Source: Sphingobacterium detergens
GTDB lineage: Bacteria > Bacteroidota > Bacteroidia > Sphingobacteriales > Sphingobacteriaceae
DNA: 64,000 nt
Assembly: GCF_003610355.1 (NCBI RefSeq)
Contig: NZ_RAPY01000001.1
Location: 1,426,001-1,490,000, forward strand
Direction: 5' to 3'
Shown here: positions 1 through 64,000 of the stretch, in pieces
How the letters are laid out: every line of letters begins with the position of its first letter
Position numbering within the stretch: the stretch's first letter is position 1
The notes under the pieces: generated by a model
What the model was told of the DNA's origin: nothing
The model's input: only the letters and a program-made list of their open reading frames with translations
Databases searched by the model: none
Made by a program: the position numbers and the translations under genes

Positions 1-2
1 CG

Positions 3-113
3 TTTCCAAATATCCTACCAAATCGAAAAAATATCGCTTTGGTACTTAAATCAGTAAATGATGAATTTAATAGGTCTTCAGATTTAGATAAGGAAATAGC
101 CATAATTGATTAA
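3..113 (+). CDS. C-terminal end of an unidentified protein (cut by window edge)
   Basis: One frame stays open from the left edge for 36 codons and stops at 111-113, ending in an acidic tail (DLDKEIAIID). The other two forward frames stop early. This is consistent with the tail of a gene that begins outside the window. Nothing in these residues identifies a family, and a chance open stretch of this length is possible. Confidence 0.35.
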   Translation, partial: FPNILPNRKNIALVLKSVNDEFNRSSDLDKEIAIID

Positions 114-153
114 GAATTATAGCTCACTTCTCTTCAGATTGCGATGCTTTACT

Positions 154-1107
154 TTAAATTTCATTCACCGCCATTACGCGCGCTTTATAAAGATCTATTT
201 TCTGATAAATCTTGTTAAAAAACATTTTCTTATCCCGTGTTCCGGCCGTATTTAACAACCTGGAATTTTTAAGTTGATGCTGATAAAAGTTTGACGCATG
301 CTGGCAAGTATCTGTATCGTTTGTAATGAAATACCCAAGCATCGTATGGGGAACAAATAGCGATTTTCTGTCCTTGTTTCCAACCAAAACATTATTGTTT
401 AAGATCAATAGTTCGTGGTAATATAGTTGGTACTGATCGTTATTTGGAATACATTTTTTTTCCAATGAAAACACCAGCTCCTTTATCTGGTCACAGAGAA
501 TCTTCCCATTGTCAGCCGTCAATAGGCCTGCTTGGGAAAAATACATAATCTGCTGTAGCGTACTATTGATTGTCGTATCATTCCAGATCTCTTTTACCCT
601 GATGGACGAATAATAATCATTCAGCTTTTGCCCCCGATTATCCATCGGTGTTTTTGACAAAAACGACTCAAAAGACACCTCCAACTCATCAGGGCTCAAT
701 AAATTGAGCCAGACATACCGCTTAAAACGAGATAATAATCCTGTATTTATCGTATAGAAGATCGGTATATCCTTAGCAGAATAATACAAGGACGTCTCCA
801 GATTGGGCTTAAATTCTGTTAACGACTTAAAGGAATTCTCAAGGTAATTTGACAGGTCATTGAATGACTGGATTTCCGTTGTCCTTTTCACTAAAATATG
901 ATCACTGTTCTGAAATAGCTTATCCAAAGAAAGTGAAAAGTGATTCGCTAGTTGTACTGTTTCCTCGATTGAAAATTTACTCTTCATCGAAATTCGCCGA
1001 TGCGCCGCATCATAGCTAATATCAAGAGCACCTGCTATAGCCTCGATGATGGACTTCGTTGCATCTATTTTTCGTTGTATTTCCTGGATCAGTTTTTCTT
1101 GATACAT
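154..1107 (-). CDS. HTH transcriptional regulator, Bacteroidota BetR-like type
   Basis: This is a probable DNA-binding regulator of about 317 residues. The first ~65 residues contain a lambda-repressor-like helix-turn-helix (IAGALDISYDAAHRRIS), then a helix ending LSLDKLF. The remaining ~250 residues are a mostly helical region without a motif I recognise, probably a ligand or partner domain. The frame can be extended 19 codons upstream to 1164. I prefer the ATG at 1105-1107 because the extension reads through one copy of a 14-bp direct repeat that looks like an operator. It is transcribed divergently from the HMG-CoA reductase cassette with a gap of about 126 bp, so control of that cassette plus autoregulation is the simplest inference. 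The family assignment (BetR-like) is from memory of similar Bacteroidota proteins and is tentative. Confidence 0.75.
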   Translation of the reverse strand: MYQEKLIQEIQRKIDATKSIIEAIAGALDISYDAAHRRISMKSKFSIEETVQLANHFSLSLDKLFQNSDHILVKRTTEIQSFNDLSNYLENSFKSLTEFKPNLETSLYYSAKDIPIFYTINTGLLSRFKRYVWLNLLSPDELEVSFESFLSKTPMDNRGQKLNDYYSSIRVKEIWNDTTINSTLQQIMYFSQAGLLTADNGKILCDQIKELVFSLEKKCIPNNDQYQLYYHELLILNNNVLVGNKDRKSLFVPHTMLGYFITNDTDTCQHASNFYQHQLKNSRLLNTAGTRDKKMFFNKIYQKIDLYKARVMAVNEI

Positions 1108-1121
1108 AGGCCTGTTGGTTT

Positions 1122-1187
1122 TGCGATTATCACAAAAATAAAAATATTTTTTATTGTTTACCACAATTTAGAATGCGATTATCACAA
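1122..1187. promoter_or_regulatory. Pair of 14-bp direct repeats, candidate operator
   Basis: The sequence tgcgattatcacaa occurs perfectly at 1122-1135 and again at 1174-1187. The two copies are 52 bp apart, close to five helical turns, and lie between the divergent regulator and the HMG-CoA reductase gene. The second copy is bracketed by gtttacc (1156-1162) and ggtaaac (1195-1201). Same-face spacing and a divergent location fit a regulator-binding site. Which protein binds is not shown by the sequence. Confidence 0.5.
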
Positions 1188-1233
1188 TAACTTTGGTAAA
1201 CAAAACAAATAGTCATTTTATTAAAAGCTGAAT

Positions 1234-2451
1234 ATGAAAACATTATTGAAAATACCTGCGCGATCATGTGATCAAACTGAAAACTTATGCACTTTACCCC
1301 TTTCGTCGGAAATTAGCACCGAAGGAACGAAAAAACTACAAAGCTACCTAAGCGAAAAGACGAACCAACAATTTCCTACATTGACCGATACCAACATCAA
1401 CCTGTCGCTACTAAATGGAAATATTGAGAACTTCATTGGTATGAGTCAAGTTCCAACAGGGATTATTGGTCCATTAAAAGTCCAGGGAACCGCAGCCAAC
1501 GGTGCATATTATGTTCCATTGGCCACCAGTGAAGGGGCACTGGTCGCATCTTATCATCGTGGAGCTAGAGCATGTTTGTTGGCGGGAGGAATCACATCGA
1601 TCTGCCTAAAAGAAGGTGTCCAACGAAGTCCGGTATTCAAATTCGAAAACTTAAATGATTTAAGCCTTTTCGTGTCGTGGTTCCTTGCTGAGAAAGACAG
1701 TCTTCAGGATATTGTTAAGAAAACAAGTCGCTTTGCAAAATTAACGGACACAAAAATCCAGATCGAAGGCAATCACCTGACCATATCATTTGAATACTTC
1801 ACCGCAGATGCGGCCGGACAAAATATGGTCACCATCTGTACAGATGCCATCTGCCGCTTTATTGTCGAACTCTGTCCGGTCAAACCTACGCACTGGTTTA
1901 TTGAGGGGAACAGTTCCGGTGATAAAAAGGCAACCGCATACTCCTTCAACAACGTTAGAGGTAAGAAAGTAACGGCAGAAATAGAACTATCAGCTAGCAT
2001 TGTATCGGAAGTACTCAAAACATCATCCGAACTGATGGATAGATATTGGCGCAGCTCCACCATGGGGATTATCCAAAGCGCTGCTATAGGTGCGCACGGT
2101 CACTATGCCAATGGGTTGGCCGCCCTATTTTTAGCTACCGGTCAAGATGTTGCCTGTGTAGCTGAAGCTGCGACCGGCATCACAAGAATGGAATTAAATA
2201 AAGATGGTTCGTTTTATGCCAGCGTCACCTTGCCGAACCTGATCATAGGAACTGTCGGTGGAGGTACAAACCTCCCTACTCAAAGGGAATGTTTGGAGAT
2301 TATGGACTGTTACGGAGAAGGAAATTCAATAAAATATGCCGAGATAGCCGCGGCCCTTGTACTTGCCGGAGAACTATCTATTGCTGCGGCCTTATCAGCC
2401 GGCCAGTTTACGAAGGCCCATCAAAAATTCGGCAGAAAAAAAACGATATAA
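1234..2451 (+). CDS. Hydroxymethylglutaryl-CoA reductase
   Basis: This protein of 405 residues should reduce HMG-CoA to mevalonate with NAD(P)H. Visible signatures are ENFIGM...PTG (65-75), the catalytic-Glu motif ATSEGALVAS (E100), DAAGQNM (192-198), the catalytic-Lys segment GDKKATA (D230, K231/K232), TGQD (D305) and GTVGGGTNLPTQ (339-350). H395 near the C-terminus sits where the catalytic His is expected. The motif set resembles class I enzymes. There is no membrane anchor, so it should be soluble. It is the first gene of a tight cassette: the next start codon is 2 nt after its stop. No HMG-CoA synthase, mevalonate kinase or decarboxylase lies in the window. Many relatives of the suspected host use the MEP route for isoprenoids, so the role here is open. 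Confidence 0.92.
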   Translation: MKTLLKIPARSCDQTENLCTLPLSSEISTEGTKKLQSYLSEKTNQQFPTLTDTNINLSLLNGNIENFIGMSQVPTGIIGPLKVQGTAANGAYYVPLATSEGALVASYHRGARACLLAGGITSICLKEGVQRSPVFKFENLNDLSLFVSWFLAEKDSLQDIVKKTSRFAKLTDTKIQIEGNHLTISFEYFTADAAGQNMVTICTDAICRFIVELCPVKPTHWFIEGNSSGDKKATAYSFNNVRGKKVTAEIELSASIVSEVLKTSSELMDRYWRSSTMGIIQSAAIGAHGHYANGLAALFLATGQDVACVAEAATGITRMELNKDGSFYASVTLPNLIIGTVGGGTNLPTQRECLEIMDCYGEGNSIKYAEIAAALVLAGELSIAAALSAGQFTKAHQKFGRKKTI

Positions 2452-2453
2452 AA

Positions 2454-3035
2454 ATGGAAACGAAAAAAGAAAATAGATGGAATGTGCCAAATGCACTTTC
2501 CACCTACCGCATACTGGCATTACCTTTTATTAGCTATGCCATATTAACTGAAAACAGGGAGCTCTTTATAATATTATTATCTATAAACCTTATAACGGAT
2601 ATCCTCGATGGATTAATCGCTAGACTATTTAAACTTCAGACAGAATTTGGCGCTAAACTGGATTCGGTCGCGGACATAGGGACATACCTGATGGCCTTTT
2701 TAGGAATGATAAGACTGGAAAAAGCTTTCGTATCGGCATATAGGGTCGAATTTATCCTCCTTATTGTCTTATGGATTGCTCCCCAAGTATATGCACTTAT
2801 CCGATTTCAACGGTTCCCCAGCTTTCATTTATGGTCTTATAAAATAACTGGCTACCTACAGGGCATATTTATCTTTAGCTACTTCGTCTTCGGATTTCAT
2901 GCAATCTACTTTCACCTGATGTTAATCGTGAGTTGTCTGGCTTATCTGGAGGAATTAATTCTAGTGATTATCCTGCCGAAGCTGCAATCCAATCTGAAGA
3001 GTATATTCCTTATCCAACAGCAAAAAGGAGGTTGA
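2454..3035 (+). CDS. CDP-alcohol phosphatidyltransferase family protein
   Basis: This integral membrane enzyme of 193 residues is expected to transfer a phosphatidyl-type group from a CDP-activated lipid to an alcohol. The complete family signature is present: D49, D52-G53, A56-R57, G66, D70 and D74, in the spacing DxxDGxxARx8GxxxDxxxD. Several hydrophobic segments follow. I chose the ATG at 2454, two bases after the preceding stop, because the signature then starts at the usual distance from the N-terminus. An upstream in-frame start at 2289 would add 55 residues with no family character, overlapping the reductase gene. The acceptor alcohol cannot be read from sequence; glycerol phosphate, serine, inositol phosphate or an isoprenoid-linked alcohol are all possible. 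Confidence 0.88.
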   Translation: METKKENRWNVPNALSTYRILALPFISYAILTENRELFIILLSINLITDILDGLIARLFKLQTEFGAKLDSVADIGTYLMAFLGMIRLEKAFVSAYRVEFILLIVLWIAPQVYALIRFQRFPSFHLWSYKITGYLQGIFIFSYFVFGFHAIYFHLMLIVSCLAYLEELILVIILPKLQSNLKSIFLIQQQKGG

Positions 3036-3037
3036 TC

Positions 3038-3745
3038 ATGTATCTGTTTATTGCGAATATATTGCTATTATTTTTTGGAATAGGTGCTTTAGTGACACTG
3101 TATCTCAACAAGAATAGCCAAGTTGATCGAGCCAAAGAACGTTGGTTGAAACTGGGAGTTTATTTTCTGGTGCTGGCCCTGGTGTTTTCGTCCATTTATT
3201 TTGGACAAATAAAACTGCTGGCTATTTGCATCGGAACAGTCGGCCTTTATGAAATTTTTAAAGCCCAATTATTTTCCAGGCCGCCAGTTCTTTTCTGCTG
3301 TTTTGTGTTGCTCATTTACCTCAGTATCCTATTTGCATTCGTTAAGTTCAGCCATCAGATACCAACAGCGCACATATGTTTTGTCTACTTTACAGTCGTC
3401 ACCTTTGATGGGTTTAGCCAGCTTAGTGGTCAACTGTTTGGAAAACGAAAACTGATCCCCAAGATTAGTCCCAACAAAACTTTTGAAGGTTTGATTGGTG
3501 GTATGATATTGACGATATCGGCCAGTCTTTTCCTTATTCATTATACCCATCTTTCAATGGAACAAACGATCTATACAGCAGTGTTTATCTGTATTTCTGC
3601 GCTCATTGGAGATCTCTTAGCTTCCTGGTACAAGCGCAGATGTCAAATTAAGGACTATAGCCGATTAATTCCGGGACATGGCGGGATATTGGATCGCTTC
3701 GACAGCTTTATATTCTCCGGAGCAATGTATTGGTTAGTTTATTGA
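3038..3745 (+). CDS. Phosphatidate cytidylyltransferase (CdsA-like)
   Basis: This is a polytopic membrane protein of 235 residues expected to make a CDP-activated lipid from CTP and a phosphorylated lipid. The C-terminal CDP-diglyceride synthase signature is intact: S196-W-Y-K199-R, K205-D206, H214-G-G, D219-R-F-D222. A second conserved stretch lies at ~124-155 (DGFSQLSGQLFGKRK, then PNKTFEGLIGG). The start at 3038 follows a strong ribosome-binding site (aaaggagg, 3024-3031), uncommon in this window, and lies 2 nt after the previous stop. An upstream in-frame ATG at 2933 would overlap the preceding gene and lacks family similarity. Housekeeping CdsA is often encoded elsewhere, so this may be a specialised copy that supplies the neighbouring phosphatidyltransferase. 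Confidence 0.88.
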   Translation: MYLFIANILLLFFGIGALVTLYLNKNSQVDRAKERWLKLGVYFLVLALVFSSIYFGQIKLLAICIGTVGLYEIFKAQLFSRPPVLFCCFVLLIYLSILFAFVKFSHQIPTAHICFVYFTVVTFDGFSQLSGQLFGKRKLIPKISPNKTFEGLIGGMILTISASLFLIHYTHLSMEQTIYTAVFICISALIGDLLASWYKRRCQIKDYSRLIPGHGGILDRFDSFIFSGAMYWLVY

Positions 3746-3800
3746 TAGCAACGTAAATACCCCAATCTTAAAATAATTGAGGAACAAATAATTTATACAG

Positions 3801-4472
3801 ATGAAAAACGACTTATCAAATATGCTCCTATTGGCAATGATCTTTTTGCTGCTATTTGCCCTTTCTGAAATAGTATACCATCGCTTTAAGATGAGGGTAG
3901 AATTTACAAGAAAACTCGTGCATATTGGTACGGGCATTATTTCACTGTTATTCCCTATTTTACTTGCAAGCCATTGGTCCGTATTATTGCTTTGTGGATT
4001 ATTTGCCGTGATTTTGGTCTTATCCCTAAAATTTAATTTATTGCGATCTATTCATGCAATTGACCGGAAATCCGCAGGTAGTCTAGCCTATCCCGCCGCA
4101 GTCTATCTTTGTTTTGTCACTCAGGCCTATCTGGATGATCGCTACATTTTCTATTATCTACCTTTGGCTACCTTAGCGATCTGTGATCCTATGGCCGCAT
4201 TATCTGGCAAAAAATGGCCATTGGGGCCTTATATAATCTTAGGCGCAAAAAAAACTGTGTTAGGATCTATTGTTTTCTTTATCAGTGCTATTATTGTCAG
4301 TTTTTTAATCTGGAAATACACGCATGATTCGAGTCTCGGCATTCAGGAACTCACCATAATAACAGCAATTGCGCTGATGGCTACACTCGCTGAAGCACTG
4401 AGCAAAGATGGCTATGATAATTTAACCATTCCCGTAAGTACAATCGTAAGTTTGTATATTCTTCTTCCTTAA
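3801..4472 (+). CDS. Dolichol/phytol kinase-like (SEC59/VTE5) membrane protein
   Basis: This is a polytopic membrane protein of 223 residues. It carries RKLVHIGTG (37-45), typical of the dolichol kinase/phytol kinase/diacylglycerol kinase superfamily, with later motifs CDPMAALSGKK (128-138), GAKKTVLGS (148-156) and EALSKDGYDNLTIP near the C-terminus. Family members phosphorylate long-chain or isoprenoid alcohols, often with CTP. It follows the cytidylyltransferase gene by 55 bp in the same direction. With an HMG-CoA reductase at the head of the operon, an isoprenoid-alcohol substrate is an attractive inference, but diacylglycerol or another lipid alcohol is equally compatible. An 11-bp-periodic inverted repeat element begins right after its stop. 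Confidence 0.75.
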   Translation: MKNDLSNMLLLAMIFLLLFALSEIVYHRFKMRVEFTRKLVHIGTGIISLLFPILLASHWSVLLLCGLFAVILVLSLKFNLLRSIHAIDRKSAGSLAYPAAVYLCFVTQAYLDDRYIFYYLPLATLAICDPMAALSGKKWPLGPYIILGAKKTVLGSIVFFISAIIVSFLIWKYTHDSSLGIQELTIITAIALMATLAEALSKDGYDNLTIPVSTIVSLYILLP

Positions 4473-4476
4473 GTCC

Positions 4477-4617
4477 ACTTTTCTTCATACCAACTTCCAC
4501 CGTTGCAGCAATTCGCTTCGGGTTGTCTTCGGGATTTTATCGGGAAAAATAGCCAGAGAATCCGATGAAATCCCGATGAACTCCCGATGAAATGCAGAAG
4601 TTGGTATGAAGTTGGTC
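4477..4617. repeat. Inverted array of 11-bp units (element 1)
   Basis: This lies between two convergent gene ends. The right arm reads in exact 11-bp steps: cgatgaaatcc (4563-4573), cgatgaactcc (4574-4584), cgatgaaatgc (4585-4595), agaagttggta (4596-4606), tgaagttggtc (4607-4617). The left arm, read as reverse complement in the same step, gives cgataaaatcc (4532-4542), cgaagacaacc (4521-4531), cgaagcgaatt (4510-4520), then a weaker unit, ggaagttggta (4488-4498) and tgaagaaaagt (4477-4487). The outermost arms contain a perfect 15-bp inverted repeat (4483-4497 with 4597-4611). About 20 bp separate the arms. The whole could form an imperfect hairpin. It shares its period and CGANGAA-type core with the element at 57656-57840. 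Confidence 0.8.
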
Positions 4618-4657
4618 AGAAGATTTCAGCTCGTCAAAAGCCGATAACTTAATCATT

Positions 4658-7297
4658 TTATTTCAATTCCAGATCCATTTGATATTTCCCTGCTTCCAAT
4701 TGGACTGCGTTGCTATTGCGGATATTCTCAGGCGGATAAAACGTTGCCGTGGCATTTGCCGGTATCTCCACGGTATATTCAACCTTGTTTCCCTTTACTT
4801 TCCAACTGGACAGGATATTGCCATAGGGAGACTGATAAGAAATCGAAGACTCCTTGAGTTCCTTCGGGAAAATAGGCTTTAACAAGACATGTTTGAAGCC
4901 TGCCCGTGTTGGATCTGGCAAGATACCGCCAATGGATTTAAAAAACCAGCCACCGATCTCACCAAACATCATGTGGTTATCAGAAATATCTCTGGTTGCT
5001 TTCAAATCCCAGTTTTCCAGTAATGTGGTCGCCCCATTGACGATCCACCAGCCCCAGGAGGGATAGGTATCCTGTACCGCAACTTTATAGGCTGTCTCCC
5101 CATAGCCGTTATCTTTGAGCGCATTCAAAAGTGCTTTTGCCCCCAATACGCCAACATCTAAGTGAAAATTGGTCTCTTCTACCCTGCTATTTAAATTGGC
5201 TGCAACTTTGGCTTTCATCGCTTCCGGTACCACGCCCCAATATAAGGGCACACTCAACTCTGTCTGCGTCCCCGTGCTATAGATCCCTTTTGAACGATCC
5301 AAAAACTTCGCATTGATGGCATCTTTGATCTTCTTGCCCAGCATTTCGTATTTCTGCTGATCAGCAGTTTTTCCAAACATTTTTGCGGCGGAGGCCAAAA
5401 TTGTTGCGTCAACATAAAAATAAACAGATGAGGTAAGCTCGAGATTAGATTGCGATTTGACCGGTACCCAATCCCCCCGACCGAAGGTTGTCAAGCCATT
5501 GGGACTGATTCCATCCACGTAATCCACATAACGTTTAATATTGTCATAACACTCAGCTAGCAAGCTGGCATCGCCGTAAAACAAATAAGTTTGCCAAGGA
5601 ATAATGGCAATGGTGCTTGTCCAGTCCAAGCCATTTGCTGTGCCATAGCCCCAACCTCCTGTTGGTATGATATCAGGCAACACACCGGTTTCCTGCTGTT
5701 CGTCCCGATGATCCGCCATCCACTTCTCATAGACAGTGATGCCGTCAAAATTATAATAGGCTGTTTCGATTGCGAGATGACCATCACCAGTCCAGCCATT
5801 TTTCTCCCGTTGCGGACAATCTGTGGGATAGCCCATTAAGTTGGACAGGTAGGCATTATTGGTTGCTTCCCATAAACCGTTTATTAAGGGGGATGAGGTT
5901 TTCAGCTGGCCAATTGGACGTACATCGCTATGCATGAAATAAGCCGTAATAGCCGATTCATCCAATACAATCGGATCACTGCTGCTCACTTCGACATAAC
6001 GAAAGCCTTTATAGCCAAATTTCGCCATAAATTCATCCTCTTTCCTACCACTCAACGTCAAGATGTCGGTTTGAAAGGGTTCCAGTTCTTTATTCCCACG
6101 ATAATATACATCAATATTGGACAGATCCAAGCGTCCATTTGCCTGCAATCGTTCGCCATGCTTGATTTTGATCACCGTCCCTGCCTTACCACCAATCTTT
6201 ATCTTTGTCACACCGGCCATATTCTGTCCCATATCAAAGATGTAGGTTTTCTCATCCATCTTTTTCATTGATTTCGGCGAATACGATCGAACCAGGCGGA
6301 TGGGCACCATCTGTTGGGAAACAATATTAGTAGAGGGTGGGTTCCGATACTGAATGGCATGCCACTGTGAATCATCAAACTTTGGAGTATCCCATCCCGG
6401 CATCTCCAGACGGGCATCATAATGTTCGCCGGTGTAGATATTATTATAACGGATAGGTCCCGCCGCCGTCTTCCATTGTTGGTCTGTAGTTAACGTCTCC
6501 TCGCTGCCATCCTGGTAGACAATGCGCAGGTTCAAGCAAAATGTGGGACGATTACGCCAAGGTGCTTTATCAAAATTCCATACCGCTAATGGTTGATGAT
6601 TATACCAACCATTCCCCAATACGACAGCAACGGCATTGTTTCCCTGCTGGATCTGACGGGTTACGTCCTCCACCACATATAGTGTACGTCTATCAAATCG
6701 GGTATACATTGGATCCAGACGGTGGTCACCTATTTTTTTGCCATTTATTGAAAGTTCGTAAAGTCCCGCCACAGCAATATAGGCACGGGCAGACTTAATC
6801 GGCTTGATCGTTTTAAATACTCTTCTGAAATACGGCGCCGCCTGCTCGTGAATATCCTGATTATCACTGATCCATTTCCCTTTCCAGTTCTCCATCCCCA
6901 TCATACCAGTCTCAAATGAGGCGATGGAAGAGGTGCTTTCACTCGCATTTTTGTCCCAGACAAGCACTTTCCAATAGTACTTTGTCTGCCGTTTCAAGCC
7001 AGTACCGTTATAGTGAATCAACATAGTCGAACTCTGTTGCTTTCCGCTATTCCAGCTATTAGCTTTATTTTTCACCAATGCAAGTGAATCACTGCTTACC
7101 AAGATTTGATAAGCAGATTGCTTCGCTCCCTGTCGCTTATCGGCCAGTCGCCAGCTTAAGCGCGGATTTGATTTATCCACACCCAGCGGATTCACAAGAT
7201 GCTCGCAGTTCAATTCAATTGGCAGACATTCTTTTTGTTTTTGTGCATACAGCATCGAGCTTACACACAGCATCGTCGTCAGTAAAATTTTCCGCAT
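4658..7297 (-). CDS. Alpha-L-rhamnosidase, GH78 family
   Basis: This secreted glycoside hydrolase of 879 residues is predicted to release L-rhamnose from plant or microbial glycans. A signal peptide covers ~1-18 (ending LYAQ). Then come a fibronectin-like N-terminal domain (NPRLSWRL, ~45), the rhamnosidase N-terminal beta domain (~150-320), a concanavalin-like domain (~330-430), the (alpha/alpha)6 catalytic barrel (~440-780) and a C-terminal beta domain. The catalytic-region motif DCPQRE sits at 493-498, followed by GWTGDGH, with GDWVP further on; these are hallmark GH78 residues. It stands alone: no SusCD pair or other glycosidase is adjacent. Its stop is 40 bp from the 11-bp repeat element. 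Confidence 0.93.
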   Translation of the reverse strand: MRKILLTTMLCVSSMLYAQKQKECLPIELNCEHLVNPLGVDKSNPRLSWRLADKRQGAKQSAYQILVSSDSLALVKNKANSWNSGKQQSSTMLIHYNGTGLKRQTKYYWKVLVWDKNASESTSSIASFETGMMGMENWKGKWISDNQDIHEQAAPYFRRVFKTIKPIKSARAYIAVAGLYELSINGKKIGDHRLDPMYTRFDRRTLYVVEDVTRQIQQGNNAVAVVLGNGWYNHQPLAVWNFDKAPWRNRPTFCLNLRIVYQDGSEETLTTDQQWKTAAGPIRYNNIYTGEHYDARLEMPGWDTPKFDDSQWHAIQYRNPPSTNIVSQQMVPIRLVRSYSPKSMKKMDEKTYIFDMGQNMAGVTKIKIGGKAGTVIKIKHGERLQANGRLDLSNIDVYYRGNKELEPFQTDILTLSGRKEDEFMAKFGYKGFRYVEVSSSDPIVLDESAITAYFMHSDVRPIGQLKTSSPLINGLWEATNNAYLSNLMGYPTDCPQREKNGWTGDGHLAIETAYYNFDGITVYEKWMADHRDEQQETGVLPDIIPTGGWGYGTANGLDWTSTIAIIPWQTYLFYGDASLLAECYDNIKRYVDYVDGISPNGLTTFGRGDWVPVKSQSNLELTSSVYFYVDATILASAAKMFGKTADQQKYEMLGKKIKDAINAKFLDRSKGIYSTGTQTELSVPLYWGVVPEAMKAKVAANLNSRVEETNFHLDVGVLGAKALLNALKDNGYGETAYKVAVQDTYPSWGWWIVNGATTLLENWDLKATRDISDNHMMFGEIGGWFFKSIGGILPDPTRAGFKHVLLKPIFPKELKESSISYQSPYGNILSSWKVKGNKVEYTVEIPANATATFYPPENIRNSNAVQLEAGKYQMDLELK

Positions 7298-7498
7298 GTT
7301 TAGTTTATACTTCGTTCAGCTTTTTGCATTTCCTAGCATAGCATTTAGGTTATATCTCGGGTGACAATGCACACATTCAACAGGAATACAAAAAGTGTTA
7401 AATTGTTTTAGTTGATTCAAAAACGAATATATCAATTATTATCAAGATAATTAAACTGTACTGTCCTGTTATCCTGCCGATGAAAATTAATAGCAATG

Positions 7499-7532
7499 TT
7501 TTGGATTATTCATCAAAATAATCCTATATTAG
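7499..7532 (+). promoter_or_regulatory. Candidate Bacteroidota promoter for the thi operon
   Basis: TTTTG at 7499-7503 and TATATTAG at 7525-7532 are separated by 21 bp. They resemble the Bacteroidota -33 (TTTG) and -7 (TAnnTTTG) elements. The -7 match is imperfect (TAG for TTG). Transcription from here would start a few bases before the riboswitch. The region 7298-7498 upstream holds no other feature I can support. Confidence 0.45.
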
Positions 7533-7536
7533 TCTC

Positions 7537-7617
7537 GACTTTAGGGGTGTCTGCATATGCGGGCTGAGATTTTACCCTTATAACCTGATCCAGATCATAC
7601 TGGCGTAGGGAAAAGTA
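7537..7617 (+). promoter_or_regulatory. TPP riboswitch (THI element)
   Basis: The conserved core is present in order: ggggtg (7544-7549), gctgaga (7563-7569), aacctgatc (7582-7590), atactggcgtaggga (7597-7611). The closing stem P1 can form between acttt (7538-7542) and aaagt (7612-7616). This class of RNA binds thiamin pyrophosphate and turns down thiamin biosynthesis genes. It lies about 70 bp upstream of thiS. No T-tract terminator follows it, so control at translation initiation is more likely than transcription termination. Confidence 0.95.
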
Positions 7618-7654
7618 AGCTATCTTCCAGATACATTACTGTATCTTGTTGTGG

Positions 7655-7692
7655 CCATTCCTAAAGTTTTACCAAAAAAATAAAAGGAATGG
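7655..7692 (+). promoter_or_regulatory. Putative thiS start-codon sequestor hairpin
   Basis: ccattcc (7655-7661) is the exact complement of ggaatgg (7686-7692), which contains the thiS ATG (7689-7691). Pairing would hide the start. The overlapping cctaaagt (7660-7667) is the exact complement of actttagg (7538-7545), the 5' strand of riboswitch stem P1. P1 formation and the anti-sequestor pairing would therefore be mutually exclusive. The complementarity is visible; the switching mechanism is inferred. Confidence 0.5.
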
Positions 7693-7895
7693 AACTAACA
7701 ATCAATCATCAAATCCGATTTTTCGACCCCGCGCCGGGCTCTTTAGCCGAACTTTTACAGACGGAATTATCCGGTAAAACCCAAGGTATTGCCGTGGCCC
7801 TCAACAACTGCGTTGTTCCCAAAGACAGCTGGACCACAACAATTTTACAACCCAATGATCATATCCTACTCATAACCGCTACACAAGGCGGATAA
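7689..7895 (+). CDS. thiS: Sulfur carrier protein ThiS
   Basis: This is a ubiquitin-fold protein of 68 residues ending in the essential Gly-Gly (TQGG). The C-terminal glycine is adenylated by ThiF, converted to a thiocarboxylate and donates sulfur to ThiG for the thiazole ring of thiamin. Length and the central segment (VALNNCVVPKDSW) fit the family. It is the first gene behind the TPP riboswitch, and its start codon may be sequestered in an RNA hairpin. ThiC follows after 47 bp. Confidence 0.93.
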   Translation: MELTINHQIRFFDPAPGSLAELLQTELSGKTQGIAVALNNCVVPKDSWTTTILQPNDHILLITATQGG

Positions 7896-7930
7896 TATCG
7901 TATGGAGCAGATTCAATTCAATATACCTAA

Positions 7931-10368
<2,438 letters not shown>

Positions 10369-10948
10369 CACGGGCAGAACAGAAGAACAACATCCTAAAG
10401 GCATTGGATGCTGGCGCCAACTGGATCCAAATAAGGTGGAAACAAGCTGACGAGCAAGATTTCATTCGGCTTGCACAGCAGATAAAACAGATCTGTGAAC
10501 AATTCGGAGCCAAATGCATCATCAATGACCATGTGAAGCTTGCCAAGGAACTGGATGTCGATGGTGTACATCTCGGACTAACGGATTGTGGCATCGCCGA
10601 TGCACGTCGGCTATTGGGGCCATCCAAAATTATTGGCGGGACAGCAAATAGCCTGGAAGATGTGCAAGGTCGAATAGCAGAACAATGTGATTACATCGGA
10701 CTCGGCCCCTATAGACATACCGATACAAAACAAAAGCTCAGCCCATTATTAGGCCTAGCGGGATATGAAAATATCATCAACCAAATCAGTCAGCAGGGAC
10801 TCCCGCCTGTTCCGATTTTCGCCATCGGCGGGATCAGCAGTCTTGAAGACATTCAAAATCTGTTGCAGACAGGAGTTTATGGTATAGCTGTATCTGGACT
10901 AGTGACCCAGACACCAAACATTATTTCATCCATTAAAAATCTTTTACC

Positions 10949-11719
10949 ATGAGCACATTACAAATAGCCGATCGCAGCTTTGCGTCCAGATTATTTATGG
11001 GGACAGGCAAATTTGGCAATCTGAACGAAATGAGTGCGGCCATTCAGGCTTCTGGTTCGCAACTGGTTACCGTTGCACTCAAGCGGATTGATCAGCTTGC
11101 GGCACATGACGAATTAATCGCCGCAATTGATCTAACGACAATAGATTTGCTTCCCAATACTTCGGGAGCAAGAACAGCAGAAGAAGCCGTTTTGGCAGCC
11201 CAACTTGCCCGAGAGGCTCTTGAAACAAACTGGGTCAAATTGGAAATCCATCCTGATCCGCGCTACCTCTTACCTGACCCGATTGAAACATTACGGGCAA
11301 CAGAAGCACTGGCAAAATTGGGTTTTGTTGTCATGCCCTATATCCATGCAGATCCTGTGCTCTGCAAACGACTGGAAAATGCCGGGACAGCTGTTGTTAT
11401 GCCTTTGGGGGCGCCCATTGGTAGCAACAAAGGACTCCGTACATTGGACTTCCTGGAGATCATTATCGAAGAAAGCAATGTACCGGTAGTTGTTGACGCT
11501 GGAATTGGCGCCCCTTCCGACGCCGCTAAGGCCATGGAAATCGGTGCTGATGCCGTATTGGTCAATACTGCAATTGCCGTTTCCAATAATCCGCTGTACA
11601 TGGCAGAAGCCTTTAAAGAGGCCGTCATTGCAGGACGTAAAGCTTATGAAGCTGGTTTGGGCCCTATCAGTTCCCGAGCGGTCAGCTCAAGTCCGTTAAC
11701 CTCATTTTTATTCGATTAA
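10949..11719 (+). CDS. thiG: Thiazole synthase ThiG
   Basis: This TIM-barrel protein of 256 residues condenses deoxyxylulose phosphate, dehydroglycine and ThiS thiocarboxylate into the thiamin thiazole. K97 in NWVKLEI is the Schiff-base lysine. Other conserved segments are [49 protein letters not shown] and [11 protein letters not shown]. It starts 4 nt inside the end of thiE, and thiH follows after 9 bp. It uses deoxyxylulose phosphate, which is also an intermediate of the MEP isoprenoid route, so the host should have a DXP synthase. Confidence 0.96.
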
Positions 11720-11728
11720 TATAGCGCC

Positions 11729-12853
11729 ATGAATGATTTTAAAGAGATACTTGACCAATACAGCTGGGAAGAAGTCCAAACAAAGATCTATGGCGCTTCG
11801 GATCAAGATGTGCATCATGCATTAAACCGGGCGAATTTGACACGCAACGATTTCATGGCACTTATTTCTCCCGCTGCAACACCTTATCTGGAGCAGATGG
11901 CACTTAAAGCACAACAGATCACGCAGCGACGATTTGGCAAGACCATCCAGCTTTATGCGCCACTGTATCTCAGCAATGAATGTCAGAATATCTGTACCTA
12001 CTGTGGGTTTAGCATGGACAATAAGATTAGACGAAAAACACTGAACAACACCGAATTATTACTGGAAGCGATGGCACTCAAATCCATGGGTGTCAACCAT
12101 GTATTGCTGGTCAGTGGGGAAGCAAACAAAACGGTGGAAATCAATTATTTCTTAAATGCAATTGAGCTGCTGAAACCTCATTTCTCTCAAATATCGATCG
12201 AAGTCCAACCCTTGGAACAGGAAGAGTATCAATTATTACAGGCTGCAGGGGTATATGCTATTTTAGTCTATCAAGAAACTTATCATCGGGAAGTATATAA
12301 GAAATACCACCCGAAAGGGAAGAAATCCAATTTTGATTATCGTCTGGATACCCCCGACCGCATTGGGCGGGCCGGCATTCATAAAATTGGATTGGGGGTA
12401 TTACTCGGATTGGAGGATTGGCGTGTAGATAGCTTCTTTACGGCTACCCACATCAGTTATTTGCAAAAACAGTATTGGCAGACCCGGTATTCAATTTCCT
12501 TTCCAAGGCTGCGACCAGCCGAAGGCTCTGTAGCACCCAATTTCCACCTCTCGGACAAGCACCTGCTCCAATTGATCTGTGCTTACCGCTTATGGAACGA
12601 AAATCTGGAAATCTCAATTTCCACCCGGGAAAATGAAAGCTTCAGGGATCATATCATTCCTATCGGGGTGACAACAATGAGTGCAGCCTCCAAAACAAAC
12701 CCCGGTGGCTATGTGGTAGATCCACAAGCCCTGGAGCAATTTGAGGTCAGTGACGAACGGGATATGGAAACCATAAAAAATCAAATCCGGAAAATGGGAT
12801 ATGACCCGGTGATGAAAGATTGGGAAAGCAATTACTCAGGGTTAGTACGTTAG
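11729..12853 (+). CDS. thiH: 2-iminoacetate (dehydroglycine) synthase ThiH
   Basis: This radical-SAM tyrosine lyase of 374 residues supplies dehydroglycine to ThiG. The Cx3Cx2C cluster motif is at C85, C89 and C92 (CQNICTYC). Conserved downstream blocks include LVSGEANKTVEINYF, SIEVQPLEQEEY, GLGVLLGLEDWR and the C-terminal STRENESFRDH. Using ThiH rather than the flavoenzyme ThiO means the thiazole branch depends on an oxygen-sensitive radical enzyme. The next gene begins 4 bp after its stop. Confidence 0.96.
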   Translation: MNDFKEILDQYSWEEVQTKIYGASDQDVHHALNRANLTRNDFMALISPAATPYLEQMALKAQQITQRRFGKTIQLYAPLYLSNECQNICTYCGFSMDNKIRRKTLNNTELLLEAMALKSMGVNHVLLVSGEANKTVEINYFLNAIELLKPHFSQISIEVQPLEQEEYQLLQAAGVYAILVYQETYHREVYKKYHPKGKKSNFDYRLDTPDRIGRAGIHKIGLGVLLGLEDWRVDSFFTATHISYLQKQYWQTRYSISFPRLRPAEGSVAPNFHLSDKHLLQLICAYRLWNENLEISISTRENESFRDHIIPIGVTTMSAASKTNPGGYVVDPQALEQFEVSDERDMETIKNQIRKMGYDPVMKDWESNYSGLVR

Positions 12854-12857
12854 ATAG

Positions 12858-13568
12858 ATGAAAGAGGATCTTATTTTCGAACGGTATAGCCGACAGATTT
12901 TTATCGAGGAAATCGGTGTTGTGGGGCAACGAAAAATCATGAATTCCAAGGTACTTATTGTGGGTGCTGGTGGATTGGGAAGCCCTGTATTACAATATCT
13001 AGCCGCAGCTGGCATCGGTCGTATTGCTTTAGTTGACTTCGACCAGGTAGAACTACATAATTTAAATAGACAAGTGATCCATAGTGAAAATCAGCTACAT
13101 GTCAGCAAAACAAAAAGTGCAGCCGATTACATCAACCAACATAATAGTACCATTGACTTTCAACCGATACAGCTGAAGCTCGAGGCTGACAATGCAACAG
13201 AAGTCTTAGCCCCCTATGACATCATTGTAGATTGCTGTGACAACTTCAAGACGCGTTATCTGCTCAATGAAACCTGCGTCAGGCTGAACAAGCCTTTAGT
13301 CTATGGAAGTATATATGGATTCGAGGGGCAATTGGCCGTATTTAATTATCAAGGAAGCAAGCACCTCTTGGACCTGTTCCCAACAGCACCCTCTCCTGAA
13401 CAAGTACCCAATTGTGATAAAAATGGTGTACTGGGTCCATTACCGGGGATAATAGGGAGTATGATGGCTATGCAGGTACTCAAAATGGCTGCCGGACTGC
13501 CCGTAGACTGTAATCAATTGACTCTTGTCGACACCTATCACTGGCGCTTTACGAAGCTTTCTTTTTAA
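12858..13568 (+). CDS. thiF: ThiF/MoeB-family adenylyltransferase
   Basis: This E1-like enzyme of 236 residues should adenylate the C-terminal glycine of ThiS. The nucleotide-binding loop GAGGLGSP lies at ~36-43. HNLNRQ, the DCCDNFKTRYLLNE segment and VPNCDKNGVLGPLPGIIG follow. The paired CxxC zinc motifs of E. coli ThiF/MoeB are not seen, so this copy may lack the zinc site. Its position at the end of the thi operon supports ThiF over MoeB. No thiD is in this operon, so hydroxymethylpyrimidine kinase must be encoded elsewhere. Confidence 0.88.
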   Translation: MKEDLIFERYSRQIFIEEIGVVGQRKIMNSKVLIVGAGGLGSPVLQYLAAAGIGRIALVDFDQVELHNLNRQVIHSENQLHVSKTKSAADYINQHNSTIDFQPIQLKLEADNATEVLAPYDIIVDCCDNFKTRYLLNETCVRLNKPLVYGSIYGFEGQLAVFNYQGSKHLLDLFPTAPSPEQVPNCDKNGVLGPLPGIIGSMMAMQVLKMAAGLPVDCNQLTLVDTYHWRFTKLSF

Positions 13569-13582
13569 GATATAACTTAACG

Positions 13583-13612
13583 AGCTCTCCTATCTGCGGA
13601 GAGCTTCTTCTT
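13583..13612 (+). terminator. Terminator of the thi operon
   Basis: agctctcc (13583-13590) and ggagagct (13598-13605) form an 8-bp stem around a 7-nt loop, followed by a T-rich stretch (tcttctt). It begins 15 bp after the thiF stop. The T-tract is interrupted, so strength is uncertain. Confidence 0.6.
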
Positions 13613-13701
13613 AAAATTCATTTAAAACAAGCATTGGCAAACAATATTTTCTAATTTTAGTTTATATATTAGCAAGCTAAATGTCAACTATACAATCTGG
13701 A

Positions 13702-14943
13702 ATGAAAAAAGTAATCTATCCATTACTATCACTCGCATTATTACCTTTATTTTCAATTGCCCAAGAGACAAAAATCACCGCTGATGATCTCTTTGCCAAA
13801 GCACGTAAGGTCGCTTTTGATTCAAAAGACTATCCACAAGCCATCCAATTATCGAAACAGGCGCTTGTACAGGCACCAGAGTATACCGACATCAGCATCT
13901 TTCTGGGGCGTCTTTATACCTGGTCAGACAAGATTGATTCAGCCCGGACGCTCTTTCATGAGCTAGATAAGAAAAACACAAAAGATGAAGACTTCTTTTT
14001 AGCTTATGCAGCGCTGGAGTACTGGAATGACCAGGCTGAGAAAGCTAGCCTGCTGACCGACAAAGGGCTGGGTTTTCACCCGCAATCACAGGACCTCCTG
14101 TTGTTGAAAGCCAAGATCAACTATAGCGCCAATCACTACGAGGTCGCCGAAAATGCAGTGCATCAACTCCTAAAAATAGATCCCAAAAATGCGGAAGCAC
14201 GGTCTTTGGCCAAAAACATTGAAGAATATACTGCTAAAAACGCCATTGGTTTAACCTATAATTTCGTCTATTTTGACAAACAGTTTGACAATAACTGGCA
14301 TATCGTTGGCTTAAGCTATAAACGTGCTACTCCGATTGGATCTGTGATCTTTAGAACAAATTATGCAAATAAGTTTGCGGAGAACGGTGTACAGTTTGAA
14401 ATGGAAGCTTATCCACGTCTATCCAAAATATTTTACCTCTATGTTGGAGCAGCTTACTCCAATAATGTAGGCATATTTGCCAAATACCGTACAGGTGTCT
14501 CCTTATACGCCAACTTACCCCATAGTTTTGAAGGGGAAATCGGATACCGACAACTTTATTTCAGTGACAATATTTGGATGTATACAGCTTCCGTCGGAAA
14601 GTATTACCAAAACTTCTGGTTTAATCTCAGAACATACCTCACACCCGGCGAGAAGAATATTTCCCAATCTTATACTGGCACAGTGCGTTACTATACGAAA
14701 GGTGCAAACGATTACTTCGGATTTAGTGCCGGAACAGGTTTGAGTCCCGAGGAAAACCGGAATAATCTATTGGATAACGCTCCATACAAGTTAAAGACCT
14801 TTAAAGTAGGTGCTGAGTACAATTTTTCGGTTAAACAAAGCAACCTATTCTCGATCTCGGGCACCTATTATAACCAAGAATTCCGACCAAAAGAAAAAGG
14901 AAATCAATTGGATATCATCCTAGGTTATATCCGCAAATTTTAG
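13702..14943 (+). CDS. YaiO-family outer-membrane beta-barrel protein with TPR repeats
   Basis: This exported protein has about 413 residues from the preferred start (MKKVIYPLL, 13702); an in-frame ATG at 13681 adds seven residues before the signal peptide. The signal peptide ends near SIAQ. Residues ~30-185 contain TPR-like helical repeats (for example AIQLSKQALVQAPEYTDI and VHQLLKIDPKNAEA). The rest is an outer-membrane barrel of alternating aromatic strands ending in YIRKF, with a C-terminal aromatic as expected. TPR-plus-barrel architecture recalls PgaA/BcsC-type polysaccharide exporters, though this barrel is nearer to YaiO. It converges with the glycosyltransferase gene and ends 4 nt inside that gene's end, so export or anchoring of that enzyme's product is a reasonable inference. 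Confidence 0.85.
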   Translation: MKKVIYPLLSLALLPLFSIAQETKITADDLFAKARKVAFDSKDYPQAIQLSKQALVQAPEYTDISIFLGRLYTWSDKIDSARTLFHELDKKNTKDEDFFLAYAALEYWNDQAEKASLLTDKGLGFHPQSQDLLLLKAKINYSANHYEVAENAVHQLLKIDPKNAEARSLAKNIEEYTAKNAIGLTYNFVYFDKQFDNNWHIVGLSYKRATPIGSVIFRTNYANKFAENGVQFEMEAYPRLSKIFYLYVGAAYSNNVGIFAKYRTGVSLYANLPHSFEGEIGYRQLYFSDNIWMYTASVGKYYQNFWFNLRTYLTPGEKNISQSYTGTVRYYTKGANDYFGFSAGTGLSPEENRNNLLDNAPYKLKTFKVGAEYNFSVKQSNLFSISGTYYNQEFRPKEKGNQLDIILGYIRKF

Positions 14944-17900
14944 TCTTTCTTCAAGGGACCAAAATAATTGTTGTAAACACTGTCTGGCAACAATCTTTTT
15001 TGAGTATAAAACAATTTGTTCTTGCGCTTAAACAATTCAAAGCGCTTGGACAATTCTTCTTTTGCATTATCCGGGGCCACATCTTCATTGAGTGTGCCAT
15101 CCAGTTGATATAATTGGCCCTCAGAAAGGTGATAATTACCGCGCACAAAGTCAATCAATTGATTCTTGCTCTGCATCATGGCGATCCCCTCTCCTTTTGC
15201 TGATGCGCCTTTATCAAGGCCCTGACCAATCCAGGTCACTTGAGTTGGGGTTTTTAGGGCAAAATTTTCTCGATAATAAGCCAGTACCGAAGGAGCAATG
15301 TCAAAATGGCTCACAAAATTGTGAAAGGTCTTTGCTTCTTTTAGCAGGGACGAATAAATCAATAGTGGCACATGATAACGGTCTATTTTACTCTGTAAAG
15401 GTATCTCCGGCATGGCATGGTCTCCCGTGATAATAAAAATGGTATTCGCAAAATCCGGCCTTTTTTTATATTCCTTAAAAAACTGTGCCATCGCATCGTC
15501 CAAATTTAAAACTGAAACAAGCTGCGTGCGGTTTTCCAGGGCCCACTTTTTTTGCGTTGGAGACAGCTCCATAGATGCGATTCGCTGATCAAATAACTGC
15601 TCATAATGGGCTGCATTATTAATTAAAAAAGGATTGTGTGTCGATAGCGTCAGCAGGACATGAAAATAGGGATTCTCCTGCACTTTCTGTACTTCAAGCA
15701 ATTTGCTAAATACGGCCTGATCTTCATACCCCCAACTTTCACCTCCTTTTTCCGGTAACTTCTTATAGGGTGGACCAAAAGCCTCCTGGTCAATGAGTCT
15801 ATCAATTTTGTTATAGTCCATGAATTTTTTCATGAAATCGAAATTAGAATGACCACCATAGAAAAATCCTGTATTAAACCCGTTATGCTTTAGAATGTTG
15901 AACAGATTAAAGTTATCCGGTAAGGTATCCTGCTCAAGGAAACCATGCATGGCGAAAGGCAATGAGCCAGTTAATGTAGGCAATACCGAAAATGTCCTTC
16001 CCGAGGAGCTCATATTATTATCCCAATACAAGGATTGTTTTTTCAACGCACCTATAAATGGCGTAAAGTTGCCGATATAACCATTTTCCGAACTATAGGC
16101 ATGCCCCAAACCTTCAATAACAAGAATGACCAAATTCGGTGCCTTCGTTGTCTTGTTTAAATAGGCTCCCAGGAAATCCTTGGTATCTTCAGTTTTCAGA
16201 AAAGGAAATTTACTATCCAGTTCCTTCGGATCCGCATCATCTTGACCGAGTGCAGCCAACATTCCGGGATGCTCCGCCACATAATTGGATAGATTGGAAT
16301 CAAAAAAATAACGCCACTTACTTCGACTTGCATTGGCCACAAATTCATCTTTTGCTGATGCGCTTCCCAAGATTGAAGCCGAAGAAATAAAGCAAGACAC
16401 AAGGCCTATTGACAAGAAAGCGATCCCCACATAAGCCTTTTTAAAAGTCTGCTTATTGGCTATCCAAAGCGGAACCCAAGCGATCACAATCAGTAATAAA
16501 AGTAAAGCGATATTCGTAAAACTCAGCATGCCACTGGCTTCCAAAATCTGTTTCATCTCCTCGGAACTGTAATAAAATAGATCTGCGCCAAGCAGATTTC
16601 GCGATTCCGCAAAATACAGAAACAGAATAAATTGAATGACAACGATTGCTGATAATGATACGACCAGCAGAAACTTCGACCAAAAGCTACTGAGAAACTG
16701 AAGCAATACATACCCTAGTCCCACACACCCTAGCACCTGAAAGGCAAAGAGCAGATTGTCTCCAAGCAGGTATTTCCCTGCACCTACATCTGCAAGCTGG
16801 ACAAAACGTCGGCCATACCACCACCATTCTACTCCGATGGACAACATGTACAACACAAAGAAAACAGCCATGACCGGACCGATTCCCTGCAATGCTAAAT
16901 TTAATCGCTTACCCAAGTATTTCCAAACGGACTCATTCGACTCCTTTTGTTGAAAACCCTGTCTTGTCATTTCGCCCCAACCATGTTGCTTACGAAAGTA
17001 ATCTACTACCCCCTGCACACCGGCTTTGACAACAATGGGATGAAAATATAAAGGTTCAAGAATGACGGTTGTAAGCAAAGTCGAGAGATCCCGTTTTTTT
17101 GTATAAACCTGGTGGCTGACAAGATCAACCAAGATGGCATAGATTGAATAGAGAATTCCAGAAGCCATGACCAGCGCAAATAAGGCAAAGAAGAAAGGCC
17201 AGTTGATGATTCCTAGAATAAAAAAGATCACAAAGACAATGTAACCTGTAAATTCGACGAGAGGTCCCAAAAACTCAAAGAAAAACCAGTAAGGCATACT
17301 GATCATACCAAAACGACCGTATTTGGGATTAAACATCAGTTTTCGATGTTTCCATAGGGTCTCCATGGTGCCTCTCATCCAACGGTTACGCTGTTTGCGC
17401 AGGACCTCTTTTGACTCCGGCACTTCTGTCCAACACAAGGGATCCGGAATATTAACAACTTCATAGGCTTGCTTTTGCTCTTCCATATAACGCCGCATAC
17501 GTACCACGAGCTCCATATCCTCACCCACCGTATTTCTGTCATAACCACCACAAGCCAGAACGATCTGACGATCAAAAGCACCAAAAGCACCAGAAATCAA
17601 AATCAATCCAGAAGCCCTGGACCAAGCCATTCGCCCCAAAATAAAGGCACGAATATATTCCAGGGCCTGCGTGCGCCCCAGCCAGGACTTTGGAAGATTT
17701 ACGTCCGTCACGGATCCATTGATCACATTGCAATTATTGGCCAAACGTATTACGCCACCACAAGCGATAACGCGCTTCTCTGTTTGTTCCAAAAAAGGTT
17801 TCGCCAATTTTAAGATCGCATCCTGTTCCAGAATACAGTCCACGTCGATACAGACGATATAATCACCAGCAGAAATGTTAACACCAACATTGAGTGCGTC

Positions 17901-18362
17901 CGCTTTACCGCCATTCTCTTTATCGACAACAATGAGTTTTTTAAAGGCTGGATTTTTACTTTTATAGATTCCCCGAACTTCCTTAGTTTCAATATTTCCC
18001 TGAACAAAAAAAGAAGTGGACTCAAGTTCATAAGCTGCAATCAATTTCTGCATCGAATCATCCTTACTGCCATCATTCACAATGATAATTTCCAAATTAT
18101 GGTAATACAGGGACAATAAAGAGCGTACATTCTCAATGATAGTCATTCCCTCATTGTAGGCTGGAGCAATCAGGCTGAAGGTGGGTGCATTGGGATTAGT
18201 AGCAATAATACTATAATCGGTAAATGCATTTTTATGTTTATAACGAAAGACTGCTCCATAAGCATATAGTCCAATCCACGTATAGATAATAAATACGGCG
18301 GCAGAATAAAGTAAAAACAGCCAAACTACAATTTCATATACAATATGGGAAAATTCTAACAT
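14940..18362 (-). CDS. GT2 glycosyltransferase fused to an LtaS-like phosphotransferase/sulfatase domain
   Basis: This inner-membrane protein has 1140 residues. After an N-terminal membrane helix, a processive GT2 domain spans ~59-345 with DxD at D173/D175, GED and QxxRW (Q324-W328). A membrane block follows (~350-470), then further helices (~490-690). Residues ~735-1060 form an alkaline-phosphatase-superfamily domain like lipoteichoic acid synthase: metal/nucleophile residues E750, T790 (SSGRTF), D981-H982 (GDHAMPE), plus STHNPF. The predicted job is to polymerise a glycan through the membrane and add or move a phosphoglycerol- or phosphoethanolamine-type group outside. The reading frame is continuous, so the fusion appears genuine. 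The start overlaps the HEAT gene by 7 nt, suggesting coupled translation. No PilZ domain is seen. Confidence 0.88.
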   Translation of the reverse strand: MLEFSHIVYEIVVWLFLLYSAAVFIIYTWIGLYAYGAVFRYKHKNAFTDYSIIATNPNAPTFSLIAPAYNEGMTIIENVRSLLSLYYHNLEIIIVNDGSKDDSMQKLIAAYELESTSFFVQGNIETKEVRGIYKSKNPAFKKLIVVDKENGGKADALNVGVNISAGDYIVCIDVDCILEQDAILKLAKPFLEQTEKRVIACGGVIRLANNCNVINGSVTDVNLPKSWLGRTQALEYIRAFILGRMAWSRASGLILISGAFGAFDRQIVLACGGYDRNTVGEDMELVVRMRRYMEEQKQAYEVVNIPDPLCWTEVPESKEVLRKQRNRWMRGTMETLWKHRKLMFNPKYGRFGMISMPYWFFFEFLGPLVEFTGYIVFVIFFILGIINWPFFFALFALVMASGILYSIYAILVDLVSHQVYTKKRDLSTLLTTVILEPLYFHPIVVKAGVQGVVDYFRKQHGWGEMTRQGFQQKESNESVWKYLGKRLNLALQGIGPVMAVFFVLYMLSIGVEWWWYGRRFVQLADVGAGKYLLGDNLLFAFQVLGCVGLGYVLLQFLSSFWSKFLLVVSLSAIVVIQFILFLYFAESRNLLGADLFYYSSEEMKQILEASGMLSFTNIALLLLLIVIAWVPLWIANKQTFKKAYVGIAFLSIGLVSCFISSASILGSASAKDEFVANASRSKWRYFFDSNLSNYVAEHPGMLAALGQDDADPKELDSKFPFLKTEDTKDFLGAYLNKTTKAPNLVILVIEGLGHAYSSENGYIGNFTPFIGALKKQSLYWDNNMSSSGRTFSVLPTLTGSLPFAMHGFLEQDTLPDNFNLFNILKHNGFNTGFFYGGHSNFDFMKKFMDYNKIDRLIDQEAFGPPYKKLPEKGGESWGYEDQAVFSKLLEVQKVQENPYFHVLLTLSTHNPFLINNAAHYEQLFDQRIASMELSPTQKKWALENRTQLVSVLNLDDAMAQFFKEYKKRPDFANTIFIITGDHAMPEIPLQSKIDRYHVPLLIYSSLLKEAKTFHNFVSHFDIAPSVLAYYRENFALKTPTQVTWIGQGLDKGASAKGEGIAMMQSKNQLIDFVRGNYHLSEGQLYQLDGTLNEDVAPDNAKEELSKRFELFKRKNKLFYTQKRLLPDSVYNNYFGPLKKD

Positions 18363-19423
18363 TTTTTCTCTTGCAAAGCGTGTTTAATAATCTGTATGAG
18401 TTGGTCGTAAGTATCTGTTCTTTGCGAAATTTCGCGTAAATATTGATCTTCCCCTAGAACGACAAGCACTTCAGCCGCAGAGATTTTAACGGATACCGCA
18501 GCATGATTCCACAATTGTTCCTTCAAAAAGTCTTCACTTTCCCTGCTCCGGGCTACTCTCATCGATTTAAGAATTTCAAGCTGCACTTCAATGGGCTGTT
18601 GATCGAAGCAGGTCATAAACTGGCTGATCGTCGTATGGTTTTCTATGGCTTGCATCGTCCGTATAGCCTGCACACGAACAGATATGGCTGAATGATCAAG
18701 TAAGTCATAGACCGCTGTATACATTGCCATCAATCTAAATTTTCGGATCAGGCGCAAAGTAAAAATAACGACAGCATCATTTGTACTCTTTAACCAACTG
18801 TAAACCTGTACATCAGAAAGTTCAGGTATATGATGAATAGAGTACAGGAGTCGCAATTGCTGCCAGTCTGATAACGGTTTATCAAGATGCTCCAAAAATC
18901 CCAGACCTTCATAGCCCTGAAAACTTACCATGGCGTACTGTGCTTCCTGATAAACCGCCGTACGGTCATCATTCAACTTAGCCTTTATCTCCGGAATTGC
19001 CGCTTCAACATTCATTGCAGCCAATTCCTGTATACCACCGGCCACGAGATAGGCTTTTCTTTGCCTTAGCTTTCGCCAGGCCTCGTCTTCCAATTTGAAT
19101 TCATAAAACAGGCTATGGATGGCTTTTTTTGCCCCACCGGAAAATTTCCGGTCCGAAGCAACCAATACATCCAAAAAAAGTGCACGAAATGAGGGTTCCT
19201 TGAGATATTTGCCAAATTCCTGATCCCGTTCAGTATTCTTATCCGTTCCCACAATCGTCTCCATAATTTTATACTCAATAATCTGTCTCCAGGAATGTCG
19301 ATTATGTAAGATCCTATAACTGTAAAAACTGTAGCCCAGCACGGCAATAATCAGCAATAGCACTAGAACTAGAACGGCGATTATTGCTAGGATAAGCTCA
19401 TGTAGGACGATATGCTGGGACAT
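18356..19423 (-). CDS. Membrane-anchored HEAT-repeat protein
   Basis: This protein of 355 residues has one hydrophobic segment at ~10-33 and a long cytoplasmic helical region. HEAT-like helical pairs are recognisable from ~120 on (LAAMNVEAAIPEIKAKLND, SVRVQAIRTMQAIENHT, SVKISAAEVLVVLGEDQ). HEAT proteins act as scaffolds, not enzymes. It lies between a single-domain receiver and the GT2-LtaS gene, with 9 bp to the former and a 7-nt overlap with the latter. That placement suggests it relays the signal or holds the synthase complex together; this is inference from context. Confidence 0.82.
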   Translation of the reverse strand: MSQHIVLHELILAIIAVLVLVLLLIIAVLGYSFYSYRILHNRHSWRQIIEYKIMETIVGTDKNTERDQEFGKYLKEPSFRALFLDVLVASDRKFSGGAKKAIHSLFYEFKLEDEAWRKLRQRKAYLVAGGIQELAAMNVEAAIPEIKAKLNDDRTAVYQEAQYAMVSFQGYEGLGFLEHLDKPLSDWQQLRLLYSIHHIPELSDVQVYSWLKSTNDAVVIFTLRLIRKFRLMAMYTAVYDLLDHSAISVRVQAIRTMQAIENHTTISQFMTCFDQQPIEVQLEILKSMRVARSRESEDFLKEQLWNHAAVSVKISAAEVLVVLGEDQYLREISQRTDTYDQLIQIIKHALQEKKC

Positions 19424-19432
19424 GATCTAAGT

Positions 19433-19789
19433 CTATTTGTTTGTTAAGCGTTTTATTCTCAGGATAAGCTCGTTTGGACTGAATGGTTTAACCATAAAAT
19501 CCGATGCCCCAAGGTCAAAGGCCTCTACAACCACTTCCTCTTGCCCCATGCTTGACAGCACAATGACCGGTATCTTCTTTCCAATACGTTTTATCGCGGA
19601 AAGAATTTCAATCCCCGACGCAAATGGCATCATAATATCGGTGACAACCAGATCAAAATCCGATTCTCCAATCTTTTCGATCGCTTCCTGACCATTTCTG
19701 GTCAAAACAACTTCGTGTCCTTCTTTTACTAATTTGTGTTCTACGGTGCGCAAAATTAACTCGTCGTCTTCGGCAATTAAAATCAACAT
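19433..19789 (-). CDS. Single-domain response regulator
   Basis: This is a stand-alone receiver domain of 118 residues. The phosphoacceptor aspartate is in VVTDIMMPF, the acidic pair is in IAEDDE, and the conserved lysine is in MVKPFSPNE. It has no output domain, so it must act by protein contact, as a phosphorelay intermediate or on a partner. It is 4 bp after the hybrid kinase gene and 9 bp before the HEAT-protein gene, which makes those its likely partners. Confidence 0.95.
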   Translation of the reverse strand: MLILIAEDDELILRTVEHKLVKEGHEVVLTRNGQEAIEKIGESDFDLVVTDIMMPFASGIEILSAIKRIGKKIPVIVLSSMGQEEVVVEAFDLGASDFMVKPFSPNELILRIKRLTNK

Positions 19790-19793
19790 ACTC

Positions 19794-22700
19794 CTATTTA
19801 TTTAAAATTTTTGCAATCAAATTCAGTCCGATTTCCATTTCCTCCTCAATAGCAGCAAATTCTTTTGAAAAATCGGTATCAAGGGAAATACTAGCTTCCA
19901 ATTCTTTTGTTAATTGGGCAAGTTTAATGAGTCCAGCGGTTGAAGAGGTCCCCTTCAATTTATGTAATAGCTCCTTGATACGCTTTAGATCGTTTTCTCT
20001 TTTTGCTTCCGCAATCTGTGCCCTCGATGCTGTAATTTCTTTGATGACCAAGTCAAGAAAAAAAGACAAAAATGCAGGATCATCACCTGTCTGTTCATGC
20101 AGACGCTGCAGGTCAAAATGCGTTGCCAAATCTGCAGCCTCAATCTCCAATTGTTGAGCGGAATCCAACGATAACATTGCTTGTTGCAAGGCATTAAACA
20201 AATCCTGTTGCCGAATAGGTTTAGCTAAAAAGTCAGACATTCCAGCAGCTAAACAGCGTTCTTTTTCGCCCGAAACATTCCCGGCAGTGATACCGATAAT
20301 AGGCGTATCCTGGTATTGTTTCATCTGACGGATCTGTTTTGTGGCTTCGATACCATCAACTTCCGGCATTTGCACATCCAGCAAGATAAGATCAAAATTC
20401 ACCTCCGCACATGCTCGAATTGCCTCGGCTCCATTTGATACCTCTGTCAAAATTGCATCCGGCATAATACTGGCCATCATTCTTAAATTCAATGCCATGT
20501 TGACCGCATTATCATCTGCCAACAAAACCTGAATTCCTTTACCATAGACATCCGTAGGTAGGGATAGATTTACTTTTGCCTGTCCTGCCTCTTCTTTATT
20601 TTGCTGGATAGCCCTGCGCAAGGTTTGATACAGTTCATCCGATTTAATTGGCTTCAGTAGGCAAAACGAGCGTTCTTCCTGTCTAAACGCTGAAATTACT
20701 TCGTGCTCCTCAGAAGATGTATGTAATACAATCAACGGAATCCCCTCTCCTTGTTGCCGAAACAGTTCCTTAATCTTTTCAATGGTTTCAAGCCCCGATA
20801 AAATAGGCATATGATAATCCATCAAGATCACATCGAAGCGCTCTCCTTTCATCAGCAATTGCAATGCCTCCATACCATTTTCCGCCAATACAGACTCAAC
20901 CTGTTTATAAGCCAGCATGTGTTGCAGGATGACCCGATTGTTGGCATTATCATCCACCACAAGAACCCTATTTAAGGGTAGGTCGCCATCTTCCTGCTCC
21001 ATCACTTCGCAGGAGACCTCAATATCAAAGTAGAACGTCGATCCTTTTCCCAGTTGGCTGGTCAAATTCAACTTGCTCCCCATATATTTTAACAAATTAT
21101 TGGAGATGGTCAGTCCAAGCCCGGTTCCACCGTACCGTTTGCTGACAGAACTGTCCTCCTGCGTAAAAGCATCAAAAATACGTTGCTGTTTTTCCTCAGG
21201 AATTCCGATTCCTGTATCGCGCACTTCAAAACGTAGGCTTAACTTGTCGCTATCATGATGAAGCCGACTTATTTTAAACTCGATCTCCCCTTTTTCGGTA
21301 AACTTAACCGCATTGCCCAGTAAATTAATAAGGACTTGTTTAATACGGGCTTCGTCAACCCATATAAAAGCAGGTAATCCTTGCTCGATATTCAAAAGCA
21401 ATTCAACTTCTTTTCGCTGAGCTTGGTATAATACCACATTGATCACCTGATTTGCGATATCGTATACATTATATTTATCGACAAACAGTTCCAGTTTTCC
21501 AGACTCAATCTTCGAAAAGTCCAGAATGTCGTTGATGATATTTAATAAACTGTTCCCAGATTCATTAATATAGCCCAAATATTGCATTTGCGTATCATTC
21601 AGCGGAGTTTTCAATAATAAATCTGAGAACCCGATCACACCATTTAGTGGTGTCCGGATTTCGTGACTCATATTGGCTAAGAATTCCGATTTGGCTTTAC
21701 TTGCCAAATCCGCCATTTTTTTTGCATGTTTTAATTCCTCATTTATTTGGACAGATTCCGTGATATTTTGCGTGAAAATAATAATCCCACCGATGCTGCC
21801 ATCGGTTAGATGCCATGGCCGTACTTCCCAGTTGAAGTGCTGCGGCTCGGCTATTCCGCCGACCTGAATCACCTCATCTATATTCTTATAGGGGATTCCC
21901 TCCAATGCATCCTGATAGATTTTTTTCCGTTGGTCCGGAATATCCGGAAAAAGTTCAAACAGGTTCTTATTAAGTAATTGACTTTCATCTTTATGAAAGT
22001 CTTCAATCCATTGATTGCTCAGCGATACATAATTAAAATCTCGGTCAAACATCGCTACCGATGCAGGCACATAATTTACAAAGGCACGTAACATGGATTC
22101 TTTACGTTCCAATTCGAGATACAGGGATTTACTCTTATCAATATCCTGGATAATACCAAATACCCGTTTACAGACATCATTTTCAAATTCAGGAATCCCT
22201 TTCACCCTAACCCAGATTGTTTCTCCATTCTGTTTTAACAGGCGCAATTCGGTATCATAAGGTTTTCTGCTACGGATCGATTCTTCGAATATATGTCGTA
22301 GCGCTATTTGGCTTTCGGGCTCATAAAAACCAATGGCATGCTCAAAATCCGGCGTAAAATTTGGATCAACACCGTGAATCAATTTTGTTGAGTCGGACCA
22401 ATAAACTTTATTTTCTGCGAGGTTTACTTCCCATCCACCGACCTGAGCGACAGCATTGGTCTGTTCGAGGATCTGTTTGGTATGCAGTAGATCGTTCTCC
22501 AAACGCATACGATCCGTCATATTCAATGCTGTACTGACTACATAGGGTTTGCCTTCTTCATCCTCTTCGACCATATTATGATAAAGCCAGGAAATATTTT
22601 CACCATCCTTTGTTTGCAGGACCATCATGGCAGAATCCTCTTTATTTAGCGCGATGCGTTTTAGGTATTCTTCCACCAATCCCACATGATGTGGTGGGAC

Positions 22701-23708
22701 CAATTTCTTTAGGTTAAGCGATTTGACTTCCTGCTGTTCATATTTCAGCACCGCCCGTCCTTTTTCATTGACAGCGAGAATATTACCCTCCATATCATGC
22801 ATGCTCATCAAGCCAATCGCATTTTCAAAAAAACTACGGAAACGACGCTCCGAATTTTCCAGCTTCAGTTTTTCCTGTCGCTCCTTTGTGACATTTCGGC
22901 CAAAGGCTAGAATTTCATGATTGATGGCATCGTATTTAAAATGCCATTCAATTATGACCTCACTCCCATCCGCTACAGGTGTCGATGATGTGGATTGAAT
23001 CCCATAATCCGCATCCACGATCTGTCTTAAATCGTCGGCCAATGTGTTTGTATCATCCTGCAATAAACTAAGCAGGGACTTCCCCATACTATCTGATCTT
23101 GAGATCCCTAATACGCTGGTAAAGGCGGGATTAACATCCTGGATGTGACCGCTTTCATCTAATACACAAATGACATTATTTGTCAATTGGAAGATCTCGG
23201 AGAAATATCCAGCCTGTCGCTTTCTTTTCTTTCCAAGGAGAATCTTAGTCACTCCTTTTCCCAACTCTTCCAATAAGTGTCGCTGCTTGTCAGAAAGTGA
23301 CTTTGGTTGAAAATCTATCACACAAATGGTTCCCAACACATCGCCATCCTCATCCATCAGTGGTACTCCCGCATAAAAACGAATATTGCCTTCCCGAATC
23401 AGTGGGTTGGAGGATGAGCGCGGATCTTCAAAGGTATCCTCAATGACAAGCAGCTCCTTGCTTAGGATCGTATATTGGCAAACCGTATTTTTTCTTTCGA
23501 CCGTATCCAGTTCCATGCCTACACAACTTTGTATGCGTTGCGTTTGCTCTTCCATCATGGCAATCAAAGCGGCGGGGCAATCTGTAATCAGGCAAGCCGC
23601 CTGCGCAAATACATCCAATTCAGGGTCTTTCCCTAAGCCCATTAACTCATAGGATTTTAATTTCTCAATCCTTCGCCATTCATTTTCAGGGAAATTTTGG
23701 TTTGCCAT
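19794..23708 (-). CDS. Hybrid sensor histidine kinase (GAF, PAS, HisKA, two receivers, Hpt)
   Basis: This soluble kinase has 1304 residues and no transmembrane segment. Order: a GAF domain (~25-160), about four PAS/PAC modules (~165-665; some similar to bacterial light or redox sensors but without an identifiable cofactor residue), HisKA with H682 in SHEIRTPLNG, HATPase (~790-915), receiver 1 with D964, receiver 2 with D1111, and a C-terminal Hpt domain with H1249 (HKLKGTSSTAG). All parts of an internal phosphorelay are present. The natural final acceptor is the single receiver encoded next. It heads an operon leading to the HEAT protein and GT2-LtaS fusion. Confidence 0.95.
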   Translation of the reverse strand: MANQNFPENEWRRIEKLKSYELMGLGKDPELDVFAQAACLITDCPAALIAMMEEQTQRIQSCVGMELDTVERKNTVCQYTILSKELLVIEDTFEDPRSSSNPLIREGNIRFYAGVPLMDEDGDVLGTICVIDFQPKSLSDKQRHLLEELGKGVTKILLGKKRKRQAGYFSEIFQLTNNVICVLDESGHIQDVNPAFTSVLGISRSDSMGKSLLSLLQDDTNTLADDLRQIVDADYGIQSTSSTPVADGSEVIIEWHFKYDAINHEILAFGRNVTKERQEKLKLENSERRFRSFFENAIGLMSMHDMEGNILAVNEKGRAVLKYEQQEVKSLNLKKLVPPHHVGLVEEYLKRIALNKEDSAMMVLQTKDGENISWLYHNMVEEDEEGKPYVVSTALNMTDRMRLENDLLHTKQILEQTNAVAQVGGWEVNLAENKVYWSDSTKLIHGVDPNFTPDFEHAIGFYEPESQIALRHIFEESIRSRKPYDTELRLLKQNGETIWVRVKGIPEFENDVCKRVFGIIQDIDKSKSLYLELERKESMLRAFVNYVPASVAMFDRDFNYVSLSNQWIEDFHKDESQLLNKNLFELFPDIPDQRKKIYQDALEGIPYKNIDEVIQVGGIAEPQHFNWEVRPWHLTDGSIGGIIIFTQNITESVQINEELKHAKKMADLASKAKSEFLANMSHEIRTPLNGVIGFSDLLLKTPLNDTQMQYLGYINESGNSLLNIINDILDFSKIESGKLELFVDKYNVYDIANQVINVVLYQAQRKEVELLLNIEQGLPAFIWVDEARIKQVLINLLGNAVKFTEKGEIEFKISRLHHDSDKLSLRFEVRDTGIGIPEEKQQRIFDAFTQEDSSVSKRYGGTGLGLTISNNLLKYMGSKLNLTSQLGKGSTFYFDIEVSCEVMEQEDGDLPLNRVLVVDDNANNRVILQHMLAYKQVESVLAENGMEALQLLMKGERFDVILMDYHMPILSGLETIEKIKELFRQQGEGIPLIVLHTSSEEHEVISAFRQEERSFCLLKPIKSDELYQTLRRAIQQNKEEAGQAKVNLSLPTDVYGKGIQVLLADDNAVNMALNLRMMASIMPDAILTEVSNGAEAIRACAEVNFDLILLDVQMPEVDGIEATKQIRQMKQYQDTPIIGITAGNVSGEKERCLAAGMSDFLAKPIRQQDLFNALQQAMLSLDSAQQLEIEAADLATHFDLQRLHEQTGDDPAFLSFFLDLVIKEITASRAQIAEAKRENDLKRIKELLHKLKGTSSTAGLIKLAQLTKELEASISLDTDFSKEFAAIEEEMEIGLNLIAKILNK

Positions 23709-23994
23709 ATACTGCTGTTCGTTATTTCTGGTCTATTATGCCTGTGAAGTTAATAAAAACATTGTTTAACACATAACCAATAAGGAAATATCATTGAATT
23801 ACGCTAATTTAAACAACAATGATCATCCTAAATTGTTGGCTTGGATTACAGAAAATCTGCTAACAACAACTGCAAACTGCTATTAGAAATTCTTAATAAT
23901 TAATTTTCTAAAAATATCAATCTATACCCCTGACTGACTATTTTTTCCTCTTATATGAACTTCAGATAGAAAGAAAAGACCTGTATAAACAGAA
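23709..23994. other. Intergenic region upstream of the hybrid kinase
   Basis: About 290 bp of AT-rich sequence between the kinase start and the terminator of the next gene. It should contain the kinase-operon promoter on the minus strand. I see no convincing -33/-7 pair, repeat or ORF. Confidence 0.4.
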
Positions 23995-24025
23995 GGGACC
24001 TACTAAAAATAGTAGGTCCCTTTTT
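23995..24025 (-). terminator. Hairpin terminator downstream of the FAD oxidoreductase gene
   Basis: gggacctact (23995-24004) and agtaggtccc (24011-24020) form a 10-bp perfect stem with a 6-nt loop, with a T-run at 24021-24025 on the + strand. It lies 20 bp past the stop of the minus-strand oxidoreductase gene, so it most likely ends that transcript, even though the better T-tract is on the opposite strand. It may work in both directions. Confidence 0.7.
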
Positions 24026-24044
24026 ATTCTAAAAAATGATATGC

Positions 24045-25199
24045 TTAAAACAGCTTCTCAATACTTCGCTCAGCATAGCCAGCACTCGCTGTCATTCCTT
24101 TACCACCAATACCCGTGCGCACGTGAATACGTGGGCTGATATCAACCTCAAGAATATGATCTTTATGCTGTGAATAGAAGCCCGACCAGGAAGAGGCAAT
24201 CCAATCTTTCTGCATCGGAATAATACGGTTGGCTTCGGCAATCATGAGTTCGTTAATATAGGTATCAACTGCAAAACCTAATTCATCCAATCGATTGCCA
24301 GCGGCATACTCATGAGAATCTCCGACAATAATACTACCATCAGTAGCCTGTTTAAATAAAATATGTATTCCATATTTACGCAATTCATTATAATGCTCAG
24401 GTACAGGAATAACACCAAATGAAGGGCAGTATTCTTCAAAGCTTTCATAACGGCGAATCGTCAATCCCGTCAGGATATTTCCCGGCAACTGGATCTGATG
24501 CAAAGGCTTAGTACGCATCATTTGCAGTTTACTGATTTCTAAACCACTATCATCAAACAAAGAGCGGTACAGGATCTTAAATTCATAACCATTACAAATA
24601 ATGATTTTCGCTCCCTCGAATACATCCAGACTGCTTGTTGTTAAACGTGCCAGTGCATTGCCATCTTCACAAGCGATGACTGTTGTGTCATATTTCAGCG
24701 TATAATTTTCAAATTTTGCTTGCATAAAAACATGCAGCTGACGAATCATTGTTTCGGGCTCTGCACTCAATTCCTGCTCGAAAACAATAGCCTCTTTGAC
24801 GTAATCAGCATTCAGGGCAGGATATTTTGCCAGAACTTGTTCTTGGGACCAGAGCGCATGAGCATAACCTTTCGTCTGATAATGTGCTGAAAGTTCATGA
24901 ATAACCTGTACCTCGTCGGCATCAGAAGCGATATAGATACTGCCATTATTCCGGATGGAAATATCCATCTCCTGTTGAATAGATTGATATATTTCCAATC
25001 CCCTTACACCATAATCAAACCATTCCCCCGCCATTCCTGATGGTACAACCTGACCAAAGTTGCGCACTGTAGATCCTACAGGAAAATTATCTTTTTCAAG
25101 CTGGAGTACACGCAATCCTTTTTTCAATGCATGATACGCATGAAAAGTTCCCAGGATACCACCACCAACAACAATTAAATCGTATGTATTTGTTTTCAT
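24045..25199 (-). CDS. FAD-dependent oxidoreductase (TIGR03364-like, DAO superfamily)
   Basis: This flavoenzyme of 384 residues belongs to the glycine/D-amino-acid oxidase fold. The N-terminal FAD-binding motif is VVGGGILG (~12-19), followed by an acidic strand end (LEKD). The C-terminal segment RTGIGGKGMTASAG is the second FAD contact. The overall pattern resembles the phosphonate-associated TIGR03364 group, whose members may oxidise N-substituted aminoethylphosphonates; the identification is from memory and the substrate is uncertain. No phosphonatase is nearby. The transporter gene ends 18 bp upstream, so the two are probably cotranscribed. Confidence 0.8.
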   Translation of the reverse strand: MKTNTYDLIVVGGGILGTFHAYHALKKGLRVLQLEKDNFPVGSTVRNFGQVVPSGMAGEWFDYGVRGLEIYQSIQQEMDISIRNNGSIYIASDADEVQVIHELSAHYQTKGYAHALWSQEQVLAKYPALNADYVKEAIVFEQELSAEPETMIRQLHVFMQAKFENYTLKYDTTVIACEDGNALARLTTSSLDVFEGAKIIICNGYEFKILYRSLFDDSGLEISKLQMMRTKPLHQIQLPGNILTGLTIRRYESFEEYCPSFGVIPVPEHYNELRKYGIHILFKQATDGSIIVGDSHEYAAGNRLDELGFAVDTYINELMIAEANRIIPMQKDWIASSWSGFYSQHKDHILEVDISPRIHVRTGIGGKGMTASAGYAERSIEKLF

Positions 25200-25217
25200 T
25201 CTTTAAAAATATTAGCG

Positions 25218-26558
25218 TTAACTTATTTGTACTTCTCCACTGGATGCCTGCCAGGGCTGAACCAATTCATCACCTTTCTTTGATTTCATCTGCTCTTTCT
25301 TACGAACGAAATAAACGAGCGAAAAGATCGCCAGAATAGCGCCTATAATGGAGGCAAGATAGACCAGCTGGATAAAATAAGCCCCCCAGGTGACTGAATT
25401 TGGCAAAAATTCTTTATTCATTAAAATCAAAAAGCTTCCTAAATAGCCAACGGAGTCCGCCATATACATGACAAAACCGATATTACTTTTCATGCGATAG
25501 GTTGCGATCATCCGTTCAAAAAAGATGGCATTATAAGGAATGTAAGCCATGTAAAGTCCCAAACCGACCAACAACATCCAACTGAGACCACCGATCCAGT
25601 GCATGGTAAATAAATAGGTGGAAATCCCAGCCGTAAGAAACCCCAAAATAATCATATAATGAATCAGTTTAAATGCTTTCAGATTGTCTTTTACCATAAT
25701 CAGGCAGCCTATTAAAATTAAGACAATTAATGCTATCGTTCCATCAACTTTGGCAAAAATTCCGGCGCCTTTGAGATGCAGCATTTGCCAGATTTCTATC
25801 TCGAAATTATCCCTTACGTCACGTAAGATCGTCAACATCGTATAGATGATAATGGTCAGAATAATGCCCGGCATAAATACTTTAAAAAAATGTTTGCGCA
25901 TCGTTGCATCCATTGCCACACGTTCGGTCCGTAAACGTTTATCTTGTGCTGTTGGTCCCGGCGCATTTTCTAGGATCCAGACACACAGCACAAAGGGTAA
26001 GAAAAAAAGCATTCCTGTCAAAAATGGCATCCAAAACTCATCAACCTGAAATGTAGCCATTAACCAACGACCGACAGTCTTGATAAAACCGGAGGCAAAA
26101 ATTAGACTCACAGACATCACTGCCCCCATGATTTCTGTATATCGACGTCCTTCGAGGTAACTGAACACCAAGCCCCAGACCATTCCCAGCGGAAAACCAT
26201 TGATAAAAAGAAAAATAACATTCCATGGTTTAGGCACAAGCGCAAAAGCCAGCAAACCGGCCCATGAAATACAGATCAATGCGATCAGGTAACGCCCTCG
26301 ATGACGCTGCTTGCTTTCGGAGATAAATTTAATTCCATAGAATTTTGAAACCAAATAACCCAACATCTGAATAATAACCATACAGACTTTATAATCTATA
26401 CCTAAAATAGATTCATTGGCAAAAGCCGAAGCGGTAAATGATTTCCGGAATGAATACATACTTGTATAACATAAAAATGCTGTAATAGCCAGTAGTATGG
26501 CCACCGAACGCTCGTCTAATCCCGCTATACGTCTTTTTATTCGCTGGTTTAAATCCAT
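25218..26558 (-). CDS. MFS-like transporter (DUF5690-type)
   Basis: This polytopic membrane protein of 446 residues has about twelve hydrophobic segments and conserved features such as CYTSMYSFRKSF near helix 1, GFPLGMVWGLVFSYLEGRR in the first half and PYNAIFFERM in the second. It resembles the DUF5690 family, which is related to major-facilitator transporters of the organophosphate type. It is encoded directly upstream of the FAD oxidoreductase, so import of that enzyme's substrate is the likely role. Transport has not been inferred from any substrate-specific residue. Confidence 0.75.
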   Translation of the reverse strand: MDLNQRIKRRIAGLDERSVAILLAITAFLCYTSMYSFRKSFTASAFANESILGIDYKVCMVIIQMLGYLVSKFYGIKFISESKQRHRGRYLIALICISWAGLLAFALVPKPWNVIFLFINGFPLGMVWGLVFSYLEGRRYTEIMGAVMSVSLIFASGFIKTVGRWLMATFQVDEFWMPFLTGMLFFLPFVLCVWILENAPGPTAQDKRLRTERVAMDATMRKHFFKVFMPGIILTIIIYTMLTILRDVRDNFEIEIWQMLHLKGAGIFAKVDGTIALIVLILIGCLIMVKDNLKAFKLIHYMIILGFLTAGISTYLFTMHWIGGLSWMLLVGLGLYMAYIPYNAIFFERMIATYRMKSNIGFVMYMADSVGYLGSFLILMNKEFLPNSVTWGAYFIQLVYLASIIGAILAIFSLVYFVRKKEQMKSKKGDELVQPWQASSGEVQIS

Positions 26559-26691
26559 GATTTAGAATTGTTGACGGACCTCATTGTCCGCAATCAAAAG
26601 TAAATTCTGGAAATTAACACAACACTAAACTTTTGTTAAGTATTTATAAACAAATATAAATAATCGAACCGATATTTTGGGGGCAGAAAAA

Positions 26692-26724
26692 AAAAGCATC
26701 ATTGAAATAGTCAATGATGCTTTT
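26692..26724 (-). terminator. Terminator of the XRE-cupin gene
   Basis: aaaagcatcattga (26692-26705) and tcaatgatgctttt (26711-26724) make a 14-bp perfect stem with a 5-nt loop. On the minus strand it is followed by a run of at least eight T. It begins 22 bp after the regulator's stop. Confidence 0.9.
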
Positions 26725-26746
26725 ATGATGCTCCGATGGAATGCTG

Positions 26747-27337
26747 TTAACGTTTATTCTCAAAAAAATACACAATTAGCATCAGGGCTTTTTCCTTTCC
26801 TACATTGCGTGGTGTATGCGACAATCGTCCATTAAAGAAAATAGAATCACCTTCTTCCAGTCTAATCGTTTGGTCCTGGAATACATATTCCACTTGTCCA
26901 CTGATGATATATTTATATTCATAAGCTTCTGTTTCCACCATTGGACGCTGGGCATCAGGAAGCAATTCCAGCAATACAATATCCATGGTAGAACTATCCA
27001 TTGCGGAGGTATAAATACGTTTATAGTTAAATCCAACAGCATGTTCTTTTTCAAAGGATGTATAACTATCTTTTTTTCGAACAACTACTGGCCCCGCATC
27101 GAGGTCGGAATTAAAGTCCTTGAAGAATTCATTCAGGTCGACATCCAGCGCGTTAATGATATTAATCAACACCAGCAACGAGGGTATAGTTCGATTATTC
27201 TCAATCTGTGATATCAGGCCCTTACTTACGCCAGCTTTATCAGCCACTTCCTGTATCGTTATACCCTTCTCCTTGCGGATTTCCTTTATTTTATAACTTA
27301 TCTTAAATATTGTATTATCTTCCATAATTGGGGTCAA
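26747..27337 (-). CDS. XRE-family regulator with C-terminal cupin
   Basis: This regulator of 196 residues has an N-terminal XRE helix-turn-helix (~13-70; EVADKAGVSKGLISQIENNRT) and a C-terminal small-barrel cupin (~115-190; RPMVETEAYEYKYIISGQ, then LEEGDSIFFNGRLSHTPRN). Such proteins sense small molecules through the cupin and commonly control catabolic genes. The start could also be the ATG four codons downstream. It lies upstream of the transporter/oxidoreductase pair in the same direction, but is separated from them by a strong terminator, so it likely controls them from its own transcript. Confidence 0.9.
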   Translation of the reverse strand: MTPIMEDNTIFKISYKIKEIRKEKGITIQEVADKAGVSKGLISQIENNRTIPSLLVLINIINALDVDLNEFFKDFNSDLDAGPVVVRKKDSYTSFEKEHAVGFNYKRIYTSAMDSSTMDIVLLELLPDAQRPMVETEAYEYKYIISGQVEYVFQDQTIRLEEGDSIFFNGRLSHTPRNVGKEKALMLIVYFFENKR

Positions 27338-27479
27338 AAATAAACATTATTTTCCCGGTCGGTATGTTAAGTTTTTGTCACTTAATTAATCTATTGATTA
27401 CCACTGAATCGATAATCCATCGTTAAATAGTACACACACTATATTAACGCTATATTAATAGGTGGTAAACACAGTCTGG

Positions 27480-28304
27480 TTATTGATAAACTTTAACCCA
27501 GTCCACCCGCATTTCGACAGGTAATTGTTTCGGATCCACTTTTCCTACCCAGCTACCGCCAAGCTGTTGGTCTATCAACAGGTAAAAAGGTTGATCATAA
27601 GGCCACTGGGATGCATCAACACCACTTATTCGCGGATAAGTGAATGTATCCTCGCCATTGAGCTGAAATACAATTCGATCTGGATACCAGCTGATGCCAT
27701 AGACATTATATGATCCGGCGTTGACTTTTGCTGTCCCCGAATGCTTAGGATTATCCTTTTGTCCCAAATTCAAGGTGTAATGTGAATGGGTTGTCTGATA
27801 AATAATATCATCAAAATTGAGGTGTTCCATGATATCAATCTCACCATTTCGAGGGTATTGACCATATTTATCCAACTCCGCCAGCATCCACATTGCTGGC
27901 CAGGCTCCTTGAGCACTCCCCAACTTCGCTCTTATTTCAATACGCCCATATTGGAAGGCAAATTTCCCCTTACTCCATATTCCTCCGGTCAGGAAGGGTC
28001 TTTCGTCCTTCTTCCGATCCGTATTATTGATACCCTTCAGAATCAATTCCCCTTTCTCCCAACCAAAACAGGCATCATCCAAACTCATGTGCCGGTTCCA
28101 GTCTGCCCCGCCAGCAGGAATCCGGGTCCACTTGGTCGTATCCAACTTGGGTGAATTAAAATTCTCTTCCCACACGAGTTTCCATTTCTTCGTTTCCCGT
28201 CCCGGATTCTGTAGGTATACCTGAGGATTTTCCTTTGGATTGTGATGAACACTACAAGCTGATATAAGGATATAAAACAGGCCTGCGCCTAAGATTCGCT
28301 TCAT
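27480..28304 (-). CDS. GH16 family endo-beta-glucanase lipoprotein
   Basis: This predicted lipoprotein of 274 residues has a signal peptide with lipobox ISAC (Cys at ~17). The beta-jelly-roll domain carries the GH16 catalytic signature ExDxxE as GEIDIMEH, with WPAMWML just before it, and closes with MRVDWVKVYQ. Family members hydrolyse beta-1,3 or mixed-linkage glucans, agar or carrageenan; the laminarinase/lichenase-like subgroup is the best guess. The surface anchor fits a cell-bound polysaccharide degrader. It is not next to a SusCD pair and looks monocistronic. Confidence 0.93.
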   Translation of the reverse strand: MKRILGAGLFYILISACSVHHNPKENPQVYLQNPGRETKKWKLVWEENFNSPKLDTTKWTRIPAGGADWNRHMSLDDACFGWEKGELILKGINNTDRKKDERPFLTGGIWSKGKFAFQYGRIEIRAKLGSAQGAWPAMWMLAELDKYGQYPRNGEIDIMEHLNFDDIIYQTTHSHYTLNLGQKDNPKHSGTAKVNAGSYNVYGISWYPDRIVFQLNGEDTFTYPRISGVDASQWPYDQPFYLLIDQQLGGSWVGKVDPKQLPVEMRVDWVKVYQ

Positions 28305-28417
28305 TTAGATTAATTATTTTCTGTCGTCAATACAAAACTACCCAATTTATTGATAGCGTATTAAATATAAGGCCTTTTTTAAAAAGGAACTAGCATTAAT
28401 ATAAAAAACAGTCTTAA

Positions 28418-28915
28418 TTAAAACATCGGATGCTCATTTGCAGATTGTTTGGGTACTTCTTGCTGTGCATCCCAATGTTCAACAATCTTTCCATTTTCCA
28501 ACCGGAAAATATCTATTGTGGAGGTGAGACTCCCATCAGGGTTTTTATTCTTAATATGGATAAATACAAGGTCACCATCTGAAGCAATACGTTGCACGTC
28601 TACCTTGGTTTTTGGTTGCCCTTCAAACCACTTTGCAGCTGCGGCTTTAAATGCGGCTGCACCATCTGCTACTTCAGGATTATGCTGGATATATTCCGGC
28701 GCAATATATTTGTCTACCGCCGACAGATCCTTGTCACCGAACATCTGCTGATAGAAGTCCAATACGATCCGCTTATTCTCTTTATTAATGTCCAGCTGGG
28801 TCTGATCCTTTTCCCCGGACTTATCATGCTGGCTTTTTTGTTGGCATCCGGTAAATAAGAGACATATTAGTGCCGCCAGTATAGTAAAATTTATGTTTTT
28901 TTTCATTGTTTTCAA
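28418..28915 (-). CDS. SnoaL/NTF2-like lipoprotein
   Basis: This small secreted protein of 165 residues has a signal peptide and lipobox FTGC. The mature part is a SnoaL-like domain with typical elements (NKRIVLDFYQQMF, YIQHNPEVADG, SDGDLVFIHIK, DIFRLENGKIVEHWDA). Members of this fold act as small-molecule enzymes or binding proteins; no specific function can be assigned. The second Met (residue 4, MKKNINF) is an equally good start. It is transcribed in the same direction as the GH16 gene but with over 110 bp between. Confidence 0.85.
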   Translation of the reverse strand: MKTMKKNINFTILAALICLLFTGCQQKSQHDKSGEKDQTQLDINKENKRIVLDFYQQMFGDKDLSAVDKYIAPEYIQHNPEVADGAAAFKAAAAKWFEGQPKTKVDVQRIASDGDLVFIHIKNKNPDGSLTSTIDIFRLENGKIVEHWDAQQEVPKQSANEHPMF

Positions 28916-29133
28916 ACCGCTATTTAGTGCAAAAAAGAACTTATCACCGAAGCTCCTCTCTTTTATGAGATAATTAGGTAAACAACATTTAGCCGCAGTA
29001 TTTTGTTTTAATCAACAACCTCCATGAACTGTTAAAAATAAAAAAGATGGCATGATAATTGAAAATGTTCTGATAGTATAATATTCAGAAATATACATTT
29101 CATAAATTTAGGTTAATAATTGGTTAGGTTAGA
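28916..29133. other. AT-rich intergenic region before an orphan terminator
   Basis: About 220 bp with no supported ORF. It sits between a minus-strand gene start and a + strand terminator hairpin that has no plus-strand gene in front of it. It could hold a small RNA or leader; nothing decisive is visible. Confidence 0.35.
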
Positions 29134-29169
29134 AACACCTGAAGTCCCCAACTTCAGGTGTTTTTTTTT
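29134..29169 (+). terminator. Orphan intrinsic terminator
   Basis: aacacctgaagt (29134-29145) and acttcaggtgtt (29151-29162) make a 12-bp perfect stem with loop cccca, with T continuing from 29161 to 29169. It is a textbook + strand terminator, yet no plus-strand gene lies upstream within 3 kb; the closest genes upstream read the other way. It also lies 225 bp before the dioxygenase gene, so it could end a small RNA or act as an attenuator. Confidence 0.8.
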
Positions 29170-29394
29170 GAATTGTCTGTTTTCTATTGATCAGAAAGAA
29201 CCTTCAGTTGATTTTCATGGCTGTTGGTGCTTATAAAGAGCATGAAGGTTTTGTTTAAAGCCCGCCCCTTTTTAAAAGTTACCAACAAACTAAAACAAAA
29301 AGTTCATTTCCTGTTTTTATTAATCTAGTTCAATGATTTTTTTTTTTAGCTGCCGTAATTTTACATCAGTTAAAAAAAATAAAAAACAACAACC

Positions 29395-30327
29395 ATGGAC
29401 AATAACATATTAGGACTGCATCATATTACAGCGATAGCTGATAACGCAAAACGGAATCTCGATTTTTACACCGGTGTATTGGGGCTTCGCTTGGTAAAGA
29501 AAACTGTCAATTTTGACGACCCAGGCACCTATCATTTTTACTTCGGTAATGAGCAGGGAGATCCGGGCACTATACTGACCTTTTTCCCTTGGGAAGGTAT
29601 TGGTAAAGGTAGACAGGGCGCTGGTATGGCTACCCATATCGGTTACGCTGTTCCTGAAGGAAGTCTGGACTTCTGGAAAAACAGGCTAAAAGAACATCAG
29701 GTGGCTTTTCAGGAAGACGAAATTTTTGGCGAGAAATTGATTTCATTCACAGATCCTGACGGATTACAAATCCAATTTATTGAGCCTTCGACCAAGGATA
29801 ATAGAAGTGTATGGACTACTGCGGAAATAAAGGACGAAAACGCATTAAAGGGTTTTCATAATATTACTCTTTCTCTGAAGGAAGCTGACCCTACATTACG
29901 GGTTTTGACAGATATCTTGGGCTACACTGTACAAGGACAAGAAAACGGACGTTATAGATTGTCTACTGACAGTATCGGGACCGCAAATATTGTGGACATT
30001 CTTGCAGACCCCAATTTATCCTTCGGTCGCAATGCCGCTGGCACCAATCATCATGTTGCCTTTCGTGTAAAAGATGATAATATCCTGATGGACTACCGCG
30101 AAAAAGTACTTTCGGCAGGATTGGATATTACACCGAAGATTAATCGGGACTACTTTTTCTCCCTTTACTTCCGTGAGCCGGGCGGTGTTTTGTTTGAGAT
30201 CGCAACAGACAATCCCGGATTTACCATCGACGAACCTTTGGAAAGCCTAGGGACAGACCTCAAGTTGCCAAAACAATACGAGAACCATCGGTCAGAGATT
30301 GAAGCGTCGTTACCAAAACTAGATTAG
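29395..30327 (+). CDS. VOC-family ring-cleaving dioxygenase (MhqO-like)
   Basis: This protein of 310 residues is made of two vicinal-oxygen-chelate halves. The first begins LGLHHITAIADNAKRNLDFY and the second GFHNITLSLKEADPTLRVL. Metal ligands would be the His of HHIT, a mid-sequence His (THHVAF-like region NHHVAF) and E in FREPGGVLFEIATD. The family includes the quinone/hydroquinone-responsive dioxygenase MhqO of Bacillus. It leads a three-gene run with a GNAT protein and an MhqD-like hydrolase, which strengthens a role in quinone or electrophile detoxification. Substrate is inferred from homology only. Confidence 0.9.
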   Translation: MDNNILGLHHITAIADNAKRNLDFYTGVLGLRLVKKTVNFDDPGTYHFYFGNEQGDPGTILTFFPWEGIGKGRQGAGMATHIGYAVPEGSLDFWKNRLKEHQVAFQEDEIFGEKLISFTDPDGLQIQFIEPSTKDNRSVWTTAEIKDENALKGFHNITLSLKEADPTLRVLTDILGYTVQGQENGRYRLSTDSIGTANIVDILADPNLSFGRNAAGTNHHVAFRVKDDNILMDYREKVLSAGLDITPKINRDYFFSLYFREPGGVLFEIATDNPGFTIDEPLESLGTDLKLPKQYENHRSEIEASLPKLD

Positions 30328-30361
30328 GATCAAAGTAAGTAATATTAAATACAGTAAAACT

Positions 30362-30661
30362 ATGGAAAGAACAGAAATTGTACTGGATAAGAATCAGCGT
30401 GGCGAACTTCAATTGTTCTCCGATGAGACAAAAGCTGGTTTAATGAGCATAGCCATTATCGACGGCAAACTGGTTGTTTACCACACAGAGGTTGACGAAG
30501 CCTTTGAAGGCAGAGGATTCGCAAAAATATTGTTGGAAAAACTGGTCTCCTATGCTCGGGAAAATACCATGAAGATTGTCCCACTATGTCCTTATGTAAA
30601 TGCGCAATTCCATCGTCATCCCGACATATATGACGATGTATGGTTTAAGAAAACAGTATAG
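30362..30661 (+). CDS. GNAT-like acetyltransferase (YjdJ type)
   Basis: This compact protein of 99 residues belongs to the short GNAT-like family (NAT_SF_1). It has the acceptor strand VVYHTEVDEAFEGRGFAKIL, whose RGxG/A-like stretch is the CoA-binding turn, and a C-terminal PLCPYVNAQFHRHP motif typical of this group. The physiological acceptor is unknown. It lies 34 bp after the dioxygenase gene and 11 bp before the hydrolase gene, so the three are probably cotranscribed. Confidence 0.88.
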   Translation: MERTEIVLDKNQRGELQLFSDETKAGLMSIAIIDGKLVVYHTEVDEAFEGRGFAKILLEKLVSYARENTMKIVPLCPYVNAQFHRHPDIYDDVWFKKTV

Positions 30662-30672
30662 GAAAAACTATA

Positions 30673-31293
30673 ATGAGTCACTCAAGTAATATTAAAACAG
30701 CTGGACACAGTTTAGAAAATACAGAAAAAGCACTGATCATGATTCATGGCCGCGGCGGAAACGCAACGGATATCCTGAGCATGTCTGCTTATCTGAATGT
30801 GGGGGATTACGCACTACTAGCACCGCAGGCTGACAATTACACCTGGTATCCACATTCATTTATGGCACCTGAGCAAAGCAATGAACCCTGGTTAAGTTCG
30901 GCAATTCAAGTCATTGAAAATACGGTACAACTTGCTTTGGATAAGGGGATCAAGACTGAAAACATCTATTTCTTCGGATTCTCGCAAGGAGCTTGCCTTA
31001 CACTTGAATTTCTGGCTCAACATGCCAAACGTTATGGTGGCGCTGTTGCCATTATTGGCGGACTTATTGGCGAAGAGATAGATTTAAGTAAGTATAGCGG
31101 AGATTTTATGCAAACCCCGATATTTATCGGTACCAGTGATCCCGATTTTCATGTTCCACTGGAACGCGTCAATGCGACCGTAAAAATTTTGGAAGCACAA
31201 AATGCAGACGTTAAACTAGCCGTGTATCCAAATTTCGGTCATTCCATTAATCAGGAAGAGATTACGATTGCCAACCAGTTTGTCTTTCATTAG
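30673..31293 (+). CDS. Alpha/beta hydrolase, phospholipase/carboxylesterase type (MhqD-like)
   Basis: This esterase-fold enzyme of 206 residues has the nucleophile in GFSQGA, the oxyanion strand MIHGRGGNATD at ~24-34, an Asp-containing segment GTSDPDFHVP and the catalytic His in YPNFGHSIN. It is similar in type to MhqD, which is co-encoded with a VOC dioxygenase in Bacillus. With the two preceding genes it forms an operon closed by a strong terminator. Confidence 0.9.
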   Translation: MSHSSNIKTAGHSLENTEKALIMIHGRGGNATDILSMSAYLNVGDYALLAPQADNYTWYPHSFMAPEQSNEPWLSSAIQVIENTVQLALDKGIKTENIYFFGFSQGACLTLEFLAQHAKRYGGAVAIIGGLIGEEIDLSKYSGDFMQTPIFIGTSDPDFHVPLERVNATVKILEAQNADVKLAVYPNFGHSINQEEITIANQFVFH

Positions 31294-31358
31294 GCCTCCG
31301 CAAAAGCTGCACAACCACAGTAAGGCCATCGGTCAGCCCTCTGACAGAAAAGTGATGT

Positions 31359-31414
31359 ATATGCTGACTTTGAGCTGTGTTAATTTTAACAGCTCAAAGT
31401 CAGCATATTTTTTT
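31359..31414 (+). terminator. Terminator of the mhq-like operon
   Basis: atatgctgactttgagctg (31359-31377) pairs perfectly with the segment at 31390-31408, a 19-bp stem with a 12-nt loop, followed by a T-run to ~31414. It is 65 bp after the hydrolase stop. The stop of the next, convergent gene is 58 bp further on, and the palindrome may also serve it. Confidence 0.92.
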
Positions 31415-31471
31415 AAAAGTCATCAGCTTCCGATTGGTTGCAGCCTCGATAGCAGGTCTTATCAGCAGCTA

Positions 31472-32758
31472 TCAAACCTTGGGGTACTTATATCCATTAT
31501 GATATACTGACGCTAAGTATTTATTTGCCTTTTCGTCATTAAAACGTTGTTTTTCCTTATTCCAGTAGAGCTTCTGCCCAGTTCTATAGGCAATATTCCC
31601 CATCTGCGAAAAAATAGCGATATGCGCACCCGCTTCAAGCGGGGCATGCAGCAGCTGTGGATTTTTTTGTCGAATAGCATCTACGAAGTTTGCCATATGT
31701 TTCTCCAGTCCATTGTCAACGGATGGTCGCAATGCAACCGCCTCCATCCTTCCCTTTTCGGGTATGACTTCCCAACCGTTACGGTTTAAGACTAAGGTTC
31801 CATTATTTCCAATAAAGGCAACACCATGGTTACGGTTGTAAGGTCCTAAATCTATTCCTTTGGCATGTTCCCACTGGATATTGAAGTTGTCAAACTCGTA
31901 GACCGCAGTCATGGTATCCGGTGTTTCCCCTGCATCATCCGGGAAGGCAAATTTTCCACCCGAAGCCATAATGGATTTCGGATCGGAGACTTTCATGCCC
32001 AGCAGAGCATAATCGAGCATATGTACGCCCCAGTCTGTCATCAGACCGCCTGCATAATCCCAAAACCACCTGAAATTAAAATGAAAATGGTTGATATTAA
32101 AAGGTCTTTTTGTGGCCGGACCCAACCAGTCCATGTAATGTACCCCCGCAGGAATCGGTGCATCTGGTTCAATAGGAATACTATTTTTCCAACCTAGGTA
32201 CGACCAAGCCTTGACCAAACGTATTTTCCCGAGCTTACCTGAATGTACAAAATCAATCGCATCTTTAAAATGCTGTTGACTCCGCTGCCATTGCCCTACC
32301 TGAACAACAGCATTACTTTTCTTTGCTGCCGCCAGCATCAGCTGACATTCCTGAATAGAATTCCCGATAGGTTTTTCGATATAAACGTGCTTGCCCGCCT
32401 TCACGGCATCGATCATCTGTAGACAATGCCAATGATCAGGCGTTCCGATAATCACGGCATCTACATCCGAACTGCTCAACATCTTTTTATAGTCAACATA
32501 GCTGGCCACTTTGATATTTCTTTCCTGAAGTTCTTTCACCCTTTTGTTCAAGATATTTTCATCAACATCACAAAGTGCGGTACAGATTACCCCTTGTTGC
32601 TTTAATAAAGCGTTCAGGTCAGACCAGCCCATCCCATTTACCCCGATTACCCCTACTCGAATTGGCTGTTCAAACAAACTGGATGCCTGGCTTTTGCCTA
32701 TGAATGACGCTGCGGCTAAAATACTGGAAGTTCGGATAAAGTCTTTTCTATTCATCAT
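31472..32758 (-). CDS. Gfo/Idh/MocA-family oxidoreductase, exported
   Basis: This NAD(P)-dependent oxidoreductase has 428 residues. The N-terminus (MNRKDFIRTSSILAAASFIG) resembles a signal peptide of the kind many Bacteroidota oxidoreductases carry, although the twin-arginine pair is imperfect. The Rossmann motif RVGVIGVNGMG begins at ~34; the EKPIGNS segment holds the conserved EKP lysine, and a C-terminal substrate domain follows. Relatives act on sugars, inositols or glycosides. An ATG one codon downstream may be the true start. No sugar-pathway partner is adjacent, so the substrate is unknown. Confidence 0.9.
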   Translation of the reverse strand: MMNRKDFIRTSSILAAASFIGKSQASSLFEQPIRVGVIGVNGMGWSDLNALLKQQGVICTALCDVDENILNKRVKELQERNIKVASYVDYKKMLSSSDVDAVIIGTPDHWHCLQMIDAVKAGKHVYIEKPIGNSIQECQLMLAAAKKSNAVVQVGQWQRSQQHFKDAIDFVHSGKLGKIRLVKAWSYLGWKNSIPIEPDAPIPAGVHYMDWLGPATKRPFNINHFHFNFRWFWDYAGGLMTDWGVHMLDYALLGMKVSDPKSIMASGGKFAFPDDAGETPDTMTAVYEFDNFNIQWEHAKGIDLGPYNRNHGVAFIGNNGTLVLNRNGWEVIPEKGRMEAVALRPSVDNGLEKHMANFVDAIRQKNPQLLHAPLEAGAHIAIFSQMGNIAYRTGQKLYWNKEKQRFNDEKANKYLASVYHNGYKYPKV

Positions 32759-33162
32759 TATATTGGTTTATATGCTCTTGGTTTAAGTTCCTGATGAAAA
32801 TACAAAATTCAATTTAAGCCCTCACCAAAATCATTGTAAAATATATATCGACATTAGAACCAATGAAGGTACCCCCCTAGTAGTGGATCTCCAGGTGAAA
32901 GATGGCGGGATAAGTTTGTTTCCACTCATTCATGTTTCTATTGATTCCTTGTGATAGATATCGGGGATTCATCTGTTACAGAACCCTATTAAAGACAGTT
33001 CACTAACTGACTTTCAAGGCAATAGAAAAACAGACCCTACACCCTTTGAAGGTTGATTATCATTAATTTAATGTTAAGAAGGAAAAAAAACTTTGTTATT
33101 TCAACGAAAAATAAAAGATTAATCATTTATTATCCCTACCTTGCAGGACTTAATTAAAAATA
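32759..33162. other. Divergent intergenic region upstream of the cold-shock gene
   Basis: About 400 bp between the minus-strand oxidoreductase start and the cold-shock gene. It must contain promoters for both. The last ~110 bp before the cold-shock start are very A/T-rich, as expected for a cold-shock leader, but I see no repeat, hairpin terminator or clear -33/-7 pair. Confidence 0.4.
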
Positions 33163-33354
33163 ATGAATACAGGTAAAATTAAATTTTTCAATGAAACTAA
33201 AGGTTTTGGTTTTATTACACCAGAGGATGGTAGCGCAGACGTTTTCGTACACGTTTCTGCTCTTAAGAACCAAGTATCTGAAGGCGACGTTGTAACTTAT
33301 GATGTAGAAAGAACTCCAAAAGGAATCAACGCTACAAACGTAAAATTGGCGTAA
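33163..33354 (+). CDS. Cold-shock protein (CspA family)
   Basis: This nucleic-acid-binding protein of 63 residues is a complete OB-fold cold-shock domain. The two RNA-binding motifs are KGFGFI (RNP1) and DVFVHVS (RNP2). It acts as an RNA chaperone. It stands 200 bp upstream of a DEAD-box RNA helicase in the same direction; both are typical cold-induced RNA-remodelling functions, so co-regulation is plausible. Confidence 0.96.
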   Translation: MNTGKIKFFNETKGFGFITPEDGSADVFVHVSALKNQVSEGDVVTYDVERTPKGINATNVKLA

Positions 33355-33551
33355 TCCAAAAAATACACTTTCTTGTTAATGGGGTAATTCATAATGATTT
33401 ATCCCATTTCTTTTTCGTATTCTTCCCTTGTTATTTTCAATACACTTATTCATATTCAGGCGACACACCAATGCCCCTAATCAATCATTGAATAGGATTG
33501 AGACAACAATAAAGGGTTTTAGTTTAAGCTTATTTTCCTAGTTATATTTTA

Positions 33552-34676
33552 ATGGAATTCAAACAACTCAATTTAATTTCTCCTCTTCTCAAAGCAATCT
33601 CAGAAACAGGATATACAACCCCTACTGCAATCCAACAAAAAGCGATCCCCGTTATATTAAGCGGTCAGGATCTTATTGGATGTGCACAAACGGGTACCGG
33701 AAAGACGGCAGCCTTTGCTTTACCTTTGCTACAGCGTTTGTCTGAGCACAATGCACATGGTAAAACAATGCCTATCCGCGCTTTAATCCTCACACCAACA
33801 CGTGAACTTGCAATACAGATCGGTGAGAATATCAATTTATATCGCAAACATCTTAAACTAAATTATTGCACCATTTTTGGTGGTGTCAATCAAGACAGAC
33901 AAGTCAAAGAAATAAAAAAAGGTGTGGATATTTTAGTTGCTACACCAGGTCGTCTATTGGATCTGATGAATCAGAAATTGGTTTTTCTGGATAAAATTGA
34001 AGTCTTGATCCTTGATGAGGCTGACAATATGCTCGACATGGGCTTTATCCACGATATCAAAAAGATCTTGGCAAAAGTACCGGAGAAAAGACAGACCCTG
34101 TTTTTCTCAGCAACGATGCCGCCCAATATTCGCAAATTTGCGCATGGTATACTCCACAAACCTGTTGAAGTAGACGTAACTCCAGTGAGTTCAACTGCTG
34201 AAAAAGTAAATCAATCAGTTTATTTTATAGAGAAAAAAGAGAAAATAAAACTACTCACAAACCTGCTTAAGCAATTTAAGCAAGACCGTACGATTGTATT
34301 TTCCCGTACAAAACATGGGGCGGATAAAATTGTCAAATTATTGGCAAAGAATGGCCTTCGTGCTGCTGCAATTCACGGTAATAAATCACAAAATGCACGA
34401 CAAAAGGCATTGGGTGAATTTAAAGAAAACCGTCTGAAAATTCTGATCGCTACTGATATTGCCGCACGCGGAATAGATATTGAACAGTTACCTATGGTCA
34501 TCAATTACGACCTACCGAATGTACCGGAAACCTACGTACACCGCATCGGTCGAACAGGTAGAGCTGGTTTAGAAGGTAATGCCATCTCCTTCTGTGATGT
34601 CGAAGAAAGACCTTATTTAAGTGATATTGAAAAATTGATCGGATTAAAAATCAAAGTGAATAAGGTCGGAAAATAA
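33552..34676 (+). CDS. DEAD-box RNA helicase
   Basis: This is an ATP-dependent RNA helicase of 374 residues, RhlE-like in size. All motifs are present: Q motif ([12 protein letters not shown]), motif I (AQTGTGKT), PTRELA, TPGR, DEAD, SAT, a helicase-C domain with ARGID and HRIGRTGR. It stops shortly after the core, so it lacks the basic C-terminal tail some cold-shock helicases have. It converges on the antiporter gene and is separated from it by a 25-bp inverted repeat. Confidence 0.95.
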
Positions 34677-34688
34677 CTTCCAGCTTTA

Positions 34689-34740
34689 TTATATACAAAA
34701 CGCGCCGCAACTAAATAGTTGCGGCGCGTTTTGTATATAA
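34689..34740. terminator. Bidirectional terminator, 25-bp perfect inverted repeat
   Basis: Positions 34689-34713 and 34716-34740 are exact reverse complements with only two bases (aa) between. The central part is GC-rich (cgcgccgcaac) and the outer part A/T-rich, giving a T-rich 3' tail on either strand. It fills the gap between the convergent helicase and antiporter genes, 12 bp and 4 bp from their stops. Confidence 0.92.
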
Positions 34741-34744
34741 TCTC

Positions 34745-37015
34745 TTATTTTTTTCGGTCTGCAAGCAGCAAAGTGGATGGTGTAAGATGGAGCCAATCCA
34801 TCTTTTTATTGACAATTTTATGCCAGCAAGGCAAACTAATAAGCATCAGATCTTGTTGCGCCCACAAGTCAACATCAAGATTCTTCTCCTCCATTATCGT
34901 CAAATGATTGGGCACAAGTTGCTCCAGGTGTCTTAATTTCTCCCGAAAGCTTTCATGGGTACGTAAGATCTGATCAAAATCCCATACCATCACCTGCGCA
35001 TCTGAATGGTGAATTAATCGCTGTATGAGTGCGCAGAGGAATTCATCATTTTTCAATAGTATCGGAACAATAACACGACGAGCCTTGACAAAGTTTTTGT
35101 CAATCAAAATTCCCACCATCGCATTGACTTTGGCATTGATCTGTTGATTTCTGTCAAAGGTAGCAAAAGGTGATTCGGCGTTTGTGACCGTATGAAACAA
35201 TTTCTCTGGATTGATAATGCGCGAGGTGAAATCCAGGAAGCGTCCCAAAAGACTACCTTCGTAGATGGATTCACTGACACCCAACAAGAGCAGATCCTGA
35301 CTTTGCTCATTTGAGGTCTGCACAATTTCACTGTCAATGTCACTGGAAATTTTGAAAATCGTCTGAATAGGTTGTTCCAAATCCTGTGCAACCTGCTTTA
35401 TTTCCCGAAAACTATCCTGCTCCTGCGTTTCGACTTCATAATGATGGAGTTCATTTGACGGTTCGATATGCAATGCTGTAATTTCCGCCGTATTTTTGGA
35501 TTTTAATGTAAGCGCATCTGCAAGATGAAGCAATGAAATCCCGGTATTGCTTTTCGCAAATGACAGGAGGATTTTAAATTTCGATTTATTCTGGATTTCT
35601 TCTTGTAAAGAACGTTTCTTGGGTCGGTATAGATAATTGATCAAGTCCAACGAAGGACCGGTCATAAAAGTGGTGATCAATGCCATCACAACCATCATAG
35701 AGAATAACTCAGCACTTAATACACCAAGATCGTAACCGATATTCAATACAATCAGTTCCATCAGCCCCCTGGTATTCATCAATGCACCTATGCTCAAACT
35801 ATCCTTCCAGCTCTGTCCGACAAAGCGGGCAGCCAATGCACTACCAGCGAACTTCCCGATTACGGCGACCAAAATAATCACAATGGTGATCATCCATAGT
35901 TGTGGATCATTCAATAGACCGATCTGTGTACGCAACCCTGTGTACACGAAAAATAACGGTAATAACAATAAGGTGGATACATCTTCGATTTTTTCGATAA
36001 ATGCTGTACGGAAACGGCTACTTTCGGGCATAATCGCTCCAGCCATAAAAGCACCAAACAGCGCATGTATACCGATTACTTCGGTTGCATAAGCAGACAA
36101 TAAAAGGACAATAAAAAATATCGCAACAACAGGTTTGTTCAGCCCCTCACGCGTCCCCTTCACCTCCCCCACGCGCATCAAAAAGGGGCGCACAATTTTG
36201 ATCATCAGCAGCACATAAGCAATAGCAAGCGCGATCGTATATAAAGCACTTGCAAAATCGCCGGCCTTCACGATCGCAATCACCACAGCCAAAATACACC
36301 AGGCCGTAATATCATCGGCAGCAGCGCAGGTAATGACCATCGACCCAAGTTTACTTTTCTGTAGTCCGCGCTCCTGTACGATCCTTGCCAGGACCGGAAA
36401 AGCAGTAATGCTCATCGAAATACCGATAAACAAACTATAGGACAAAAACTCCACATTCGCCGGTGGATGGTACAGGTATAAAAAGTAGGCTAAGGAAATT
36501 CCCAATGTAAAGGGTATAACGATACTCGCATGTGAAATTACCACAGCATCGTGTGCTTTATTTCGCAGCACATTGAGATCAAGTTCCATTCCGATAATAA
36601 ACATAAACAGGATTAAGCCGATCTGGCTCAGAAACTGTAGGTTGCTCAGGGATTCAACGGGAAACAGTGTATGGGAGAATTCAGGGAAATAAAGCCCTAA
36701 TAAGGATGGCCCCAATATAATACCGGCAAGCATTTCACCGATCACAACAGGTTGCTTAATCTTGATACATATCCAGCCCATTACCCGTGCAGCAATAATG
36801 ATCGTCACAATCTGTGCTAGCAATATAGCCAATGGATGCTGAAGACTATGTAATAAGGTCGATTTAAAATCCTGCCAGCCCCCCTGACTTATCTTTTCAC
36901 CATGGAGTATCTCTTGGCTTTGCAATTGTGCTCCCAAATGGATCACCCAGTACATCACCAAGAGCAGCGTACCAATTAACGTCACATAAAAAATCGTATT
37001 CTTGTATTTCTTCAT
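34745..37015 (-). CDS. Cation:proton antiporter (CPA2 family) with C-terminal cytoplasmic region
   Basis: This membrane protein has 756 residues. After an N-terminal helix, residues ~65-440 form a twelve- or thirteen-helix antiporter of the CPA2/KefB type (GEMLAGIILGPSLLGL, FIIGMELDLNVL, TAFPVLARIVQERGL, AADDITAWCILA, LMNTRGLMELIVLNIG). The Asp of AADD lies in the expected ion-binding helix. The remaining ~300 residues are soluble; they contain stretches similar to universal-stress-protein folds (LLLGVSESIYEGS; ARRVIVPILLK) but no KTN motif. It probably exchanges Na+ or K+ for H+. The short gap to the LytTR gene upstream shows no operon link. Confidence 0.9.
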   Translation of the reverse strand: MKKYKNTIFYVTLIGTLLLVMYWVIHLGAQLQSQEILHGEKISQGGWQDFKSTLLHSLQHPLAILLAQIVTIIIAARVMGWICIKIKQPVVIGEMLAGIILGPSLLGLYFPEFSHTLFPVESLSNLQFLSQIGLILFMFIIGMELDLNVLRNKAHDAVVISHASIVIPFTLGISLAYFLYLYHPPANVEFLSYSLFIGISMSITAFPVLARIVQERGLQKSKLGSMVITCAAADDITAWCILAVVIAIVKAGDFASALYTIALAIAYVLLMIKIVRPFLMRVGEVKGTREGLNKPVVAIFFIVLLLSAYATEVIGIHALFGAFMAGAIMPESSRFRTAFIEKIEDVSTLLLLPLFFVYTGLRTQIGLLNDPQLWMITIVIILVAVIGKFAGSALAARFVGQSWKDSLSIGALMNTRGLMELIVLNIGYDLGVLSAELFSMMVVMALITTFMTGPSLDLINYLYRPKKRSLQEEIQNKSKFKILLSFAKSNTGISLLHLADALTLKSKNTAEITALHIEPSNELHHYEVETQEQDSFREIKQVAQDLEQPIQTIFKISSDIDSEIVQTSNEQSQDLLLLGVSESIYEGSLLGRFLDFTSRIINPEKLFHTVTNAESPFATFDRNQQINAKVNAMVGILIDKNFVKARRVIVPILLKNDEFLCALIQRLIHHSDAQVMVWDFDQILRTHESFREKLRHLEQLVPNHLTIMEEKNLDVDLWAQQDLMLISLPCWHKIVNKKMDWLHLTPSTLLLADRKK

Positions 37016-37191
37016 CTTTTTCGCTTTAAATAATATCAGGTGATAACAGCATGTAAAAGTCTATCCCAAAGTCGTCAATACATTACTTTTTGGGAAGATA
37101 ACTACAACAAAAATAGAATTCTACAGGAGTTTTAAACCTTACCGGGCGGGAAGAACAGGAAAATATGTAATGAACTCCTCGAATTTTGTAA

Positions 37192-37917
37192 TCAAGCGAA
37201 TTTTTCGAGGAATGATTTTTTATAAGACTCTCCTAAGCTAAAAAGAATAGCCGCATCCTGCTCATCGACCAGACTGCTGGTGATCACATCAGCTGAAAAG
37301 AATTTCACAATTTTCAGCGCGATAATTTCCTTTTTGTTGATACGGATAAAATCCTGTTCCGGCAACAGTGCAAGTAACTTATCGAAGCTGATATTTTTTA
37401 ATAAAATGGTGGATCCGTCCCCAAGGAATACCGTCTTGTCGCGACTATCAACTTCCGCAATCTGGACATAGTTGATCTGACTGAAGTAAAGGATTGCCCT
37501 ACCTTTATTGGTATTGAATTGAGCAAAAGGAGAAGATTCAGCTGACCGGCTATTGATGACCTGTTCTACTTTCAACACCGCTTGCTGTAGACGTGACAGC
37601 GATATAGGCTTACGCATGTAATCCACCGCATTGATATCAAAAGCATCGCTGGCATACTGTTTATAGGCGGTGGAGAAAACGATGGGATAGTCTTCCAATT
37701 CCTTAGCGACATCAAAGCCATTAAACTGAGGCATTTCAATATCCAAAATACAGAAATCAAAGTTTAGACTTTTATACTCTTTAAGTAAAACGGCAGGATC
37801 ATTAAATGCTTTAACCACTTCCAGACCCGGAATTTGTTCACAGAGCATCTTCAAAAACCGCAAACTCGGCAGCTCATCATCCAGTAAAATGCATTTCAGT
37901 GTTTTTTCAATTCTCAT
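37192..37917 (-). CDS. LytTR-family response regulator
   Basis: This response regulator has about 241 residues from the preferred start MRIEKTLKC. A receiver domain (phosphoacceptor in FCILDIEMPQF; DDE acidic pair at ~13-15; K in DYMRKPIS) is followed by a LytTR DNA-binding domain (~150-240; ILYFSQINYVQIAEVDSR, FIRINKKEII). I chose the ATG at 37915-37917 because a longer frame to 37953 would read 47 nt into the upstream kinase gene; this start overlaps by 11 nt. The pair therefore looks translationally coupled. Genes controlled are not identifiable here. Confidence 0.92.
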   Translation of the reverse strand: MRIEKTLKCILLDDELPSLRFLKMLCEQIPGLEVVKAFNDPAVLLKEYKSLNFDFCILDIEMPQFNGFDVAKELEDYPIVFSTAYKQYASDAFDINAVDYMRKPISLSRLQQAVLKVEQVINSRSAESSPFAQFNTNKGRAILYFSQINYVQIAEVDSRDKTVFLGDGSTILLKNISFDKLLALLPEQDFIRINKKEIIALKIVKFFSADVITSSLVDEQDAAILFSLGESYKKSFLEKFA

Positions 37918-38653
37918 ACAATCGGATCTGAAGGTAAGCGTTATAGACATCATTTTCTACAAAGCGCTTTAATTCATGCCTATCTGGATAATATAGCATC
38001 AGCCGTTCCTCCAACGTCTTACTGCCTATTCCACCTTTGGCTTTATACAAGGGAGAGCGCTTCGATATTTTATTGCTGACAGTCAATTCCAGCAGACCAT
38101 TGCGAAAACTAAGTACAATCGAAATAAAAGAGTCGGGATGGTGAAAATCAGCATGCTTAAACGCATTTTCGATGAGGTCTACAGTCATCAATGGTACCAG
38201 TGAAGGACGTTCCAATAATGATTCGTTCAATTCATCAATATCAAATTTAACCCGCATGTCAAACAAGGGGCTCAACTTAACCTTATTGACTTCAATTAAA
38301 TTACGGGCAAACTCGATCTCTGCTTTTGGAGATACCAGCTCCTCTTCACTTTCATATAATACATAATCCAATACCATAGCCAGCTTATCCATTGTATAGT
38401 AGGTTTGATAAGCATGGGAAAGGATACCATTGAGCGAATTTTTCAGCAAATGTGGGTTTAATCGATTGCGATGCACATGATCCATCTGCTCATTATCCAT
38501 TCGTTTAAAAAGTTCCTGATGCCGTCGCTCTTCCACCCTGAGCTTTTTGTATTTCTGTATTAATAATACATACAAAATCAACAGGACAACGACTGCTACA
38601 AGCAGCAATATGATAATTATATTGGAAAGTTCAGTAGTCATGATTCCGCTCAA
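37907..38653 (-). CDS. LytS-type sensor histidine kinase
   Basis: This kinase has about 248 residues, or 244 from the downstream ATG MTTELSN. One membrane helix at ~10-35 anchors it, with almost no periplasmic part. The His_kinase domain has the histidine box as NRLNPHLLKNSLN, followed by a region with DLIENAFKHA (N box) and GIGSKTLEERL (G box) typical of the LytS/YehU class. The missing sensor domain suggests it senses through the membrane helix or a partner. It is paired with the LytTR regulator by an 11-nt overlap. Confidence 0.9.
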   Translation of the reverse strand: MSGIMTTELSNIIIILLLVAVVVLLILYVLLIQKYKKLRVEERRHQELFKRMDNEQMDHVHRNRLNPHLLKNSLNGILSHAYQTYYTMDKLAMVLDYVLYESEEELVSPKAEIEFARNLIEVNKVKLSPLFDMRVKFDIDELNESLLERPSLVPLMTVDLIENAFKHADFHHPDSFISIVLSFRNGLLELTVSNKISKRSPLYKAKGGIGSKTLEERLMLYYPDRHELKRFVENDVYNAYLQIRLYEN

Positions 38654-39033
38654 ACTTAATTAAAATTTTATTAGCAACGAAAAATGAAACAGGATCTAAG
38701 TGATCTTCCTTCTATTACCTGCGGGCTTCTTTCACGCAAGTTCTACTTAAATCCGTTAAGAAGATTCCCTTATACAAAACTTGGGTAAACCCGCCTTTCA
38801 GCCGACAATACCGCTCAAAACACAGGACAAAAAATGCTATTTATTAACTATAAAATTTGCAGGTATTGATTACAAAAATTAACAGTTTCATTACAATTTA
38901 GTCACTTTAAACTATTAATTTCAGATTATTCTTCTTATATTGAGAGTATTGTAATTAGCCGATCAAATGATTGTCTACGCTATTTTGGTTAAACCTGCCT
39001 GATTTGTTCTAATCGGGCCTAATATGAAACACG
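38654..39033. other. Divergent intergenic region
   Basis: About 380 bp between the kinase start and the small HMA-like gene. It contains a weak hairpin just before the latter (gcctgatt at ~38997 with aatcgggc at ~39011). I see no ORF, no clear promoter pair and no repeat shared with other places in the window. Confidence 0.35.
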
Positions 39034-39252
39034 ATGGAAAAGCTCATTTTCGAAACTAATGCACAACATCCCAGTCTTGTAGACAAGATCAAACAAGCTG
39101 TTGAAAAATTAAATGGTATCCATGAATGGAAAATAGATCTGGATTCTATTTACAACCTGTTAACCATTGAAGGCATCCGACTCAATCCGACAGAGATCGA
39201 GTCTGAACTTGCACTTCATGGCGTTGAGGCAAGTCGCCTTTATGAGGAATAA
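39034..39252 (+). CDS. Small HMA-fold protein without the metal-binding cysteines
   Basis: This protein of 72 residues follows the heavy-metal-associated domain pattern: a first strand (KLIFETN), helix (VDKIKQAVEKLNGI), strands (WKIDLDSIYNLLTIEGI) and second helix with final strand (IESELALHGVEASRL). The metal-binding CxxC expected in the first loop is replaced by NAQHP, so copper or zinc binding in the usual way is not possible. It may be a protein-interaction version of the fold. Function is unknown. It has its own promoter region and converges on the thiolase gene. Confidence 0.75.
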   Translation: MEKLIFETNAQHPSLVDKIKQAVEKLNGIHEWKIDLDSIYNLLTIEGIRLNPTEIESELALHGVEASRLYEE

Positions 39253-39296
39253 CCTCAATCAATGTTCTGGCACATTGTCATCAACCAAAGAATAGA

Positions 39297-39346
39297 CTTT
39301 GTCCAGATAAGTACTTACTTTAAAATAAATACTTATCTGGACAAAG
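39297..39346. terminator. Bidirectional terminator between HMA-like and thiolase genes
   Basis: ctttgtccagataagta (39297-39313) and tacttatctggacaaag (39330-39346) form a 17-bp perfect stem with a 16-nt loop. It lies 44 bp past the + strand stop and immediately past the minus-strand thiolase stop, serving both convergent transcripts. Confidence 0.85.
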
Positions 39347-39348
39347 CA

Positions 39349-40527
39349 TTATAGTTTTTTTATAATCATTCCCGAAGCACCACCACCACCGTTGCAAATT
39401 GCTGCAAGTCCGATTGTCCCGCCTTCCTGTTGTAAAATGCTCGTCAAGGTGACGATTATTCTCGCTCCGGAACAGCCCAATGGATGACCGAGGGAAACTG
39501 CCCCGCCATAGATATTCACTTTACGCATTGGAATATCCAGAATTTTAGCGTTCGCAAGTGCAACAACAGAGAAAGCTTCATTAAATTCAAAATAATCAAT
39601 ATCATCTTTCGTTAGTCCAGCCTTTTTTAGTACTTTATCTGTTACTATAGCGGGACTTGTCGTAAACCATTCTGGCGCTTGTTCTGCATCAGCATAGGCT
39701 ATGATTTCAGCCAATGGTTGTAATCCCAGTTCTTTCACTTTCTCAGCACTCATTAATAATACCGCAGCCGCCCCATCGCTTAATGTGGATGCATTTGCGG
39801 CAGTTACTGTTCCATCTTTCTTAAAAGCAGGTTTTAATTCGGGGATCTTATCAAAATTGACCTGTGAAAACTCCTCATCCCTGGAGATTATCTGCTCACC
39901 CTTGCGCCCTTGGATAGCGACAGGACTGACCTCCTTGATGAATTTATTCTTCTGCCAAGCCTCCAGGCTTCGCTTATAAGAATTAATCGCATACTCATCC
40001 TGTTCGGCCCGGCCGATACCGTATTTCTCGGCACATAATTCAGCAAAACTACCCATTGGTTCATTTGAATAGGCATCACTTAAACCGTCCCGTTGCAAAC
40101 CATCGACGAAACTCTGGCCTCCGAACTTAGCACCCCAGCGCATTGTATTCGCATAATACGGGACTTTACTCATATTTTCCATACCTCCGGCAATGACCAC
40201 ATCGGCATCCCCCAACAAAATAGATTGCGCGGCAAAAGCGATGGCTTTCATTCCACTGGCACAGACTTTATTTACTGTAGTCGCTGTTACTTGATCAGGT
40301 AAGCCGGCAAGCCGTGCAACCTGACGGGCGGGAGCTTGACCCAAATCGGCCTGCAGAACGCTACCGATCAGAATTTCATCGACTTGATCTGCAGCAATCC
40401 CAGTCTCATCCAATACAGCACGGACAGCATGAGCGCCCAGCGCTGTCGCCGCAACCGATGATAATCCACCTCCAAAACTTCCTATTGGCGTACGCTTTGC
40501 CGCAACGATAAATACACTTTTTGACAT
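39349..40527 (-). CDS. Acetyl-CoA C-acyltransferase (thiolase)
   Basis: This thiolase of 392 residues has its nucleophile Cys in NKVCASGMKAI, a catalytic His in GHPLGCSGARI and the second Cys in AAICNGGGGASG. It catalyses the last step of beta-oxidation or the reverse condensation of acetyl-CoA. I chose MSKSVFIVAAKRTPIG (ATG 40525-40527), since an in-frame extension to 40596 adds 23 residues with no thiolase similarity. It is divergent from the acyl-CoA dehydrogenase and FadJ-like genes, so together these three genes cover most of a beta-oxidation cycle. Confidence 0.94.
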   Translation of the reverse strand: MSKSVFIVAAKRTPIGSFGGGLSSVAATALGAHAVRAVLDETGIAADQVDEILIGSVLQADLGQAPARQVARLAGLPDQVTATTVNKVCASGMKAIAFAAQSILLGDADVVIAGGMENMSKVPYYANTMRWGAKFGGQSFVDGLQRDGLSDAYSNEPMGSFAELCAEKYGIGRAEQDEYAINSYKRSLEAWQKNKFIKEVSPVAIQGRKGEQIISRDEEFSQVNFDKIPELKPAFKKDGTVTAANASTLSDGAAAVLLMSAEKVKELGLQPLAEIIAYADAEQAPEWFTTSPAIVTDKVLKKAGLTKDDIDYFEFNEAFSVVALANAKILDIPMRKVNIYGGAVSLGHPLGCSGARIIVTLTSILQQEGGTIGLAAICNGGGGASGMIIKKL

Positions 40528-40910
40528 GTTATTCTGTTTATAATTGTTTTTTCTTGAATTCAATAGACTTGCGACCCGATTCAACTGAGGATTCATCAGC
40601 CAAAACTGGTATCATTCCTTTCCTAAAGATAAAAAATATAACACAAACAAGCGAACCCTCTTATTTTATTTTTTAGGCCAAAACAAAATAAATAGAAAAA
40701 AAACAAGGCAAAAAGTTCCCTACATAATCTATTTGACAAAAAATAAACAATAAATATTTGCAGAAAAGCCAACGCTTTTCGCTAAATTCGGTTAGACATT
40801 CCGCTCTTTTTAACGAGGGCGATGTTATGCCAAGATAAAGCAAAAGACAAATCGTTTTCAGTCCGCAATCATGTAACTGAAACCAATAACCAAAAGTAAA
40901 ATAAACAATT
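40528..40910. other. Divergent promoter region between thiolase and acyl-CoA dehydrogenase
   Basis: About 380 bp that should hold two divergent promoters and any fatty-acid-responsive operator. I find no clear palindrome or promoter pair in it and no supportable ORF. Confidence 0.35.
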
Positions 40911-42089
40911 ATGCAGGCAAGCAAACTCACAGCCGAACATCAGATTTTTCGCGAAACCATTCGGGCATTTATTCACAAAGAAATCACCCCGCATGTAGAT
41001 CAATGGGAACAGCAGGGTGAAATAGATCGAAGCATTTGGAAGAAAATGGGTGACATGGGTTTTATGGGACTCAACTACCCAGAAGAATATGGTGGTCTGG
41101 ACCTGGATTTTTACTATTCGATGATTTTGTGCGAGGAACTATCCTATTGTTTTTCGGGAGGATTCACGATATCTGCTCTGGTCACCCAATACATGTCAGC
41201 TCCTTATCTATTGAAATATGCATCTGAGGAACTCAAGCAACATTACCTTAGACCAGTGATCGCCGGTGATATGGTGAGTGCTGTTGCTATCACCGAACCT
41301 GGGGCGGGGTCTGATGTCAAACAGATCAAAACAACTGCCGTCCGATCGGGCGACCACTATATTGTCAATGGCTCCAAAACATTTATCACCAATGGCTACT
41401 ACGGCGACTTTTTTATTACGGCTGTTAAAACCGATCCGGAAAAAGGAACAAAAGGCATCAGCCTCTTACTGATAGAAAGGCATGCTGAAGGTGTTTCGGC
41501 AAATAAAATCAACAAATTAGGCTGGCATGCCTCGGATACTGCCGAATTGGGTTTCGATCAGGTCAAAGTCCCTGTTTCCAATCTGATTGGAAAGGAAGGT
41601 GATGGTTTTCTTTATTTAATGGCCGGATTGCAATTGGAACGTTTAACCGCCGCCATACATAGTCTGGCTACAGCGGATTCCGCACTACAGTACACCCTGG
41701 AATATATTGGGCAGCGGGAGGCATTCGGTAAAAAGATCCAGGAGTTTCAGACGATTCGTCACCGTATTGCCCAGATGGCTGCCGATATCGCAACTACCAG
41801 GGCTTTTGTCTATCAATGCTGCGATCTCCAAAATCAAGGTGAATATGCTGTCCAGGATTGTTCCATAGCCAAACTGCAAACCAGCGAGCTTGCCGTACAG
41901 GTCGTGAGCCAATGTCTTCAGTTATTTGGGGGCTACGGATTCACCGAAGATTACAAAATCGCCCGTCTATATCGGGATGTACGGGTCGGGACAATCATTG
42001 GCGGAACATCCGAGATTATGCTGGAAATCATTGCCAAGATGACGATTGACAAGGTCAATTATCAATCAAACAAACCCAGCTTAACTTAA
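40911..42089 (+). CDS. Acyl-CoA dehydrogenase
   Basis: This flavoprotein of 392 residues carries out the first oxidation of beta-oxidation. Domains: an N-terminal helical domain, a beta-barrel (SAVAITEPGAGSDVKQIKTTA; INGYYGDFFI-like region) and a C-terminal helical domain with REAFGKKIQEFQTIRHR and QLFGGYGFTEDYKIARLYRDVR, then IIGGTSEIM, where the Glu is in the position of the catalytic base in medium-chain enzymes. Chain-length preference cannot be stated. The FadJ-like gene follows after 31 bp. Confidence 0.94.
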   Translation: MQASKLTAEHQIFRETIRAFIHKEITPHVDQWEQQGEIDRSIWKKMGDMGFMGLNYPEEYGGLDLDFYYSMILCEELSYCFSGGFTISALVTQYMSAPYLLKYASEELKQHYLRPVIAGDMVSAVAITEPGAGSDVKQIKTTAVRSGDHYIVNGSKTFITNGYYGDFFITAVKTDPEKGTKGISLLLIERHAEGVSANKINKLGWHASDTAELGFDQVKVPVSNLIGKEGDGFLYLMAGLQLERLTAAIHSLATADSALQYTLEYIGQREAFGKKIQEFQTIRHRIAQMAADIATTRAFVYQCCDLQNQGEYAVQDCSIAKLQTSELAVQVVSQCLQLFGGYGFTEDYKIARLYRDVRVGTIIGGTSEIMLEIIAKMTIDKVNYQSNKPSLT

Positions 42090-42120
42090 ACATTTTCAAC
42101 ACAAAAAGCAGTTCAGCATA

Positions 42121-44235
42121 ATGAATTATCAGGTACACCCATTTTTTCATATCGAACAGGACAATCAACATATTGTCACCATAAAACCATTGGCAGATGC
42201 ATCGACCGAGGAGTCAACAATCCTTGACCGTATACAGGAGTTTGTCGACCTGGTGGCTCGTGTACTAAATGAAAAAGAAGTCCGCGGATTGATCTATACC
42301 TGTCCGCTAAACAACAAGCAGACCGATTACGTCCGATTATTTGATCAGGTTTCCAATGGTCAACTCGATCCCGAGATCATACAGAAAACCACATGGAAGG
42401 CATTGCAATGGAAGACCTTGGGAAAACCTATTGTATCGATCTTGGATAGCAACTGCACGGGCATCGGTTTAGCAACTATGCTATGGTCAGACTACCGTAT
42501 TGCAGGTCCACCGATAAAACTGGGTTTCCCAGAGAGTAAATTCGGCCTATTTACCGGCTTTGCGACGACCATTACCTTAGCTCAACTTGTAGGTGCTACT
42601 GCAGCGTTGAACCTGTTGACCCAAGCAAAACTGATTTCAAACAAAGAGGCTCTTGAACTGGGTTTAGTGAATGAGGTAACAACAGATAGCGAGCAGAGCC
42701 TAGTGCTGGCAAAGAACTGGATTCTTGAAAATTCAAAAACCAGCATCTCCACCCCCAGCCCAACAGCAGTCTCCACTGAATTTGAAGAAGCTTGCGTTGC
42801 TGTTTTAAAGAAAACAAGAGGATTATTACCGGGCACCAATGCTGTTGTACAGTTATTAAAAACGAGTCAATCGCTGTCTTTAACAGAGGCTGTGGAGGCC
42901 GAGGCCAAGCTATACCATAAGGTATTAAGTGCCCCCGAGCCGCTGCACATGGTCAGGACACTGTATGAAGGCATGCTACAGGCACAACATCCTGACCGTA
43001 TCAAATCACTCGGCACCTATGCAATCAAAAAAATAGGCATCCTGGGTGCAGGTATGATGGGATCCGGCATCGCCTATGAAGCCGCCAGAGCGGGCATTTC
43101 CGTTGTTTTAAAAGATGTGAACAGGGCTCAGGCGGAGCAGGGAAAGGCTTATTCTGCCAAACTTTGTGATAAATTACTTGCACAGGGCCAGATAAATAGC
43201 TTACAACAACAGACGCTTTTAGCCAATATTCAACCCAGTGACCAAGTTGCTGATCTTGTCGATGCTGACCTTATTATTGAAGCGGTATTTGAAGATCTGG
43301 AGTTAAAAGCCGAAGTAACCCGACAAAGCCTTCCCTATCTTGCCGAAAATGGTTTTTTCGCATCCAATACAACGTCATTGCCCATTACAACTTTGGCTGC
43401 TGCAACGGATCGGCCAGAACGTTTTATCGGCATGCATTTCTTCTCCCCTGTGGATCGTATGCCATTGGTCGAAATTATCTGCGGTACACAAACCGATCAG
43501 GTAACATTACAAAAAGCGATTGCAATCGCTTTGCGCCTCGGTAAGATTCCCATTGTCGTACATGATGGTCCCGGATTCTTTACATCCCGTATTTTCTTCA
43601 ATTACCTACTGGAGGCCATCACCATGTTGCTGGAAGGCATTCCGGCAAGTCAGATTGAAGACGAAGCAATACAGGCCGGATTTGCTGTTGGTCCATTAGC
43701 AGTACTCGACGAAATTTCATTGGAATTGATGCTACACGTCTACGATCAGTTTCCAGCATTGCATAACAGTCAGCGACGTGCGTATGCCCATTTAAGCAAA
43801 ATGATTAAAAATGGCAGAAAAGGTAGAAAATCCGGCCATGGATTCTATGATTATGATCCTGCATCCAGAACGAAAACAGTCTGGCAGAACCCCGCACTAC
43901 CTACATCAGGAGAATCCCCTTCCTCTGGAATAATACAAAAAAGACTTCTTCATGTCATGGCCCTTGATAGCTACCGTTGTCTCGAAGAAGGTGTGTTGGA
44001 ACAACCCATTGATGGTGATATCGGCTCTATCCTTGGTGTAGGCTATGCAGCACATACCGGTGGTGTATTTGGACATATCGACCTTACAAGCCTTCCTGTC
44101 TTTGTACAGGAATGCCAGTCATTTCTACACTTGGGTGAACAATGGGAAGTCCCCCGTTCGTTAATCGAACGTGCTGACAGGAATTTTAAATTTTATACAG
44201 GTTTTGATTCAAATTGGCCAGGAAAGAAATCCTAA
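42121..44235 (+). CDS. FadJ-like 3-hydroxyacyl-CoA dehydrogenase with degenerate hydratase domain
   Basis: This beta-oxidation multifunctional protein has 704 residues. The N-terminal half (~1-270) has a crotonase fold; residues ~298-480 form an NAD-binding dehydrogenase domain (GAGMMGSGIAYEAARAG), with catalytic GMHFFSPVDRMPLVE, and a C-terminal helical domain with GRKSGHGFYDYD and GVGYAAHTGG. Compared with FadB, the second active-site glutamate is present (E138 in PESKFGLF), but the first (FadB E119) is replaced by A118 in GIGLATMLWSDYR. The hydratase step may therefore be weak or absent, while the dehydrogenase motifs look complete. It lies 31 bp after the acyl-CoA dehydrogenase gene. Confidence 0.92.
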   Translation: MNYQVHPFFHIEQDNQHIVTIKPLADASTEESTILDRIQEFVDLVARVLNEKEVRGLIYTCPLNNKQTDYVRLFDQVSNGQLDPEIIQKTTWKALQWKTLGKPIVSILDSNCTGIGLATMLWSDYRIAGPPIKLGFPESKFGLFTGFATTITLAQLVGATAALNLLTQAKLISNKEALELGLVNEVTTDSEQSLVLAKNWILENSKTSISTPSPTAVSTEFEEACVAVLKKTRGLLPGTNAVVQLLKTSQSLSLTEAVEAEAKLYHKVLSAPEPLHMVRTLYEGMLQAQHPDRIKSLGTYAIKKIGILGAGMMGSGIAYEAARAGISVVLKDVNRAQAEQGKAYSAKLCDKLLAQGQINSLQQQTLLANIQPSDQVADLVDADLIIEAVFEDLELKAEVTRQSLPYLAENGFFASNTTSLPITTLAAATDRPERFIGMHFFSPVDRMPLVEIICGTQTDQVTLQKAIAIALRLGKIPIVVHDGPGFFTSRIFFNYLLEAITMLLEGIPASQIEDEAIQAGFAVGPLAVLDEISLELMLHVYDQFPALHNSQRRAYAHLSKMIKNGRKGRKSGHGFYDYDPASRTKTVWQNPALPTSGESPSSGIIQKRLLHVMALDSYRCLEEGVLEQPIDGDIGSILGVGYAAHTGGVFGHIDLTSLPVFVQECQSFLHLGEQWEVPRSLIERADRNFKFYTGFDSNWPGKKS

Positions 44236-44406
44236 ATTGAAACAGTTATAAGTTCGTCAGGAAACATTGTGTATCAGACAGCGTTCTCGAATAACCAGGA
44301 AACAACTCTTAAATGAAGCGGAAGCATTTTGGCGCGAACGTCTGAGATCAAATAAGTGGTTTGTATTTAGCTAAAAATCGTTCAATTAAATAAGATCTCT
44401 GAGAAA

Positions 44407-44450
44407 GTCATTGATCGATAGTTTGCCTGCTATCGATCAATGACATTTTT
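44407..44450. terminator. Bidirectional terminator between FadJ-like and prpD genes
   Basis: gtcattgatcgatag (44407-44421) and ctatcgatcaatgac (44430-44444) form a 15-bp perfect stem with an 8-nt loop, followed by T at 44446-44450 on the + strand. It lies just beyond the prpD stop and 170 bp after the FadJ-like stop. The gap 44236-44406 holds no ORF I can support. Confidence 0.85.
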
Positions 44451-44452
44451 AT

Positions 44453-45904
44453 TTAGCGGGCCAGGAGATCCATCAGTTCGGATACATCCAGGTCAATGAA
44501 GGTATCATAATCCAAAGTCACCTCAAGCAATTGTTTTTGCTGTTTTTCAGAAAATACACGGGCAAGATTCGTTTTATACTTTTCGATCAATTTAGGAATC
44601 CCCTCCTGCCGGCGTCTCGGATGTCCAATCGGATATTCCACCACCAGCTCCGGCAATACTGTTCCATCCTTTAATACCACCGTCAGGGCATTTGAGATCG
44701 CCCGTTTTTGTGGATCATGATAATCAATTGTAAACTGTGGATCTTCAACACAGAAAATTTTGTCCCGCAGTGCATCAATACGTGGGTCCAGTGCAATATG
44801 ATTTTCATAATCCTCCGCTGTCAGACGTCCAAAGATTAAAGGTACGGCAACCATATATTGGATACAGTGATCCCGGTCGGCCGGATTATGCAACGGCCCC
44901 TTCTTGTCGATGATTCGGATTGCGGCCTCATGTGTACGAATGGTAACACGCTCAATATCATCACTGCTTTTCCCAAACTCTTTTAACTGCTGGTGCAATT
45001 GCATTGCCGCTTCGGCAGCGGTCTGTGCGTGAAATTCAGCAGGGAAAGAAATCTTAAATAGGATATTCTCCATCACATAAGAGCCATAATCGCGCTGAAA
45101 TTTAAATGGGTTGCCTTTAAATGAAACGTCATAGAATCCCCATACCGGTGCTGTTAACACAGATGGATACCCCATTTCACCCGTTTGTGCAATTAAAGCA
45201 AGTCGTACCGCACGCGAAGTAGCATCTCCGGCGGCCCAAGATTTACGGCTTCCTGTATTAGGCGCATGGCGATACGTACGCAAAGCCTGCCCGTCGACGA
45301 AGGCCAATGAAACCGCATTCAGCAATTCGTCCCGACTAAGGCCCAAAAGCTTACCAACAACGGCTGTAGAAGCAACCTTTACCAAAATTACGTGATCTAA
45401 TCCCACTTTATTAAAGGAATTTTCAAGCGCTAATACGCCTTGAACCTCATGTGCCATAATCATTGCTTCAAGCACCTGTTTTGCCTTTAGGGATTTCTCC
45501 CCTTTCGCAATCTGTGTTCTACTCAGCCAGTCCGCAGTAGCCAGAATACCGCCAAGATTATCCGATGGATGTCCCCACTCCGCAGCTAACCAGGTATCGT
45601 TAAAATCCAACCAGCGAACGATGGTACCAATATTAAATGCGGCCTGTATGGGATCCAGTTGATAATTCGTTCCGGGTACTTTTGCGCCATTGGGAACAAT
45701 CGTACCGGGCACAACGGGCCCCAGTAATTTGGTACAGGCAGGATAGGTCAGCGCTTCCAACCCGCAGCCTATGGTATCCAGAAAACAGTAAAAAGCTGTA
45801 TTCCATGCAACTTTACTTTCGATTTTGTAATTTAACACGTAATCCACAATAGCCACCAGAACCTGATCTGGCTGTGGTCTTTCATTTGATATCGTTGAAC
45901 TCAT
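44453..45904 (-). CDS. prpD: 2-Methylcitrate dehydratase PrpD
   Basis: This enzyme of 483 residues dehydrates 2-methylcitrate in the methylcitrate cycle of propionyl-CoA degradation. MmgE/PrpD family segments include [32 protein letters not shown] (the conserved region around Asp/His), [18 protein letters not shown] and PLIFGRL. The length is normal for PrpD. The citrate-synthase and lyase genes of the cycle lie upstream in the same direction. No 2-methylaconitase is seen in the window. The 154-bp gap to prpC shows no ORF. Confidence 0.93.
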
Positions 45905-46058
45905 TATTCTATTTATTATAAGGCTGTTGTTCTTTTCAATTTATTTTTTCCGGACGCACCCGCATCAATGATAAAAAAAAACACAGCGCTGTTTCTTCAA
46001 TGCGAGATGAAATCGACTTCTTTCCGTTTTATTTTTTTACGCTATACACTTTATCGCA

Positions 46059-47210
46059 CTATCTCGCGGAGATGGGCACGAAAGGTCTGTCATCGGGACC
46101 GACATAATTTGCACTCGGCCGAATGATTTTTCCATCTTGACGTTGTTCAAAGACATGGGCAGACCAGCCTGTGATACGCGAAAGCACAAACAGCGGGGTG
46201 AACATTTCGGTTGGAATCCCCATCAGGTGATAAGAAACAGCCGAATACCAATCTAAATTGGGGAACATCCGTTTTTCTTCCCACATCACTTTTTCCAGGC
46301 GCTCGGCAATCAGGTAAAGCGTCATATCACCAGCCTCTTCTGATAATTCCTTGGCGACCTGTTTAATCACCTGATTCCTTGGGTCCGAGATGGTATAGAC
46401 AGGATGTCCGAAACCGATAATCACTTCTTTATTTTCTAGCCGTTTTCGAATATCGGCTTCGGCTTCATCAGCATTTGCGTAGCGGCTCTGGATCTCAAAA
46501 GCGACTTCATTGGCGCCACCATGTTTGGGGCCGCGTAACGCACCGATGGCCCCCGTGATGCAAGAGTACATATCGGATCCCGTCCCTGCAATCACCCTCG
46601 CAGTAAACGTAGAAGCATTAAACTCATGCTCAGCGTATAAATTAAGCGAAATCTGCATCGCCCGAATCCAGGATTCGGAAGGTGCTTTCCCGTGTAACAG
46701 ATGCAGAAAATGCCCACCCAGGGTGCTGTCATCGGTTTCGACCTGAATTTCGCGTCCATTTTGACTAAAATGATACCAATACAGTAAAGCCGAGGCCATC
46801 GAGGCCATCAAGCGATTGGCGATATCTCTAGCACCTGCCAAAGCATGATTTTCTTTTTCCGGATTCACACTCCCAAAAAAGGACACATAAGTACGCAGGA
46901 CATCCATCGCATGGGCAGTAGATGGCAACTGTTTCAGCACCTGCTGTACCGTGATGGGGAGCCCCCGCTGGCTCAGCAACTGGCTTTGATAGGACGTTAG
47001 TTGTGCCTGTGTAGGTAGGTTGCCATAAATCAATAGATAGGCGACTTCTTCAAAGGAGGCCTGATGCGCCAGATCCAAAATATCATAGCCTCGATAATGG
47101 AGGTCATTACCACTTTTTCCAACAGTACTCAAGGCTGTATTTCCGGCAGGAACACCAGAAAGTGCTACGCTTTTTTTGGGTTTAAAACCAGTATCGTTTG
47201 TCTCTTTCAT
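46059..47210 (-). CDS. prpC: 2-Methylcitrate synthase PrpC
   Basis: This citrate-synthase-fold enzyme of 383 residues joins propionyl-CoA with oxaloacetate. The active-site triad is expected at the His of GPKHGGANE, the His of GFGHPVY and the Asp of a later helix. The [10 protein letters not shown] and NASTFTARV segments suit a methylcitrate synthase. Its small size compared with ordinary citrate synthase (about 430 residues) and its neighbours support PrpC over GltA. The gap to prpB is 68 bp. Confidence 0.92.
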
Positions 47211-47278
47211 CGGAATATATTATTTATTGGCGTATATTTTAAACCGTAAAATACGCGCATTCATTCGGTTTGAGATTC

Positions 47279-48226
47279 TTATGATTTAGTATTGAACAAT
47301 TGATCCAGGCGATCTTCGTAAGCATAGTAATCTATGCTCCGATACAACTCATCGCGTGTCTGCATGCGATCGATGACAGCTGCCTGACCACCATCTTTGC
47401 GGATATGCTGATACACATCAGTTGCGGCTTTATTAGCCGCACGGAATGCTGATAAAGGATAAAGCACAATGGACACATCCGCATGTCGAAGTTCATCAAG
47501 ATTAAACAAAGGTGTCTGTCCAAACTCTGTAATGTTGGCAAGTATCGGCAGCCCGGTTATTCTGCTGAATTGCATATATTGATCCAGGTTATGTACGGCT
47601 TCTGCAAAAATAAAATCAGCACCAGCTTCTTTATAGGCCACAGCCCGCTCCAAAGCACGTTCAAGTCCTTCTGAAGCCAAGGCATCAGTACGTGCGCCAA
47701 TGACAAAATGAGGATCTGTCCGGGCATCCACAGCGGCTTTCAGGCGATCGACCATTTCATCTTTTGAAACCAGCTCTTTCCCCGGGCGGTGGCCACAGCG
47801 CTTGGCGCCCACCTGATCTTCCATATGTACGGCGGCAGCCCCGGCTTTAATCAAGCTTTTTATGGTACGTGCAACATTAAAGGCCGAAGGCCCAAAACCG
47901 GTGTCAATATCGACCATCAAAGGAAGCTTGCAGACATTCGTAATGCGCTCCACGTCAATTAATACATCTTGAAGCGTTGTGATACCCAAATCAGGTATAC
48001 CAAGCGATCCCGCAGCAACACCGCCCCCAGAGAGGTAGATGGCTTTAAAACCAGCTTGTTCCGCCAAAAGTGCATGGTTTGCATTGATGGCTCCAACAAC
48101 CTGTAAGGGCTTTTCTTGCTTAATTGCTTCCCGAAAAAGGAAGCCTGGAGAATCTATCATATCATTGAAATTTGAAATTCCACAGTCCATAGGTTCTGTA
48201 GGACAAAATCCTTCCAGGGGCGCCAT
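47279..48226 (-). CDS. prpB: 2-Methylisocitrate lyase PrpB
   Basis: This isocitrate-lyase-superfamily enzyme of about 315 residues cleaves 2-methylisocitrate into pyruvate and succinate. The family signature is [12 protein letters not shown], with the catalytic Cys, preceded by [12 protein letters not shown] supplies metal-binding acids. Relatives usually begin near [13 protein letters not shown], so a start 23 codons downstream (48157) is possible; the N-terminus given may be too long. It is first in the order prpB-prpC-prpD. Confidence 0.92.
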
Positions 48227-48530
48227 GAACAGTATCTAAGTTTATTTTAGTTTGAACAATAGATAATTCGATCGTTCATCCTAAAGATACTAATTATCAC
48301 GGCATTTCAACAAATTATTTTCTACATTTCAAGCTTTTAACAGAAGAAAATATGGAAATAAACAGTTTCAAAACCTAGCTGAACAAGCATGCAATATAAT
48401 TTTCAAACAGCATCTATTTATTTGGTTGCAATTCGCGATTCAGACTAGCACTAATGATCAACCAATAGTTTACTGGCCATTCGACAAGCTGCTTATGCTA
48501 AATTACATTGGGCTTCGGATTTCAAAAATC
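48227..48530. other. Intergenic region upstream of prpB
   Basis: About 300 bp between prpB and the SusD terminator. It should contain the prp-operon promoter. I see no regulator gene, no strong palindrome and no ORF. Confidence 0.35.
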
Positions 48531-48565
48531 AGAAAAGCCCTGATCAGTGTGATCAGGGCTTTTCT
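48531..48565 (-). terminator. Terminator of the susCD operon
   Basis: agaaaagccctgatca (48531-48546) and tgatcagggcttttct (48550-48565) form a 16-bp perfect stem with a 3-nt loop. It lies 77 bp past the SusD stop, with T-rich sequence after it on the minus strand. Confidence 0.88.
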
Positions 48566-48641
48566 GTTCGATTTAGGTTAAAAGAAAAACGACATTTTTC
48601 AATAACCCTTAAATACATTTCTTGTTTCCTTCCGGCAAGAC

Positions 48642-50150
48642 TTATTCTTTTCCATTATCTTTTGCCCACCATAAGCGTTTTCCCCAGTTGTAATCCACTG
48701 TCCCTGTAGCAGCAGCTTTGACGTTATCCGCATTATATAAATATTCATTATTCGGATAAGGTAAACGCCATGGTTGGTCAGTATGTTTTTTCTGAAGTTT
48801 AGAAGGATAGTTTGTTGTTGGAATTCCTGTTCGTCTATATAAACTCCACGCTTCATAGTTTTCTTTAAATAAGGCTACCCACATATCCCAATAAACACGT
48901 TCCTTGGTTCCATTAAATTTACCTGCTCCAGCAAGATAGGTGGTAATGGCTGACGTCTCAATTTTATTGTCTTGCATAGATAATGTCACCGCTTTTTCGT
49001 AGGCATCTTTTGCTGTTATTCCTACGTTATATCCAGATAAAGCTGCTTCTGCCAACATGTAATAAGTTTCACAGGCTCGATAAAATGGTGTAGCTCCCGC
49101 GGGGTCATTGACATAATGCTCACCAATCCAGGAAATGGAAGTAAACGGATTTGGATTATTTTCGGAACCATTTATAAAGCCGACATACTTACCGGCATTA
49201 TTTTTTCGTGCTATCGACACTATTCTCGGATCTTTCGTTGTATTCAAATGATCAATGAAAATATCAAACATCCCCCAGTTATTGAGACGATTGCCATATA
49301 TTCCAGATTCATACCAAGGCTCCATATAAGGCAAAGTACCTGGATACACCATGCGACAATTTTCAGCATTTGTTTCAATGACTGGATATTTCAGTTTATT
49401 TCCAGCGATTTCCTCAATAGTAGATTTTGCCAAAGCTGGAGCAACCGCAGAAATACGTGTAGCCATACGCAAACGAAGTGAATTACAGAACTTTTGCCAG
49501 TTCAACATCTGAGCCTTTAGAGCTGCAGCTCCAGTCTCTTTTGATCCGTATATAATATCATATTCTCCAAGTTCGTCTGTGCCAATCCCGGCAGCAAGTT
49601 CATCTGCCAATGCTTTAAGATCTGCCAATACCGCTGGGAAAACATCTTCCTGTTTATCATATTTGGCTTTCAAAACCGAACCATCTTCGGGTCTTCCTTT
49701 AAAAGCCTCCGAATAGGGAATATCACCCCAGCCATCCAACAGATAAGACCACATATAATTGTTCCATATCCGTGCGACAATCCGAATGTTTTTAAAACCT
49801 GCAGCCTTATCGTCTGTTTTTTTCAACAAATCGTTCATTTGCGTAATATTGTAATAACAGGCTGCCCAACGATTTCCGTAAGTATTATCTGTTGGAATCA
49901 ATCCACTCAAGTTATCTGGATATTGAATTTTGACAATATAGCCCGCAAAGGTGCCATAGCCATCCACATCCCCACCAAATTGCTCACCTGCATTTCGTAG
50001 TACATTGACCAGCATATTTTGTGGCGGGACATCTTTCAATGCATCGGGATCCGTATTAATTTCCTCAAAATTTTTGGTACATCCTGAGACCAAAAGCATT
50101 GCTAAAAGGGGCGTATATTTTAGTTTTTTAATAAAAGTGTTCATAACCAT
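48642..50150 (-). CDS. SusD/RagB-like surface lipoprotein
   Basis: This nutrient-binding lipoprotein of about 502 residues has a signal peptide with lipobox VSGC; an ATG two codons downstream is another start. The mature protein has the tetratricopeptide-rich SusD fold (NTDPDALKDVPPQN; YIVKIQYPDNLS; DGWGDIPYSEAFKG; FYRACETYYMLAEAALSGYN), of the SusD-like group seen with many peptide or glycan systems. It works with the SusC-like porin encoded 44 bp upstream in binding a ligand at the cell surface. No degradative enzyme follows, so the ligand is unknown. Confidence 0.94.
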   Translation of the reverse strand: MVMNTFIKKLKYTPLLAMLLVSGCTKNFEEINTDPDALKDVPPQNMLVNVLRNAGEQFGGDVDGYGTFAGYIVKIQYPDNLSGLIPTDNTYGNRWAACYYNITQMNDLLKKTDDKAAGFKNIRIVARIWNNYMWSYLLDGWGDIPYSEAFKGRPEDGSVLKAKYDKQEDVFPAVLADLKALADELAAGIGTDELGEYDIIYGSKETGAAALKAQMLNWQKFCNSLRLRMATRISAVAPALAKSTIEEIAGNKLKYPVIETNAENCRMVYPGTLPYMEPWYESGIYGNRLNNWGMFDIFIDHLNTTKDPRIVSIARKNNAGKYVGFINGSENNPNPFTSISWIGEHYVNDPAGATPFYRACETYYMLAEAALSGYNVGITAKDAYEKAVTLSMQDNKIETSAITTYLAGAGKFNGTKERVYWDMWVALFKENYEAWSLYRRTGIPTTNYPSKLQKKHTDQPWRLPYPNNEYLYNADNVKAAATGTVDYNWGKRLWWAKDNGKE

Positions 50151-50194
50151 AAATTTGTTTTTGTTGGATTTTAAATTTTAAACTTTTGTATGGA

Positions 50195-53100
50195 TTAAAA
50201 TGTAAAACCAAGTTTAAGACCTATACTTCTTGAATTAGGGACAGAAGCCTGCTCAAAGCCTACGCCACGCGAATCACTTGACACCCCTCCACTCTCTGGA
50301 TCCAAGCGCATGGTATTGGATTTATGTACCCAAAGCAGCGCCAAATTGGTTCCAGTGATAGAGACATTCGCACGTTTGATTCCTTTTATTCTACTATAAA
50401 GAGCTTTTGGTAAATTATAAGAAATATAAGCCTCTCTCAATTTCAAAAACGAACCATCAAAAACATACATTTCAGCAACACCTCCCAATTCATACCAACT
50501 CTGTGCACTGGTTTCAATTGTATTTTCAACCCAATTATCCCCTACCTTCATAGCGAATCGCTCATTTTTCATCACATCTTTACCCGCAACAATAGCGCGT
50601 TCACGAATGCCATCAGCAGCTGTAATTTCTGCAATCCCGGTTGTGTATCCGTGCGACATTGTTTGTGACCAAATATCACCTCCTTTTCTGAAATCAAGCA
50701 TAAAGCCAAATCTGAAATCTTTTATGGTAAAATCATTTCGCATGGAAGCTAGAAAATCAGGAACAACATTTCCGAGCACTTGAGCACTAAGAGGCTTATC
50801 TATCAACCCATTAGCCGCCACTTTTATCGCCCCTTTCATTGGTCCATCTTCTACTCGATCATAACCTGGCCCGACTAGTGTACCCCAGGGTTGACCTATT
50901 GAGGCCATATTGGAAATACCCCATGTCCAGCCTAATCTAAGATCGTTCAAATCCAATTGCGGATACAGTTCAACCACCTTATTTTTATCCTTTGAGAAAT
51001 TGACCGTTGTTGTCCAATTTAGCCCATTTTCATTTCTGAGGATATCACCCCTCAATTGGATTTCTACGCCCTTACTTCTTATTTCTCCAGCATTCAAGAA
51101 GATGTTGCTAAATCCTACAACGTTGGAGGTTGGTACAGGAAGCAATTGATTCTTATTTATTTTTTGGTAATAGGTCAGATCCAAGTGAAGACGATCTTTA
51201 AACATTCCCAACTCCGTTCCGATTTCGTAGGATGTAATTGCCTCCGGCTCCAGGCCTTCAATGGCATAGGTCATACTCTTATACATTTGCGATAAATTAT
51301 TATAGGCATCTGTCTGTGCATAATAGTAATTCCCATTCTGGTATGGACGCGTTGCATTACCGACTCCTATCACATTAAATCGTAATTTCCAAAAATTTAA
51401 GTAGTCGCTTTTTAGCCCCTCAAAAGTAGTCGTTGGAAGCCAACTTAAACTTGCTGATGGATAAAAGAAAGATTTCTTCAAGGTGGAAGACCAATCATTA
51501 CGCGCCGTTAAATCCAAATACAATTGATCTTTCCAGCCTAGATTAGCTTGCGCATATATCGAATTAGAACGGCCTTTTGCATGATCCATTACCGTATAAG
51601 CGTCACCAATCTTATTAGCAATCGTATATACACCCAATACATTTAATCCTTTAGCACCAAGCGTATTTGTTTCAAACTGATAATCCCGGTAATTTGCACC
51701 TACAATCCCCGATAAACTAAGATCACCAAATTGCTTGTTGAAATTTGCGATAAAATCTGCATTAAAATCAGAATTACTATTTTTTATCTCATTGAATTTA
51801 CCATCTTTATTATCATAGTTATAATAGGTAGTTTCAAACATATGTGTATTATAGTAATCCAATCCGACCCTCCCTTCAAATTTCAGGAAATCAAAGGGTT
51901 GATAAAACAATGATGTCTTTCCAAAAATACGATTCATTTTAAGCGCATTCCGAGATTCGTGCATTGTATAAAACGGATTCATATGATAAGCTGAATTCCA
52001 ATTGTAGTAGGTATAATTACCCTGTGCGTCACGCTGATCCCAGTTCTTTTTCAGATCCTGCATGTCCACTTGTCGACCAAACCAGATTAAGCCATTCATC
52101 GGGTTAGCCGAATCATAACCTTGGGTTACTAAATTATTACTTTCTGTACGCGTAAAGTTGGCCATGATATCATAGGAAACTTTATCGCTGATCTTATAGT
52201 CATTATTGAGTTGCGCGGTATACTTCTTCTGATCTGTATTAGGAACCGTTCCTCTCTGATCCCTAAATGATATTGAAGCCCGTGTCGAAGAACGATCACT
52301 CTTAGAAAGTAGTGACAGGTTGTGGTTTTGAGAGAAACCAGTTTGGAAGAATTCTTTGACATTATTTTTATGGGAATTCCATGGTGTAGCTTGACGCACA
52401 CCATTCACAACGGGACTATTGAATTGGGGAATTAATAATCCCATATCCATTCGAGGCCCCCATGACTCATCAATTCCATCGTTAACACCATTAGATCCAG
52501 TTCCATCAACATAGCTAAATGAATTTTTTAAAACATAATCTTGGTACGAAAGACCACCACCATTGGTTTTATAGCTATATTCATCACCTCTAGATCCTTG
52601 ACCATATAAATTCTGGTATTTTGGCAAATTAGCAGCTCTATCAATAGAAAAATTTCCGTCATATGATATCTGCACACCATTTTCGGCCCGTTTACCAGAT
52701 TTGGTCGTGATCATAATAACACCAGTACCGGCACGCATACCGTAAAGTGCGGCTGCACCACCTTTCAGAACGTTGATGCTTTCAATATCATCCGGATTAA
52801 TATCATTGAGTCCGGAGCCATAGTCTACACCGGAGTAGGTGTTATCACCGGTGCGCTGCGCATTATTTGTTACCGGAATACCATCAATCACAACTAAGGG
52901 CTGTTGATCAGACTGCAACGATGTATTTCCGCGAATGGAGATCCGGGCTGAGGAACCTACCGCGCCACCAAATTGATTTACCTGAACACCGGCCACTTTA
53001 CCCGCCAATGCACCTGTAAGACTGTGTTGTCCCGCATCGGTCAATTCCTTTGCATTTACTTCCTGCGTCGCATAACCCAGTGATTTTTTTTCCCGTGTAA

Positions 53101-53425
53101 TCCCAAGGGCAGTCACCACGACCTCATCCAGATTTTCCATCATGGATTCTAGCGTGACATTGACAACAGTTTGATTATTGATCTGTACTTGTTTGGGCTT
53201 ATAGCCGATTGCGCTGATATTTAAGACCGTTCCGTTTGTATAGGTCAACGAAAAACCGCCATCAGCACCTGTCTGTGTGCCTGGCCCATCCTTAATAGAT
53301 ACGGATACACCCGGAATGGGTTTGCCATCCTGATCCACTATCTTTCCTTTGACTGCTGTTTGAGCGTAGAGCGCAGAACATACTAGTATATTGGATGCTA
53401 GTATCGCAATACTTCTTTTGTTCAT
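50195..53425 (-). CDS. SusC/RagA-like TonB-dependent outer-membrane transporter
   Basis: This protein has 1076 residues. A signal peptide (ending YAQ) is followed by a carboxypeptidase-like domain (~22-95; VKGKIVDQDGKPIPGVSVSI), a TonB box around DEVVVTALG, a plug domain with VLKGGAAALYGMRAGTGV and the 22-strand barrel ending in LKLGFTF. It transports a ligand delivered by SusD across the outer membrane with TonB energy. The ITREKKSLGYA motif is the typical SusC signature. The start lies about 95 bp from a palindrome that may be an operator. Confidence 0.96.
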   Translation of the reverse strand: MNKRSIAILASNILVCSALYAQTAVKGKIVDQDGKPIPGVSVSIKDGPGTQTGADGGFSLTYTNGTVLNISAIGYKPKQVQINNQTVVNVTLESMMENLDEVVVTALGITREKKSLGYATQEVNAKELTDAGQHSLTGALAGKVAGVQVNQFGGAVGSSARISIRGNTSLQSDQQPLVVIDGIPVTNNAQRTGDNTYSGVDYGSGLNDINPDDIESINVLKGGAAALYGMRAGTGVIMITTKSGKRAENGVQISYDGNFSIDRAANLPKYQNLYGQGSRGDEYSYKTNGGGLSYQDYVLKNSFSYVDGTGSNGVNDGIDESWGPRMDMGLLIPQFNSPVVNGVRQATPWNSHKNNVKEFFQTGFSQNHNLSLLSKSDRSSTRASISFRDQRGTVPNTDQKKYTAQLNNDYKISDKVSYDIMANFTRTESNNLVTQGYDSANPMNGLIWFGRQVDMQDLKKNWDQRDAQGNYTYYNWNSAYHMNPFYTMHESRNALKMNRIFGKTSLFYQPFDFLKFEGRVGLDYYNTHMFETTYYNYDNKDGKFNEIKNSNSDFNADFIANFNKQFGDLSLSGIVGANYRDYQFETNTLGAKGLNVLGVYTIANKIGDAYTVMDHAKGRSNSIYAQANLGWKDQLYLDLTARNDWSSTLKKSFFYPSASLSWLPTTTFEGLKSDYLNFWKLRFNVIGVGNATRPYQNGNYYYAQTDAYNNLSQMYKSMTYAIEGLEPEAITSYEIGTELGMFKDRLHLDLTYYQKINKNQLLPVPTSNVVGFSNIFLNAGEIRSKGVEIQLRGDILRNENGLNWTTTVNFSKDKNKVVELYPQLDLNDLRLGWTWGISNMASIGQPWGTLVGPGYDRVEDGPMKGAIKVAANGLIDKPLSAQVLGNVVPDFLASMRNDFTIKDFRFGFMLDFRKGGDIWSQTMSHGYTTGIAEITAADGIRERAIVAGKDVMKNERFAMKVGDNWVENTIETSAQSWYELGGVAEMYVFDGSFLKLREAYISYNLPKALYSRIKGIKRANVSITGTNLALLWVHKSNTMRLDPESGGVSSDSRGVGFEQASVPNSRSIGLKLGFTF

Positions 53426-53519
53426 AAGTTTAGTTAGTTTTAAAATGTTTTTACAACAACCAATTTATATAAATATCAAAGTAGAACACAGGAGTATATT
53501 ACCCAGTATTGCCCACATC

Positions 53520-53536
53520 TTAACATCAAATGTTAA
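53520..53536. promoter_or_regulatory. Palindrome upstream of susC
   Basis: ttaacatcaaatgttaa is a 7-3-7 inverted repeat about 95 bp before the susC start. It lies where an upstream operator could be. A/T-rich 7-bp arms do occur by chance, so it is weakly supported. The rest of the 317-bp gap holds a terminator (next entry) and no ORF. Confidence 0.35.
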
Positions 53537-53647
53537 ATTATTTCCGCCAGACTAGGGTTAATTGAAATATAGGATTAATGCAACAGGCGCAAATTCTTCC
53601 TTATTATAAACCTTTACCAAGCCGGGATGACCAGGTCAGGCCAACAA

Positions 53648-53679
53648 TTAAGCCCTGATCACGGATGACCAGGGCTTAA
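53648..53679 (-). terminator. Hairpin downstream of prfH
   Basis: ttaagccctg (53648-53657) and cagggcttaa (53670-53679) form a 10-bp perfect stem with a 12-nt loop that can extend further. It lies 64 bp after the prfH stop. The downstream T-tract is only partial. Confidence 0.65.
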
Positions 53680-53742
53680 ACAGATTATTTACCGATACAA
53701 AGAAATTCAGATTGCCACCATCTCTAGTCTATGGAGAAATGA

Positions 53743-54363
53743 TTACTGTTCTTTAAATTTAGGCCCAAAGAAAATACGCTTTGAATTACCTCTTTCAATA
53801 GCAACTTGGTCCTTCCAACGCTGATTTTCCGCTGCGGCCTTTTGTAATCGTTCAAGCGCCATCAGCTGTTCCCCCAAACGCAAAACAGCAATTTCTCTAT
53901 TTTGCAACTGGGAACGCGTATCCATTACCTGCACCATCAATCCTGTAGGAAGATGGGTCGCTCGGACAGCTGAGCTCACTTTATTCACATGCTGCCCGCC
54001 AGCACCACTGCTCCGCATTGTTTTGAATTGCACATCTTTTAGATTCATTTGCGCGACACTTTTTGCCGGATACCAGTCCTTCAGCTCCACAAACCAATTT
54101 TTACGCCGATGGTTCGGTCGAAAAGGACTTTGGCAAATCCAGCAGATTGTACCTATCCAACGATCCATGAACACGGCGATTTCTCTACCGCTCAATTTTA
54201 ATACAAACGAGCATGGCAACCCATCTATTTTCTCCACTTCCACCGTCTCTACCTTCACCCCGTATTGATCCGCTTCCGCCAGCATCCTTTCCAAAACCAG
54301 TTGGACAGCTAGATTACACTCCTTAGGACCTCGTCCTGAAGTAATTAAAATATACTTTTCCAT
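53743..54363 (-). CDS. prfH: Peptide chain release factor H (PrfH)
   Basis: This small release-factor-like protein of 206 residues has the catalytic GGQ at 122-124 in RSSGAGGQHVNKVSSA. Domain 2 of ordinary release factors, with the stop-codon-reading motifs, is missing. The segment WICQSPFRP followed by NHRRKNWF is characteristic of PrfH. It should cleave peptidyl-tRNA on damaged or stalled ribosomes. It lies 6 bp after the RtcB-family gene in the same operon, the arrangement known for RtcB2-PrfH pairs that act on ribosomes cut in 16S rRNA. Confidence 0.93.
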   Translation of the reverse strand: MEKYILITSGRGPKECNLAVQLVLERMLAEADQYGVKVETVEVEKIDGLPCSFVLKLSGREIAVFMDRWIGTICWICQSPFRPNHRRKNWFVELKDWYPAKSVAQMNLKDVQFKTMRSSGAGGQHVNKVSSAVRATHLPTGLMVQVMDTRSQLQNREIAVLRLGEQLMALERLQKAAAENQRWKDQVAIERGNSKRIFFGPKFKEQ

Positions 54364-54369
54364 CCCGTC

Positions 54370-55761
54370 TTATTTATCCATACGAACAATCTTCGGACTG
54401 AATGTCCCAAGTACATTAACCAACTCATTTTGCAAGCCCATCACCCGATGGATATCTTTATAGGCATGCGGAGCTTCATCCAGCGCCCCGCCAATTAACT
54501 CCACACCATGCTGTTCCAATTCTTTGAGCATGGCACTTTTGGTGAGACTACTTTTACAGGCTGCGCGGGACATTATACGTCCAGCACCATGCGAAGCTGA
54601 TTGTATACTCAAAGGATTCCCTCGCCCCTCAACAATAAAACCCGGTGCGGTCATAGACCCCGGAATAATTCCCAATACCCCTTGCCCTGCTGGAGTTGCT
54701 CCTTTACGATGCACAATGCATTCCTTTCCATCGACCATTTCCCGCCAGGCAAAATTATGGTGGTTCTCAATGGTCAGTACAGGCCGTTCACCCAACGCTT
54801 TTGCCAAGCGCCTATGAATGTCCTCATGGCAGGCCCGAGCATAATCACCGGCAAGGTTCATTGCCAGCCAATACTCCTGACCTTCTTGCGTATCCAGATC
54901 CAACCAGGCCAAATGTTGTACAGAACGTGGTAAAGGGCATTGTTTTGCGGCTAAATTTGTATATTGTTTAGCGATATTGGCTCCCAAACCACGGGATCCG
55001 CTGTGCGATAGTACTGCTAGATAAGACCCAGGGGTAATCCCCCACCCGGAACGAACCTGATGTAATTCAACCACACCGAATTCAACAAAGTGATTTCCAC
55101 CACCCGAAGTCCCGAGTTGCCTGTAAGCCTTGTCCAACAGCGATTTCAACAAAGGAATATCTTTAAATTCCGATCTGCTAAAAATAGCATGGTCTTGTTT
55201 CTCCCGATGCGTATCGTACATACCAAATTGGGTATTCTCCTTCAGTATATTGCGCAACTGGAATTCCCGTCCTTTGAAATAACTTGCCGGTAGGTCAAAG
55301 ATAGACAGACTCATTCGACAGCCGATATCCACACCTACACCATAAGGTATCACGGCGTTATCCGTTGCCAGTACTCCGCCAATAGGCAAACCATAACCCA
55401 TGTGTGCGTCTGGCATCAATGCGCCTTTGTATGCGATAGGCAGCTTCAAGGCCTCATACAGCTGTCTTTTGGCCTGCTCATCAATTTCATTTTCACCAAA
55501 GATGGTAAAAGGCACCATTTGCTTATTGAGCTGTTGCTTGCGCGCTTCAACCGGTTGAATCAAACCCTCAGCGAGCTTGGCCCAAACAGCATCTTCCCTA
55601 AATTTTTCAGGCGCTTCGAGCACCTTCTTTGCTTCCAAAAGGATGTTTTCTTTCTTTTCTCCCCTTCGGTAACGTGTGATTAGCCCTAAGGCTACATTCA
55701 TTATATTATTCTGTGGAAAACCGATTTTAATAAGGTCTTTCCCCGATAATTTACTTCCCAT
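54370..55761 (-). CDS. RtcB-family RNA ligase
   Basis: This RNA ligase of 463 residues joins 2',3'-cyclic phosphate or 3'-phosphate ends to 5'-OH ends using GTP and Mn2+. Metal-site motifs include GVDIGCRMS, GGGNHFVEFG and HSGSRGLG; the guanylylated His region is HGAGR (SASHGAGRIMSR). An N-terminal stretch of ~70 residues (NVALGLITRYRRGEKKENILLEAKKVL) precedes the ligase core. Its coupling with prfH marks it as the RtcB2-like type. A short alternative start is possible. Confidence 0.94.
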   Translation of the reverse strand: MGSKLSGKDLIKIGFPQNNIMNVALGLITRYRRGEKKENILLEAKKVLEAPEKFREDAVWAKLAEGLIQPVEARKQQLNKQMVPFTIFGENEIDEQAKRQLYEALKLPIAYKGALMPDAHMGYGLPIGGVLATDNAVIPYGVGVDIGCRMSLSIFDLPASYFKGREFQLRNILKENTQFGMYDTHREKQDHAIFSRSEFKDIPLLKSLLDKAYRQLGTSGGGNHFVEFGVVELHQVRSGWGITPGSYLAVLSHSGSRGLGANIAKQYTNLAAKQCPLPRSVQHLAWLDLDTQEGQEYWLAMNLAGDYARACHEDIHRRLAKALGERPVLTIENHHNFAWREMVDGKECIVHRKGATPAGQGVLGIIPGSMTAPGFIVEGRGNPLSIQSASHGAGRIMSRAACKSSLTKSAMLKELEQHGVELIGGALDEAPHAYKDIHRVMGLQNELVNVLGTFSPKIVRMDK

Positions 55762-56000
55762 ATTCTTTTAAAAAAAACTTAATATACTGTCCTATCCATC
55801 TCAGGGATAGCGCATTTAAATATTCGGGTTTTCTTTTTCTTGAATAGCTATTTGCCAGCTGCCAGCGCTTTACGTTCTGTATTATGAACAAAACGGTTAC
55901 GCACCAATCTCATTGATGCACATAATGGCCAGTACGGTATACCATCGACCGGTCAAAATATGACCTGCGCAAGCTGGCTAAACAGAAAATAGAAGGCAAT
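55762..56000. other. Intergenic region upstream of the RtcB-PrfH operon
   Basis: About 240 bp that should include the operon promoter. On the minus strand an open stretch at 55848-55952 encodes ~34 residues (ending RKALAAGK) with a possible ATG at 55913; it is too short to support as a gene and could be a remnant. Nothing else is supported. Confidence 0.3.
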
Positions 56001-56030
56001 AAAAAACCCGAATGATCTTCGGGCTTTTTT
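56001..56030 (-). terminator. Terminator downstream of the retropepsin-PDZ gene
   Basis: cccgaa (56007-56012) and ttcggg (56018-56023) form a stem around a 5-nt loop, flanked by A6 (56001-56006) and T6 (56025-56030). It works on either strand. It lies about 190 bp past the stop of the minus-strand protease gene. Confidence 0.75.
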
Positions 56031-56221
56031 TCATGTCGTAACGAGTACGTTATATGTGAAGAAAAGCACGAAGAATGCTTTCGGCAAATCCATTTGCTGC
56101 AAAAGCGCTTTTTGTTTTAATCTTGGAGACCAACATAGTTCTTCGTCTTTAAATTGTTTAAAAATTAATATCGGCAGCAAAGGTAAATAAGTTTCTTCCA
56201 CTTTTCCAAATTTTACAAAAT

Positions 56222-57535
56222 TTAATTTGCATTAAAAGGCAGCGGATCCTTTAAAAAGAAAGTATATTCCATCATTTGTCCGTCTCTTTCGATCTTAAAT
56301 CGAATTTCTTTACCTTCCTCTGATTTGAAAAGCGTATGAATAGTTTCCAAAGAATAGGAAGAAGCCGAACGTCCATTGATTTTCAACACCTTATCATCCG
56401 GTTTTAATCCGGCAATTGCTGCTGGAGAACCTGCCCGAACAGTTGCAATTTTATACATATTTTTCAGTACAAAGCGATACTGCAAACTGTTGTCCATACG
56501 GATCTCTGTCCCACCATCTTTCTTTAAATAAACAGGCACCTCCTCTTTCTCATATTTTATCCCATCATGTATAATTTCGAGACCACTCATGTTTAAGTAA
56601 TAGAATTTATCAAAGTTTCTATTTTTTTGGAGATAAACGACATTATTGGGATAATCGAAAATAACCTTAAACCTACGTAGAAGTTCGTTTCCGACAGAAC
56701 CTATTCGTTCATTTACAAAAGTTGCATGTTGTGTAGAGCTCAATTCTGGATAGGCTACCAAAGGATAATTCATCTTAAATGGTCCCAGCTCCAAGGATTT
56801 GATCCGATTTCTTTTCCCATAGATTTCGCCATTGAATCCCTGACCAATGTAGTCATCAATAAAAGGAGGTTTGATTGCAAAATCATTTAATTTGGACGGA
56901 ATAAGCATCAACGCATCACTATTACCCATATCAATCAATACGCGGCCTTCAATGTCTGCGGAATCCTGATTAAAAGCAACGGAGATATACGGTCTGCTAT
57001 TTAAAATGTCGAGCGGGAGACGTTGCATCTTTGCGAGTCCTTTGGGATACTCTCCCTTTTGGTAAAGAGTAATCCGGTGTTTCAAAAAATCCATCTCAAC
57101 AACGTGATCACTAAAAAAACGGCTCCCCATGATGCCATTTACCTCCACCCCGATTCGGGTAGAAATATCAATATGTGCATTTTTAAGAATATAAATGGGC
57201 TGATCCAGATCCTCATACACATTAGCAACGCTAACCTTATTATTGACAGACAGATAACCATCCAAACCCTCATCCTTGCCTAAGCCCTGAAACTTATTAA
57301 CGAAGACTGCACTATCAATCGATTTCAGCGTTTCTCCGAATATCATGGTCTCCTTGACCCCTGTATCCAATAAGAAGTTCATCGTATATCCATTCACCTG
57401 AACAGGAATAATAACCAGATTATGAACAAATAGAAACGGGAATCTAACTTTCTTTTTTTCTTTCAAAACAAAGCGGTCTTGCCCCAAGGCAAAAAAGGAA
57501 CAGAATAAGGCAAAAGATAAAAATACTGCTTTCAT
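56222..57535 (-). CDS. Retropepsin-like aspartyl protease with PDZ domain
   Basis: This exported protein of 437 residues has a signal peptide ending near ALGQ. There are two retropepsin-type halves: the first active-site motif is LLDTG (D57-T-G59), and the second is LIDMG (~200) with Met in place of the usual Thr/Ser. A C-terminal PDZ domain (~355-425) contains AGSPAAIAGLKPDDKVLKING. Similar two-domain proteins are common in Bacteroidota; their role is not settled. The gene appears monocistronic. Confidence 0.88.
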   Translation of the reverse strand: MKAVFLSFALFCSFFALGQDRFVLKEKKKVRFPFLFVHNLVIIPVQVNGYTMNFLLDTGVKETMIFGETLKSIDSAVFVNKFQGLGKDEGLDGYLSVNNKVSVANVYEDLDQPIYILKNAHIDISTRIGVEVNGIMGSRFFSDHVVEMDFLKHRITLYQKGEYPKGLAKMQRLPLDILNSRPYISVAFNQDSADIEGRVLIDMGNSDALMLIPSKLNDFAIKPPFIDDYIGQGFNGEIYGKRNRIKSLELGPFKMNYPLVAYPELSSTQHATFVNERIGSVGNELLRRFKVIFDYPNNVVYLQKNRNFDKFYYLNMSGLEIIHDGIKYEKEEVPVYLKKDGGTEIRMDNSLQYRFVLKNMYKIATVRAGSPAAIAGLKPDDKVLKINGRSASSYSLETIHTLFKSEEGKEIRFKIERDGQMMEYTFFLKDPLPFNAN

Positions 57536-57655
57536 CCAAGTTTATATTTGGTATTTCCAATTTAAACAAGAATTCTCATAATAAAAAAGGTTTATACAAA
57601 AAAAGACTATATATCTTTTCATCAACTTTACGAGCATTTATTCGGACATTATTAT

Positions 57656-57840
57656 CGTTTTGCTTGGGACAACATACCACTTGCTTTGCCATTTGTTTGC
57701 CCTTTGAAGGCTATTTTATTACCATTATACCAAAGAAACAGCAAAGAAATAGCAAACAAACAGCAAAGCAGTCCCAAGGAAGGTCCCTAGAAAGTACGAA
57801 GAAGTCTCGAAGAACTAGCCTAGAAACGGCAAAGAAAAAA
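57656..57840. repeat. Inverted array of 11-bp units (element 2)
   Basis: Ten consecutive 11-bp units run without a gap from 57731 to 57840: caaagaaacag, caaagaaatag, caaacaaacag, caaagcagtcc, caaggaaggtc, cctagaaagta, cgaagaagtct, cgaagaactag, cctagaaacgg, caaagaaaaaa. Position 1 (C) and position 7 (A) are invariant, position 5 is G in nine of ten, and the last four bases vary. A shorter set in the opposite orientation and same 11-bp step lies at 57656-57710 (for example the reverse complements caaacaaatgg and caaagcaagtg). cttgggac (57663-57670) pairs with gtcccaag (57771-57778). The element ends 4 bp before the propeller-gene stop, so the gene end is embedded in its edge. The rest of 57536-57655 holds nothing I can support. 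Confidence 0.85.
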
Positions 57841-57844
57841 GCCC

Positions 57845-58921
57845 CTATTTCCTTTTAAAGTTTGTGATGGTTTTTCCATTGTAAGCAGACACACCATCTA
57901 GTGAACCAAACCAAATATTGCGTTTATCATCTTCTAAAATCCCGAAGATCATTGGTTTATTTACGATTTCTGTTACCGTTGGATACCCATTCGACAAGGA
58001 TTTCTCTGCATAACGGGAAAGCACCCAGCTTTTCTTATCAGCACTTTCTGAGCTGGTCAAAATATTGCCTTCTTTGTCTTCGTAGATATATCCAACAAAA
58101 TTCCTGGTAAAATTGGTAAATGTACGGCCATCATAACGCCAAAGACCATCATAACCTCCTAGCCAAATATTATCTTTTCTATCTTTGATTATTGACCTGA
58201 CATTTGCAAATGGTTTTCCGTCTTTATTGGTTACAACCGTAAATGTCTTTCCATCATAAATGCAAGCATATCCCCTGGTACCGAACCAAAGTTTTCCTGA
58301 CTTATCTTCAACAATAGCATTCACATCATTGTGCATGGGATGATTTTCCGAAAGCTGCTGTTGGTAAATGGTCACGTGGACAGAATCACTGTTAATCGCA
58401 ACAGCCCCTTCCTTCATTTTAAAATTTTGAAAAGATTTCCCATCGTAGCGGCTTACCCCATTATCGGAGCCAAACCAAATAGAACCGAACCTATCTTCAT
58501 AAAGAGTTGTTACCCGGTCACTGGCAAGACCATCCTTGCTTGTAAAATTCCGAAAGGATTTTCCATCGTAATAATAGACACCCGAACCGATAGAAGCAAA
58601 CCAAAAGTTTCCCTTTTTATCTTCTAACACAGAAAAAAAACGTGCTGAACTCACTTGATTGGTTACATTGGTAAACGATTTTCCATCATATCGAAATACC
58701 CCCTCCCATGAGGCCATCCAGATATTCCCTTTTCGATCTTGTTTGATTGTACGTACGATACTGTTTGGGCCATGCAGCGAAGAAGCGGTATTAGTTCCAG
58801 ATGGAATACGGTCTACTTCAGACTGCATATTGCCTATTTGTTCAGCTGCTTTTTTGTGCTGTGCGCTACAATTACTAGCGGTAAATACAGAGAGTAACGT
58901 ATATATGAATATGTACTTCAT
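57845..58921 (-). CDS. Two-component-regulator-propeller-type periplasmic protein
   Basis: This exported protein of 358 residues has a signal peptide (~1-20). Seven repeats follow, most with the pattern ED+GNIWFGS..GVxRYDGKSFxNFT; they match the 'two-component regulator propeller' repeat and together would close one seven-bladed propeller. One repeat is degenerate. In Bacteroidota such propellers usually form the sensor half of hybrid two-component systems; here the propeller stands alone. It is divergent from a membrane-spanning winged-helix regulator, a possible partner. Its stop abuts an 11-bp repeat array. Confidence 0.9.
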   Translation of the reverse strand: MKYIFIYTLLSVFTASNCSAQHKKAAEQIGNMQSEVDRIPSGTNTASSLHGPNSIVRTIKQDRKGNIWMASWEGVFRYDGKSFTNVTNQVSSARFFSVLEDKKGNFWFASIGSGVYYYDGKSFRNFTSKDGLASDRVTTLYEDRFGSIWFGSDNGVSRYDGKSFQNFKMKEGAVAINSDSVHVTIYQQQLSENHPMHNDVNAIVEDKSGKLWFGTRGYACIYDGKTFTVVTNKDGKPFANVRSIIKDRKDNIWLGGYDGLWRYDGRTFTNFTRNFVGYIYEDKEGNILTSSESADKKSWVLSRYAEKSLSNGYPTVTEIVNKPMIFGILEDDKRNIWFGSLDGVSAYNGKTITNFKRK

Positions 58922-59025
58922 GATTTTTTATTTAATGGACAGAAACACCTTTGGATAAATCTGCTCTTTTATTTTTATAATTTATTTCTTTCAATGGGCA
59001 TATTAGTCATCGTGCCAAAGCGGAG

Positions 59026-59181
59026 CTAAGTCGGTGCTTTCCAAAACAATTTGTTTTTTTTAATATTGGGCTGACATACGACAGCTCGGGTATCGTTTTT
59101 CGGCCGGGTCAATCGGTGAAAATCAAGTATTCCCAATAGCCAGATCAGCACAAGCCATAACACAGTTTTTTTAGTTTTCAT
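59026..59181 (-). CDS. Possible 51-residue membrane-anchored small protein
   Basis: The minus strand has an ATG-to-TAG frame of 51 residues. It starts MKTKKTVLWLVLIWLLGILD, a basic end followed by one hydrophobic helix, then a polar tail that includes RLTRPKNDTR. This resembles a small anchored or secreted peptide. It lies between the propeller gene and the membrane regulator in the propeller's direction, 105 bp upstream of it. No homologue is known to me, and chance is possible. Confidence 0.4.
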   Translation of the reverse strand: MKTKKTVLWLVLIWLLGILDFHRLTRPKNDTRAVVCQPNIKKNKLFWKAPT

Positions 59182-59311
59182 CCCATATCAAAGTTGATAC
59201 AGCGAAATTACTTTGGTATTTTTCAGTCCGGGGAATTTGGATTGTAAATAAAAATGTAAACTTTGTAAATAAATCGTAAATAGCATGTTATATAAGGAAA
59301 AACTGTTCAAA

Positions 59312-60175
59312 ATGAGAAGTAGATATGTATATGGGTCCTTGCTGCTCCTGTCTATTTGTATCGTCTTCGGTTCTTTTAGCATCAACAATACCGACGACTT
59401 TGATTTCGCAAAAAGGGAAGTTTTGCTTCGCAGAATCGGACACGAATTACTCTTACAGACTGGTGACAGTACGTCAAGGGTGCTCCCTATAGAAAAGGTT
59501 GCGGAAAACGAATATCAGATCAAGTTTGAGCATGACTTCAGTTTTCAGCCGGATTCTTTGGTGAATACAACACGACGTCTATTAGCAAAAGACCCCTTCG
59601 CTGTCGATTATATTGTTCGTGTTGTAAAATGCGGCAATTCCAATGTGGCCTACAGCTATTCCATATCCAAAAATAAAAAAGACGATATTATCGCCTGTAT
59701 AGGAAGAGTACAACCTAGTGCCTGTTACATGATCAATATTAAATTCAAACCGACAGGAATTCATACAACTAAAAACAGCTATCTGCTGGGCAGTCTCCCG
59801 ATCTTAGCTATTGTTGGATTTATTTTTTTGAGATCTGTAAAATCGCGAAAAAACACAGCTAAAGATCAGTCGACCACCCTGTTCACCCTGGGATCAGTGT
59901 TGTTCAACGCAAAAGAACGACAACTGATTATCCATGACAGAACGATAGACCTGACCGGAACCGAAGCCCGTCTGCTACTCATTTTTGCATCCTCACCAAA
60001 CGAAACTATCATGAGAAGCCGCTTGCAAAAAGAGATCTGGGAAGATGAAGGTGTTATTGTAGGGCGCAGTCTGGATATGTTTATATCAAAACTGAGAAAA
60101 AAATTGGAAATTGATCCGAAGATCAATATTGTTGTTATACGTGGGAAAGGCTATAAGCTTGAAATTAGCGCTTAA
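59312..60175 (+). CDS. Membrane-spanning winged-helix (OmpR-type) regulator
   Basis: This one-component regulator has about 287 residues from the preferred start MRSRYVYGS (59312); a frame extension to 59285 adds nine residues. An N-terminal helix (~5-22) leads to a predicted periplasmic domain of ~130 residues, a second helix (~157-174, LLGSLPILAIVGFIFL) and a cytoplasmic OmpR/PhoB winged-helix domain (LTGTEARLLLIFASSPNE; VGRSLDMFISKLRKKLE; RGKGYKLE). This is a ToxR/CadC-like idea with two membrane helices, and DNA binding by a membrane-tethered domain. No receiver domain is present. The divergent propeller protein could be the periplasmic ligand or partner; this is inferred from location. 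Confidence 0.88.
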   Translation: MRSRYVYGSLLLLSICIVFGSFSINNTDDFDFAKREVLLRRIGHELLLQTGDSTSRVLPIEKVAENEYQIKFEHDFSFQPDSLVNTTRRLLAKDPFAVDYIVRVVKCGNSNVAYSYSISKNKKDDIIACIGRVQPSACYMINIKFKPTGIHTTKNSYLLGSLPILAIVGFIFLRSVKSRKNTAKDQSTTLFTLGSVLFNAKERQLIIHDRTIDLTGTEARLLLIFASSPNETIMRSRLQKEIWEDEGVIVGRSLDMFISKLRKKLEIDPKINIVVIRGKGYKLEISA

Positions 60176-60341
60176 GAAGAGGTTCGCATGAATATGACCT
60201 GTCCCTAAAACCAGGATAAGGGCTTTCTAAAATTGTACCCTACTGTGAACTGAATGAATACAAGATTTGTTCAGTTCACAGCTATTGCATCTGATCCCCG
60301 ATCTACCTCTCTCGGTCTATGCCCCTGATAAAGTACACAAA

Positions 60342-60375
60342 AAAATCCCTCTCTACTTGCGTAAAGAGGGATTTT
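60342..60375 (-). terminator. Terminator downstream of tRNA-Leu
   Basis: aaaatccctct (60342-60352) and agagggatttt (60365-60375) form an 11-bp perfect stem with a 12-nt loop. It begins right after the tRNA 3' end on the minus strand and is followed by a run of T. Confidence 0.88.
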
Positions 60376-60376
60376 G

Positions 60377-60456
60377 TACCCGGAGCCGGAGTCGAACCGG
60401 CACGGTTTCCCACTGGTGTTTGAGACCAGCGCGTCTACCAATTCCGCCATCCGGGC
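60377..60456 (-). tRNA. tRNA-Leu (CAA anticodon)
   Basis: The minus strand folds as a cloverleaf: acceptor arm gcccgga pairing with tccgggt (one G-U), D-arm containing aattggtaga, anticodon stem ctggt/accag around loop ctcaaac (anticodon CAA), an 11-nt extra arm (tgggaaaccgt) and T-arm gccgg-ttcgact-ccggc. The extra arm and the anticodon identify leucine, reading UUG codons. The CCA end is not encoded. A terminator follows directly. Confidence 0.95.
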
Positions 60457-60570
60457 ATATCCGTTTGGGATGATGCAAAAGTAGGTTTTTTATTGAAAAA
60501 GAGAAAACTTTTTGAACAAATTTCCACTTAAATTCAATAGTACACTGAAATACAGTCAAATAATTTTTCG

Positions 60571-61305
60571 TTAATTACTCAAAAAACTCGCTCTAACCGT
60601 TATATTCGCTGTTTTCTTACGTGAAGTTGTATTAAAAGCTCCTCCCGAAGAGTACTCTTCGTTATCATTTTGACCAGTTATCTGAAAAATTCCCAGATCG
60701 GCTTTCACCAGACTACCTAATCCTGCATTCGATTCCTTGGCAATATTGTCGGCACGTTGGTGTGCATTTTTTGAAGCTTGGGAGATCAGTTCTAATTTCA
60801 GATCCTCCAATTTTGAGTAATAATAATTTGGCGTACTCGAACTCAGCTCTATTCCTTTCGAGATCAATGTTGATATTTCCCTTGAAGCGTTGTCCACCTT
60901 ATTCAGATCTCTGGATTCCACACTTACTGTCTGTGACAAGGTATAACCCGAAAATGTATTATAACCGTTCCCCTTTCCATCGGTATGGTATTCAAAATCT
61001 TTAGCGATATTCACGGCCTCAAAACGAATTTCATCTACTTTAATCCCTTGTTGCACTAAAAAGTCACGTACCAGATCACGATCTGTTGCCAATTGTGCCG
61101 ATGCCGCACTTAATTCAAAGTTCTTCCTACTGAAAGTTGCGTTCCATTTTACCAAATCAGATTCAAAATCTTTCTTTGCATTGCCGTTGACGGTAATTGT
61201 TTGTGTGGATTTATATTTATACCGATATGCATTGCCCAGGATCCATGCAGTAAGCAACACGGCGACGCTCACGATAACAGAAACAATAATAGATGATGAT
61301 TTCAT
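60571..61305 (-). CDS. SIMPL-domain (DUF541) protein, periplasmic
   Basis: This protein has about 244 residues from MKSSSIIVSV; an upstream in-frame TTG at 61344 would add 13 residues without a family pattern. One N-terminal hydrophobic segment (~5-22) acts as an anchor or signal. The rest is a SIMPL domain (ITVNGNAKKDFESDLVKWNATFS; SGYTLSQTVSVESRDLNKV; ISQASKNAHQRADNIAKESNAGLG), a family of periplasmic proteins linked to stress tolerance but with no firm biochemical function. It is divergent from the S9 peptidase gene by about 90 bp. Confidence 0.88.
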   Translation of the reverse strand: MKSSSIIVSVIVSVAVLLTAWILGNAYRYKYKSTQTITVNGNAKKDFESDLVKWNATFSRKNFELSAASAQLATDRDLVRDFLVQQGIKVDEIRFEAVNIAKDFEYHTDGKGNGYNTFSGYTLSQTVSVESRDLNKVDNASREISTLISKGIELSSSTPNYYYSKLEDLKLELISQASKNAHQRADNIAKESNAGLGSLVKADLGIFQITGQNDNEEYSSGGAFNTTSRKKTANITVRASFLSN

Positions 61306-61398
61306 AATCAGTTTTTTATATTTACGTAACAATGAATATACCAAAAAATCAACGATTTTTTATTTTTTATAGATAAATTGCAGCAAAAGAATTTAAAC

Positions 61399-64000
61399 AT
61401 GAATAAGAAAAATATCTGTATCCCATTCTGTTTTCTCGCGACCTTAGCTGTGCACGCACAAAAGAAACCAGTGGACCATACGGTATATGATAGCTGGCAA
61501 AGCATATCATCTCCCTATATCAGTAAATCGGGTAAATTTGTACTCTTTCAGGTTGCTCCACAAGAAGGAGATAGCCAACTGTTCCTGAAAACAAAAGAAA
61601 ACAAAGAATTGATTCAGATTCCGCGGGGCTATAATGGAAAACTGACCGATACAGAAAATCATTTGATCAGCTTAATCAAAGCACCCTTTGCCGTAACACG
61701 TGAGGCAAAAATCAAAAAGAAAAAAACGGAGGATTTACCTAAAGACTCTCTGGCAATCTACAATTTAACCAGCTCTTCGCTTGTTAAATTTGCACAGGTG
61801 AAATCCTATAAAGTTGCAGAACAAAATAACAATTTTGTTTCCTTCCTATTTGATAAACAAGCGGACGAAAAAACAGGCTCATCCAAAAATCCGGCTGACA
61901 CTACTCAAAACAAGAAAAATAGCAACGACAAAAAGAAGAAAGCCGTCGCTACATTAGCTTTATATGATCTTAATTCTGGAGATTCGGTCCAATTCTCCCT
62001 AGTAGATCAATATGAATGGAACAAAAATGGAACAAAACTTGTTTTTTCAAAGAAAACTGACGCAAAAGACAGCCTTTCTAGAGAATCTGGAGTCTATTTA
62101 TATGATATAGCAACCAAAAACCTAAAAAAAATATCAACAGGCAAAGGTGAATACAAAAATTTCAGTTTTGATGAAACGGGTAATCAACTGGCTTACTTAG
62201 GTGATCTCTCCAAGGAAAAAGCACTGGTTAAAAACTATAACCTCTATTATTATACCAATGGTATCGATACCGCACAGTACCTAGCTACCAAAAATAGCTC
62301 GGGTATTCCCAAAAACTGGGCAGTCAGCGGAGATGGAAATATCCGGTTCAGCAAAAATGGTGAAAAGCTTTTCTTTGGTATCGCACCTATCCCCCGTGTC
62401 AAAGACACGACATTAGTTGATTTTGAACATGCCAAAGTCGATGTGTGGGGCTGGCAGGATGACTACTTACAACCCATGCAACTGGTCAACCTAAAAAAAG
62501 ATCTTTCCAAAAATTTCTTAGCGGTTACCTACCCCAAAAGCAATCGTACAGTTATCCCACTGACAGATGAGACCTTCAATTCCACGACGCTTACAGCGGA
62601 TGGAAACGCAGAGTATGTATTGGCGCGTACAGATTTTGGTAAACGGATCGAAAGTCAATGGAAAGGTGGCACAAAAGAAGATATCCACCTGGTCTCAACA
62701 AGGACTGGTCAACGGGAATTAATTCTTTCCAACTTCTCGGGAAATGTGGCGCTGAGTCCAGATGCTAAATATGTCGTTTATTTCGATGAAGAGAAAGGAA
62801 CCTGGAATTCTTATCAGATTAGCTCTAAAAGGAAGGTCGTATTAAACGAAGGTATCCCGGCATCCTTTGCTGATGAGGAGAACGATATGCCTACCGCAGC
62901 ACAGGGATATGGTATGGCAGCCTGGAGCGCTGACTACAAAGGCGTATACCTCAACTCACGTTATGACATCTGGTATTTTAATCTGGATGGATCCAATAAA
63001 TCCATTCTCACCAACGGTTATGGTGCTGCTTCCCAAACGACATTCCGTTACCTCCCTTTACGACGTGATGAAGACCGTGATCAGCCATTGACCCTGGACT
63101 ACAAAAAAGGAGGCTTCCTGACATCATTTGACAATAAAACCAAAGAATCTGGTTTTTATCAATTCAAAGGGCAGCATAATGATCCCAAAAGCCTTTTTGT
63201 TGAACCAAAAACATTTAGAAATATAAATGCTTCTGCTGATCAACAAACGATCCTTTATAGCAAGGAAGACTATAACAATTCGCCTAACGTTTATATCAAT
63301 AGTATCAAGTTCAAAGATGAACTGCAACTTTCCGATATTAATAAACAACAAGCAAACTATAACTGGGGCACTGCCGAACTTGTGCATTGGACCACACCAG
63401 CAGGTCATCAGGCGGAAGGTATTCTTTACAAACCTGAAAATTTTGACCCTGCAAAAAAATACCCGATCATTGCTTATTTCTACGAGAAACTGTCGGATGG
63501 TCTTTATACCTACCAACCACCTGCTCCTACCCCTTCGCGACTAAATATACCCTATTTCGTAAGCAACGAGTATTTGGTATTTGCACCAAATATCAGTTAT
63601 GAAACCGGACATCCCGGAAAGTCCGCAGAGGAATATATCAATTCGGGAATGCGTTATTTAGCACAAAACTCCTGGGTAGACAGCACCAAAATGGGCATTC
63701 AGGGGCAAAGCTGGGGCGGTTATCAGGTAGCTCACCTGATCACACGCACCAATATGTATGCTGCAGCATGGACCGGAGCACCAGTAGTCAATATGACTTC
63801 CGCTTATGGGGGAATACGTTGGCAGTCGGGTATGTCACGTCAATTCCAGTACGAGCATACACAAAGCCGTATCGGAAAAACCCTATGGGAGGCGCCCGAA
63901 CTCTATTTGGAGAATTCGCCCCTGTTTCACATGAACAAGGTAAATACACCTGTTGTTATTATGGCCAACGATAATGATGGTGCTGTGCCATGGTACCAAG
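61399..64000 (+). CDS. S9-family prolyl oligopeptidase (3' end beyond window)
   Basis: This secreted serine peptidase has 867 residues within the window and runs past the right edge. A signal peptide (ending HAQK) precedes a large propeller-like region (~30-640) with many lysine-rich loops, and then the alpha/beta-hydrolase domain. The nucleophile is S771 in GQSWGGYQ, and an Asp-containing segment (MANDNDGAVPW) is at the end of the window; the catalytic His would lie outside. S9 enzymes of this kind cleave short peptides, often after proline, and are common in Bacteroidota. Its first ATG is 93 bp from the divergent SIMPL gene. Confidence 0.93.
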   Translation, partial: MNKKNICIPFCFLATLAVHAQKKPVDHTVYDSWQSISSPYISKSGKFVLFQVAPQEGDSQLFLKTKENKELIQIPRGYNGKLTDTENHLISLIKAPFAVTREAKIKKKKTEDLPKDSLAIYNLTSSSLVKFAQVKSYKVAEQNNNFVSFLFDKQADEKTGSSKNPADTTQNKKNSNDKKKKAVATLALYDLNSGDSVQFSLVDQYEWNKNGTKLVFSKKTDAKDSLSRESGVYLYDIATKNLKKISTGKGEYKNFSFDETGNQLAYLGDLSKEKALVKNYNLYYYTNGIDTAQYLATKNSSGIPKNWAVSGDGNIRFSKNGEKLFFGIAPIPRVKDTTLVDFEHAKVDVWGWQDDYLQPMQLVNLKKDLSKNFLAVTYPKSNRTVIPLTDETFNSTTLTADGNAEYVLARTDFGKRIESQWKGGTKEDIHLVSTRTGQRELILSNFSGNVALSPDAKYVVYFDEEKGTWNSYQISSKRKVVLNEGIPASFADEENDMPTAAQGYGMAAWSADYKGVYLNSRYDIWYFNLDGSNKSILTNGYGAASQTTFRYLPLRRDEDRDQPLTLDYKKGGFLTSFDNKTKESGFYQFKGQHNDPKSLFVEPKTFRNINASADQQTILYSKEDYNNSPNVYINSIKFKDELQLSDINKQQANYNWGTAELVHWTTPAGHQAEGILYKPENFDPAKKYPIIAYFYEKLSDGLYTYQPPAPTPSRLNIPYFVSNEYLVFAPNISYETGHPGKSAEEYINSGMRYLAQNSWVDSTKMGIQGQSWGGYQVAHLITRTNMYAAAWTGAPVVNMTSAYGGIRWQSGMSRQFQYEHTQSRIGKTLWEAPELYLENSPLFHMNKVNTPVVIMANDNDGAVPWYQ

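Follow-up and report, generated by a model that had tools for sequence, protein, structure and literature searches.

Dispersed inverted arrays of 11-bp units in intergenic DNA of Sphingobacterium detergens as candidate rows of protein sites

The stretch of DNA analysed here (the window) comprised 64,000 nucleotides of the Sphingobacterium detergens genome (contig NZ_RAPY01000001.1, positions 1,426,001 to 1,490,000). It was observed that an inverted array of 11-bp units lay in the gap between a protease gene and a propeller gene, and a second array of another family was present elsewhere in the window. The features were as follows.

56222..57535, minus strand: aspartyl protease gene with a PDZ domain, 5' end towards the array; used as the locus anchor (profile match)
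57613..57839, plus strand: span aligned by one or other dispersed copy of the same genome (blastn)
57656..57710, minus strand: left arm of reverse-oriented units, three of five similar to right-arm units (inverted repeats 57682-57716/57736-57770)
57711..57730, no strand: centre separating the arms (CTATTTTATTACCATTATAC), similar across the own-genome copies (alignment of 7 copies)
57731..57840, plus strand: right arm of ten contiguous 11-mers, consensus CNAAGAANNNN (direct reading, block score and lag scans; TRF for the first part)
57845..58921, minus strand: two-component regulator propeller gene (Reg_prop), 3' end towards the array (profile match)
4483..4623, no strand: second inverted array with an 11-bp period, built of CCGATGAAATC units from another family, with CTTCATACCAACTTC/GAAGTTGGTATGAAG as outer arms (lag scan, inverted repeats and fold)

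The right arm was split directly into its units, which in order were CAAAGAAACAG, CAAAGAAATAG, CAAACAAACAG, CAAAGCAGTCC, CAAGGAAGGTC, CCTAGAAAGTA, CGAAGAAGTCT, CGAAGAACTAG, CCTAGAAACGG and CAAAGAAAAAA. C at position 1 and A at position 7 were found in all ten units, A4, G5 and A6 in nine each, and the tail positions agreed in 4-6 of 10. This split confirmed an earlier reading of the sequence alone (the sequence-only reading), which had described ten contiguous 11-mers with C1 and A7 fixed and G5 in nine. The 10 x 11 block scored 9.8, far beyond the mean best (3.4) and the maximum (5.4) of 300 dinucleotide-shuffled versions of this intergenic region, indicating that the array was not a product of chance. 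In the real DNA, period 11 had a printed score of 0.94, whereas none of periods 8-10 and 12-14 exceeded 0.53; after rescaling to ten units, period 11 gave about 1.03 bits per column and the other periods at most 0.42. Among lags 4-30 across the whole window, only lag 11 and its harmonic 22 attained 28/44 matches. The 11-mers were contiguous and spacers were absent, so the array was no CRISPR, in agreement with the sequence-only reading. It was also intergenic and close to the end of the propeller gene, with 4 bases between the array and the end of the open reading frame at 57845.

The left arm was looser than the sequence-only reading had claimed. Three of its five units, read as reverse complements, started with CAA and resembled those of the right arm (CAAACAAATGG, CAAAGCAAGTG and CAAGCAAAACG), so the reverse-oriented set stood in part; the other two units of 57656-57710 did not fit, and the exact CNNNGAA core occurred in none of the five. 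The two arms paired as imperfect stems, that is, as imperfect inverted repeats. The Rfam search over the window matched only a TPP riboswitch (7533-7628, RF00059, 72.3 bits) and a tRNA, and the element itself had no family at the gathering score. With E up to 1, the element returned just two miRNA families, far below the cut-off.

A blastn search of the same genome revealed six more copies, at C1:622k, C1:1200k, C1:1350k, C1:2676k, C4:128k and C4:503k, with 72-87% identity across the matched stretch; the objection that the element might stand alone in its host thus did not apply. The span 57613..57839 was composed of query stretches within 14-240 of 57600-57900, and no single copy covered all of it. 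In the alignment, the copies at C1:622k, C1:1350k, C4:128k and C4:503k matched the window copy throughout (left arm, centre and right array), the copy at C1:2676k followed it weakly on the left, and that at C1:1200k only from the centre onward. The right arrays of these copies held 5 to 16 units, all in an 11-bp step. Six further non-coding copies within one genome are a feature shared with MITE-like (BrickBuilt-like) elements, and dispersal of the family must have happened. One candidate agent was a RAYT (Y1 transposase) mobilising REPIN/BIME-like hairpins, given that the elements are inverted, intergenic and dispersed; however, Y1_Tnp (PF01797) had no match in this genome. The profile was found in 23 of the 93 Sphingobacterium genomes, and among the 21 with pattern-found arrays only in G042 (below the cut-off) and G072. 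At the sensitivity of the profile, the RAYT/REPIN explanation was refuted for this genome, and its probability overall is practically nil.

Arrays of other families were also present. The array at 4483-4623 lay between convergent genes and was predicted to fold strongly as DNA (z -5.97). At C4:431.7k (L039:3180-3520), a long inverted array built from TCGAAGNNNNN units represented a third family of modules in this genome, and an array resembling it was present at C1:1200k in the relative G065. A sample of 464 kb, made up of the window and 400 kb of stretches at even spacing, contained five places above the lag-11 threshold; two were convincing, both in the window, and the others were AT-rich or T-rich. 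At least nine arrays are known in the genome, including those at C4:431.7k and at 4483-4623 of the window.

The genes neighbouring the copies were mostly unrelated to one another. Reg_prop genes adjoined two of the seven own copies (window 57845-58921 and L040:723-1748), opposite in orientation to the array, and tRNA genes lay 1-3 kb from two of the seven (window 60377-60456 and L041:3660-3740). The latter was a tRNA-Leu(CAA), likewise found at the orthologous site in G073. Domains of the Trans_reg_C (PhoB) type bind 11-bp direct repeats, and a protein with such a C-terminal domain was encoded near the array (window 59285-60175); the domain was absent from all seven scanned neighbours of other copies. 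Among ten neighbouring proteins, no regulators of PhoB/ArcA-type operators and no plasmid partition genes were recognised.

The distribution of the arrays was analysed with a strict pattern (CNWWGAANNNN x4, one mismatch), and the reversed pattern was used as a control. Arrays were found in at least 21 of 93 Sphingobacterium genomes, including this one, and the reversed control gave one match overall. The pattern had no match in the other 72 genomes, some of which carry arrays by lag-11: G045, G056 and G069 were negative, yet had a significant lag-11 array at the window's site. In the family sample, 12 of 301 genomes matched (two outside the genus), and in the phylum sample 2 of 296, one of them this genome. 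In a scan of named genomes, the matches listed came from assemblies of Bacteroidales and from scattered other sources, and some of them fell within open frames or ordinary tandem repeats. The genome of S. siyangense CGMCC 1.6855 also carries an array. In the Bacteroidales assembly RUG737 (those of loci L102-L162 on ONYC01 contigs), there were many copies of an inverted TCGAAGAACNA array, several of them at contig ends, as if the repeats had broken the assembly. The plasmid and phage collections gave no array match (E 1e-5, low-complexity filter on). The spacing was examined using three cores with variable gaps of 2-6 in 116 of the matches listed, taken in listing order up to genome G064. Both gaps were 4 (period 11) in 42 of these 116 matches, with ambiguous strings credited to period 11 first, and the other 24 gap pairs averaged 3 matches each. 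Period 10 occurred in none, period 12 in 7 and period 9 in 10; the latter two are codon multiples.

At the window's site, 80 genomes of the genus had a match to the protease, and the 700 bp upstream were measured against 100 shuffles for the 30 best loci. Of the 21 loci with at least 77% identity, 16 had a lag-11 signal above all 100 shuffles, two had a 21-bp array, and three (G076, G086 and G074) had no array; none of the nine more distant protease loci gave a lag-11 signal. In G036, the stretch was shifted, the protease match being in two pieces. The kind of unit differed between species. CAAAGAA units were found in G000, G073, G065, G045, G061 and G056, CACTGAA units without a visible CAAAGAA array in G091 and G060, and both kinds in G075, G078, G079, G050 and G087; G055, whose sequence was read in part, had CACTGAA units. 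In L084 and L086 (G050 and G079), a compact palindromic family of TTCAGTGCTTG/CACTGAACAAG 11-mers was observed beside the CAAAGAA array. The same family occurred at the window locus in G091, G060 and G055, and in G056 at another site. Upstream of the protease gene in G047 and G007 (L256 and L258), about 16 units near TGATCAAATGCTGAGGACGTT followed a strict 21-bp period, which is suggestive, at this one locus, of two helical turns where others have 11-bp arrays.

Arrays of different kinds were also observed at other sites. At C1:1200k, six of the 16 genomes measured had a significant array and ten did not. The array was of the CAAAGAA kind in G000, G073, G061, G045 and G047, and of the CGAAG kind in G065, whose flanks were 95-98% identical to those of G000. 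At C1:2676k, G056 had a CACTGAA-type array where G000 had CAAAGAA, with the same left flank. A third array kind in G056 at C1:1200k was dropped, since lag 11 only equalled the best of 100 shuffles; an apparent 1-kb perfect repeat in L091 proved to be masked sequence (a stretch of N) and was discarded, and L080 contained a weak candidate array (2207-2280) that was left out. Sites without an array exist (G007, G079 and others at C1:1200k), with flanks too divergent to define ends or a duplication, and at C1:1350k and C1:2676k the flanks were rearranged in relatives, so the origin of the array could not be read there. At C1:622k, G061, G045 and G007 retained, by eye, apparent remnants of the last units. 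Because 72 of 93 genus genomes were pattern-negative and arrays were absent at single sites in relatives, an essential function of the array is unlikely.

The unit numbers of orthologous arrays were compared between species. In nine comparisons that share genomes, 13 of 15 gaps within arrays were multiples of 11 (lengths included 99, 77, 22 and 11), compared with 1 of 32 gaps elsewhere. When the borders were set differently, a second count gave multiples of 11 in 4 of 5 in-array gaps versus 6 of 15. Off-phase indels showed a borderline depletion (1 seen versus 4.7 expected, P = 0.05), in a count where free end gaps hid the 99-base difference of the first pair. The expectation that unit number varies was thus borne out between species, mostly by steps of 11, and variation by whole units between relatives is that of a minisatellite or VNTR. 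What the sequence-only reading had set aside, a simple decayed tandem repeat, thus applied in part, in that whole units come and go as in a minisatellite.

Substitutions were counted in seven pairs after 22 bases beside long gaps had been dropped. There were 12 changes among 366 bases at core positions 3-7, 31 among 299 in the tails and 122 among 1881 in other intergenic DNA (core versus tail, p = 0.0002; core versus flank, 0.016; tail versus flank, 0.02). Before dropping, the rates were 0.037, 0.124 and 0.081, respectively. The counts in this analysis were drawn from related genomes and are not independent, and one of the seven pairs, C4:503k, was without core conservation (8/65 in the core, 6/56 in the tail). 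The fixed core and variable tail described in the sequence-only reading were thus also seen as a difference in rate of change between orthologous arrays. The contrast could stem from copying between units or from the alignment of non-orthologous units.

These results bear on the explanation that the element is a neutral or selfish MITE-like dispersed repeat carrying an 11-bp minisatellite, whose phase arose from slippage of whole units and which is functionless for the cell. This explanation is possible, if somewhat doubtful. The copies are dispersed and alignable, whole units are gained and lost, arrays are present in some species and absent from others at single sites, and the array as a whole diverges at nearly the same rate as the flanking DNA (0.077 versus 0.081). 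An analogue is also available in BrickBuilt, described as dispersed and variable in repeat number (PMC4596501). Slippage alone would account for the step and for change by whole units; the contrast between core and tail and the polarity of the arms would be explained less well by it. The core was slower and the tail faster than the flank in the seven pooled pairs (C4:503k being contrary), the same inverted 11-bp design recurred with different sequences, some at one site, and one arm polarity was preferred. In addition, no transposase was tied to the family in the Y1_Tnp search, and no target duplication was definable.

The polarity of the arms was examined in 133 arrays. With arrays oriented to read CNNNGAA, a clear complementary arm (z at least 4) was present in 52 cases; it lay on the 5' side in 50 of them and on the 3' side in 2. 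Among Sphingobacterium arrays, it was 5' in 26 of 57 and 3' in one, and among the others 5' in 24 of 76 and 3' in one, or eleven to one by genome, many rows coming from a single genome (RUG737) or from the same element in overlapping loci. The window's own array was below z 4 and thus counted among those without a clear arm. A stricter test, which required exact cores, favoured a 5' arm by 12 to 1 outside the genus set and gave 0 to 1 in genus loci, where the single 3' arm was a neighbouring array of another kind. As for gene context, 28 Sphingobacterium arrays, orthologues included, were placed: tandem gaps held 19 of them, convergent gaps 6 and a divergent gap one; one more lay at the edge of a contig, and one was called coding. 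Gaps of at least 200 bp in the genome sample were tandem in 55 cases, convergent in 13 and divergent in 29. Because arrays were scarce between divergent genes, a simple promoter operator appears less likely.

The sequence-only reading had also offered a long hairpin built from code-like modules. The window copy folded better than dinucleotide shuffles, with z of -3.2 and -3.5 on the two strands, and just 0 and 2 of 60 shuffled unit orders were as low as the real one. Across 14 regions, however, unit order mattered (at most 3/60 on at least one strand, the real order in the lowest 5% of unit-shuffled folds) in only three, namely the window copy, C1:1350k and the C1:1200k copy of G047. In the other 11, the fold was not tied to unit order; at C4:503k, the shuffled order was equal or better in 58 and 60 of 60. 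In two genomes, G065 and G061, shuffling the letters of the window-locus copy also had little effect, and the wrong block may have been shuffled there. What is conserved is thus generally not an exact RNA hairpin, and the ordered-module hairpin was rejected as a general rule. The notion of code-like modules fared no better, as module sequence differed among species at one site.

A broader RNA-level explanation would have the element transcribed from a neighbouring gene, with the array acting as a long hairpin or as a region of Rho-type termination or processing, in which the pyrimidine-rich arm is read first from either side. The preferred polarity does put TTCNNNG units first on both strands, and the mostly tandem and convergent gaps mean that one or both neighbouring genes have their 3' end towards the array; the fold of the window copy points the same way. 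However, the dependence of the fold on unit order in no more than 3 of 14 regions, with the opposite at C4:503k, argues against it. By eye, separate terminator-like hairpins stood beside several arrays, and no T-run followed the window stem. We consider this RNA-level explanation quite improbable.

We tentatively read the element as a dispersed intergenic inverted minisatellite whose phased cores may well be protein sites on one face of the DNA. The element takes the form 5'-(NNNNTTCNNNG)n - centre - (CNNNGAANNNN)m-3' and is non-coding, with 11-bp units. In the arrangement that we chiefly infer, each 7-bp core would be the putative site of a DNA-binding protein and the 4-bp tail a spacer. The 11-bp step would hold the sites on one helix face, where a head-to-tail oligomer might coat the arm as at CarH operators, but over a longer length and in two opposed arms. 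Candidate roles of such a bound array include insulation of neighbouring transcription units, local chromosome folding and titration of the protein. Of the two ideas in the sequence-only reading, one-face protein binding appears the better. A row of proteins would explain the strict step, the conserved core with its fast tail and the opposed arms of one polarity, as in CarH operators. Different sequences at one site would also fit if the protein reads little beyond GAA and the phase, or if different proteins serve. A-tract curvature was dropped as a general rule, the G065 array at C1:1200k consisting of CGAAG units without A-tracts.

A wider generalisation would be an element class of Bacteroidota set by its architecture, in which 11-bp units are arranged in two opposed arms of TTC-first polarity, and not by its sequence. 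Unrelated modules would replace one another between close species at preferred intergenic sites, and the coat would be a lineage-specific protein filament reading the helical phase and a minimal GAA core; we regard this generalisation as unlikely. If the cores are protein sites, the arrays would serve as extended natural operators or as platforms on the chromosome, varying in unit number and sequence among living species, and the binder could be fished for directly. If they are neutral, they would offer a natural record of how bacterial 11-bp minisatellites arise, keep their phase and are replaced. Either way, different arrays at one site in two close species, between flanks 95-98% identical, are unusual and open to experimental test.

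Several known systems share part of this design. PhoB/ArcA-type operators and ParR centromeres are direct repeats of about 11 bp that place protein on one face, and they differ from the present arrays in being tied to defined regulators or plasmid partition genes. In the open-licence PMC papers searched, no description of such arrays was found. According to the account in PMC4060949, tandem repeats of 6-11 bp are over-represented in the intergenic DNA of some archaea. TAACTGA heptamer arrays, reported from Beggiatoaceae, Cyanobacteria and some Bacteroidetes, are similar in being intergenic direct repeats at many loci with a binder not known, and differ, as outlined there, in their 7-bp units, in lying mostly just upstream of start codons and in being direct rather than inverted (PMC4679880). 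CarH binds an 11-bp direct-repeat operator on one DNA face, and its operators, like the present arrays, are described as direct repeats of 11 bp set in tandem, in which a core is fixed and other positions are free (PMC9304148). The present arrays thus share the 11-bp phase, conserved core and free tail of such operators. The CarH operators described have 3-5 repeats in a single orientation at promoters, with the core nnnnTnnACAn (PMC9304148), whereas the arrays here have 5-19 units, the core CNAAGAANNNN and opposed arms, and a divergent gap held just one of the 26 arrays classified. The BrickBuilt MITE of Porphyromonas gingivalis, likened here by its description, is also a dispersed intergenic element of Bacteroidota (19 copies there, 7 here), with tandem units without spacers, conserved and variable sites in each unit, and a unit number that differs at conserved sites, there between strains (PMC4596501). 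It has 23-nt units in one tandem block with a leader and a tail, for which terminal repeats like those of IS5-family elements and target duplications are reported; an 11-bp phase and two opposed arms, as seen here, are not among the features in that description (PMC4596501). The closest known systems are thus BrickBuilt in form and CarH-type 11-bp operators in mechanism, and the present family can be placed as a further variant beside BrickBuilt among intergenic elements that carry a minisatellite.
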